From Vicinamibacterales bacterium (GTDB lineage: Bacteria > Acidobacteriota > Vicinamibacteria > Vicinamibacterales > JAKQTR01), in the NCBI GenBank assembly GCA_025456345.1, contig JALOKU010000024.1, positions 1 to 40,003 of the forward strand: a stretch of 40,003 nt of DNA. Direction: 5' to 3'. Shown here one piece after another: positions 1 through 40,003 of this stretch. The notes below the pieces were generated by a model that was given only the letters and a program-made list of their open reading frames with translations, was not told the DNA's origin and did no database searches. Positions within the stretch are counted from its first letter, which is position 1, and each line of letters begins with the position of its first letter. The position numbers and the translations under genes are program-made.

Positions 1-150
1 CAGGTAGAGCACCGCCAGCGTGAACCACCAGCGCTCGCCCACCACGCGCAAGGCCAGGATGACGAGGCCGAGCGCCAGCGGATACGCCACCGCCAGAAAC
101 GCAGCGGTCCACCGGAACATGCGGCCCGCTGAAGGGCCCGACGTGCCCAT
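1..150 (-). CDS. N-terminus of a membrane protein (partial, cut by window edge)
   Basis: Reading the minus strand from an ATG at 150 (or a second in-frame ATG at 120) gives an open frame that runs off the left edge. From the second Met the translation starts MFRWTAAFLAVAYPLALGL and continues with two hydrophobic stretches separated by a short charged loop (RVVGER), so it looks like the first one or two transmembrane segments of an inner-membrane protein. It is transcribed divergently from the propeller gene starting at 225. No clear Shine-Dalgarno precedes either ATG. Only 40-50 residues are visible, so no family can be assigned; the frame itself is supported by its hydrophobic, membrane-like composition. 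Confidence 0.5.
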   Translation of the reverse strand, partial: MGTSGPSAGRMFRWTAAFLAVAYPLALGLVILALRVVGERWWFTLAVLYL

Positions 151-196
151 GCCGGAGCAGTATCTCATGCCTCATCCCGGCACGTCCGCCGCGCGG

Positions 197-202
197 TATG
201 AT
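197..202 (+). promoter_or_regulatory. -10 element TATGAT of the first propeller gene
   Basis: TATGAT matches the sigma70 -10 consensus at five of six positions and lies 22 nt before the ATG at 225. A leader starting near 209 would contain the GGAGGA ribosome binding site at 215-220. No convincing -35 box is visible. The frame can also be read from the ATG at 198, but that codon overlaps this hexamer. Confidence 0.45.
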
Positions 203-224
203 GCGCGGGACCTCGGAGGACGCC

Positions 225-3200
225 ATGAGAACGCTCGCCGCCGCACTCCTGATTGCGCTGCTGCCGCCCTTGCCAGATGCCCTCGCGCAGACCTCTCCAC
301 AGGCTCCGGCCGTTGCCCGGCCCGCAACGGCTGCAGCGGCGGGGAAGCAGGCTCCAAAGGCCGGCCAGACACCGGTGAAGCCAGTCGTGCCGGCGCCTCT
401 CATCACGGCGGACCTCCTCGCGGGCCTCGAGTTCCGCAACATCGGCCCGGCGATCATGTCGGGCCGCATCAGCGATATCGTCATCCACCCGAAGCGGTGG
501 AAGACCGACAACGCGGGCACGACGTGGACGCCGATCTTCGACGCGCAGGGGGCCTACTCGATCGGCAGCATCACGCTGGACCCGACCAACCCGGAGACGG
601 TGTGGGTGGGCACGGGCGAGAACGTGAGCGGGCGACATGTGGGTTACGGGGACGGCGTCTACAAGAGCCTGAACGGCGGCAAGACGTGGACGAACACGGG
701 GCTCAAGAACTCGGAGCACATTGCCCGGATCCTCGTCGACCCCCGCAACCCGCTGGTCGTGTATGCCGCCGCGGAAGGGCCGCTGTGGTCGCCGGGCGGC
801 GAGCGCGGCCTCTACAAGTCCGCCGACGGCGGGAAGACGTGGGCGATCTCGCTCGAGATCTCGAAAGACACGGGCGTGACCTCGGCGGAGATGGACCCGT
901 CGAACCCGGACATCCTCTACGCGGCGGCCTACCAGCGCCGGCGCACGGTGGCCGCGTTCGTGGGCGGGGGCCCGGAGTCGGCGATCTACAAGAGTGAAGA
1001 CGCCGGCAAGACGTGGCGCAGGCTCGAGGTCGGGCTGCCCAAGGGCGACGTCGGCAAGATCGGCCTCGCGGTGTCGCCCATCGACCCGCGCGTCGTGTAT
1101 GCGACGGTCGAGGCGTCACCCGACGAGCGCGGCTTCTACCGATCCACGAACAAGGGCGAGAGCTTCGAAAAGCGCAGTCCGTTCATCAGCGGCGGCACGG
1201 GCCCGCACTACTACCAGGAGATCTTCGCCGACCCGAACACGTTCGACCGCGTCTACCAGATGAACCCGGGCCTGATGGTGACTGGCGACGGCGGCAAGAC
1301 GTTCGTGCGCGTGCCCGAGAAGAACAAACACGGCGACAACCACGCGATGGCCTTCGTGAAGGGCGACCCCGACTACATCCTGAACGGCAGTGACGGCGGG
1401 GTGTACGAAACCCACGACCGCGGCGAGACGTGGCGGTTCTTCGAGAACCTGCCCGTGACGCAGTTCTACAAGGTGGCCCTCGACAACGCGCTCCCGTTCT
1501 ACAACGTGCACGGCGGCACGCAGGACAACGGCAGCCAGATGGGGCCGTCGCGCACGCTCAACGCGAACGGCATCTCGAACTTCGACTGGACGATCACCTA
1601 CGGCGCCGACGGATACGCCATCGCCGTCGACCCGACCGACCCCGACACGGTGTATCTCGAGTGGCAGGAAGGCAACCTCCTCCGGTACGACCGGAAAAGC
1701 CACGAGACCGTCTACATCAGCCCGAAGCCCGGCCCCGGCGACCCTCCGTTGCGGTTCAACTGGGACTCGCCGGTCATCGTGAGCCCGCACGCGCACACGC
1801 GCATCTACTATGCGTCCCAATACGTGTGGCGCAGCGACGACCGCGGCGATTCGTGGACGCCGATCAGCCCCGACCTCACGCGCAACATCTTCCGCCTTAC
1901 GCAGCCGATCATGGGCCGCACGTGGAGCGCCGACGCGCTGTGGGACCACGGCGCGATGTCGATGTTCTCGACCATCACGACGCTCAGCGAGTCGCCGCTC
2001 GTCGAAGGGCTCATCTACGCGGGCACCGATGACGGACTGATCCAGGTGACGGAAGATGGAGGCGCGACCTGGCGGAAGGTCGAGAAGTTGCCGGGCGTTC
2101 CCGACAACTTCTTCGTCAACAAGATACGGGCGTCGGAGACTGACAAGGACACGGTGTTCGCCGCCGTCGACAGCCACAAGACCGGCGACTATGCGCCCTA
2201 CGTGCTCCGCAGCGACGACCGCGGGCGCACGTGGGCGTCGATCGCGGGCGACCTGCCGGCGCGCACGCTCGTGTGGGCCGTCGCGCAGGACCACGTGAAG
2301 CGCGAGTTGCTCTTTGCCGGAACGGAGTTCGGGATCTACACGACGCTCAACGGCGGCAAGAACTGGCACAAGCTCGGCGGCGGCGTGCCGACGATCTCGT
2401 TCCGCGACATCGAGATCCACGAGCGCGAGAACGACCTGGTGGGCGCCTCCTTCGGGCGCAGCTTCTTCGTCCTCGACGACTACTCGCCGCTGCGCCAGAT
2501 CGACGAGGCGGCCCTGGCTGCGCCGGCGATCCTGTTCCCCGTGAAGAAGGCGCTGTCCTACATCCCGCTGCGGCCCATCGACTCGTCGAGCAAGAACTCG
2601 CTGGGCGAGACGTTCTACCTCGCGCCGAATCCGCCCTTCGGGGCGATCTTCACGTACTACCTCAAGGACGGCCTGATGCCGGCGGCCGAGGCGCGCCGCG
2701 AGGCAGAGAAGAAGCTCGCCAAGGACGGGAAGCCCGTGACGTTCCCGGGCTGGGACGCGCTGCGCAAGGAAGAGCAGGAGGTGAAGCCGGAAATCGTGCT
2801 GACCGTTACCGACGAGGCGGGCCAGGTGGTGCGCCGCATCACCGGGCCGGCGGGCAAAGGCCTGCACCGCGTTGCCTGGGACTTGCGGTACCCCGCGGTC
2901 GACCCGACGCAGCTGGAATCGCCTGCGCGCGAGTCGTGGGAGTACGCCCCGCAGGGGCCGCTGGCGGTCCCGGGCACCTTCACCGTGACGTTGGCGAAGA
3001 AGGTGGATGGCGTGCTGGCGCCGCTCGGCTCACCGAAGACGTTCGTCGTCGAGTCGCTGACCCTCGCCACGCTGCCCGAGAAAGATAAGGCCGCGCTGCT
3101 GGCGTACCAGAAGAAGGCCGGCGAGCTTCAGCGGGCCATGATGGGCACCGTGGCGGCCGCCGGGGAAGCGCTGAAGAGCCTCTCCTACATGCGCAAGGCG

Positions 3201-3548
3201 CTGCTCGACACGCCGAAGGCCGATCCGGCGCTGATGGAGCAGGCGCGCGCGATCGAGACCGGCATCCAGGCGGCGATGCGGGAACTCGCGGGTGATTCGA
3301 CCGTCGGCCGGCGGAGCGAGGCGAGACTGCCGTCGCTGATGGACAGGGTCAGCACCCAGACGGGATCGACCGGGCCGGTCACGAAGACGGTGCTGCGCGA
3401 CTACGCGATCGCAGCCGACGGCTTCGTCGCCGTGCTCGAGAAATTGCGCGGACTGATCGACCGGGACCTCCGCAGTCTGGGGACGGCGATGGAGACAGCC
3501 GGCGCCCCGTGGACGCCCGGCCGCGGGCTCCCCGTGTGGAAGAAATAA
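225..3548 (+). CDS. Large secreted Asp-box (BNR/sortilin VPS10-like) beta-propeller protein, paralog 1
   Basis: The start is set at ATG 225, preceded by GGAGGA at 215-220; an upstream in-frame ATG at 198 has no such site. The 1107-residue product has a Sec signal peptide (about residues 1-22, ending ALAQ) and then many Asp-box repeats such as KSLNGGKTW, KSADGGKTW, RSDDRGDSW and TTLNGGKNW, which form seven- or ten-bladed propellers of the sortilin/VPS10 and sialidase-like fold. The last ~330 residues leave the propeller: a beta-sandwich-like module with VAWDLRYPA is followed by a helical tail. Two paralogs in this window share the same order of parts. Such proteins are usually labelled glycosyl hydrolases, but no catalytic residues can be shown; binding of extracellular peptide or glycan is equally possible. 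The first blade is shorter than in the paralogs. Its stop codon touches the convergent arginase-family gene. Confidence 0.88.
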   Translation: MRTLAAALLIALLPPLPDALAQTSPQAPAVARPATAAAAGKQAPKAGQTPVKPVVPAPLITADLLAGLEFRNIGPAIMSGRISDIVIHPKRWKTDNAGTTWTPIFDAQGAYSIGSITLDPTNPETVWVGTGENVSGRHVGYGDGVYKSLNGGKTWTNTGLKNSEHIARILVDPRNPLVVYAAAEGPLWSPGGERGLYKSADGGKTWAISLEISKDTGVTSAEMDPSNPDILYAAAYQRRRTVAAFVGGGPESAIYKSEDAGKTWRRLEVGLPKGDVGKIGLAVSPIDPRVVYATVEASPDERGFYRSTNKGESFEKRSPFISGGTGPHYYQEIFADPNTFDRVYQMNPGLMVTGDGGKTFVRVPEKNKHGDNHAMAFVKGDPDYILNGSDGGVYETHDRGETWRFFENLPVTQFYKVALDNALPFYNVHGGTQDNGSQMGPSRTLNANGISNFDWTITYGADGYAIAVDPTDPDTVYLEWQEGNLLRYDRKSHETVYISPKPGPGDPPLRFNWDSPVIVSPHAHTRIYYASQYVWRSDDRGDSWTPISPDLTRNIFRLTQPIMGRTWSADALWDHGAMSMFSTITTLSESPLVEGLIYAGTDDGLIQVTEDGGATWRKVEKLPGVPDNFFVNKIRASETDKDTVFAAVDSHKTGDYAPYVLRSDDRGRTWASIAGDLPARTLVWAVAQDHVKRELLFAGTEFGIYTTLNGGKNWHKLGGGVPTISFRDIEIHERENDLVGASFGRSFFVLDDYSPLRQIDEAALAAPAILFPVKKALSYIPLRPIDSSSKNSLGETFYLAPNPPFGAIFTYYLKDGLMPAAEARREAEKKLAKDGKPVTFPGWDALRKEEQEVKPEIVLTVTDEAGQVVRRITGPAGKGLHRVAWDLRYPAVDPTQLESPARESWEYAPQGPLAVPGTFTVTLAKKVDGVLAPLGSPKTFVVESLTLATLPEKDKAALLAYQKKAGELQRAMMGTVAAAGEALKSLSYMRKALLDTPKADPALMEQARAIETGIQAAMRELAGDSTVGRRSEARLPSLMDRVSTQTGSTGPVTKTVLRDYAIAADGFVAVLEKLRGLIDRDLRSLGTAMETAGAPWTPGRGLPVWKK

Positions 3549-4352
3549 CTACGCGCTCGCCATCCGCGCGGCGAGTTCCTTGAGGAGCTTGGCGGCGACG
3601 TGGGCGGTCAGCCCGAGCGGATCCTGACTCGCGTTGAACTCGACGATGTCGGCGCCGACGGGAGGAGAGGGGAGCGCGTGCACGAGGCCGATGACGTCGC
3701 GCGCGCTCAAGCCTCCAGGCTCGCAGTGCGACACGCCCGGGGCGAATGCCGGGTCGAGCCCGTCGAGATCGATGGACACGTAAACCGGCCCCGTGACCTC
3801 GGGGCGGGAGCCGGCTGCCCACGCGCGCATGTCGATGGTCTCGACGCCGAAGCGCCGCGCCTGCTCGCGTTGGTGCCCGTTCATCGTCCGGATGCCCACC
3901 TGCACCAGGCGCGCCGCCAAACCCTCTTCCATGATGCGGGCGAACGGACAGGCGTGCGACAGCCGGTTTCCTTCGAACTGGTCGTACAGATCGGGGTGGG
4001 CGTCGATGTGGAGAATCGTCAGCCCGTGATGGCGTGCCGCGACCGCCCGCACCACGGGATACGTCACGGCGTGATCGCCGCCGATAACGAGGGGCGAGCC
4101 GCCGTCTGCAATCAACAAACGGACCGCGCCCTCAATCATCCCGATCGCGCCGGCTGAATCCGGAAGAGTGAGGTCGCCAGCGTCGGCGATCCGCCCCGGC
4201 GCGCCGAGATCAACCCCGAGCTCGCTCCACAAATTGGACGCCGGCGAAAAGAGGGCCTGGCGGACAAGAGGCGGCGCCTTGGCGGCTCCGCGCATGAACG
4301 AAGAATGCACGTCCCAGGGGACGCCGATGAGCGTCGGTGTCGAAGGTCCCAT
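3549..4352 (-). CDS. Arginase/agmatinase/formimidoylglutamase family ureohydrolase
   Basis: The 267-residue protein has the full binuclear-manganese site of ureohydrolases: GGDH (His94), DAHPD (Asp117, His119, Asp121) and SIDLDGLDP (Asp195, Asp197). The family hydrolyses guanidino groups (arginine, agmatine, guanidinobutyrate, formimidoylglutamate) to urea or formamide plus amine in the cytoplasm. The usual AP-GTG-PEPGG loop reads AFAPGVSHCEPGG here, so the substrate loop is atypical and substrate cannot be assigned. Length is slightly short for the family (about 290-320). No Shine-Dalgarno precedes the ATG at 4352; a TACAAT hexamer ends 6 nt before it, which suggests a leaderless transcript. 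It is a single gene, convergent with the first propeller gene with no bases between the two stop codons, so no room for a terminator. Confidence 0.9.
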   Translation of the reverse strand: MGPSTPTLIGVPWDVHSSFMRGAAKAPPLVRQALFSPASNLWSELGVDLGAPGRIADAGDLTLPDSAGAIGMIEGAVRLLIADGGSPLVIGGDHAVTYPVVRAVAARHHGLTILHIDAHPDLYDQFEGNRLSHACPFARIMEEGLAARLVQVGIRTMNGHQREQARRFGVETIDMRAWAAGSRPEVTGPVYVSIDLDGLDPAFAPGVSHCEPGGLSARDVIGLVHALPSPPVGADIVEFNASQDPLGLTAHVAAKLLKELAARMASA

Positions 4353-4358
4353 GCGCGC

Positions 4359-4364
4359 ATTGTA
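4359..4364 (-). promoter_or_regulatory. -10 element TACAAT of the arginase-family gene, leaderless layout
   Basis: On the minus strand TACAAT is followed by six bases (GCGCGC) and then the ATG at 4352. Transcription beginning about seven bases after the hexamer would start at the start codon, fitting the lack of any ribosome binding site. No clear -35 box is present. Confidence 0.45.
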
Positions 4365-4413
4365 AGGGGACCTGGTCCGTGTGCAGTCTCAGCATCGTCC
4401 GGAGGGAGCACGT

Positions 4414-4469
4414 GTGGCAGTTTCTGCCACGGCCAATTGGAACCTGCCGGATTCGCATTGAAATCCGGC
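4414..4469. repeat. Two inverted repeats between the arginase-family gene and the toxin-antitoxin pair
   Basis: GTGGCAG-TTT-CTGCCAC at 4414-4430 is a perfect 7-bp inverted repeat with a 3-nt loop. GCCGGATT / AATCCGGC at 4446-4453 and 4462-4469 is a perfect 8-bp inverted repeat around an 8-nt loop. Neither is followed by a T-run, so they are more likely operators or stable RNA hairpins than terminators. Both lie in the 203-nt divergent region. Confidence 0.4.
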
Positions 4470-4519
4470 GGAATGACCGGGGCGGCCGGTGGCACAAGGC
4501 GTGCAGAGTCCCATTTCGA

Positions 4520-4548
4520 TTGACGGCTGACGTGACGTACTACATTAT
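4520..4548 (+). promoter_or_regulatory. Sigma70 promoter of the antitoxin-toxin operon
   Basis: TTGACG (4520-4525) is separated by 17 bp from CATTAT (4543-4548), a 4/6 match to the -10 consensus. A transcript would begin about 4555-4556, on the antitoxin ATG itself, so the mRNA would be leaderless. The -10 lies inside the 19-bp palindrome at 4537-4555. Confidence 0.5.
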
Positions 4549-4555
4549 GTAGTAC
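4537..4555. promoter_or_regulatory. Perfect 19-bp palindromic operator before the antitoxin gene
   Basis: GTACTACAT-T-ATGTAGTAC has two perfect 9-bp arms around one base, and the antitoxin ATG follows directly at 4556. It covers the predicted -10 box. Antitoxins of the Phd/YefM fold repress their own operon by binding short palindromes at the promoter, so this is the expected autoregulatory site; the assignment to this protein is an inference from position and symmetry. Confidence 0.7.
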
Positions 4556-4807
4556 ATGAAACCCGTCACGGTCTCCATGCGAGAACTGCAGCAGAACCTC
4601 AAGCAGGTGATCGGGCGCGTCGAACGCGGAGAAACGCTGGAGCTCACGCGGCGGCGGCGTGTCGTCGCCCGCCTCGTGCCCGCGGCCGAGGTCAGGCCCG
4701 TGCCGCCATGGCCCGATCTCGAAGCGCGGGCCCGTTCCATCTTCGGCGACCGCATCATGAAGCCGGCCGGCTCGACCCTGCTGCTCAGAGCCCGCGGCAG
4801 ATGGTAA
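4556..4807 (+). CDS. Phd/YefM-family antitoxin
   Basis: This 83-residue protein begins MKPVTVSMRELQQNLKQVI, the characteristic N-terminal DNA-binding fold of Phd/YefM antitoxins (beta strand, then the RELQ helix), followed by VERGETLELTRRRRVVARLVP. Its C-terminal ~35 residues (from PPWPDLEAR to RARGRW) would be the flexible part that wraps the toxin. It shares ATGGTAA with the downstream toxin start (a 7-nt overlap), so the two are translationally coupled. The start at 4556 follows the operator palindrome without a Shine-Dalgarno; a second in-frame ATG at 4577 would cut off the first strand of the fold. The partner is a PIN-domain toxin rather than a RelE-type one, a common mixed pairing. Confidence 0.88.
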   Translation: MKPVTVSMRELQQNLKQVIGRVERGETLELTRRRRVVARLVPAAEVRPVPPWPDLEARARSIFGDRIMKPAGSTLLLRARGRW

Positions 4808-5268
4808 CCACCTTCTTCGACTCGAGCGTCCTGGCGGCGTTCTACCTCGCTGAGCCGTGTTCTGCCGCTGCCCGCAAAGCGGTAGCAGGGGTGCCCGTGG
4901 TGCCGTATACGGCCCTTCACCACCTCGAGGTGCGCAACGCGTTTCGCCTGCTGGTCGCCTGGAAGCGGATGACAGCCGGGCAGTTGGCGGCCGTGCTGTC
5001 CCGGCTGGAGGAGGACATCGACGCTGGCAGGCTGGCGCAGATGCACGTGAGTCTCGACGCGGTGTTCTCACGGGCCGAGGAACTGTCGGAGCGCCACTCC
5101 CGGCGGCTGTTGACCCGAAGCCTCGATGTACTTCACGTTGCGGCAGCGCTCGAACTGTCCTGCCCGCGGTTTGTGACGCTCGATACCCGGCAGAGCCGGC
5201 TTGCCGCCGCGTGCGGGTTGAACGTCACCAACTTGCGCGGGAAGGCGAGTGGTCGCCGGCAGAACTGA
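4801..5268 (+). CDS. vapC: PIN-domain toxin (VapC family ribonuclease)
   Basis: The 155-residue product has the four acidic residues of the PIN active site in the right order and context: Asp7 (FFDSSVLAA), Glu43 (HHLEVRNAF), Asp109 (SLDVLHVAAA) and Asp128 (VTLDTRQSRLA). VapC toxins are magnesium-dependent RNases that cut tRNA or rRNA and are held inactive by the antitoxin encoded just upstream. The start at 4801 overlaps the antitoxin stop (ATGGTAA). Length and motif spacing are complete, so it appears intact and probably active. After it come 126 nt with a heptamer repeat and no clear terminator. Confidence 0.92.
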   Translation: MVTTFFDSSVLAAFYLAEPCSAAARKAVAGVPVVPYTALHHLEVRNAFRLLVAWKRMTAGQLAAVLSRLEEDIDAGRLAQMHVSLDAVFSRAEELSERHSRRLLTRSLDVLHVAAALELSCPRFVTLDTRQSRLAAACGLNVTNLRGKASGRRQN

Positions 5269-5324
5269 AACGCCTGTTCGAGAAGCCCGGCCTCCATCTC
5301 AATAGGTGTGTGCCGCACTTTGTC

Positions 5325-5355
5325 CGAATCCCGAATCCCGAATCCCGAGTCCCGA
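5325..5355. repeat. Heptanucleotide tandem repeat array (CGAATCC / GGGATTC)
   Basis: Four 7-bp units of CGAATCC lie in tandem (5325-5331, 5332-5338, 5339-5345, 5346-5352; the last reads CGAGTCC), plus a partial unit. On the minus strand the unit is GGGATTC, once GGGACTC. It fills the space between the toxin gene and the phosphoesterase promoter. Two other period-7 G-rich arrays occur at 21436-21470 and 36133-36174. Confidence 0.85.
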
Positions 5356-5382
5356 CCGTGGACGCGGCGCGCGAGGATGGGC

Positions 5383-5388
5383 TAGGCT
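5383..5388 (+). promoter_or_regulatory. Possible -10 element TAGGCT of the phosphoesterase gene, leaderless layout
   Basis: TAGGCT ends 6 nt before the ATG at 5395, and TGGACG (5359-5364) lies 18 bp upstream as a weak -35. No Shine-Dalgarno is present between them, so a leaderless transcript is plausible. The hexamer is only a moderate match to consensus. Confidence 0.3.
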
Positions 5389-5394
5389 CATCTG

Positions 5395-7380
5395 ATGATA
5401 CCGAACCGCAGCCTCGGACGTCTGTTGGCCACGAGCACCGCCATCCTCTTCACCGCGGCCCTGCTCACGGCGGCGCGGCCGTCTGCCCAGCAGGCCGTGC
5501 AGCCGGCGGCGCAGGCGAACCCTCAGCAAGCCATCACGGCCCCGGTGCCGAGCCACAGCGCGGGCCCCGTTGTACCCAGGATTGTTGCCGGCATCACGAA
5601 GACGCCGCAGGGCCGCCTGGTGTTTGAGATTCCCGGCCAGGCCCCGGCGCTGGAAGCGTATCGGCCGCCGATCTGGACGATGGCGCAGGTCCGCGGCAAC
5701 CCGCGCGGCACGGAGAACGGCATCGCCCTCGACTTCGCCAGACCCGACTTCGCGGGCACGCTCATCTTCGGCCTGATCCCGTACCGCGACACGAAGTACC
5801 CGCAGCCGGTTTACCGCACCAGCGTGCCCATCGCCGCCGGCAAGGCTGAAATCAACATCAAGACCAGCATCACCGATCGTTACGACATGGTGGGCTGGCA
5901 GAAGTCCGGGACGGGCGTGGTGGGCTACCGCGTTGTCTCGCAGACCGGCGGCATGATCTACGACGGCCGCGTCCGCTTCAAGGGATTCGGCCCCTTCGAG
6001 ATCGACGTGACGATGGTCGAGGGGCCGTTTGTGGGGAACGTGGAGCCGCGGCAGGCGGTGATCTCGTTCCAGCTCGACCGGCCGTCACCGTGCGCGGTCG
6101 TCGTCGCCGAGCGGACCGTCCCGTGCAAGGTCGGCGAGACGCGGCAGGAGATCGTCATCGACCGGCTCCAGCCGGCCAAGGACTACGCCTACACGGTGCG
6201 GTACGGCGAGAACGAGGAAACCTACGGCTTCCGCACCGCGCCGCTGCCGGGCACGCGCAAGCCGTTCGTGTTCGCGTACGCGAGCGATTCGCGCGGCGGC
6301 CAGGGCGGGGGCGAGCGCAACTTCAACGGGCCCAACGCGTACATCATCCGCCGGCTGATGGCCGTCACCGCGTCGCGCGGAGCCGCCTTCATGCAGTTCA
6401 CGGGCGACCTGGTGAGCGGGTATGTCATCAGCCCCGATCAGTTGATCTACGAGCTGGCCAACTGGAAGCGCGCCGTCGAGCCGCAGGCGCACTGGATGCC
6501 GGTGTACACGGGCCTTGGCAACCACGAAGCGATCCTCCGGGAGTTCTCGGGCGCCGGCGCGCGGTCGGTGCGCGTGGCCCGCTTCCCCTACGACACCGAG
6601 TCGTCCGAAGCGGTCTTCGCGCGCGAGCTCGTGAATCCGGAGAACGGCCCGGCCAGCGAGGACGGCGCGGCGTACGACCCCGACCCGCTGGCGACGGACT
6701 TCCCCCCGTACCGCCGCAACGTGTTCTGGTACCAGTACGACAACGCGGCCATGGTGGTGCTGAACTCGGACTACTGGTACACGCCTTCCGTGGCGACGGT
6801 GCCGGAGTCGGGCGGCAACCTGCACGGCTACCTGATGGATCAGCAGATCGCCTGGCTCGAGAAGACGCTCGGCGAGCTCGAGCGCAACAAGACGATCGAT
6901 CACGTGTTCCTGACGGTGCACACGCCGCTCTTCCCCAACGGCGGGCACGTGGGCGACGCGATGTGGTACAGCGGGAACAACACGCCGAGAGCCACGGTTG
7001 CGGGGAAGCCGGTGGCAAAGGGCATCATCGAGCGGCGCGACGACCTGCTCACGCTCATCCAGCAGCACCCGAAGGTGCTGGCGGTGTTCACCGGCGACGA
7101 GCACAACTACAACAAGACGCGCCTCGACGCCACGGTGCCCATCTACCCGCCCAACTGGGACAAGCCGAAGGTGGAACTGAAGCGGCCGTTCTGGCAGATC
7201 AACAACGGCGCCGCCGGCGCGCCGTACTACGCGCAGGACGACACGCCCTGGTCGGCCGCGGTGAGCGGGTTCTCCACCCAGCACGCCATCTGCCTCCTCA
7301 GCGTCGAGGGCCTGAAGGTGCGGCTCGAAACGGTGAACCCCGAGACGCTCGAGGTGCTGGACCGCGCGGTGCTGCGGTAG
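5395..7380 (+). CDS. Secreted calcineurin-like metallophosphoesterase (purple-acid-phosphatase-like)
   Basis: The 661-residue protein begins with a signal peptide (hydrophobic core ATSTAILFTAALLTAA, cleavage near residue 30). A beta-rich N-terminal half with a fibronectin-III-like region (about 200-290) precedes the catalytic domain. The metallophosphoesterase metal ligands are visible: Asp298 in ASDSRGG, Asp338 in FTGDLVSG, Asn376/His377 in GLGNHEAI, His509 in TVHTPLF, and His570 in TGDEHNY. This order is that of purple acid phosphatases and related phosphohydrolases, acting in the periplasm or outside on phosphate esters. The spacing between first and second motifs contains a Gly-rich insertion (RGGQGGGER). 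It appears to be a single gene. Substrate is unknown. Confidence 0.88.
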   Translation: MIPNRSLGRLLATSTAILFTAALLTAARPSAQQAVQPAAQANPQQAITAPVPSHSAGPVVPRIVAGITKTPQGRLVFEIPGQAPALEAYRPPIWTMAQVRGNPRGTENGIALDFARPDFAGTLIFGLIPYRDTKYPQPVYRTSVPIAAGKAEINIKTSITDRYDMVGWQKSGTGVVGYRVVSQTGGMIYDGRVRFKGFGPFEIDVTMVEGPFVGNVEPRQAVISFQLDRPSPCAVVVAERTVPCKVGETRQEIVIDRLQPAKDYAYTVRYGENEETYGFRTAPLPGTRKPFVFAYASDSRGGQGGGERNFNGPNAYIIRRLMAVTASRGAAFMQFTGDLVSGYVISPDQLIYELANWKRAVEPQAHWMPVYTGLGNHEAILREFSGAGARSVRVARFPYDTESSEAVFARELVNPENGPASEDGAAYDPDPLATDFPPYRRNVFWYQYDNAAMVVLNSDYWYTPSVATVPESGGNLHGYLMDQQIAWLEKTLGELERNKTIDHVFLTVHTPLFPNGGHVGDAMWYSGNNTPRATVAGKPVAKGIIERRDDLLTLIQQHPKVLAVFTGDEHNYNKTRLDATVPIYPPNWDKPKVELKRPFWQINNGAAGAPYYAQDDTPWSAAVSGFSTQHAICLLSVEGLKVRLETVNPETLEVLDRAVLR

Positions 7381-7416
7381 GAGTCCGCGGTCTCCTTACG
7401 GCGGCGCGGATCGGAC

Positions 7417-7422
7417 TAGAAT
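7417..7422 (+). promoter_or_regulatory. -10 element TAGAAT of the second propeller gene
   Basis: TAGAAT (5/6 match to the -10 consensus) lies 29 nt before the ATG at 7452 with the GGGAGG ribosome binding site (7437-7442) in the short leader. No recognisable -35 box. Confidence 0.4.
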
Positions 7423-7451
7423 TCAGCAGCCGTCGAGGGAGGCAGCAGCCA

Positions 7452-10400
7452 ATGGCTCGTTCCAGCGCTCTCGTTCTCACCTGCGTGATCACAGCGCTCG
7501 CCGCAGTGGGTGCCGCGCAAACCGACCAGGCCGCGAAGCCCGTCCCGCCGTCGCTCTCTGACCAGTTTCCGGGCCTGGAGTTCCGGAACATCGGTCCGTT
7601 CAGGGGCGGGCGCGTGACGGCCGTCGCCGGCCTGCCCGATGAGCCGCTGGTCTACTACTTCGGCGCCACGGGCGGCGGCCTCTGGAAGACCACCGACGGC
7701 GGCGCCACCTGGAAGCCGCTTGCCGACAAGTTCCTGAAGACCTCGTCGGTCGGGGCGGTCGCGATCGCCGACTCCGACCCGAACGTGATCGTCGCGGGCA
7801 TGGGGCAGGCGCCCATCCGCGGCAACACCTCGCACGGCGACGGCGTCTACAAGTCCACCGACGCGGGCGCCACCTGGACCAACGTCGGCCTGCAGGACAC
7901 GCAGCAGATCTCCCGGGTCCGCATCCACCCGAAGGACCCCGACATCGTCTACGTGGCGGCGCAGGGCCACGTGTGGGGGCCGAACGCCGACCGGGGCGTC
8001 TATCGCACCGTCGATGGCGGCAAGACCTGGAAGAAGGTGCTGTTCGTTGACGACAAGACCGGGGCGTCGGACCTGGTGATGGACCCGACGAACCCGCGCA
8101 TCCTCTACGCATCGTTCTGGCAGGTCTACCGCAAGCCGTGGTCGCTCGAGAACGGCGGGCCCGGCGGCGGGATCTGGAAGTCCATCGACGGCGGCGACAC
8201 CTGGAAGAAGCTCACCACCGGCCTGCCCGAGGGCGTCGTCGGCAAGGTCACCGTGGCGGTGTCGGCGTCGCGGCCCTCGCGCGTCTGGGCGATGGTGCAG
8301 CACGCGGACAAGGGCGGTCTCTACCGCAGTGAAGACGGCGGCGAGAAGTGGACGCTGGTGAACGGCTCGCACCGGATCACGCAGCGCGGCTGGTACTACT
8401 CGCGCATCTTCGCCGACCCGCGCAGCGCCGACACCATCTACGTCACGAACATCAACTTCCTCAAGTCGATCGACGGCGGCAAGACGTTCTCGCGCATCCG
8501 CGTCCGGCACGGCGACACGCACGACCTCTGGATCGACCCCGGCGACACCGAGCGCATGATCCTGGGCGACGACGGGGGCGCCGAGATCACGAACAACGGC
8601 GGCCAGACGTGGACGACCCAGGACAACCAGCCGACGGCGGAACTCTACCGCGTCATCGCCGACGATCGCTTCCCGTACTGGGTCTACGCGGGGCAGCAGG
8701 ACAACACGACGGTCGCCATTCCGAGCGGCGTCCGCGACGGGGCGATCACCCAGGCGCACTGGCACGACGTGGGCGGCGGCGAGTCGGCCTGGATCGCCCC
8801 CGACCCGCGCAATCCCGACATCGTCTACGCGGGCAGCTACGGCGGGTCAATCACGCGCTACGACCACAAGACGGGCGAGACGCGCGAGATCATCGCCTGG
8901 CCGCAGGTCGTCGACGGCCTCGCCCAGCGCGATCTGAAGTACCGCTTCCAGTGGAACGCGCCCATCATCCTGTCGACGCACGAGCCCGGCACGCTCTATC
9001 ACGCGGCGCAGCACCTGCTGCGATCGAGAGACGAAGGGCAGACGTGGGAGGAGGCCAGCCCCGACCTCTCGCGGAACGACAAGACCAAGCAGGGCTACAG
9101 CGGCGGGCCGGTTCAGCGCGAGATCACGGGCGTTGAAACCTACGGCACGATTTTCTACGTCGTCGAATCGCCGCACGAAAAGGGCACGATGTGGGCGGGC
9201 ACCGACGACGGGCTCGTGCACATCACGCGGAACAACGGCAGCACGTGGGAGAACGTGACGCCGAAGGGCATCCCCGAGTGGATCCGCATCAACGCCATCG
9301 ACGTGTCGCCGCACGACAGGGCCACGGCGTACGTGGCCGCGACGATGTACCAGTTCGACGACTACCGGCCATACCTCTACAAAACCAGCGACTACGGCAA
9401 GACGTGGACGAAGATCGTGAACGGCATTCCCGACAAGGCGTTCACGCGCGTCGTGCGCGAGGATCCCGGCCGGCGCGGGCTGCTCTTCGCGGGAACCGAA
9501 TCGGGCCTCTTCCTCTCCTTTGACGATGGAGCGAACTGGGCGCCGTTCCAGCGCAACCTGCCGGTCGTGCCGATCACCGACATGACGATCAAGCGGGAAG
9601 ACCTGGTCGTCGCGACGCAGGGGCGCTCCTTCTGGATTCTCGACGACCTCACGCCCCTCCGGCAGTGGAAGCCTGAGATTGCGGCGCAGGCCGTGCACCT
9701 GTTCGATCCGCGCGTCGCGCACCGGCTGCCGGGCGGCGTGTCGGAGAGGCCCGACGCGGGCAGGAACCGCCCGAACGGCCTCATCGTGAACTACTGGCTG
9801 AAGGAGAAGCCGACGGCCGGCGCGCCGGTGACCATCGAGTTCCTCGAAGGGAACACGGTCCTGCGCACGCTGACCAGCGCCGAGAAGAAGGCGGAACCCG
9901 ACGAGCTCGCGGAAGCCGGCGACGAAGGCGAGGACGACGAAGAGAAGGCGCTCGAGCCCGTGGCCGGCGTGAACCGCGCGGTGTGGGACCTCAGGCAGTC
10001 CGCGCCGACGCTCGTGAGGCCGCGTTACACCTACGGCGACTTCCCCCCCGACGGCATCCGAATCACGCCGGGCAAGTACCGGGTGCGGCTGAAGGCCGGT
10101 GCGGAGACGCGCGAGGTGCCCTTCGAAGTCCAGTCGAACCCGTCGCTGAAGGTGCCGCCTGAGGACCTGAAGGCGCAGGCCGACTTCCTGCACGCCGTGC
10201 GGGACGACCTCCTCACGGTGAATGCCGCCGTGCGCCGCATCAAGGACGTGAAGCTTCAGCTGGCCGGCCTGCAGAAGCGCGCCGACGCGATCGGCAAAGG
10301 CGCGCCGCTGAAGCCGAAGACCGACGCCCTGACGAAGACGCTCTCCGATATCGCCGGCGAACTGTACAACCCGAACCTGAAGACGAGCCAGGACTCGCTG

Positions 10401-10658
10401 AACTTCCTGCCGAAGCTCGACTTCCAGATCGCGGGCGTGGGCGGCATGTCGGACACGGCGGACGCGAAGCCGACGGCCGCGGCGCTCGCACGGCACCAGC
10501 AGCTGCAAGGGCAGCTGAAGCAACTCCTGGGGCGGCTCGACGCAACGCTCGGCCAGGACCTCGGCGCGCTGAACAAGGCCGTTGCCGACGCCGGCATCCC
10601 GCCGATCATCGTGGTGCCGTCCGAGAAGAGGCAGGAGAGGAATGGACCGGGGGGTTAG
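7452..10658 (+). CDS. Large secreted Asp-box (BNR/sortilin VPS10-like) beta-propeller protein, paralog 2
   Basis: Start at ATG 7452 is supported by GGGAGG nine bases upstream and by the signal peptide (core VLTCVITALAAVGAA). The 1068-residue protein opens with FPGLEFRNIGPFRGGRVTAV, the same entry strand as in the two paralogs, and then carries Asp-box blades such as KTTDGGATW, KSTDAGATW, RTVDGGKTW, KSIDGGDTW and RSEDGGEKW. A strongly acidic loop (AEAGDEGEDDEEKALEP, near 820-835) separates the propeller from a C-terminal module with VNRAVWDLRQSAP and a helical tail of about 170 residues. A role in extracellular binding or hydrolysis is likely but cannot be specified. Its stop lies 17 nt inside the next gene, so the downstream membrane protein is probably co-transcribed. 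Confidence 0.88.
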   Translation: MARSSALVLTCVITALAAVGAAQTDQAAKPVPPSLSDQFPGLEFRNIGPFRGGRVTAVAGLPDEPLVYYFGATGGGLWKTTDGGATWKPLADKFLKTSSVGAVAIADSDPNVIVAGMGQAPIRGNTSHGDGVYKSTDAGATWTNVGLQDTQQISRVRIHPKDPDIVYVAAQGHVWGPNADRGVYRTVDGGKTWKKVLFVDDKTGASDLVMDPTNPRILYASFWQVYRKPWSLENGGPGGGIWKSIDGGDTWKKLTTGLPEGVVGKVTVAVSASRPSRVWAMVQHADKGGLYRSEDGGEKWTLVNGSHRITQRGWYYSRIFADPRSADTIYVTNINFLKSIDGGKTFSRIRVRHGDTHDLWIDPGDTERMILGDDGGAEITNNGGQTWTTQDNQPTAELYRVIADDRFPYWVYAGQQDNTTVAIPSGVRDGAITQAHWHDVGGGESAWIAPDPRNPDIVYAGSYGGSITRYDHKTGETREIIAWPQVVDGLAQRDLKYRFQWNAPIILSTHEPGTLYHAAQHLLRSRDEGQTWEEASPDLSRNDKTKQGYSGGPVQREITGVETYGTIFYVVESPHEKGTMWAGTDDGLVHITRNNGSTWENVTPKGIPEWIRINAIDVSPHDRATAYVAATMYQFDDYRPYLYKTSDYGKTWTKIVNGIPDKAFTRVVREDPGRRGLLFAGTESGLFLSFDDGANWAPFQRNLPVVPITDMTIKREDLVVATQGRSFWILDDLTPLRQWKPEIAAQAVHLFDPRVAHRLPGGVSERPDAGRNRPNGLIVNYWLKEKPTAGAPVTIEFLEGNTVLRTLTSAEKKAEPDELAEAGDEGEDDEEKALEPVAGVNRAVWDLRQSAPTLVRPRYTYGDFPPDGIRITPGKYRVRLKAGAETREVPFEVQSNPSLKVPPEDLKAQADFLHAVRDDLLTVNAAVRRIKDVKLQLAGLQKRADAIGKGAPLKPKTDALTKTLSDIAGELYNPNLKTSQDSLNFLPKLDFQIAGVGGMSDTADAKPTAAALARHQQLQGQLKQLLGRLDATLGQDLGALNKAVADAGIPPIIVVPSEKRQERNGPGG

Positions 10659-12162
10659 ATCGGCCGCCCGCCTCGCGCTGGTCTCTGCGCTGATCCTGGT
10701 CTGCCTGAGCGGGGCGGCCGCGTTCTCCGTGCGCATCGCGGTCGACTTCCCGAAACTCGGAGAGGTCGCCTATCCCGACAGCTACGTCCTGTACGACGCC
10801 GACCACTACCGCCAGAGCGGCACGTTCTATCGCGACGCGGCAGCACCGCCCTTTCCGTCGGGCATCTACAGCCCGGCGGTCTATGCCTTGCTCGCGCTGC
10901 CGGGTCGAGTGAGTGACGCCGCCAACCCCTTCCTGGGGCCGCGCCTGCTGATGCTGCTCGCCTTCGCCGGGTGCGTGGCGCTCACGGTCAACCTCGCGAG
11001 CACCCTGAGCCGGGTCCGGGGCGCGGCCGTGTGGAGCCTGCTGCTTGCCGCCAGCATCAGCACGATGCCGGCCTGGGTGCTGCAACTGCGCGGAGACTTC
11101 CCGGGCGCCCTCTTCGGCCTGCTGGCCGTGCGGCTGCTGCTGGCCCGGGGCCCGGCCGCGATGCTGATGGCGGGGGCGGCGGCAGGCGTGTCGTTCCAGT
11201 TCAAGATCACGTTCGTCGCCGCGCTCTCGGCGGGGGCCCTCTGGCTGCTCGCCCGGCGGCGCTTCCGCGACCTCGCGTGGTTCGTCGCGGCCGGAGCTGT
11301 GTGCGCCGTCGGCCCGTTGCTCTATGTCGCGTCTCGTGAGCCGGAGCTATGGTCGAGGCTCTTCTATGCCTATCCGATCGTGCGCAACCTTCCCGGGGCC
11401 GCGCATCTCCTGATGGAGGTCCTGCGCGAACCTGTGTTCCTCCTCGCGCTGGTCGCGCTGCCCTTCCTGTTCAGGAGGGGCCGAAGCCGCTGGTGGCTGC
11501 TCGCCCTGTATGGCGCGATCAGTCTCGCGGTGGGAGCCACGGCGAACCTCCAGGCCGGCGGCAACTCGAATTACTTCTTCGAGGGCCTCCTGGGCCTGAC
11601 GCCCATCGCCGCGATCGGCGTCTTGCGTGTGGCGGGGCGCAGACAGCATCTCCAGCCGGCGGCGAGCCTGCTCGCGGCCGGCCTGCTCGTGTCGGCCGTC
11701 GCGCTGCCGGGCCTGGCCGCCACGGCGCTCACGGCCCGCCATGGGCTGTCTGCCGCAGGCCGGAGCGCGGAGCGGGGGCCCGTCGAGATGCTGAGAGACG
11801 CCCTGCCCGGCCACCACGTGCTCGCCACGGTGCCCGGCGTCGCTTTCCTGACCGACGATCCGATCATGATCGAGCCGTACTTGCTGGCCTACGGCCAGCG
11901 GGCGGGGACGTTCGACACCCAACCCATTCGCGAACGGATTCAGCGCCGGGAGTTCGAGGCCGTGGTGACAGACGCGGCCCTCGACTACTACCGGGGCGTG
12001 CCGCGCGTGCCGCCCGATGTCTGGGAGGCGATCGCGGTCGCCTATCGTCCGTTCTGTTCGCCCGGGCCCCGATGGGTGGTGCACGTTCCGCGGGACCAGG
12101 CTGGCGGTGGCGCGCTGGGCGCCGAACTCGAGGCGCTCGGATGCGCACCGCTCAGTCGCTGA
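10642..12162 (+). CDS. Polytopic membrane protein, GT-C-type glycosyltransferase-like
   Basis: The start at ATG 10642 has AGGAGAGG directly upstream and overlaps the end of the second propeller gene by 17 nt, giving 506 residues. An N-terminal transmembrane helix (ARLALVSALILVCLSG) is followed by a ~70-residue extracytoplasmic segment with YDADHYRQSG and IYSPAVYALLALPG, then a ladder of hydrophobic helices to about residue 400 and a soluble C-terminal part. First-loop acidic residues followed by many helices are typical of GT-C lipid-linked-sugar transferases (PMT/ArnT or DUF2029 relatives). The family is not certain. It converges with the GT87-like gene, overlapping it by 11 nt, and the three glycan-related genes beyond suggest a related role. 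Confidence 0.6.
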   Translation: MDRGVRSAARLALVSALILVCLSGAAAFSVRIAVDFPKLGEVAYPDSYVLYDADHYRQSGTFYRDAAAPPFPSGIYSPAVYALLALPGRVSDAANPFLGPRLLMLLAFAGCVALTVNLASTLSRVRGAAVWSLLLAASISTMPAWVLQLRGDFPGALFGLLAVRLLLARGPAAMLMAGAAAGVSFQFKITFVAALSAGALWLLARRRFRDLAWFVAAGAVCAVGPLLYVASREPELWSRLFYAYPIVRNLPGAAHLLMEVLREPVFLLALVALPFLFRRGRSRWWLLALYGAISLAVGATANLQAGGNSNYFFEGLLGLTPIAAIGVLRVAGRRQHLQPAASLLAAGLLVSAVALPGLAATALTARHGLSAAGRSAERGPVEMLRDALPGHHVLATVPGVAFLTDDPIMIEPYLLAYGQRAGTFDTQPIRERIQRREFEAVVTDAALDYYRGVPRVPPDVWEAIAVAYRPFCSPGPRWVVHVPRDQAGGGALGAELEALGCAPLSR

Positions 12163-13459
12163 GCCTCTCCGCCGGTTCGGGGCCGAGTGCGACGATCGTG
12201 GCCGCGGACGCCATCAGCAGCCAGACCGGGTAGGGCAACACGAGGACCTGGACGAGACGTCCCGCCACTCCCGCGTGCACCGACCACTCAGCCAGCGTCC
12301 ACATCCGCCAGCCCCTCGGGAAATTCATCACCAGGACGAAACTGACCGCGACGGCGAGGTACGCCATGCGCCGAACGCCCCCGGACCGTCGCGCGCCCGC
12401 GGCGCAATAGAGGAGCGGCAGGGCGAGGATGATGGTGTCGTAAAGCCGGTGGTAGAGGAACAGGCAGGAGAGCGTGCACGACAGGGCGAACAGCTGCGCG
12501 ACATCCGCCGGCTGCCTGCGGCGGCTGAACCGCCAGACGAGCAGCGCGGTGATTGCGGCCAGCAGGGCGAACTGGATGGCCCCGATGAGCGCGGGGCCCC
12601 TGACCCCGAGGCAATACAGCCAGCGCTCCAGTCCGAGCATGTCGTCGTGGAAGGGCCCGGCGAACGTGTAGTCGTTCACCAGGCCGGGCTGGCGTGCGGC
12701 TGCGATGTTCCGAAGCTCCTTGGCGGCCATGGACATCAGGTCGGACGGCCAGGCCATTGGCAGCGCGATCACGGCAACGCCAAAGGCCGCCCACGTCCGC
12801 CACTGACGCCAGGCGAGCGAAGGGATCAGGAACGGCAGCACGGTGGCAATCTTCACCGAGGCAGGCGCGAGGCAGAACCCGGCCGTCGCGGCTCGTCCGC
12901 TGGCATGGGCAAGCAGCGCGAGGTATATCCACAGCGTCGTCCAGGCGGACAACTGGCCGGCGTCGAGGCCCCAGGTGGATGCCACTGACAGCACGACGGC
13001 AACCGACACGCCCGCCTCGCCGTGCCACGCGGTGGAGACGCTCCCAGGCTGAAGCGTCGCCAGCACGCGCTTCGCGATCGCGACGAGACCGAAGAGGGCG
13101 GCCAGATTGAACGCGAACCAGGCAGCCGAGGCTGCCCACAACGGGGCCAGCGCAAACAGGGCAAACAACGGAACCGCCGTTGGCGGGCTCTGCATCATGA
13201 CGTCCGCATAGACGTCCGTGCCTGACCAGAATGCCCGGCCGATTGAATGAAACACCCGGAAATCCCAGCACTCGGCGGACGAGAGAAAAATGGCGCCGCG
13301 GCAGGCCACCAACAGCCAGACAGCGGCCGTCACCCACTTCTCGCCTCTGGACCGGACCCTGTTGGTCAGCAGAAGCGAGATGGCCAGCACTCCAGCCAGC
13401 AGCCCGAGGAGGTTGTTGTGGAGCAGGGCGCGGGTCAACGGAGAAAACACGTTGTCCAT
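12152..13459 (-). CDS. GT87-like (DUF2029) polyprenol-phosphate-mannose-type membrane glycosyltransferase
   Basis: The 435-residue protein is almost entirely transmembrane (about ten helices). Near residues 65-115 it has ECWDFRVFHSIGRAFWSGTD, then YADVMMQSPPTAVPLFALFA, the acidic loop and proline-rich motif found in the DUF2029/GT87 alpha-mannosyltransferases that use polyprenyl-phosphate sugars at the outer face of the inner membrane. It is the last gene of a minus-strand set after a GT4 glycosyltransferase (21-nt gap) and a radical SAM gene. No Shine-Dalgarno precedes the ATG, so translation may be coupled to the upstream gene. Its 3' end overlaps the convergent membrane protein gene by 11 nt. 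Confidence 0.75.
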   Translation of the reverse strand: MDNVFSPLTRALLHNNLLGLLAGVLAISLLLTNRVRSRGEKWVTAAVWLLVACRGAIFLSSAECWDFRVFHSIGRAFWSGTDVYADVMMQSPPTAVPLFALFALAPLWAASAAWFAFNLAALFGLVAIAKRVLATLQPGSVSTAWHGEAGVSVAVVLSVASTWGLDAGQLSAWTTLWIYLALLAHASGRAATAGFCLAPASVKIATVLPFLIPSLAWRQWRTWAAFGVAVIALPMAWPSDLMSMAAKELRNIAAARQPGLVNDYTFAGPFHDDMLGLERWLYCLGVRGPALIGAIQFALLAAITALLVWRFSRRRQPADVAQLFALSCTLSCLFLYHRLYDTIILALPLLYCAAGARRSGGVRRMAYLAVAVSFVLVMNFPRGWRMWTLAEWSVHAGVAGRLVQVLVLPYPVWLLMASAATIVALGPEPAERLSD

Positions 13460-13480
13460 GGAAGACCGTGGGGAGGGAGC

Positions 13481-14626
13481 CTACCCGGAGATGCCGTAGA
13501 GATCGACCAACTGACGGACGTTCGCGCGAAGATCGAACTTCGCCTCGACGGCTGCCCGGGCGGCCAGCCCCATCCGGCCGCGGGCGGCGGGGTCGCGCAG
13601 CAGCGACAGGACGAGCGACGCGATCTGCTGAACATTGCCGCACTCGGCGAGGTAGCCCGTCACGCCGTCCTCGATCAGCTCGGGGATCCCGCCAACGCGC
13701 GTGCCGACAACCGGTCTGCCGAACGACATGCCCTCGATGATCGTCCAGCCAAACGCCTCCTGCCAACGCGACACCTGGCAAACCACGTCGGCCTCGGCGA
13801 ACACGCCTTCCGCGACCGGATCGAGAAGCGGCCCGGTGAACGTGACATGGTCTCCAATCCCGGCCTGTCTCGCGGCTTGGGCATAGGAGGCGCGCGCGGG
13901 ACCCTCGCCCACGAACACGAAGTGGGCCGCCGGTTCTTGCGCGATCACGACCGCCGCCGCCGACAGCAGGTCGCCAACGCCTTTCTCCGGGATGACCATG
14001 CTCACCTGCACGACGAGACGGCGCTCTGCCGGGATGCCGTGCCTGCGCCGGAACCCCTCCGCCTGGGATGCGTCGTGAGTCCGGGTCAAGTCGACCCCGT
14101 TGTACACGCGCACGATCCTGCCGGGCGACACGGCTCCGAGGGTGGCCTGGAAAGCGCGATTCGAGTCGCTCACCGAGACAATCCCGGTGATCGGTACGTT
14201 GGCAAGACGCCGCAGTACGCGTTTCCACCGTGCGCTGGGTTCCGGCACGCTGCCCTCGGGCCTCGAGTGATGATCGGTGATGAAGATCCGCTCGACGCCG
14301 TGTGCGCGCGCCAGCCAGGGGTAGGGCGTCACCAGGCCCATGTAGTGCAGATGGAGGATGCGCGGGCGGTAGCGCCTGAGGATGCGGGCCAGCTGCCGGA
14401 GCGACTGGGCGGTCACCGACGAACAGGCGCACGTCTCCCAATGCACGTTCGGCAAGTCCAGGAACCGCGCGACGGGCTCCGGCGGAGCGCTCAGCGTGCT
14501 CAGCACGCTCTGCCAGCCGGCCGCGCCGATCTGGGCCGACAGCTCGCGCGCGAAGGTCTCCGTCCCTCCAATCCTCGTAGGATGGATGCTGAAGAGCGAA
14601 AGAACCGCCGGCGCGTGGCTGGGCAT
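13481..14626 (-). CDS. GT4-family glycosyltransferase (GT-B fold)
   Basis: The 381-residue start at 14626 is chosen because its ATG shares one base with the stop codon of the upstream radical SAM gene (TGATG on the minus strand), a layout for coupled translation. The N-terminal half begins VLSLFSIHPTRIGGTETFAR, the nucleotide-sugar transferase entry with the GG-T/E-F loop; the C-terminal Rossmann half holds VYNGVD, VSMVIPEKGV, FVGEGP and the EX7E donor-binding motif EAFGWTIIE followed by GRPVVGTRVGGIPELI. These are hallmarks of retaining GT4 enzymes that transfer sugars from nucleotide donors in the cytoplasm. The acceptor is unknown; the neighbours suggest a surface glycan or glycolipid. Confidence 0.9.
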   Translation of the reverse strand: MPSHAPAVLSLFSIHPTRIGGTETFARELSAQIGAAGWQSVLSTLSAPPEPVARFLDLPNVHWETCACSSVTAQSLRQLARILRRYRPRILHLHYMGLVTPYPWLARAHGVERIFITDHHSRPEGSVPEPSARWKRVLRRLANVPITGIVSVSDSNRAFQATLGAVSPGRIVRVYNGVDLTRTHDASQAEGFRRRHGIPAERRLVVQVSMVIPEKGVGDLLSAAAVVIAQEPAAHFVFVGEGPARASYAQAARQAGIGDHVTFTGPLLDPVAEGVFAEADVVCQVSRWQEAFGWTIIEGMSFGRPVVGTRVGGIPELIEDGVTGYLAECGNVQQIASLVLSLLRDPAARGRMGLAARAAVEAKFDLRANVRQLVDLYGISG

Positions 14627-15699
14627 CAGGGGGAAACCGAAAACGTCAGCTTCTCGGCATCTGAGCGCCTCGTTTCCAGGCAGCACCCCTGTTCCCAGTA
14701 GCGGGGCCGGTGCTCCCAGATCTCGCGGATTGGCGCCCGCTTGACGTTGCCGACCCGCGGCGCGTTGCTGCAGATCGTCACGTCGCCGTTGGCCTGCAGC
14801 TGCAGCGTCGTCAGCGCCACGCAGTTCTGCTGCCGCTCGTGGGACGTGTGCGACTGGACGGATACGCGCATGGCGTCCGGATCACGGAAATACGGGATCA
14901 TCACCTCGAGCTGGGTGAGCGTGTTGGCGATCGGCAGGCCCTCGCGCTTGAGGCGGATGAGTTCCTCGACTGCCGCGACGGCGCGGGCAGGGTCCTTCGG
15001 CCAGTTCTCCGTGTGCTCCCACCAGCGCGGGTCTTCCTGCGTATTGTAGTTCTGCTCGATCGGCTGGTAGAACACTTCGAAGCCGTGCTCCGCCGCGAAC
15101 CTCGCGACGTTCGCCACGTCGTGGATATTGTGCGACATGACGACCGTCTTCAGGCGGATGGCGTACGGAAGGGCGTGCTCCTCGCGCAGGCGCTTGAACA
15201 GCATCAGGCTCCGGTGGCTCTTGTCCCAGAAGCCGGGCCGGCCGCGCACGAGGCTGTGCGTCTCGCCGATCCCGTCAAGCGACATGGTGATGCGGCCGGG
15301 CCTGGCGAGCGCGAGCCGCTCCATGCGCGGCAAGTCGTCCCAGTAGCCGTGCGTGAGGACCTCGACGAAGAGCCCGAGGCTGCTGGCGTAGGCGGTCAGC
15401 TCAGGGGTGAACGGGCGGAGCAGCGCCTCGCCGCCGGTGAACACGACGTGGACAGGTCCGAGCCACGACCGGAGATCGGTCACGATCGCCTTCCACTCCT
15501 CGAGCGTCGGGCTGTCTTCCTTCCCGCGATTCTGCCAGATGTTGCAGTGAACACACCGGGCGTTGCACAGCTCGGTGAGGAGAATCATCACCGATGCGGG
15601 CCGGCAGTGATGGGCAAGCCGGCCGCCGGCGAAGGTCCGCAATCGAAAGGTCACGCCTTCGTGGAGGCGACGGTGACAGGCGTTCCAGTCGATGGACAT
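14626..15699 (-). CDS. Radical SAM enzyme with incomplete SPASM-like C-terminus
   Basis: From ATG 15699 the protein has 357 residues. LTELCNARCVHCNIW contains the CxxxCxxC motif (Cys45, Cys49, Cys52) that binds the SAM-cleaving 4Fe-4S cluster, and VFTGGEALL is the GGE motif for SAM. The C-terminal part has NCVALTTLQLQANGDVTICS and GCCLETRR, resembling a SPASM/twitch auxiliary-cluster region but with fewer cysteines than a full SPASM domain. Such enzymes modify peptides, sugars or lipids. It is first in an operon with a GT4 and a GT87-like enzyme, so a glycan- or lipid-modifying role is likely. The frame can be read from a TTG three codons earlier, but that codon overlaps the end of the TATAAT box. 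Confidence 0.85.
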   Translation of the reverse strand: MSIDWNACHRRLHEGVTFRLRTFAGGRLAHHCRPASVMILLTELCNARCVHCNIWQNRGKEDSPTLEEWKAIVTDLRSWLGPVHVVFTGGEALLRPFTPELTAYASSLGLFVEVLTHGYWDDLPRMERLALARPGRITMSLDGIGETHSLVRGRPGFWDKSHRSLMLFKRLREEHALPYAIRLKTVVMSHNIHDVANVARFAAEHGFEVFYQPIEQNYNTQEDPRWWEHTENWPKDPARAVAAVEELIRLKREGLPIANTLTQLEVMIPYFRDPDAMRVSVQSHTSHERQQNCVALTTLQLQANGDVTICSNAPRVGNVKRAPIREIWEHRPRYWEQGCCLETRRSDAEKLTFSVSP

Positions 15700-15707
15700 T
15701 CCTCTCA

Positions 15708-15713
15708 ATTATA
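15708..15713 (-). promoter_or_regulatory. Consensus -10 element TATAAT of the radical SAM/GT operon, leaderless layout
   Basis: On the minus strand a perfect TATAAT is followed by eight bases (TGAGAGGA) and the ATG at 15699, so transcription would begin at or just before the start codon. The GAGAGGA adjoins the ATG too closely for normal Shine-Dalgarno pairing. A TTGTCG lies 20 bp upstream, too far for a standard -35. Confidence 0.5.
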
Positions 15714-15822
15714 TCGGGCCTGCCAGAAACGGCCGACAAGTTATCCGTCGAGGGGCCGTCCGCAAAGGGCGCCGCTCTCGCGATGGCCGCCGCGCAGCCT
15801 CATCCGGAAGTCTGGCTCAGGC

Positions 15823-15850
15823 TTGACAACCAACCATTCAGGTGTATTTT
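15823..15850 (+). promoter_or_regulatory. Sigma70 promoter upstream of the sigma54-type activator gene
   Basis: A perfect TTGACA (15823-15828) is followed after 16 bp by TATTTT (15845-15850). The -10 is covered by the inverted repeat at 15842-15858, so it may be controlled by a repressor. Confidence 0.5.
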
Positions 15851-15858
15851 TGATACAC
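15842..15858. promoter_or_regulatory. Inverted repeat GTGTAT-N5-ATACAC over the -10 box
   Basis: Two perfect 6-bp arms around TTTTG overlap the -10 region of the promoter at 15823-15850. The geometry is that of a dimeric repressor operator. The binding protein is not known. Confidence 0.5.
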
Positions 15859-15922
15859 AAAGACGGGTGCCTTGGGGCCCCTGGACACCCATCGGGACGG
15901 CGGTGATGTAACCTGTTGCCGA

Positions 15923-15944
15923 CCCGGATGTTAGAACATCCGGG
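15923..15944. promoter_or_regulatory. Perfect 22-bp palindrome in the activator's leader
   Basis: CCCGGATGTT and AACATCCGGG form two perfect 10-bp arms separated only by AG, 31 nt before the ATG at 15975. It could be an operator or a leader hairpin. It lacks a T-run, so it is not a usual terminator. Confidence 0.55.
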
Positions 15945-15974
15945 GATGGTGGCAGGCACCGCTGCAAAGGGCAT

Positions 15975-17156
15975 ATGGGACCGAGCCGTGTCCCTCACTC
16001 CTCGCCCGACCCCCAGGGCATCGTCGACCGGCCGCTCATTATCGGCCGCAGCGCCGCGATCCAGGCGATTTGCGGGCTTGCCGAGCGCGTGGCGGAAGGT
16101 GACGCCAAGGTCCTCATCACCGGTGAAAGCGGCGTCGGCAAGGACCTGATTGCACAACTCATCCACCACTGCTCCCGCCGCGCCCGGCAGCCGTTCGTGG
16201 CCGTGAACTGCGCCGGCGTGCCGGAGACGCTCCTCGAGTCGCAGTTGTTCGGCCACGTGAAGGGCTCGTTCACCGACGCCCACCGCGACAAGATCGGCAT
16301 GCTGCAGCAGGCGCATCGCGGCACGATCTTCCTCGATGAAGTCGCCGAGATGAGCCTGCGGATGCAGGCGATGTTCCTGCGGTTCCTCGAGAACGGCGAG
16401 ATTCAGCCGGTCGGCTCCGAGACGGTCAGGACCCAGGTCGACGTGCGCGTGATCGCGGCCACCAACAAGGACCTCATGGCCGCCGTGTCGGCGGGCAACT
16501 TCCGCGAGGACCTGATGTACCGTCTCGACGTGGTGCACATCCGCGTGCCTCCGCTGCGCGAACGCGCCGAGGACGTCCGCGCGCTCATCGAGCACCACCT
16601 CACACGGGCCCAGCGCCCGATCAACCTCACGGAAGAGGCCCTGCACGCCCTCGAAACGTATCGCTGGCCCGGAAACGTGCGTGAACTGCAGAACGTGATC
16701 GAACGGCTCATCTGGACGTCGGTGAACGAGACCGTCGCGATCGAGGATCTCCCGCCGCGCCTGCTGCCCGGGCGCAGCGAGACGATTCTGCCCACGCGCG
16801 AGCGGCGCCGGCAGCGTGCCGACGACCTGTTCAAGGCGCTGACCGAAGGCTCGTTCAACTTCTGGGAGCATGTCCACCCCCTGTTCCTCGATCGCGATCT
16901 CACCCGGCACGACCTGCGCGAACTCGTGCGCAGGGGCCTCGCTGCCACGCGCGGCAACTACCAGGCCGTCGTCCGGCTCTTCGGCATGCCCGACACCGAC
17001 TACAAGCGGTTCCTGAACTTCCTCGGCACGCACGGCTGCGTGGTGGATTTCCGTGAGTTCAGGTCACCGGCGCCGCACGAAGGGGAGATGGCGAGAGCCC
17101 CGGTTCCGCCGGAAGCCAGTCCCCCGCGAAGCGGCAGGCCGGGCCAGCGGAAGTAG
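15975..17156 (+). CDS. Sigma54-type AAA+ transcriptional activator without receiver domain
   Basis: The 393-residue protein is an NtrC-class AAA+ ATPase: Walker A GESGVGKD (about 50-57), the loop GHVKGSFTDA (about 93-102), Walker B GTIFLDEVAE (about 116-125), NGEIQPVG, AATNKDL, and WPGNVRELQNVIERL. Such proteins remodel RNA polymerase-sigma54 to open promoters. There is no receiver, PAS or GAF domain: only about 20 residues precede the AAA+ core. The C-terminal ~90 residues contain a helix-turn-helix-like stretch (RGNYQAVVRLFGMPDTDYKR) and a basic tail. The sigma54-contacting GAFTGA loop is GSFTDA here. The start follows AAAGGG at 15965-15970. A sigma54 promoter candidate for the next two genes lies 231 nt after its stop. 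Confidence 0.88.
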   Translation: MGPSRVPHSSPDPQGIVDRPLIIGRSAAIQAICGLAERVAEGDAKVLITGESGVGKDLIAQLIHHCSRRARQPFVAVNCAGVPETLLESQLFGHVKGSFTDAHRDKIGMLQQAHRGTIFLDEVAEMSLRMQAMFLRFLENGEIQPVGSETVRTQVDVRVIAATNKDLMAAVSAGNFREDLMYRLDVVHIRVPPLRERAEDVRALIEHHLTRAQRPINLTEEALHALETYRWPGNVRELQNVIERLIWTSVNETVAIEDLPPRLLPGRSETILPTRERRRQRADDLFKALTEGSFNFWEHVHPLFLDRDLTRHDLRELVRRGLAATRGNYQAVVRLFGMPDTDYKRFLNFLGTHGCVVDFREFRSPAPHEGEMARAPVPPEASPPRSGRPGQRK

Positions 17157-17186
17157 GGCCTTCACTGCGCGCGCCGGCGTGCCTTG

Positions 17187-17252
17187 GCCAGCCGGCTGGC
17201 AAAGGGCGCAGGCCAAGACGCACTCATCTATGCCGGGCGCGTTGAACGCGCC
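17187..17252. promoter_or_regulatory. Two palindromes downstream of the activator gene
   Basis: GCCAGCC-GGCTGGC (17187-17200) is a perfect 14-bp palindrome, and GGCGCGTT-G-AACGCGCC (17236-17252) has perfect 8-bp arms. Both lie 130-200 bp before the sigma54 promoter candidate, a distance at which activators of this class bind enhancers. They could also be hairpins ending the activator transcript. Confidence 0.35.
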
Positions 17253-17349
17253 GAGGCCTCAGGGCGGGGGTCAGCGTGTCTGCCCGGCGAAGGCCGATTG
17301 TCTGGCTTGGGCCAGAAACCCGAGCCGCCTGGGCCGTCGGCCGCGTGTT

Positions 17350-17361
17350 TTTGCGCGCAAA
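17350..17361. promoter_or_regulatory. 12-bp palindrome TTTGCGCGCAAA upstream of the PilZ-like pair
   Basis: A perfect palindrome 26 bp before the -24 element at 17387. It is symmetric and AT-flanked, fitting a protein-binding site (activator or architectural). No identity can be assigned. Confidence 0.4.
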
Positions 17362-17386
17362 TTCACCACGCGACGGCTCTGGATTC

Positions 17387-17402
17387 CGGCATCCTTGTTG
17401 CT
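17387..17402 (+). promoter_or_regulatory. Sigma54 (-24/-12) promoter of the PilZ-like gene pair
   Basis: CGGCATCCTTGTTGCT matches the sigma54 consensus with GG at 17388-17389 and GC at 17400-17401, exactly 10 bp between them, and a full TTGC(T) -12 element; departures are C for T at the first base and TC for CG after GGCA. The start site would fall near 17413, giving a 28-nt leader before the ATG at 17441. The sigma54 activator gene directly upstream strengthens the call. Confidence 0.6.
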
Positions 17403-17440
17403 TGGCCCTGACCGCAGATGTACTGGATCCGGACCTGACG

Positions 17441-17749
17441 ATGCTGGGACGCAGAAAACACGAGCGGTACCTTCTTTCCGAGCCGGTCGATGCCAGCCTG
17501 CGGCTGCGGGAAGAGGTGGCCATCGAGCGATGGGGCGACGGGGAGGTAATTGTCCTGTCGCCTGAGCCTCTCAAGCCCGAAGAGCGCTTGGCATTGGAGA
17601 TCCCGGGCGGGACACGATCCCGCCTGAACGTCAAGGTGTCGGAGAGCAGGGCGGCGGTCAGCGACGACGGCGCGATTCGCTATCGGCTGGTATTGTCCAT
17701 TGAAGCCCCAGGTCCGGGCATTGCTCACAGCGGAGGGCCTGAATCGTGA
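17441..17749 (+). CDS. Small PilZ-like protein 1
   Basis: This 102-residue protein starts MLGRRKHERYLLSEPVDASL, with the RxxxR motif (RKHER) that begins PilZ c-di-GMP-binding domains. The second PilZ motif (D/N-x-S-x-x-G) is not clear: the equivalent region reads GEVIVLSPEPLKPEERLAL. It is therefore a divergent PilZ-type barrel. The start at 17441 puts the motif at the N-terminus and lies 28 nt after the predicted sigma54 start site. Its TGA overlaps the GTG start of a second small PilZ-like gene by three bases, so the two are made together. The pair may act as subunits of one sensor, but this is inference. Confidence 0.6.
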   Translation: MLGRRKHERYLLSEPVDASLRLREEVAIERWGDGEVIVLSPEPLKPEERLALEIPGGTRSRLNVKVSESRAAVSDDGAIRYRLVLSIEAPGPGIAHSGGPES

Positions 17750-18117
17750 GCAGTGGCCAGGGCGAGCATCACCACGACGAAGGGCACGAGGCGGTGGCCA
17801 TGCTCGTGCGGGTGGTTCCAGTCCGCCTGATCGAGGTGAGCCGAGGGGGCTGCCGCCTGGAGTCCACCAGCCGGATCGGCGCTGGCGTGAGCGGCCAGCT
17901 TGCCGTCGAACTGCACGGGCTCATGCGGATCGACGATGTCCGCGTGGCGAGGTGTCAGCCGCGCGCGGGCGCCGGGGCGGTGTTCCAGGTGGGCGCGGAA
18001 CTGCTCCGAACCCGGCGGCTGGGCCGTCGCACCGTCCGGATGGCCGTCCGGAAGATCATCGGTGGCGCCAGGACGAACCGCGCTTTTCACCGTCAGGAAC
18101 CGGTGCCGCGAGCGTAG
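17746..18117 (+). CDS. Small PilZ-like protein 2
   Basis: Starts with GTG at 17746 within GTGA, overlapping the preceding stop. The 123-residue product begins with a His-rich stretch (GEHHHDEGHE) and then has VRLIEVSRGGCRLES, which fits the second PilZ motif (D/N-x-S-x-x-G-x-x-L, with E for D). It lacks an obvious N-terminal RxxxR. It therefore complements the first gene, which has RxxxR but not the second motif. The C-terminus is basic (LGRRTVRMAVRKIIGG). Small proteins of this type often influence motility, pili or exopolysaccharide; nothing nearby shows which. The His-rich N-terminus could bind metal. Confidence 0.55.
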   Translation: MSSGQGEHHHDEGHEAVAMLVRVVPVRLIEVSRGGCRLESTSRIGAGVSGQLAVELHGLMRIDDVRVARCQPRAGAGAVFQVGAELLRTRRLGRRTVRMAVRKIIGGARTNRAFHRQEPVPRA

Positions 18118-18169
18118 GCCGCCAGGGACCAATCAACTCCGCCCAGCACCAGCATCCCCCGGATTCGGG

Positions 18170-18175
18170 TATCGT
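18170..18175 (+). promoter_or_regulatory. -10 element TATCGT of the M24 peptidase gene
   Basis: TATCGT lies 30 nt before the chosen ATG at 18206; the leader would contain GAGGAG (18194-18199). An ATG at 18185 in the same frame would be only about 3 nt from the predicted start of transcription and lacks a ribosome binding site. Confidence 0.35.
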
Positions 18176-18205
18176 AGGCATGCGATGAGCCCTGAGGAGC
18201 CATTC

Positions 18206-19530
18206 ATGCTGAATCGCCGCCAGTTCGTCCAGAGCGCCACGATCGCCGGTGTGGCGTCCGCATTGCCGTCTGTCGCGTCCGGCGTCGTCGAGCCGCCGCC
18301 GCAAACCTCGCCGGTTCCGCAGCCCCAGTCCTTCAGCGCGCTGCCGATGCTGAAAGGGCAGGCCCGCCCGATCACCAATGACGAGCGTCTGGCGCGGATC
18401 GAACGGGCCCGGGCACTGATGATCAAAGAGGGTCTTGGCGCCATCGTCCTCACCGGCGGCACGTCGCTTGTCTACTACACGAACCTGCGCTGGGGCCACA
18501 GCGAGCGCATGTTTGCCGTTGTCCTTCCGGCGAAGGGCAACCCCGCCATCATCTGCCCGGCGTTCGAGGCCGATCGGGCGGGGGAGCAGATCAAGACGAG
18601 CCCGCTGGCCACAGGCGCGGAATTGCTCACCTGGGAGGAGACCGCGAGCCCGTTCGACTTGACCGCCCGCGCGTTGAAGGCCCGCGGCGTGGCGACAGGC
18701 CGCGTCGGCATCGAGGAGACCGTGCGGTTCGTCTTCGCGGACAGCATCGCGCGGGCGGCGCCGGCGATCCGGTTCGTGAGCGCGACGCCGGTGACGGCCG
18801 GCTGCCGCATGTTCAAGGACGCCCACGAGCTGGAGTTGATGCGCCTGGCGTCGAAGGTGACGCTCAACGCGTATGCGGCGGCGTACCCCGGGCTGCGCGA
18901 CGGCATGACGCCGGCCGAGTACGGCGCCCTGACGTCGGCTGCGCATCAGCGTCAAGGCTTTTCGGGCGGCGGCGGCGCCCAGATCGGCCCGAACAGTTCG
19001 TATCCGCACGGGTCCGTCGTGCCGCAGGTGGTTCGCGAGGGCGCGATGGTGCTCGTCGACGGCGGCTGTTCGGTGGAAGGCTACAGCTCGGACATCAGCC
19101 GCTCGTTCGTGTTCGGCAAGCCGGGCGACAAGATGCGCAAGGTATTCGATCTCGTGCGGCGCATGCAGCTCGCGGCGATCCACGCGGCGAAGCCGGGCGT
19201 GACGCTCGACACGCTGGACCGGGCCGCGCGAAAGCTGGCCGAGGCCGAAGGCTACGGCCCAGGTTTCACGTTCTTCACGCACCGCCTCGGCCACGGCCTC
19301 GGCATGGACGGGCACGAGTGGCCGTACCTGGTCGAAAACAACATGTTCGGATGGACGAAGACCGTCGTCCTCAGGCCCGGGATGACCTTCACGAACGAGC
19401 CGGGCATCTACATACCAGGCGAGTTCGGCATCCGGCTCGAAGACGACATGGTGATCACGGAACACGGCGCGGAACTGTTCACGCCGCAGAGCCCGTCCAT
19501 CGACGACCCGTTCCCCGGATTGCCGGTGGC

Positions 19531-19534
<4 letters not shown>
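18206..19534 (+). CDS. Tat-exported M24 metallopeptidase (Xaa-Pro aminopeptidase-like)
   Basis: Start at ATG 18206 follows GAGGAG with six-base spacing and gives a twin-arginine signal (LNRRQFVQSATIAGVASALP), so the folded enzyme is exported to the periplasm. The 442-residue protein has a creatinase-like N-terminal domain and a pita-bread M24 domain with the five metal ligands: Asp285 (VDGGCS), Asp296 (SSDISRSF), His363 (HRLGHGLGM), Glu398 (FTNEPGIY) and Glu412 (IRLEDDMVI). M24B enzymes remove an N-terminal residue preceding proline. Export suggests a role in using external peptides, together with the tricorn protease and M19 dipeptidase nearby. Its TAG stop overlaps the TAA stop of the convergent kinase gene within TTAG (19531-19534). 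Confidence 0.9.
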
Positions 19535-21741
<2,207 letters not shown>

Positions 21742-21835
21742 GTTCGTCGACCCTAATATCGGGGCCCGGGGGGCGGGTGTCAATAGGTTGGACGACCAGC
21801 CCGCCTCGCCGGTTTCTCCCCGGGCCGCCGAAATG

Positions 21836-21911
21836 AGGGGTCGGGACTGATTACGGCGCATACAATTTTGGATTACAGTTCTGTTCCGTACGCTAATCAG
21901 TCCCGACCCCT
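21836..21911. repeat. 76-nt hairpin element, copy 1 (REP/MITE-like)
   Basis: Perfect 18-nt arms (21836-21853 and 21894-21911; AGGGGTCGGGACTGATTA and its complement) enclose 40 nt containing ATTACAGTTCTGT. A sister element with equally long interior sits at 25243-25320. This copy lies in the divergent region between the kinase and tricorn genes and ends 4 nt before the tricorn ribosome binding site, so it would be part of the 5' leader. A TACAAT hexamer (21861-21866) lies in its loop and could serve as -10. No transposase is encoded nearby. Confidence 0.85.
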
Positions 21912-21924
21912 AGTCGGAGGACAT

Positions 21925-24900
21925 ATGTTGCCTGGACGGTTGAGAGGATTCGCGCTCGTCGTGGTCGTGGCCCTGTGCGCGCCGCTGGCGGCACAGAAAT
22001 CCCAACTCGGCTTCTATCGCCAGCCCGCGATATGGAACGATACGCTCGTCTTCGTGGCCGAGGGCGACCTCTGGCGCGTCGGCGTCACCGGCGGCGCCGC
22101 GCAACGCCTGACGACGCACCCGGAAGAGGAAAGCCGGCCGGCCATCTCGCCCGACGGCAAGGTGGTGGCCTACGCCGCCACCTACGAGGGCCCGGGCGAG
22201 GTCTACACGATCCCCCTCGAGGGCGGGGCGCCAGCCAGAGAGACCTGGGACGCCACCCGCCCGGCGTGGCTCTCGTGGACGCCCAAGGGCGAGGTGCTCT
22301 ACGCCACCCGCCGCCACTCCACGCTGCCGAACGCGCAACTGGTCCGCCTCGATCCCTCCACTCACGCACGAACGATTGTCGCCCTGGCCCAGGCCTCGGA
22401 CGGCTCGTTCGACGCGGCGGGCGCCACGCTGTTCTTCACGCGCCTCGCGTTCCAGGGCAGCCACACCCGGCGCTACAAGGGCGGCACGGCCCAGAACCTG
22501 TGGCGCTTCGACGGCGCCGGCTCCGAGGCCGTCGCGCTGACCGCCGACTACCCGGGCACCAGCAAGACGCCGATGTTGTGGAAGGGCCGCGTCTACTTCG
22601 CATCCGACCGCGACGGCGTGATGAACCTGTGGTCCATGAACGAGCGCGGCGGCGATCTGAAGCAGCACACGAGGCACCGCGACTTCGAGGTGCAGTCGCC
22701 GTCGCTCTCGAACGGCCGGATCGCCTATCAGCAGGGCGCCGACATCCGGGTCTTCGACATTGCCTCGGGCTCGGACAGGGCCGTCCCGATCACCCTCATG
22801 TCGGACTTCGACCAGTTGCGCGAACGCTGGGTGAAGAACGCGGTCGACTGGATTTCGTCGGCGCACCTCTCGCCGTCGGGCGACCGCGTGGCCATCACGG
22901 CGCGCGGCCAGGTGTTCGTCGCGCCGGCGCTCCAGGGCCGGCTCGTCGAGGCCACGCGCAACAAACTGGCCCGCCACCGCAACGCGCGGTTCATGCCCGA
23001 CGGCAAGTCGATCCTGACGCTCTCCGACGAGAGCGACGAGGTGGAGTTCTGGCAGGTCCCCGCCAACGGCATCGGCGCGGCCACGCAGCTCAGCCGCGAC
23101 GGGTCGGTCCTGCGCTGGGACGGGTTGCCGTCGCCCGACGGCCATCTCATCGCCCACCACGACAAGAACCAGCAACTCTGGATCTTCGACGTGGCGAAGA
23201 AGACGCAGACGAAGGTGGCAGATTCGGCGGACGGCGAATTCGACGACCTGAGCTGGTCCCCCGACTCGAAATGGCTGGCGTACGCGGCGCCAGGGCCCAA
23301 CCAACTGACGCGGATCTACCTCTACGAGATCGCGACGGCGCGCATCGTGCCGGCGACGTCGGACCGGTTCGACAGCGGCAGCCCGGCGTGGAGCCCGGAT
23401 GGCAAGTGGCTCTACTTCCTCTCGGATCGCAACTTCGAGTCGCTCGTCGGCAGCCCCTGGGGCTCTCGGCAGCCCGAGCCGTTCTGGGATCGGCAGACGA
23501 AGATCTACCACGTGGCCCTGAAGCGCGGCGAGCGCTCTCCCTTCCAGCAGGACGATGAACTGCAGCCCGTGAAGACGGGAGAGAAGCCGGCCGCGGACAA
23601 ACCCGGGGAGAAGCCGGCGCCAGAGAAGGCCGCGCCAGAGAAGGCCCCAACAGACAAGCCGGCCACGGAGAAGCCCGCCATTCCCGCGGTCGTCGTGGAC
23701 GTCGAAGGTCTCGACACGCGGCTCCTCGAAGTGCCTGTGCCCGCCGGCAACTACGGCAGCCTCTCGATGGATGCGAAGCGCCTCTACTTCGTCTCGCGGC
23801 CGGCCGGGCGCGACGGGAAGGTGGCGCTGAAGACGCTGGCCCTCGAGAACAAGAGGGCCGACCCGGACACCTTCATCGAGGAGCTGCAAAGCTACGAGCT
23901 TTCGCAGGACGGCAAGAAGATCCTCCTCCGCAAAGGCCGCGACGTCTACGTGGTGGACGCCGGCGCCAAGGCGCCCGCCGATCTCTCGAAGTCGGCCGTG
24001 CCGCTCAAAGACTGGATCTTCAGCCTCGACCCGCGCCTCGAGTGGCGCCAGATGTTCACCGAGGCCTGGCGACTCGAGCGCGACTACTTCTACGACCGCG
24101 GCATGCACGGCGTGGACTGGCTGGCCATGCGCAAGAAGTACCAGCCGCTCGTCGAGCGTGTCACCGACCGCGCCGAACTCAGCGACGTCCTGGCCCAGAT
24201 GGTGGCGGAGCTCTCCGCGCTGCACATCTTCGTCCGCGGCGGAGACCTGCGTGACGCGGGCGACGATGCGTGGCCGGCGTCGCTGGGGGCGCAGGCGGTG
24301 CGGGACGAGAAGGCCGGCGGGTTCAGAATCACGCATGTGATCACCACCGATCCCGATCGCCCGGATCGCCGCGTGCCGCTCGCGCAGCCCGGCGTCGATG
24401 TCGGTGAGGGCGACCTCATCGAAAGCGTGAACGGCGTGGCGGCGCTCTCCGCCCCCGACCTGCCGGCGCTGCTGCGCGGGCAGGCAGGCAGGCAGGTTCT
24501 GCTGCGCGTCAAGCCGAAGGCCGGCGGGCCGGCGCGAGACGTGATCGTCCAGCCGGTCACCGCGCAGGTCGAGGACGGGCTCCGCTACGACGAGTGGGAG
24601 TACACGCGCAGGCTGGCGGTCGAGAAGGCGGGCCAGAACCAGGTCGGCTACGTTCACCTGCGCGCGATGGGCGCGGGCAACATGGCCGAGTGGATGCGCG
24701 AGTTCTACCCGGTCTTCAACCGGCCCGGCCTCATCGTCGACGTGCGCCACAACAACGGCGGCAACATCGACAGCTGGATCCTGGGCCGGCTGCTCAGGCG
24801 GGCCTGGTTCTACTGGCAGCCGCGCGTGGGGCACCCGACGTGGAACATGCAGTTCGCGTTCCGCGGGCACATGGTGGTGCTGGTGGACCAGAACACCGCG

Positions 24901-25239
24901 TCGGACGGCGAGGCGTTCGCGGAAGGGTTCCGCCGCCTGGGCCTCGGCAAGGTGCTTGGCACGCGAACGTGGGGCGGCGAGGTCTGGCTCAGCCAGAGCA
25001 ATACCCTCGTCGACCGCGGAATCGCCACGGCCGCCGAGACCGGCGTCTACGGACCGGAAGGACAGTGGCTCATCGAGGGCCACGGCGTCGACCCAGACAT
25101 CGTCGTCGACAACCTGCCGCACGAGACCTTCGGCGGCAAGGACGCGCAACTCGACGCCGCCGTCCGGCACCTTCAGGAACTGATCAAGTCGAAGCCGATC
25201 CCGGTGCCGCCCCCGCCGCCCTACCCCATCAAGCGCTGA
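21925..25239 (+). CDS. Secreted tricorn-type protease (S41B) with beta-propeller and PDZ domain
   Basis: The ATG at 21925 follows GGAGG (21916-21920) and a signal peptide (FALVVVVALCAPLAAQ). The 1104-residue protein has, in order, WD40/PD40-type propeller blades (ISPDGKVVAY, WSPDSKWLAY, WSPDGKWLYF), a Lys/Pro/Glu-rich linker near residues 550-585 (KPAADKPGEKPAPEK), a second propeller, a helical region, a PDZ domain (about 790-875, LIESVNGVAAL) and an S41 protease domain. The catalytic pair is His767 (ELSALHIFVRGGD) and Ser993 (NTASDGEAFAEGF), with DVRHNNGGNIDSW before it. Tricorn proteases degrade oligopeptides that reach the active site through a propeller. Export implies extracytoplasmic peptide breakdown. 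The gene is bracketed by two copies of the hairpin element. Confidence 0.92.
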   Translation: MLPGRLRGFALVVVVALCAPLAAQKSQLGFYRQPAIWNDTLVFVAEGDLWRVGVTGGAAQRLTTHPEEESRPAISPDGKVVAYAATYEGPGEVYTIPLEGGAPARETWDATRPAWLSWTPKGEVLYATRRHSTLPNAQLVRLDPSTHARTIVALAQASDGSFDAAGATLFFTRLAFQGSHTRRYKGGTAQNLWRFDGAGSEAVALTADYPGTSKTPMLWKGRVYFASDRDGVMNLWSMNERGGDLKQHTRHRDFEVQSPSLSNGRIAYQQGADIRVFDIASGSDRAVPITLMSDFDQLRERWVKNAVDWISSAHLSPSGDRVAITARGQVFVAPALQGRLVEATRNKLARHRNARFMPDGKSILTLSDESDEVEFWQVPANGIGAATQLSRDGSVLRWDGLPSPDGHLIAHHDKNQQLWIFDVAKKTQTKVADSADGEFDDLSWSPDSKWLAYAAPGPNQLTRIYLYEIATARIVPATSDRFDSGSPAWSPDGKWLYFLSDRNFESLVGSPWGSRQPEPFWDRQTKIYHVALKRGERSPFQQDDELQPVKTGEKPAADKPGEKPAPEKAAPEKAPTDKPATEKPAIPAVVVDVEGLDTRLLEVPVPAGNYGSLSMDAKRLYFVSRPAGRDGKVALKTLALENKRADPDTFIEELQSYELSQDGKKILLRKGRDVYVVDAGAKAPADLSKSAVPLKDWIFSLDPRLEWRQMFTEAWRLERDYFYDRGMHGVDWLAMRKKYQPLVERVTDRAELSDVLAQMVAELSALHIFVRGGDLRDAGDDAWPASLGAQAVRDEKAGGFRITHVITTDPDRPDRRVPLAQPGVDVGEGDLIESVNGVAALSAPDLPALLRGQAGRQVLLRVKPKAGGPARDVIVQPVTAQVEDGLRYDEWEYTRRLAVEKAGQNQVGYVHLRAMGAGNMAEWMREFYPVFNRPGLIVDVRHNNGGNIDSWILGRLLRRAWFYWQPRVGHPTWNMQFAFRGHMVVLVDQNTASDGEAFAEGFRRLGLGKVLGTRTWGGEVWLSQSNTLVDRGIATAAETGVYGPEGQWLIEGHGVDPDIVVDNLPHETFGGKDAQLDAAVRHLQELIKSKPIPVPPPPPYPIKR
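24479..24496 (+). repeat. Short tetranucleotide run (GGCA) within the tricorn gene
   Basis: 4.5 copies of GGCA lie in tandem inside the PDZ-coding region and are read as RGQAGRQ. A one-unit slip would frameshift the gene before the protease domain, but the copy number is low. Confidence 0.6.
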
Positions 25240-25242
25240 CAT

Positions 25243-25320
25243 GAGGGGTCGGGACTAATTAGCGATCGCGACAAAATCGTATTACAGATTTGTCTGCGCG
25301 CTAATTAGTCCCGACCCCTC
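25243..25320. repeat. 78-nt hairpin element, copy 2 (REP/MITE-like), possible bidirectional terminator
   Basis: Perfect 22-nt arms (25243-25264 and 25299-25320; GAGGGGTCGGGACTAATTAG... and its complement) enclose a segment with an inner stem ACAAA(A)TC / GATTTGT and ATTACAG. The 18 outer arm bases differ from copy 1 at one position per arm and the interior between them is also 40 nt. It starts 3 nt after the tricorn stop and is followed by TTTT, so it can act as a terminator for that gene and, read the other way, for the convergent barrel gene. Confidence 0.88.
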
Positions 25321-25323
25321 GTT

Positions 25324-26661
25324 TTACCCGCCGACGAAGTTGGAGAGTCTCGTGTTGACGACGCTGCTGAAGATGGAGCCGAAGGTGTAGCTGATGCCGA
25401 CGCGGAACGAGTGCCGGAACGACGTGGCCAGCTGCCGCTGGCGGGCCAGCACCTCTTCGTCGGTGGCTTCGCCCTTCGGCAGGTAGATCTGGTCGTGAAT
25501 GCCGGCCGTCCTGAGGTTGAAGTTGAGGGCGAATCCCTTGAAGAGCCTGACGTCGCCCTCCACCTGAATCGACCGCCGATACAAAGCGGTGTCGTGCAGG
25601 TATTGCGAGAAATCGACATCGGCGCTGATCGATCCCCACGTCTGGCGGATGTCGAACGACGTGCGGAACATGTGGCTGCCGACGGTTTCCTCCAGCTTCT
25701 CGAACACCGTCTCCTCGATGTAGTCATAGCTGGTGACGCCGACGATGTACTGGAGCGTCAATTGCCGCCTGGTCGATTCCGAGTAGGGGAAGAAATTCCA
25801 CTCGATCGCGGCCGAGGCGTTGAGCACGCGGTCCTTGTTCTCATAGGTCGAGCCCGCGACGTACGTCTTGGCGCCCGCGGACCAGTGGCTGGTCAGGCTC
25901 TTCACGGCCTGCGCGGTCGCGTCGTAACTGCGGCGGACGCTGGTATACGTGCTGCCGTCGCTGTAGGTGTAGACGTTGTCGCGGTAGTCCTGGTAGGTCG
26001 CGAACCCGAACTTCCACGCGTCGGTCACGCGGCTTGCGGAGACAGAGCCGTTGTATTGCCGATATTCGCTTGCGCTCTCGAACTCACCGCTCGTGTTGGC
26101 CCTGGCGCGGAAGACCCAGTAGTTCCAGGGGTCCTTCCCCGCGCGCGACGCGGAGGCGGCTCTCTGGCCGGCGTCGGGCGGCTTGTGCGTCAGGTTCAAC
26201 TGCCCGCCGAGGCCGGTGCGCAGCGCGTACCGCACGAGGCCGAGCTTGAGCGTGCGCACGAAGGCCCGCCGCGCGAGGTCTTCGGTGTCGGTCGGCAGCG
26301 TGACGAACAGCACCTCGTCGTCGAGGCCGGCGAACGCGCCCAGGCCCACGAACTTCATCGTGAATTCGCGGCCGCCCGCGCCCGTGCCGAGCGAGGTGAC
26401 CAGCACGTGGACGTCGGCAGCCTCGCGCACGTTGACGAAGTCCGCGTACGCAATCTCGGTCTTGACGTAGTCGAAGAAGCAGGGCGTGTGGTCCTTGCAG
26501 TCCAGGAACACCCTGATCGCACCTTCGTCGAGCCGCTCGCGGGCCGCGGAGAACGTCGAGACGGCGGCCGGGCTGCCGGTCGCGGCAGCGGGATCCTGGG
26601 CGCGCGCGGGGAGTGGCACGGCGACGAGCGCGAACGCGAGAGCTAGGGCGAATCGACGCAT
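25324..26661 (-). CDS. Uncharacterised exported protein with predicted C-terminal outer-membrane barrel
   Basis: The 445-residue start at 26661 follows AAGGGG with six-base spacing. A signal peptide (ALALAFALVAVPLPARAQ) is followed by an N-terminal domain of about 130 residues (VFLDCKDHTPCFFDYVKTEI, ADVHVLVTSLGTGAGGREF, FAGLDDEVLFVTLPTDTED). From about residue 175 the sequence alternates polar and aromatic/hydrophobic residues in strands with Tyr, Thr and Ser (EYRQYNGSVSASRVTDAWKF and similar), the pattern of an outer-membrane beta-barrel. I do not recognise a named family; the N-terminal pattern with CFFDY and DVHVLVTS looks conserved and resembles uncharacterised proteins of Acidobacteria and Gemmatimonadetes. 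The last residue group is NFVGG, not the usual terminal Phe of a barrel. Confidence 0.65.
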   Translation of the reverse strand: MRRFALALAFALVAVPLPARAQDPAAATGSPAAVSTFSAARERLDEGAIRVFLDCKDHTPCFFDYVKTEIAYADFVNVREAADVHVLVTSLGTGAGGREFTMKFVGLGAFAGLDDEVLFVTLPTDTEDLARRAFVRTLKLGLVRYALRTGLGGQLNLTHKPPDAGQRAASASRAGKDPWNYWVFRARANTSGEFESASEYRQYNGSVSASRVTDAWKFGFATYQDYRDNVYTYSDGSTYTSVRRSYDATAQAVKSLTSHWSAGAKTYVAGSTYENKDRVLNASAAIEWNFFPYSESTRRQLTLQYIVGVTSYDYIEETVFEKLEETVGSHMFRTSFDIRQTWGSISADVDFSQYLHDTALYRRSIQVEGDVRLFKGFALNFNLRTAGIHDQIYLPKGEATDEEVLARQRQLATSFRHSFRVGISYTFGSIFSSVVNTRLSNFVGG

Positions 26662-26685
26662 GATGAGCCCCTTGCCAACCAGACA

Positions 26686-26703
26686 GCCTCGCGTGGGCGA
26701 GGC
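26686..26703. promoter_or_regulatory. Inverted repeat upstream of the barrel gene
   Basis: GCCTCGC-GTGG-GCGAGGC has perfect 7-bp arms, 25 nt before the barrel ATG. It may be a leader hairpin or operator. Confidence 0.35.
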
Positions 26704-26823
26704 CGTGCCGGAGTGTCATCACTGTGAGCGCAAGATCCGCGGACCGGAGAGCCGTATGGCGGCGAAGATCGCGCGGCCGAAAACCGAGTCCGCATCATAC
26801 CCCACCGTGGCGGGATTGCGAGG

Positions 26824-26829
26824 TATGCT
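26824..26829 (+). promoter_or_regulatory. -10 element TATGCT of the VWFA-like gene, leaderless layout
   Basis: TATGCT is followed by six bases (CTGCAC) and the GTG start at 26836; no Shine-Dalgarno is suitably placed. The same hexamer occurs upstream of the VOC gene at 28664-28669. Confidence 0.35.
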
Positions 26830-26835
26830 CTGCAC

Positions 26836-28647
26836 GTGAAAGTCAGCGGCTCGTCGCTCTTCTTCGCGGCCGGCTCGGCCGCGGTGCTCGTGGCGGCCAG
26901 CGTGCTCGGTACCGCCGCCCTGCCAGCGGCGCCTCAGACGCCGCCGACGCCTCAGCAGGCCGGGCCGGCGGAACCGCAGGCCGTGACGGTGCTGTTCCGT
27001 GCGCTGCTCGCCGACGGGCGCCCGTTCGCCGACGTCAGGCTCGAGGACGTCGAGTTGAAGGTGGATGGCCGGGTGCGGACGCCGGGCTCGCTTCAGTTCG
27101 TGCAGCCGGGCAGCGGGGAAACCGCCGCCGCGCGGGCGGAGGTGCCTCCGCCGTTTGCCACGAACCTCCGAGGGGCCGCGCTGCGGGACACGATCCTCGT
27201 CGTCGAGGACGAGTCGATCGGCGCGAGCATGGCGCAGGCCGTCCAGGCGGCGGCCCGGCAGTTCATCGGCCGTCTTGCGCCGCAGGATCGCGTCGGCCTG
27301 GTGACCATTCCGCGCGGCGGCGTGAATGTCGGCCTGACCACCGACCGCGCGAAGATCCACTCGGCCATCTCGGAAGTGAGCGGGCGGGCGGCGCGCAACG
27401 AAAGCGAGGCGGATGCCGCGTGCCGGACACGGCAGGTGCTCGATGCACTGATGAACGTGTTCCGGGGCGCGGCCGGAAACCCGCCGGCCACGATCATCGT
27501 CTTCGGAGGCGGACTCACGCCGCCGATGTTCGACGATGTGACGAGGATGTCGAACCCGGTGGGCCTCTGCGACATCCGCGGGAAGGACTACCAGGAAGTG
27601 GAACTTGTGATGCTTGGCGCGCCGGTGAGCGTCAGTGTCATTCACGTGCCGGATCCCACGGGCTCGGGCGCCGCGGCATCCACGAGCCAGGTGCAGGGCC
27701 TCGAGCACCTGGCCGGCATCACGGGCAACAGAATCATTCGCCTGGTCGGGTCGAGCGAAGCCGCGATGGCGAGGCTTGCGGCGTCCACCTCCGCCTACTA
27801 TCGCCTCACGTTCGAGCCAGCAGACTCGGAGCGCAACGGGCTCACGCACCCCGTGAGCCTGAAGGTCAACCGGCCGGACGTGGTGGTGACGACTCGTCCC
27901 AGCGTCCTTATTCCGTCTGCCCGCGGCGCGAAATCCGCTGCGAAGAGCGCGACGCCGCGCGACATGCTCCGCGTGGGCGATGTCTACCGCGACCTTCCGC
28001 TGCGCGCGGCCGCGTACATTTCGCGCGAGGGCTCGACCGACAACGCCAGGGTCGTCGTCATGCTGGAGCCGATGGAAGCGACGGCATCGCTGAAGGCTGC
28101 TGCGGTGGCGCTGTACGACGCGAAGGGCAAGCTGGTCGTGCAGGCCACCGCGGACCAGGACAGCCTCGCACGCAGCCCGCCGATGATCGCGATTGTGGCC
28201 AAGATGGGGACGTACCGGCTGCGGGTCGCCGCCACCGACGCGGCAGGCCGGGCCGGGACCGTCGACAGCGCCCTCGACGTGCAGCTCACCGGCGAAGGCG
28301 CGCTGACGCTGAGTTCGCTCGTGCTCGGCGTGGCCGTGGAGGGGCGGTTCGCCGGCCGGATGCAGTTCCATGACGAGCCGACAGCGGTTGCGTACCTGGA
28401 GATCTACGGCGTGCCGAAGGGCGAACTCTCGGCCGAGCTCCAGCTGGCGGGCACCGAAGGCGGCCCGCCCGCCGTGCGCGGCGCCATGCGGATCACCGGC
28501 GAGCCCTCCGACAGACAGCACGTCGCCCTTGGAGGCATCCCCATCGGTTCACTCCCTCCCGGCGACCTCGTCGTCCGGGCCGTCGTCAGCCTCGATGGCG
28601 TCCCCGTCGGAGCTGTCACCCGCACGCTTCGAAAAGCGGAACGATAG
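26836..28647 (+). CDS. Secreted VWFA-like protein (acidobacterial type)
   Basis: The 603-residue protein begins with GTG and an N-terminal hydrophobic signal (SSLFFAAGSAAVLVAASVLG). Residues about 100-320 have the order of a von Willebrand A domain: ILVVEDESIGAS at the MIDAS position (the usual DxSxS is altered to DESIGAS), RVGLVTIPRG, and NPPATIIVFGGGLTP. The N-terminal stretch (VTVLFRALLADGRPFADVRL, VELKVDGR) matches the entry seen in the VWFA-related proteins common in Acidobacteria. The C-terminal 250 residues form beta-rich modules that are not recognised. VWFA domains mediate adhesion or assembly; the incomplete MIDAS suggests weak metal-dependent binding. Confidence 0.7.
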   Translation: MKVSGSSLFFAAGSAAVLVAASVLGTAALPAAPQTPPTPQQAGPAEPQAVTVLFRALLADGRPFADVRLEDVELKVDGRVRTPGSLQFVQPGSGETAAARAEVPPPFATNLRGAALRDTILVVEDESIGASMAQAVQAAARQFIGRLAPQDRVGLVTIPRGGVNVGLTTDRAKIHSAISEVSGRAARNESEADAACRTRQVLDALMNVFRGAAGNPPATIIVFGGGLTPPMFDDVTRMSNPVGLCDIRGKDYQEVELVMLGAPVSVSVIHVPDPTGSGAAASTSQVQGLEHLAGITGNRIIRLVGSSEAAMARLAASTSAYYRLTFEPADSERNGLTHPVSLKVNRPDVVVTTRPSVLIPSARGAKSAAKSATPRDMLRVGDVYRDLPLRAAAYISREGSTDNARVVVMLEPMEATASLKAAAVALYDAKGKLVVQATADQDSLARSPPMIAIVAKMGTYRLRVAATDAAGRAGTVDSALDVQLTGEGALTLSSLVLGVAVEGRFAGRMQFHDEPTAVAYLEIYGVPKGELSAELQLAGTEGGPPAVRGAMRITGEPSDRQHVALGGIPIGSLPPGDLVVRAVVSLDGVPVGAVTRTLRKAER

Positions 28648-28663
28648 AGCCCCGACTTCCGTC

Positions 28664-28669
28664 TATGCT
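28664..28669 (+). promoter_or_regulatory. -10 element TATGCT of the VOC gene
   Basis: TATGCT lies 80 nt before the VOC start; the leader ends with a GGAGGAGGAGG Shine-Dalgarno (28735-28745). No -35 box is evident and the gene might instead be read from the VWFA-like transcript. Confidence 0.3.
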
Positions 28670-28749
28670 CTCACGGGCAATTCACAGGACAGCCGGCATC
28701 GACCCCGCGGCGAGGCGAAGCTCTCGCCGTTTTCGGAGGAGGAGGCACC

Positions 28750-29511
28750 ATGGCGGACATTCGCGGGCGTTTCGTGTGGTACGAGAACCTGACGAAGGAC
28801 GTTGACGCGGCGATCGCGTTCTACCGGGCCGTCGTCGGCTGGAATACGCAGTCGTGGGCGGGGATGGGCGAGCCGTACCACATGTTTGCAAACGGCGACG
28901 CCGTCATCGCGGGCCTGATGAAGATGCCGCCCCAGGCAGAGATGCCGCCGCATTGGATGGGCTATATCGGCACCCCTGACGTAAAAGCCACCACGGCGCG
29001 CGCCGAGCAGCTCGGCGCGAAAGTGTGGGTGAAGCTGATGGAGATTCCCACCGTCGGCACCTTCTCGGTCATTCAGGATCCGCAGGGGGCGTTGTTTGCG
29101 GCCTACTCGCCGCTGAACCAGCCGCCGGAGCCGTCGGCCGACGCGAAGCCGGGCGACTTCGTCTGGCACGAGCTGATTACGACGGACGTCGATGCCGCGT
29201 GGGCGTTCTACGCCGACCTGTTCGGCTGGCAGAAGACCAGCAGCCTCGACATGGGGCCGGCCGGCACCTACCAGATGTTCGGCGCGCCGTCACTGGAGCT
29301 CGGAGGCATCTACAAGAAGACCGCCGACATGCCGGGGCCGCCGCAATGGCTCTACTACGTCCACGTGGCGGACCTCGACGCCGCCGTCGCCCGCGTGAAG
29401 GAGAACGGCGGCACGCTGATGGTGGCGCCGATGGACATTCCCGGCGGCGGGCGCATTGCGGTCGGGATGGACCAGCAAGGCGCTTCCTTCGCGCTTCACT
29501 GGCGCGGCTGA
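28750..29511 (+). CDS. Two-domain VOC (glyoxalase/bleomycin-resistance-like) protein
   Basis: Start at ATG 28750 has a strong GGAGGAGG upstream. The 253-residue protein is two tandem VOC modules: GRFVWYENLTKDVDAAIAFY at the N-terminus and GDFVWHELITTDVDAAWAFY near residue 135, each followed by the beta-alpha-beta-beta-beta repeat. Proteins with this W-y/h-E-L-(T)-D-D-AA-FY pattern are the CFP32/hydroxylase-like VOC group. Two modules can form one metal site or a binding cavity. The substrate is unknown. The first module has MFANGDAVIAGLMKMP, the second MFGAPSLELGGIYKK, so both strands of the fold are present. Confidence 0.85.
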   Translation: MADIRGRFVWYENLTKDVDAAIAFYRAVVGWNTQSWAGMGEPYHMFANGDAVIAGLMKMPPQAEMPPHWMGYIGTPDVKATTARAEQLGAKVWVKLMEIPTVGTFSVIQDPQGALFAAYSPLNQPPEPSADAKPGDFVWHELITTDVDAAWAFYADLFGWQKTSSLDMGPAGTYQMFGAPSLELGGIYKKTADMPGPPQWLYYVHVADLDAAVARVKENGGTLMVAPMDIPGGGRIAVGMDQQGASFALHWRG

Positions 29512-29526
29512 CGCTGACGCTCGCGC

Positions 29527-30267
29527 CTACCGTGCCTGCGCCAGCAGTTCCTTGATCTTCGCGTCGAACGCGGCGAACGGCTGGGCGCCGACGATCAGCA
29601 CGCCTTCGAGGCCTTGCGCCGATGTCGGGCCGAGCACGAACGAGGGCGTGCCCTCGACGTTGGCGGCCCGCCCGTCGCTCATGTCAGCCTTGATGGCGGC
29701 GTCGTGCTTCGTGCTGGCCGCGCAGGCGTTGAACGAGATCATGTCGAGCTTCAGGCCCTGGGCGACCGACGTCACGAAGGCGTCGCCGAGCTGGCTGTAG
29801 CCGCGCACGAGCGCGTCGCGCATTTCCCAGAACCTGTTCTGGTCGCCGGCGCACCGGGCGGCGCGGGCCGCCTGGAACGCATACGCGTGGAAATCGAGCG
29901 GGAAGTCGCGCGTCACGAACCGCACCTTGCCCGTGTCGATGTAGGCGGCCTTGATCTGCCCGAAGACCTGCGTCGTGAAGCGGTTGCAGAACGTGCACTG
30001 CAGGTCGGTGAACTCAACGAGCGTGATCGGGGCGTCGGCGCGGCCGAGCGCGTAACCGCGCACGTCGGTCAGCTTCACGCGCTGGTCCTGCGCCTGAGCG
30101 GGCGCGGGCGGCGTGACCCGCTCGAGGGCCTGCCGCATCGCGCGGAGCTCCTTCAGCATTTCCTCGGCCTGCTGGGCGGTGATGCCCTGGGCCTTGGCGT
30201 TTCCGCAGGCGCCGAGCAGCAGCCCCGCGACGACAATCCAGACGCTCGCGTAACGGCAATGTCTCAT
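29527..30267 (-). CDS. DsbA-family thioredoxin-fold lipoprotein
   Basis: The start at 30267 is chosen: GAGGA lies nine bases upstream, and a TAAGAT -10 at 30287-30292 lies before it, whereas the alternative ATG at 30288 overlaps that -10. The 246-residue product has a lipoprotein signal with lipobox LGAC (Cys21), so it would be lipid-anchored. A Gln/Glu-rich helical stretch (about 30-60, ending PPAPAQAQ) leads into a DsbA thioredoxin domain with CTFC (Cys91, Cys94) and the cis-Pro loop EGTPSFVLG. Such proteins catalyse disulfide formation or isomerisation in exported proteins. A helical insertion with Cys residues (ARCAGDQNRFWEM) follows. Confidence 0.9.
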   Translation of the reverse strand: MRHCRYASVWIVVAGLLLGACGNAKAQGITAQQAEEMLKELRAMRQALERVTPPAPAQAQDQRVKLTDVRGYALGRADAPITLVEFTDLQCTFCNRFTTQVFGQIKAAYIDTGKVRFVTRDFPLDFHAYAFQAARAARCAGDQNRFWEMRDALVRGYSQLGDAFVTSVAQGLKLDMISFNACAASTKHDAAIKADMSDGRAANVEGTPSFVLGPTSAQGLEGVLIVGAQPFAAFDAKIKELLAQAR

Positions 30268-30286
30268 CGATGGAATCCTCGGCACC

Positions 30287-30292
30287 ATCTTA
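30287..30292 (-). promoter_or_regulatory. -10 element TAAGAT of the DsbA-like gene
   Basis: TAAGAT on the minus strand ends 19 nt before the chosen ATG at 30267; the predicted leader carries GAGGA. It excludes the upstream ATG at 30288 as a start. Confidence 0.4.
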
Positions 30293-30307
30293 CCTCGGAG
30301 GGTCGCC

Positions 30308-30401
30308 TGCAGGCCGGGTCCACGTGCAGGCCGGGTCTTCCGCCTTCGCGTGGAGCTCCGGCGGACTCGCCGCAGCCTTGGCGGAGGCGGTCAGACCCGG
30401 C
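30308..30401. repeat. Direct repeat and long inverted repeat in the DsbA/zinc-ribbon divergent region
   Basis: TGCAGGCCGGGTC occurs at 30308-30320 and again at 30325-30337 (17-bp period). GCCGGGTCT (30330-30338) pairs with AGACCCGGC (30393-30401), enclosing 54 nt rich in GGCGGAG/CTCCGCC complementarity. The whole could form a branched hairpin. Confidence 0.45.
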
Positions 30402-30409
30402 GGGGATGA

Positions 30410-30415
30410 TATCCT
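30410..30415 (+). promoter_or_regulatory. -10 element TATCCT of the zinc-ribbon gene
   Basis: TATCCT lies 30 nt before the GTG at 30446; the leader carries AAGGGGG at 30433-30439. Confidence 0.3.
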
Positions 30416-30445
30416 GCCGATCTGCGGGTTCGAAGGGGGAAACGC

Positions 30446-31165
30446 GTGAACTGTCCTGCGTGCGGGTCGGCCATGGAGGCGCCGTCGTTCGAGCGGCGGT
30501 ACGGCCGCCTGCTGACCATCGACGTCTGTCATCACTGCCAGTGCCTGTGGTTCGACGATCAGGAGTTCCTGCAGATGACGCCCGGCGCGACGCTGCAACT
30601 GGTCGCGTCCGTGGCCGAGGACAAGGGAACGGCACGGCAACGGTGGACGGCTGCGCCAAAGTGCCCGCGCTGTTCGCGCGCGCTGGCCGAGACGCACGAC
30701 ATCCAGCGCAACACGCGGTTCACCTATTACCGGTGCCCCGAGGGGCATGGGCGCTTCATCACCTACTACCAGTTCCTGCGCGCGAAAGACTTCGTGCGCC
30801 CGCTCGGCGAAGAGGAAGTACGCGAACTGCGGGACCACATTCAGCAGATCAACTGCGCCAACTGCGGCGCGCCCGTGAACGTGGAGCGCAACGCGGTGTG
30901 CGGTTTCTGCCGCACGCCCCTCGCCATCATCGATCCCGACCAGGTCAGGAAGACCATCGCGCAGCTGAAGGAGGCGGCGGAGGAGAAAAAGGGCGTGGAC
31001 CCCACGCTCCCCGTGTCGCTCGCCATGGAGCGCCTGCGCGCCGAGCGGGCCTTCGCCGATTCGCCTGCCTCGACCCGCCGCCCTGCCGCCGTCGACCTGC
31101 TCTTCGGCGACCTCTCCGACCCCGTGATCGGATTCCTCCGCCTCCTCGGGCGGCTCCGTACCTGA
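30446..31165 (+). CDS. Multi-zinc-ribbon cytoplasmic protein (TFIIB-type zinc finger)
   Basis: GTG start at 30446 is preceded by AAGGGGG at six-base spacing. The 239-residue protein has paired Cys-x2-Cys knuckles: MNCPACGSAM with DVCHHCQCLWF, then PKCPRCSRAL with YRCPEGHGRF, and INCANCGAPV with AVCGFCRTPL, i.e. three zinc ribbons, the first of the zf-TFIIB (DUF of 'xxWFDxxEF') type with LWFDDQEFLQM. The C-terminal 75 residues are helical and partly disordered (ASTRRPAAVDL), ending VIGFLRLLGRLRT, possibly amphipathic. Zinc ribbons of this type bind nucleic acid or protein partners; no function is known here. Confidence 0.75.
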   Translation: MNCPACGSAMEAPSFERRYGRLLTIDVCHHCQCLWFDDQEFLQMTPGATLQLVASVAEDKGTARQRWTAAPKCPRCSRALAETHDIQRNTRFTYYRCPEGHGRFITYYQFLRAKDFVRPLGEEEVRELRDHIQQINCANCGAPVNVERNAVCGFCRTPLAIIDPDQVRKTIAQLKEAAEEKKGVDPTLPVSLAMERLRAERAFADSPASTRRPAAVDLLFGDLSDPVIGFLRLLGRLRT

Positions 31166-31170
31166 GCCTT

Positions 31171-31190
31171 GCCGGGGCTGAAGCCCCGGC
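31171..31190. terminator. Bidirectional terminator-like hairpin
   Basis: GCCGGGGCT-GA-AGCCCCGGC has perfect 9-bp G/C-rich arms, located in the 41-nt gap between the convergent zinc-ribbon and third propeller genes. There is no long T-run on either side, so termination may depend on the stable stem or Rho. Confidence 0.6.
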
Positions 31191-31206
31191 CCACATCATC
31201 CTTTCC

Positions 31207-34200
31207 TCACTTCACTGGCGAAGGCGCGGTAAGCGTCAGCTTGTAGGGCGCCAGGGCCGTGCTGAGGGCGGCTGAGCGGGCGAACAGGGCGTTGGCGTCC
31301 GCGATGGCCTTCGGCACCTGCGCCCTGGCCTCCGTGTATGCCTTCGTTGTCTGCTCACTCACCGGCATGGTCGCCATCAGACCGCTCTTGGCCTGACCGA
31401 TCCGCGTCAACAGGTTGACCGTCGGCGCGGCAACCGGAGGCCCTGGCGCTGGCGCTGCAGCCGCCTGCCCCGGCTGGGCTGCCGCGGGCGCCGCCGCGGG
31501 CGCCGCCGCCGGGCCAGCCCCGCCGCCGCGGCCGAACGCCGCCGGCGCGAACTTCGGCGCGAAGGCCGCGAGGTCCTTGTTGAGCGCCTCGAAACTCGCC
31601 TTCACGTCGGCCGACACGTCGTTGCGGCCGGCGATCTCCTTCGCAAGTTCCGCCATCCTCGTGTTCAACGGCCGCAGCGCCGTCTGCACCTCCGTGGCGC
31701 GCTTCTGAAGCTCGTGCATCTCCATCGCCATGTCGAACATGCGCTTCCGCTCGATCTCGGAAAGCGCCACCTCCGCATCGGCGGCCACACGCAGCGGCTT
31801 GGTCTCAATCGTCCTGCCGCCGACGACGAGCGAGACGTTGTAGATGCCGGGCAGCACATACGGACCGGCCGTCGCCGCCCCGCCTCCGAATCCGCCTCCG
31901 CCGAAGGCGCCTCCACCCGTGCCGCATCCCGCGCCGAACGGGCTTGCCTGCGCAGCGCCCGGGCCGGCGCCCGGGGCACCCGGCCGTCCTGCCGGTGCCG
32001 CCTGGCCAGCAGCCGCGGCCTGACCCTCACCCCGGCCGCCAGGCGTGACGCCGATCTGTGGCCCCGGGATCGGCTGCACGCGCAGATCCCAGCACGCGGC
32101 CTGGATGCCGGCCTTGTTGCTGGCGGCGAGCACCTGGCCGGAGATCTCCCGCACCTGGCGGCCCGCGGCGTCGGTGATCCTGAGCGCCACGCTGTCGGCC
32201 TGGCGCTTCAGGAACCACGTCAACACCGCCGCCTGCGGCGGGTTCTGGCCGAAGAAGGTCTGGTCGCCCCAGAACTCATAGTTGCGATCGCGCGCCGGGC
32301 GCCGGAACATCGCCGCCGGGGCCGGCGAGAACAGCGTGGCCTCCGCCGCCTGAGCGGCGGCCCATTCCTGAATGGGCGCGAGGTGGTCGAGGATCCAGAT
32401 CGCCCGCCCGTGCGTGGCCAGCAGCATCGCGTTGTCGCGCGGATGGAGCGTGATCTCGTCGATGCGGACGGTCGGCAGGTTGGCCCTGATCCGGACCCAG
32501 CTCTTCCCGCGATCAACGGTCACGAACAGCCCGGTCTCCGTGCCGAGATACAGCACGTCCCGGTTCTTCAGGTCCTCCGTGAGCGTGCGCGCCACCTCGC
32601 CCTTCAGGTTCGCGGCAATCGACGCCCACGTCTGGCCGGCGTCGGTGCTGGCGAAGATGTACGTCTCGAAGTCGTTCTGCCGATGCCCGTCGAATGTCGC
32701 GTAGACGGTGTTCTCGTCGAATCGCGACGGCACAACCTCCGACACGAAGATCCCCGCCGGCACGCCCTGGATCCTGCCGAACACGTTCGCCCACGTCTTC
32801 CCGGCGTCCTTGGTCACCGACAGCACGCCATCGTCGGTGCCGGCATACAGCAGGCCTGGCCGCTTCGGCGACTCGGCGAGGGCCACGATGGCCGGCCACG
32901 CGGCGATGCCGTCGTTGCGCGCGATCTGCGTCTCGCTGTTCTTCACGCCCATCACGACGATGGCGTCGCGAGAGGCATTGGTGGTGAGATCGGGGCTGAT
33001 CGCCGTCCACGACAGGCCGCGATCGGGCGACCGGAACACCTTGTTGGCTGCCGCGAAAATCACCCTCGAGTCGTGGGGCGAGTGGATGAGCGGCGTGTCC
33101 CAGTGCCACCGGTACGCCGGTTCGCCGGGTGCAGGCTGCGGCCGGATCGACATCGTCTCGCCCGTGATCCGGTCCACGCGGACCATGTTGCCGTCCTGCG
33201 ACTCGCTGTAGACGACGCGGTATTCGTTCGGGTCCTGCAGCACCACGAAGCCGTCGCCGCCCTGCAGCGTGGCCCAGTGGTGGTTGGCGATGCCGGCGGC
33301 GCCGCGAACCGCGCTCGGGCCGCACCAGTTGTAGTTGTCCTGCATGCCGCCGCACACGTTGTACGGCACCGCCATGTCGTAGCTCACGTGGTAGAAGAGG
33401 CCGACGGGCAGGTTGGGCAGGAACGCCCACGTCTTCGCCATGTCGTACGACACCGCGAGACCGCCGTCGTTGCCGATCAGCACGTGGTGCGAGTTCGCCG
33501 GATTGATCCAGATCGCGTGCACATCATCGTGCGTCGACGCCGCAACGTCGGTGGCGATGGTCCTGCCGCCGTCGAGCGTCTGGTGGAGGCCGACGCCGCC
33601 GAGATAGACAACGTCCGGGTCGTTCGGGTCGATCCGGACCTTGCTGAAGTACATCGGGCGCGGGTTGGCGTTGTTCACCTTGCGCCAGGTTGCCCCCGCA
33701 TCGTCTGAGCGATAGAGCCCGGTCGGCTGGGTGTTGAGGAGCGGAGACTGGCCGCCGCGCCCTCCGCCAGCCTGCGCTCCGGCTGCCGCACCCGGGCCGG
33801 CCTCGGCGCCCGGCGGCGCCGCGCCGCCCGCGCCGCGCCCGCCCGTCCCGGCCGCTACGGGCCCTTCGATTGTCGCGTAGAGAATGCTCGGCTTGCGCTT
33901 GTAGACATCGACGGCGATGCGCCCGAGAGGGCCCTCGGGCAAGCCGCCCTTGAGGCGGGTCCACGTGTCGCCGCCGTCGGTCGACTTGAAGAGGCCGCTG
34001 CCGGGGCCGCCGCCGTTCATGCAGCACGCCGTCCGCCGGCGCTGATACATCGACGCGTAGAGAATCTGGCTGTTGGCCGGGTCCATCACGATGTCGTTCG
34101 CGCCCGTGTCGTCGTCGACCTTCAGTACCTGCTTCCAGGTCTTGCCGCCGTCGAGCGTCCTGTAGACGCCGCGCTCGCCGCCGGGCCCCCACAGGCTGCC

Positions 34201-34722
34201 GGTGGCCGCCACGAACACGATGTTGTTGTCGCGCGGGTCGATGGCGATGCGGTGGATGTGGCGGGAGGTGCGAAGACCCATGTTGGTGTAGGTCCTGCCG
34301 CCGTCGGCCGACTTGTAGACGCCGTCGCCCCACGAAGTGCTCTGGCGGTTGTTGGACTCGCCCGTGCCGACCCAGACCAGGTCCGGGTTGCTCTGCGAGA
34401 TGGTCACGTCGCCGGCCGACATCAGCCCCTGGTCCTGGAGCTGGGCCTCGAACGTCGTGCCGTTGTTCCTGGTCTTCCAGACGCCGCCGTGCGCCGTCGC
34501 CACGTAGTAGATAGCGGGATTGGCCTCGTAGACGGCGACATCGGAAATGCGGCCCGACATCGACGCCGGCCCGATCGGGCGGAAGTGAAGCGCATCGAAC
34601 GGTCCGCCGGCCGGCTTCGCGGCTTCTGGCGGGGCCGCCTGATTCGGCCCTCCGGCCACCATGGCGCCGGCCATCACGATCGCCAACGTGAGCGCGGCGC
34701 CGACAAGACGTGCGTGCTTCAT
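31207..34722 (-). CDS. Large secreted Asp-box (BNR/sortilin VPS10-like) beta-propeller protein, paralog 3
   Basis: The ATG at 34722 follows GGAGG at seven-base spacing and starts a signal peptide (LVGAALTLAIVMAGAMVAGG). A longer frame to 35133 covers the GntP gene and lacks such a site. The 1171-residue protein enters the propeller with FRPIGPASMSGRISDVAVYE, then Asp-box blades such as KSADGGRTY, RTLDGGKTW, KSTDGGDTW, RSDDAGATW, RSPDRGLSW and VTKDAGKTW. Two low-complexity inserts are rich in Gly, Ala and Pro (about residues 260-300 and 945-1000). The C-terminal module has ACWDLRVQP, as in the other two paralogs, and a helical tail with Ala/Pro repeats. It converges with the zinc-ribbon gene and is divergent from the permease. 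Confidence 0.88.
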   Translation of the reverse strand: MKHARLVGAALTLAIVMAGAMVAGGPNQAAPPEAAKPAGGPFDALHFRPIGPASMSGRISDVAVYEANPAIYYVATAHGGVWKTRNNGTTFEAQLQDQGLMSAGDVTISQSNPDLVWVGTGESNNRQSTSWGDGVYKSADGGRTYTNMGLRTSRHIHRIAIDPRDNNIVFVAATGSLWGPGGERGVYRTLDGGKTWKQVLKVDDDTGANDIVMDPANSQILYASMYQRRRTACCMNGGGPGSGLFKSTDGGDTWTRLKGGLPEGPLGRIAVDVYKRKPSILYATIEGPVAAGTGGRGAGGAAPPGAEAGPGAAAGAQAGGGRGGQSPLLNTQPTGLYRSDDAGATWRKVNNANPRPMYFSKVRIDPNDPDVVYLGGVGLHQTLDGGRTIATDVAASTHDDVHAIWINPANSHHVLIGNDGGLAVSYDMAKTWAFLPNLPVGLFYHVSYDMAVPYNVCGGMQDNYNWCGPSAVRGAAGIANHHWATLQGGDGFVVLQDPNEYRVVYSESQDGNMVRVDRITGETMSIRPQPAPGEPAYRWHWDTPLIHSPHDSRVIFAAANKVFRSPDRGLSWTAISPDLTTNASRDAIVVMGVKNSETQIARNDGIAAWPAIVALAESPKRPGLLYAGTDDGVLSVTKDAGKTWANVFGRIQGVPAGIFVSEVVPSRFDENTVYATFDGHRQNDFETYIFASTDAGQTWASIAANLKGEVARTLTEDLKNRDVLYLGTETGLFVTVDRGKSWVRIRANLPTVRIDEITLHPRDNAMLLATHGRAIWILDHLAPIQEWAAAQAAEATLFSPAPAAMFRRPARDRNYEFWGDQTFFGQNPPQAAVLTWFLKRQADSVALRITDAAGRQVREISGQVLAASNKAGIQAACWDLRVQPIPGPQIGVTPGGRGEGQAAAAGQAAPAGRPGAPGAGPGAAQASPFGAGCGTGGGAFGGGGFGGGAATAGPYVLPGIYNVSLVVGGRTIETKPLRVAADAEVALSEIERKRMFDMAMEMHELQKRATEVQTALRPLNTRMAELAKEIAGRNDVSADVKASFEALNKDLAAFAPKFAPAAFGRGGGAGPAAAPAAAPAAAQPGQAAAAPAPGPPVAAPTVNLLTRIGQAKSGLMATMPVSEQTTKAYTEARAQVPKAIADANALFARSAALSTALAPYKLTLTAPSPVK

Positions 34723-34756
34723 GCGACTGCCTCCGGGAACAGCGGGTAAGGCGCGA

Positions 34757-34762
34757 ATTATA
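34757..34762 (-). promoter_or_regulatory. Consensus -10 element TATAAT of the third propeller gene
   Basis: A perfect TATAAT on the minus strand ends 34 nt before the ATG at 34722; the leader contains GGAGG. The divergent -10 of the permease gene is only 37 bp away, so the two promoters overlap in their upstream regions. Confidence 0.45.
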
Positions 34763-34799
34763 GCGCAGGCATCGCCCCGTGACGCACCGGGATTCCGGG

Positions 34800-34805
34800 T
34801 ACAAT
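34800..34805 (+). promoter_or_regulatory. -10 element TACAAT of the GntP permease gene, leaderless layout
   Basis: TACAAT is followed by eight bases and the ATG at 34814; there is no Shine-Dalgarno. GTGACG (34779-34784) is a poor -35 at 15-bp spacing. Confidence 0.45.
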
Positions 34806-34813
34806 CCCCCACC

Positions 34814-36130
34814 ATGCCGCTCCTGATCGTCGTCCTGGGGATCGTGCTCCTCCTGGTGCTGATTCTCGGGTTCAAGCTGAACTCGTTCGTCGCGTTCGTG
34901 ATCGTGTCGCTGGCCGTGGCGCTCGGCGAGGGCATGGCGCTCAACGCCGCCGTGCTGTCGATCGAGAAAGGGATCGGCGACACCCTCGGGATCCTGGTGC
35001 TCATCCTGGGCCTCGGCGCGATGCTGGGCAAACTCGTCGCCGACAGCGGCGCCGCCCAGCGCATCACGTCGAGCCTGGTGGGGCTCTTCGGGATGGGAAG
35101 GGTCCAGTGGGCGCTGATGCTCACGGCCTTCATCGTCGGCGTGCCGCTCTTCTATGACGTGGGCTTCGTCATCATGATGCCCATCGTCTTTGCCGTCGTG
35201 GCGTCGACGAAGGTGCCGCTGCTCTACGTGGGGCTGCCGACGCTGGCCGCGCTCTCGGTGACCCACGGGTATCTTCCGCCGCACCCCGCGCCGACGGCGA
35301 TTGCGGCCACGTTCGGCGCCGACATCGGCAAGACGCTCATCTACGGGATCGTCATCGCGATTCCGGCCATCATCCTCGCCGGGCCGATTCTCTCGAAGGG
35401 GCTGAAGAAGGTCGACGCGCGTCCGATGGAGGAGTTCACCGGCGCGCCGCCGGCCTCTCCCGAGAACATGCCCGGTTTCTGGACGAGCGTCGTCTCGTCA
35501 CTGCTGCCGGTCGTGCTGATCGGCGCGGCCACCGTCGCCGCCTACGCGCTGCCCGAGGGCCATGGCGTACGCAGGGCCCTCGGCTGGGTCGGGAACCCGC
35601 CCATCGCGATGCTGCTGTCGCTCCTGCTCGCCATCTACACGCTCGGCGTGGCGCGGGGCAGGACGATGACGGACATCATGGCGTCGTTGACGCATTCAAT
35701 CTCGAGCCTCACGATGGTGATGCTCATCATCGCGGGAGCCGGCGGATTGAAGCAGGTCATGATCGACAGCGGCGTGAGCAAGTACATCGGCGAACTGCTG
35801 AGCCAGTCGTCGCTGTCGCCGCTGTTTCTGGGCTGGTTGATCGCCACGATCCTCAGGGTGTGCGTGGGTTCGGCCACGGTAGCGGGAATCACGACCGCTG
35901 GCATCCTGCTCCCGCTCGTGACGATCTCGAACGTGAACCGCGAGTTGATGGTGCTCGCGATCGGGTCGGGCAGCCTGATGCTGGCGCACGTGAACGACGG
36001 CGGGTTCTGGCTGGTGAAGGAGTACTTCAACCTCAGCATCAAGGACACGTTCAAGACGTGGACGATGATGGAGACGGCGGTGGGGGTGGCGGGGCTGGCC
36101 GGCGTCTTCGTGCTTAGTTACTTCGTATAG
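34814..36130 (+). CDS. GntP-family proton-coupled gluconate/organic-acid permease
   Basis: The 438-residue protein is nearly all hydrophobic with about 12-14 helices. It contains GntP-family signatures: LKLNSFVAF at the N-terminus (here FKLNSFVAFVIVS), a GAMLGKLVADSGAAQRI loop, DVGFVIMMPIVF, SVTHGYLPPHPAPTAIA, and near the C-terminus LAHVNDGGFWLVKEYFNLS. These match inner-membrane symporters for gluconate, D-serine and related hydroxy or amino acids. The three genes downstream (D-threonine-aldolase-like enzyme, M19 dipeptidase, NagA-like deacetylase) suggest D-amino-acid or amino-sugar-derived substrates. The downstream gap carries a heptamer repeat array of 42 nt, so separate promoters are possible. 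Confidence 0.92.
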   Translation: MPLLIVVLGIVLLLVLILGFKLNSFVAFVIVSLAVALGEGMALNAAVLSIEKGIGDTLGILVLILGLGAMLGKLVADSGAAQRITSSLVGLFGMGRVQWALMLTAFIVGVPLFYDVGFVIMMPIVFAVVASTKVPLLYVGLPTLAALSVTHGYLPPHPAPTAIAATFGADIGKTLIYGIVIAIPAIILAGPILSKGLKKVDARPMEEFTGAPPASPENMPGFWTSVVSSLLPVVLIGAATVAAYALPEGHGVRRALGWVGNPPIAMLLSLLLAIYTLGVARGRTMTDIMASLTHSISSLTMVMLIIAGAGGLKQVMIDSGVSKYIGELLSQSSLSPLFLGWLIATILRVCVGSATVAGITTAGILLPLVTISNVNRELMVLAIGSGSLMLAHVNDGGFWLVKEYFNLSIKDTFKTWTMMETAVGVAGLAGVFVLSYFV

Positions 36131-36132
36131 TA

Positions 36133-36174
36133 GGGACAAGGGGCAAGGGGCAAGGGGCTGGGGGCTGGGGGCAT
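36133..36174. repeat. Heptanucleotide tandem repeat array (GGGGCAA / GGGGCTG)
   Basis: Six period-7 units lie in tandem: GGGACAA, GGGGCAA (twice), GGGGCTG (twice), GGGGCAT. The array ends in GGGCATGCCC (36169-36178), a perfect 10-bp palindrome. It fills most of the 74-nt gap between the permease and aldolase genes. Confidence 0.85.
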
Positions 36175-36204
36175 GCCCAGTCCCCGGGACAAAGGACACA
36201 GGCG

Positions 36205-37332
36205 ATGACTCTGGCTGCAGGCACCGCTAACCGCTGGTACGAGATCGCAAACGTCGACGCCATCGCGTCGCCGGCGCTGGCGTTCTACCCGGAGCGCATC
36301 GAAGAGAACATCCGGCGGATGATCCGGATCGCGGGTGGCGCCGGCCGCCTCCGGCCGCACGTCAAGACGCACAAGACGCCCGAGATCGTGCAGTTGCAGT
36401 TGAAGCACGGCATCACCCGCTTCAAGTGCTCCACGATTGCCGAAGCCGAAATGACGGCGGCGGCTGGTGCGCCGGACGTGCTGCTGGCGATGCAGCCGGT
36501 CGGGCCGGCGATCGCGCGGTTCTTCGCGCTGAAGCTGAAGTTCCCGGGCACCTCGTTCAGCGCCGTCGTCGATTCGGAAGAAGTCGTCGTCAACATGGCG
36601 AGAGCGGCCGCCGGTTCGGGAGCGGAAGCCCGCCTGTGGCTCGACGTGAACTCGGGAATGAACCGGACGGGCATCGCGCCGGGCGACGAGGCCGTGCGGC
36701 TCTACCGGCTCATCCAGGAGTCGAGCGGACTGACCGCCGGCGGCCTGCACGTCTACGACGGGCACATTCACGAGTCCGACCTGACGGCACGCGCCAGGCA
36801 ATGCGACGATGAATACGCGCCGGTCGACGCGATGATCCACGGCCTGCACGCGGCAGGCCTGCACGTGCCGGCCGTGGTCGCAGGCGGATCGCCCACCTTT
36901 CCGGTACACGCGACACGCGCGGGTGTCCAGTTGAGCCCGGGCACGCCGCTGCTCTGGGACGCGGGCTACGCCGCCTCCTATCCCGACCTCGACTTCCTCG
37001 TGGCGGCAGTACTGGTGGGACGGGTCGTGAGCAAGCCCGCGCCGGGCAAGGTATGTCTGGACTTCGGGACGAAGGCGCTCGCATCCGAGATGCCGCACCC
37101 GCGCATCTCGCTCCTCGACATCGGCGGCTATCGCATCGCCGGGCACAACGAGGAGCACCTGGTCATCGAACCGGACGATCCGGGACGGTTTCGCGTCGGA
37201 GACGTCGTCTACGGCGTCCCGATTCACATCTGCCCGACGGTGGCGAGGTACGAGTCCGCCAGCGTCGTCGAGCGCGGCCGGTGTATGGGCGAATGGCCTA
37301 TCGCGGCAAGAAGTCGCCGAATTACGATCTGA
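36205..37332 (+). CDS. D-threonine aldolase / D-serine dehydratase-like PLP enzyme
   Basis: The start at ATG 36205 follows AAAGGA with eight-base spacing. The 375-residue protein has an alanine-racemase-type barrel with the PLP lysine in RPHVKTHK (Lys54) and FGTKALASEMP, and the second domain carries the metal-binding pair in VPIHICPT (His341, Cys343). These are the hallmarks of D-threonine aldolase and eukaryote-type D-serine dehydratase, which use PLP plus a divalent metal to split D-3-hydroxy-amino acids (to glycine plus aldehyde) or deaminate D-serine. It lies 7 nt before the M19 dipeptidase gene and is probably co-transcribed with it. It fits D-amino-acid catabolism. Which of the two reactions is catalysed cannot be told from sequence alone. 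Confidence 0.9.
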   Translation: MTLAAGTANRWYEIANVDAIASPALAFYPERIEENIRRMIRIAGGAGRLRPHVKTHKTPEIVQLQLKHGITRFKCSTIAEAEMTAAAGAPDVLLAMQPVGPAIARFFALKLKFPGTSFSAVVDSEEVVVNMARAAAGSGAEARLWLDVNSGMNRTGIAPGDEAVRLYRLIQESSGLTAGGLHVYDGHIHESDLTARARQCDDEYAPVDAMIHGLHAAGLHVPAVVAGGSPTFPVHATRAGVQLSPGTPLLWDAGYAASYPDLDFLVAAVLVGRVVSKPAPGKVCLDFGTKALASEMPHPRISLLDIGGYRIAGHNEEHLVIEPDDPGRFRVGDVVYGVPIHICPTVARYESASVVERGRCMGEWPIAARSRRITI

Positions 37333-37339
37333 GCGGCAC

Positions 37340-38428
37340 ATGACACCACCGCTGATCTTCGACGCGCACCTCGACCTCTCGATGAACGCCCTCGAGTGGA
37401 ACCGCGACCTGCGGTGGACGGTGGCCGAGATCCGGGAGTCGGAACAGGGCATGACCGACCGGCCCGATCGCGGGAACGGCACCGTCTCGTTCGACGCGAT
37501 GCGGCGCGGCCGGGTGGGCATCTGCGTCGCCACGCAGATTGCGCGATACGTGAAGCGGGGCAGCCCGATTCCGGGCTGGCATTCCCAGGAGCAGGCCTGG
37601 GCCCAGACGCAGGGCCAGTTGGCCTGGTACCGCGCCATGGAGGAGGCCGGCGAGTTGACGCACATCGGCGACGCGGCGGCGCTGGAGCGCCATCGTGAAC
37701 ACTGGAGCGCGGCGGAAGCCGGGTACCCGAGCGAGCACGCGCCGATCGGCTACGTGCTCAGCCTCGAAGGCGCCGACTCGATCGTCACGCTGCACCACCT
37801 GGAGCGGGCGTACGCACAGGGCCTGCGCGCCGTCGGGCCCGCGCATTACGGGCCGGGCGTGTACGCGCAGGGCACGAACGCGACGGGCGGGATCGGAGAG
37901 AAGGGCCGGGCGCTGCTCCGGGAGATGGAGCGGCTGAACATCATCCTCGACGCCACGCATTTGTGCGACGAGAGCTTCTGGGAAAGCCTCGAGGTGTTCC
38001 GCGGACCCGTGTGGGCGAGCCACAACAACTGCCGGGCGCTCGTGCCCCACGGGCGCCAGTTCTCCGATGATCAACTGAAGGCGCTCGTCGCCAGAGGTGC
38101 CGTCGTCGGCGTCGTGTTCGACGCCTGGATGCTCGTGTCCGACTGGGTGCGCGGGTCGTCGACGCCGCAGAACAGGGGCGTCACGCTGGCGCAGGTCGCG
38201 GACAACATCGATCACGTCTGCCAGGTGGCCGGCGATGCGCTCCACGCCGGAATCGGATCGGACCTCGACGGCGCGTTCGGCACGGAGCAGGGGCCTGCCG
38301 ACATCGACACGATTGCGGATCTTCAGAAGCTCCCGGCGCTGCTGGCCGCGCGCGGCTATTCGGCCGATGACGTCGAGAATGTGTCCAGCGGCAACTTCCT
38401 GCGCTTCCTCAGAACGGCGTGGAGCTGA
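37340..38428 (+). CDS. M19 family membrane-dipeptidase-type peptidase
   Basis: The 362-residue protein carries M19 motifs: FDAHLDLSM (His10, Asp12), LSLEGADSI (bridging Glu), ILDATHLCDE and WASHNNCRA (metal-ligand His), and GIGSDLDGAFG (catalytic Asp). M19 enzymes hydrolyse dipeptides, often with a D-residue at the second position; mammalian renal dipeptidase and bacterial AC-type enzymes are members. No signal peptide is seen, so it is likely cytoplasmic. It follows the aldolase gene by 7 nt and precedes the NagA-like gene by 2 nt, so the three form an operon. Together they suit breakdown of D-amino-acid-containing peptides, such as cell-wall fragments. Confidence 0.92.
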   Translation: MTPPLIFDAHLDLSMNALEWNRDLRWTVAEIRESEQGMTDRPDRGNGTVSFDAMRRGRVGICVATQIARYVKRGSPIPGWHSQEQAWAQTQGQLAWYRAMEEAGELTHIGDAAALERHREHWSAAEAGYPSEHAPIGYVLSLEGADSIVTLHHLERAYAQGLRAVGPAHYGPGVYAQGTNATGGIGEKGRALLREMERLNIILDATHLCDESFWESLEVFRGPVWASHNNCRALVPHGRQFSDDQLKALVARGAVVGVVFDAWMLVSDWVRGSSTPQNRGVTLAQVADNIDHVCQVAGDALHAGIGSDLDGAFGTEQGPADIDTIADLQKLPALLAARGYSADDVENVSSGNFLRFLRTAWS

Positions 38429-38430
38429 GC

Positions 38431-39504
38431 ATGAAACCCTCTCGCCGCGAGTTCCTTGCTCTGGCCGGGGCGGCTGCGGCGTCAACGGCGGTGCGGCTCG
38501 GGGCGTCGCCGTTGCCAGCGGGCACTGCAGGCGAGGTCCGCCGCCTGACATCACCCGGCTTCCTGGACCTGCAGGTCAACGGGTTCGCGGGCGTCGACTT
38601 CAACGACCCGGCGACGACGGCGGACGACCTGCACCGCGCGCTGGGCGTGCTGCGATCGCACGGCGTGACGCGCTTCCTGCCGACGCTCATCACGAGCTCC
38701 GCCGAGCGGTTCGACCAGTGTGCGCGGCTCGTGCTCGGCGTGAAGTCCGACGCCATCGCCGGCATCCACATGGAAGGGCCCTACATCTCGCCGGAGGACG
38801 GCCCGCGCGGCGCACATCCGCGCGAGTTCACCGCGTCGGCCTCGATTGACGATTTCAAGCGGCGGCAGGATTCGGCCGGCGGACACATCCGCCTGGTGAC
38901 GCTCGCGCCCGAGGTGCCAGGAGCATTGCCGCTCATCGAGCACCTGCGGGCGCATGACATCCGCGTGGGCATCGGCCACACGGCGGCGTCGGCCGACATC
39001 ATCCGCGACGCCATCAAGGCTGGCGCCACGCTGTCGACGCATCTGGGCAACGGAGCGGCGCAGATGATTCCGCGGCACCCGAACTTCATCTGGGAGCAGT
39101 TGGCCGCCGACGAGATGATGGCCTCGATCATCGTGGACGGGCATCACCTGCCGCCCGCCACGGTGAAGACGATGATCCGGGCGAAGGGCGTGCGGCGGAC
39201 GATTCTGGTGACCGACGCGATTGCCGCCGCGGGCCAGGCGCCGGGCGAGTATCAGCTCGGAAGCGTCAAGGTGCGGCTGGACGAGACGGGGCGGGTAGCC
39301 ATCCCGGGTTCGCCAGGTCTCGCCGGATCGGCGCTGGCCATGGACCGGGCCGTTGCGAACACCGTCCGCTTCGCCGGCGTGTCGCTCGACGACGCGCTGG
39401 CCATGGCCTCCACGAACCCGGCCGCCTACCTGGGCGTGAAGACCGCCGGCACGCTCCACCTCGAGTGGGACCCCGACGCCTTCACGCTGCGCGTCGCGAA
39501 GTAG
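38431..39504 (+). CDS. nagA: Tat-exported NagA-like amidohydrolase (N-acetylglucosamine-6-phosphate deacetylase family)
   Basis: Start at ATG 38431 follows GGAG (38421-38424) and lies 2 nt after the dipeptidase stop. The 357-residue protein opens with a twin-arginine signal (SRREFLALAGAAAAS), so it is predicted to be exported. The amidohydrolase barrel has GFLDLQVNGFAGVDFND, HMEGPYISPEDG (metal Glu), GIGHTAAS and STHLGNGAAQM (metal His), DGHHLP and LVTDAIAAAGQ (catalytic Asp). Classical NagA works in the cytoplasm on the phosphorylated sugar; an exported form would not meet that substrate, and the THLFNAM motif is replaced by THLGNGA, so the real substrate may be a non-phosphorylated N-acyl amino sugar or amino acid. 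Its TAG stop is also part of a hairpin arm at 39502. Confidence 0.85.
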   Translation: MKPSRREFLALAGAAAASTAVRLGASPLPAGTAGEVRRLTSPGFLDLQVNGFAGVDFNDPATTADDLHRALGVLRSHGVTRFLPTLITSSAERFDQCARLVLGVKSDAIAGIHMEGPYISPEDGPRGAHPREFTASASIDDFKRRQDSAGGHIRLVTLAPEVPGALPLIEHLRAHDIRVGIGHTAASADIIRDAIKAGATLSTHLGNGAAQMIPRHPNFIWEQLAADEMMASIIVDGHHLPPATVKTMIRAKGVRRTILVTDAIAAAGQAPGEYQLGSVKVRLDETGRVAIPGSPGLAGSALAMDRAVANTVRFAGVSLDDALAMASTNPAAYLGVKTAGTLHLEWDPDAFTLRVAK

Positions 39505-40003
39505 GGGTCGTGGGATCCCGACCCCTAACGCGCGGGAGCATCGCAATGGCGGCGGCACCAAGCAGCGCGACGACGATGAGCCAGGTGAACCCCGCGCGGT
39601 AGCTGCCGGTGACATCGCGAAGGTATCCGACAAGCATCGGCGACACGGCCTCCGCAACGCCGTCGGCCGTGACGATGATGCCCATCACGCCGCCATCAGC
39701 GGGATGATGAGGTACTCGCCGCCCAGGCCGATGCCGAAGATCGCGGCGAACAGCACCATCGCGCGGCCTGATGACGCGAAGAAGAGCAACGGCACAGCCG
39801 CCGCCACGAGCAGGTAGATGATCAGCATCACGTGCTTCTTCGGCATGCGGTCCGCCAGCCAGCCCATCAGCAGCCGGCCGGCGATACTGAATCCCAGCAC
39901 GAGCGAGATGATTCTCGCGGCATCGCCCTGGCTGTAGCCCGCGTCGAGGCTCATGAACAGCTTCAGGTGCTGGTTCGCTCCGCCCACCGCCGCGATCGAA
40001 CAC
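39482..40003 (-). pseudogene. MFS transporter, frameshifted and cut by the window edge
   Basis: The minus-strand frame from the right edge reads as a transporter (DAARIISLVLGFSIAGRLLM, ADRMPKKHVMLIIYLLV, FAAIFGIGLGGEYLIIPLM) but meets TGA at 39685-39687 just after LMAA. The continuation lies in the next frame as GVMGIIVTADGVAEAVSPML and GYLRDVTGSYRAGFTWLIV, to a stop at 39482. In intact relatives about ten residues (an ELFG..LGR-type loop) separate these parts, so a deletion of roughly 28-29 nt with loss of frame is likely; a sequencing or assembly error cannot be excluded. The motif GG-EY-IIPL and GRVMG loop are those of oxalate/formate-like MFS proteins. The C-terminal tail RGRDPTTPTSRRAA is encoded by the hairpin at 39502-39527 and the end of the convergent nagA-like gene (23-nt overlap). 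Confidence 0.75.
39502..39527. repeat. Minimal hairpin element, copy 3, between convergent genes
   Basis: TAGGGGTCG (39502-39510) and CGACCCCTA (39519-39527) form perfect 9-bp arms around TGGGATCC; the interior GGGATCCC is itself palindromic. The arms share AGGGGTCG with the two long elements at 21836 and 25243, so this may be a shortened copy or solo end. The TAG stop codon of the nagA-like gene is the first three bases of the left arm. Confidence 0.6.

What the first reader, a model, noticed from the sequence alone, without database searches (positions are those of the whole stretch)
21836..25320. A gene bracketed by two copies of a 76-78 nt hairpin element
The tricorn protease gene is flanked by two elements with the same design: 18 outer arm bases (AGGGGTCGGGACT[G/A]ATTA and complement) and exactly 40 nt of interior, sharing ATTACAG[T/A]T and TGT. 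Copy 1 ends 4 nt before the ribosome binding site; copy 2 begins 3 nt after the stop. The 5' copy carries a TACAAT that could be the promoter -10, and the 3' copy ends with TTTT and looks like a terminator. Arm differences are compensated (G/C in copy 1, A/T in copy 2 at the same arm position), so the stem is being preserved. This is typical of REP/MITE-type elements moved by an external REP-associated (RAYT) transposase, here possibly co-opted as leader and terminator of one gene. The bracketing could also mark a mobilised gene cassette.
Basis: partly seen in the sequence, partly recalled or inferred. Interest (0 to 1): 0.78.

Follow-up and report, generated by a model that had tools for sequence, protein, structure and literature searches.

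The report
Transposase-linked hairpin repeats at gene ends
The two hairpins beside this gene are copies of a repeat found about 46 times in the genome, with the same ends around a transposase gene that is predicted to move them, and most copies lie right at the ends of genes, where some supply the stop codon.

Summary
In detail: two 76-nt elements (21836-21911, 25244-25319), each with 18-nt inverted arms and a 40-nt interior. They belong to a dispersed family. The arm occurs 68 times in the 5.07 Mb genome (reversed-pattern control 1), as 22 inverted doublets (75-76 bp, five; 116-182 bp, seventeen), one 32-bp mini copy and 23 solo halves. Two solo halves flank an intact RAYT-type Y1 transposase gene on contig C66. 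This is a RAYT/TIR system of the kind called TIRtron (Di Nocera 2013), with REPIN-like doublets but no GTAG tag and no target duplication (0 of 22). Of 43 outer edges facing a gene 3' end, 37 lie within -20..+12 nt of the stop, against 1 of 26 facing a start; in 11 the stop is the TAA inside the arm. Tricorn is not a mobilised cassette: congener G002 has it beside the same downstream gene without these elements, and with a copy of G002's own, different repeat family in the same slot. Promoter and terminator roles are unsupported. Against a strict pairing, four of seven genomes with the arm gave no transposase match at 1e-20. New member of a known kind.

The parts
21836..21911 (.). copy 1, short (76-bp) doublet, between divergent kinase and tricorn genes
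21836..21853 (+). copy 1 left arm AGGGGTCGGGACTGATTA
   Evidence: 1 mismatch to consensus
21894..21911 (-). copy 1 right arm (same 18-mer on the minus strand)
25244..25319 (.). copy 2, short (76-bp) doublet, between two convergent stops
25244..25261 (+). copy 2 left arm AGGGGTCGGGACTAATTA
   Evidence: exact
25302..25319 (-). copy 2 right arm
   Evidence: exact
21925..25239 (+). tricorn-type protease gene (1104 aa) bracketed by the two copies
   Evidence: Peptidase_S41, Tricorn_C1, PDZ_Tricorn, PD40; orthologue in G002 83%
21916..21920 (+). likely ribosome-binding site GGAGG, 4 nt after copy 1
   Evidence: sequence
25324..26661 (-). downstream convergent gene (445-aa ORF, no Pfam match); its stop lies 4 nt from copy 2
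19531..21742 (-). upstream divergent Ser/Thr kinase-TPR gene (start near 21742; the listed ORF runs to 21861 inside copy 1)

Best explanation
The two hairpins are copies of a dispersed inverted-repeat family whose ends also flank a RAYT-type (Y1, HUH) transposase gene in the same genome, and that transposase is predicted to spread them as single-stranded hairpins. SHOWN: each half-unit is a near-invariant arm AGGGGTCGGGACTAATTACG, a loose stretch, then a less conserved inner palindrome (consensus GATGACAAATTTGTCATC); halves occur alone, as inverted doublets, and at both ends of the transposase gene on C66. Doublets show no target duplication. Outer edges lie mostly at gene 3' ends, and the arm's TAA, or a TAG or TGA made at the junction, is often the gene's stop. 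INFERRED: the transposase binds folded half-units, excises or copies the element from single-stranded DNA and joins it elsewhere; insertions persist mainly at stop codons because they cost little there and the arm can end the reading frame. At the tricorn locus the two copies are likely separate insertions: copy 2 between convergent stops; copy 1 between divergent starts, where its RNA hairpin would lie just before the ribosome-binding site if transcription starts upstream of it.
For: 68 arm sites against 1 in the control; 22 doublets in few length classes plus 23 solo halves. Transposase gene C66:6030-6713 between half-units at 5770(+) and 6772(-); Pfam Y1_Tnp, PDB TnpAREP 4er8 at E 7e-4, HUH and tyrosine motifs present in all 13 proteins aligned. 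The genome's second Y1 gene has other repeats at its ends. Stop proximity: 37 of 43 against 1 of 26 edges; 29 of 32 elements within 12 nt of a stop against a simulated mean of 16.0, maximum 23 of 5000 runs. Gene ends rewritten: L028 gene ends RGRD* where three homologues end RRPA*, CRA* and CSG*. G002 lacks both window copies. The window copies are 79% alike and copy 2 is closer to C13:19835 (88%), so not one copy duplicated in place.
Against: No movement was observed. Of 7 genomes with the arm at up to 1 mismatch, 4 (G003, G004, G034, G067) gave no transposase match at E 1e-20, and 34 of 37 genomes with the transposase lack this arm. The C66 protein scores under NCBIfam's curated cut-off (72.8 against 80). 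The inner palindrome is only partly conserved: its four inner pairs form in 95, 80, 52 and 41% of 56 halves. Copy 1 does not follow the 3'-end rule: it is one of 8 elements in divergent gaps. Gene edges come from a simple codon-usage caller of my own.
Confidence: 0.85

Rival explanations
1. A locus-specific regulatory pair: the hairpins arose as leader and terminator of the tricorn gene and are kept for that, not as mobile DNA.
For: Strong RNA folds at both places; copy 2 sits between two convergent stops and is followed by CGTTTT.
Against: 44 further elements elsewhere; absent in G002; no plus-strand promoter match at copy 1; TTTT behind 1 of 69 edges. A later, secondary role in expression stays possible.
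Confidence: 0.05
2. The two copies mark a gene cassette: tricorn was mobilised as cargo between them.
For: The outer arms have the inverted orientation of a transposable unit; eight neighbouring element pairs enclose one called gene.
Against: Tricorn and the downstream gene align as one 4.5-kb block with G002, without these elements. Upstream synteny does differ.
Confidence: 0.03
3. A classical MITE moved by a DDE transposase.
For: Short non-coding elements with terminal inverted repeats.
Against: No target duplication (0 of 22 at 3-9 nt); 23 solo halves; the same ends flank a Y1 transposase gene. I did not search the genome for DDE transposases with these ends.
Confidence: 0.04

Closest known systems
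TIRtron / TIRYT (Di Nocera et al. 2013, PMC3733652: abstract, sections 14, 15, 16 and passages read)
   Same: RAYT-like gene flanked by long inverted repeats instead of GTAG REPs; the repeats form moderately abundant families of singles and dimers; Acidobacteria among the examples; TIR motif GGGGWSAS resembles GGGGTCGG.
   Different: GGGGTCGG differs from GGGGWSAS at one of 8 positions (G for A); the half-unit has a loose spacer and an inner palindrome; the arm holds an in-frame TAA used as a stop.
REPIN (Bertels and Rainey 2011, PMC3116915: abstract and part 1 of section 10 read)
   Same: Inverted pairs of a short repeat that fold into one hairpin, in few length classes (there 71 and 110 bp, here 75-76 and mainly 116-129 bp), with singlets, no coding sequence and a RAYT gene in the genome.
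   Different: No GTAG tag at the ends; about 46 elements rather than hundreds; excision was not tested here.
GTAG REPs at gene ends (Di Nocera 2013, section 15)
   Same: Elements close to gene 3' ends, between convergent or unidirectional genes, and element ends supplying TAG stops.
   Different: Here the usual supplied stop is a TAA 13-15 nt inside the arm.
TnpAREP subclass 2.1 (PMC6006769: sections 17, 20 and passages read)
   Same: Y1 HUH protein with an N-P/A tyrosine motif; this subclass is thought there to hold the TIRYTs.
   Different: No C-terminal helix-turn-helix Pfam domain detected; HWH where the table lists HVH, HYH or HFH.

Membership tests
TIRtron / TIRYT | Y1 HUH transposase gene flanked by terminal inverted repeats | tested here: met
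   C66:5770(+) and 6772(-) around the gene; HUH and Y conserved in 13 of 13 aligned
TIRtron / TIRYT | TIR also dispersed as single and dimeric copies | tested here: met
   22 doublets, 1 mini doublet, 21 further solo halves
TIRtron / TIRYT | GGGGWSAS motif (shared by some, not all, TIRs) | tested here: inconclusive
   GGGGTCGG fits 7 of 8 positions; G002's other family GGGGTCAG fits 8 of 8
REPIN | inverted doublets forming a hairpin, over-represented against chance | tested here: met
   22 doublets; both window copies z -7.55 and -12.34
REPIN | made of GTAG-type REPs | tested here: not met
   outer ends read AGGGG in 66 of 69 halves, GTAG in none
REPIN | excised as a unit in the cell | not testable with these tools
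   needs population sequencing
DDE-type MITE | target site duplication | tested here: not met
   0 of 22 at 3-9 nt
mobilised gene cassette (tricorn) | gene absent from the orthologous place in relatives | tested here: not met
   same downstream neighbour in G002
RAYT protein family | NCBIfam NF047646 curated cut-off | tested here: not met
   72.8 bits, cut-off 80; still E 2.5e-20

The most novel reading that the evidence does not exclude
RAYT elements of this type aim at, or are kept at, the last codons of genes and hand the gene a new stop (RGRD*); by settling on both sides of single genes they create invertible units: the bracketed fucose-isomerase-type gene on C66 was flipped against its own operon, and a kinase fragment was trapped between two ends at C241. 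They would be a source of gene-end replacement and single-gene inversion.
Probability: 0.12. Interest if true: 0.62.

Novelty: new member of a known kind. Interest (0 to 1): 0.38.

Why it matters
It decides between mobile repeat, regulatory pair and gene cassette, and ties a specific repeat family to its likely transposase. The comparison of congeners is the useful part: the same slot behind the tricorn stop holds repeats of two different families in two species, and insertions can replace the last codons and stop of a gene, so some gene ends in these genomes are made by such elements.

Tried and rejected
Rfam scan of 19000-28000: no match. Promoter and terminator scans: no plus-strand site at copy 1, nothing at copy 2; the terminator scan allows loops of 3-8 nt, so it cannot see a 40-nt loop. 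Target duplication: none. One window copy duplicated into the other: rejected, 79% alike. The C241 kinase-like fragment (recognised by eye) is not a copy of the window kinase (one 72-nt match at 74%, among the loci then held). The genome-contig scan with the transposase gave 11 relatives at 31-53% best-segment identity in Planctomycetes, Patescibacteria/Paceibacterota, an Acidobacteria gp6 MAG and others; it may leave out close records and did not name the host. Host taxonomy stays undetermined.

Papers: searches (open-access library only). In those listings and the parts read I saw no report of an arm-borne TAA replacing gene ends or of gene inversion by such elements; that is not proof of absence. 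PMC8266576: abstract and outline only.

Rows dropped: of the 66 sites, C241:109 (arm not extended); of the 68 sites, C192:1796 (3 mismatches); of the 47 elements, the window mini palindrome near 39503. The simulation used 32 of 46 elements (divergent gaps, gaps over 400 nt, the transposase unit's two ends and the C53 mini copy left out). One search used 56 halves (short class, mini copy and C241:14418 left out).

Full report
Observation. The window carries two 76-nt elements, 21836-21911 and 25244-25319, each with 18-nt inverted arms around a 40-nt interior. Single-strand folds are far more stable than shuffles (z -7.55 and -12.34). They bracket a tricorn-type protease gene, 21925-25239. Copy 1 lies between the divergent kinase and tricorn genes and ends 4 nt before GGAGG. 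Copy 2 lies between two convergent stops, 4 nt from each.

Family. The 11-nt core occurs 66 times in the 5.07 Mb, 253-contig assembly (control 5) and the 18-nt arm 68 times with up to 3 mismatches (control 1). I analysed 46 elements: 22 inverted doublets (75-76 bp, five, two of them here; 116-129 bp, sixteen; 182 bp, one), one 32-bp mini doublet and 23 solo halves, two of which are the ends of the transposase unit. The 56 halves aligned need no gaps: a near-invariant arm, a loose stretch, then an inner palindrome of consensus GATGACAAATTTGTCATC whose four inner pairs form in 95, 80, 52 and 41% of halves. Doublets have no target duplication (0 of 22 at 3-9 nt).

Transposase. Y1_Tnp (PF01797) matches two genes in this genome. 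The one on C66 (6030-6710 plus stop, 227 aa) lies between half-units at 5770(+) and 6772(-). It resembles E. coli TnpAREP by sequence (4er8, E 7e-4) and scores under NCBIfam's REP-associated tyrosine transposase cut-off (72.8 against 80). The HUH and tyrosine motifs are present in all 13 proteins aligned. The other gene, on C185, has different repeats at its ends. Among 100 related genomes, own included, the arm (up to 1 mismatch) occurs in 7, among them all 5 of the same family, and the transposase in 37 at E 1e-20. Only G000, G001 and G002 have both; G003, G004, G034 and G067 have the arm without a match at that cut-off, so presence does not track strictly. Of the 20 transposase loci inspected (63 matches were listed), 18 show an inverted repeat scoring 14 or more at the two gene sides, L132 is doubtful and L145 has none; 9 contain GGGGTC (no shuffled control). 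In congener G002 the orthologous transposase (64%) sits at the same locus; its left end carries the variant GGGACGAATTA and its right end is decayed. Of 9 arm sites in G002, 4 read GGGACGAATTA, 4 GGGTCTAATTA and 1 the form seen here. Such drift suits a cognate pair but does not prove one.

Placement at gene ends. With a simple codon-usage gene caller, 17 of 46 elements lie between convergent, 21 between tandem and 8 between divergent genes. Of 69 outer edges, 43 face a gene 3' end and 37 of these lie within -20..+12 nt of the stop; of the 26 facing a 5' end, 1 does. In 32 tandem or convergent gaps, 29 elements lie within 12 nt of a stop, against a mean of 16.0 and a maximum of 23 in 5000 simulations. 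In 21 of the 43 edges the stop uses element bases: 11 at the TAA of arm positions 13-15 (RGRD*), 5 as T|AG, 2 as TG|A, 2 at -19 and 1 at -52. An L028 gene ends AI-RGRD* where three homologues (69, 53 and 54% identical) end RRPA*, CRA* and CSG*. At C241 the gene ends in the arm's TAA both here and in G002, while G001 has no element there (frames read by eye). Di Nocera 2013 already reports REPs next to 3' ends and GTAG termini supplying TAG stops, so this is a variant of a known pattern. In G002's other family the bias is weaker: 14 of 34 edges facing a 3' end against 3 of 21 facing a 5' end; six more of the 34 lie 37-81 nt inside an ORF that runs on into an arm without a stop.

The tricorn locus in a congener. 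G002 has the gene at 83% identity, and tricorn plus the downstream gene align as one 4.5-kb block at 79%. Neither copy is present there. The slot behind the G002 tricorn stop holds a copy of GGGGTCAGATCC, a repeat with 63 arm sites in G002, 4 in this genome and 1 in G001; two of its arms lie on either side of G002's second Y1 match at C37. That slot copy has one clear arm and a decayed partner and folds modestly (z -3.05). So tricorn is not a cassette, and the same gene end was taken by two different families. Upstream synteny differs: the nearest long match upstream lies about 26 kb away on the same G002 contig, and the kinase has only weak or partial matches.

Bracketing. Ten element pairs lie within 4 kb of each other against 1.6 expected (maximum 9 in 5000; three of the ten come from one triple on C241), and eight neighbouring pairs enclose exactly one called gene. 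Local reinsertion or shared tolerance of some regions would explain it; I could not separate the two. Two loci hint at consequences. On C66 a fucose-isomerase-type gene bracketed by inverted ends runs opposite to its FGGY-kinase and class II aldolase partners, which run with it in G002 and G003; these homologues are only 39-62% identical, so vertical descent is unsure. On C241 a kinase-like fragment lies between two inverted halves where G002 has a plain doublet.

Function at this locus. Copy 1 would put a strong hairpin into the tricorn leader if transcription starts upstream; no plus-strand promoter match was found in 21700-21960. Copy 2 is followed by CGTTTT, but TTTT follows 1 of 69 edges and 9 of 69 have four or more T in 8 nt. 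A two-way terminator role for copy 2 is possible and untested.

Verdict. A RAYT/TIR (TIRtron-type) repeat family with REPIN-like doublets: a new member of a known kind, with a clear record of settling on, and sometimes replacing, gene ends.

Noticed in passing
window 39503-39526: A 24-bp palindrome AGGGGTCG-TGGGATCC-CGACCCCT whose first bases complete the TAG stop (39502-39504) of the plus-strand gene ending at 39504: a possible mini relative, not counted in the family.
   Followed up: partly
L051 552-1219 (C241:13751-14418): Kinase-like gene fragment between two inverted solo halves; at the matching junction G002 has a 119-bp doublet and G001 none.
   Followed up: partly
L227 568-4785 (C66:14567-18784): Fucose-isomerase-type gene bracketed by elements and opposite in direction to its FGGY-kinase and aldolase partners; G002 and G003 have all three co-directional.
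   Followed up: partly
C66 against G002:C4 (L226, L227, L222): The transposase locus has two extra multi-gene blocks in this genome (about 6 kb and 4.3 kb) relative to G002, with elements in or beside both.
   Followed up: no
L031 (C185): A second RAYT-type gene flanked by unrelated repeats with GGTGACAGGTTC; copy number not measured.
   Followed up: no
G002, L168-L200: G002's GGGGTCAGATCC family, 63 arm sites, often with the arm motif repeated 20 bp apart within one side of a doublet, a different architecture.
   Followed up: partly
L012 (C53:4320-4351): A 32-bp mini doublet with almost no interior, between convergent genes.
   Followed up: no
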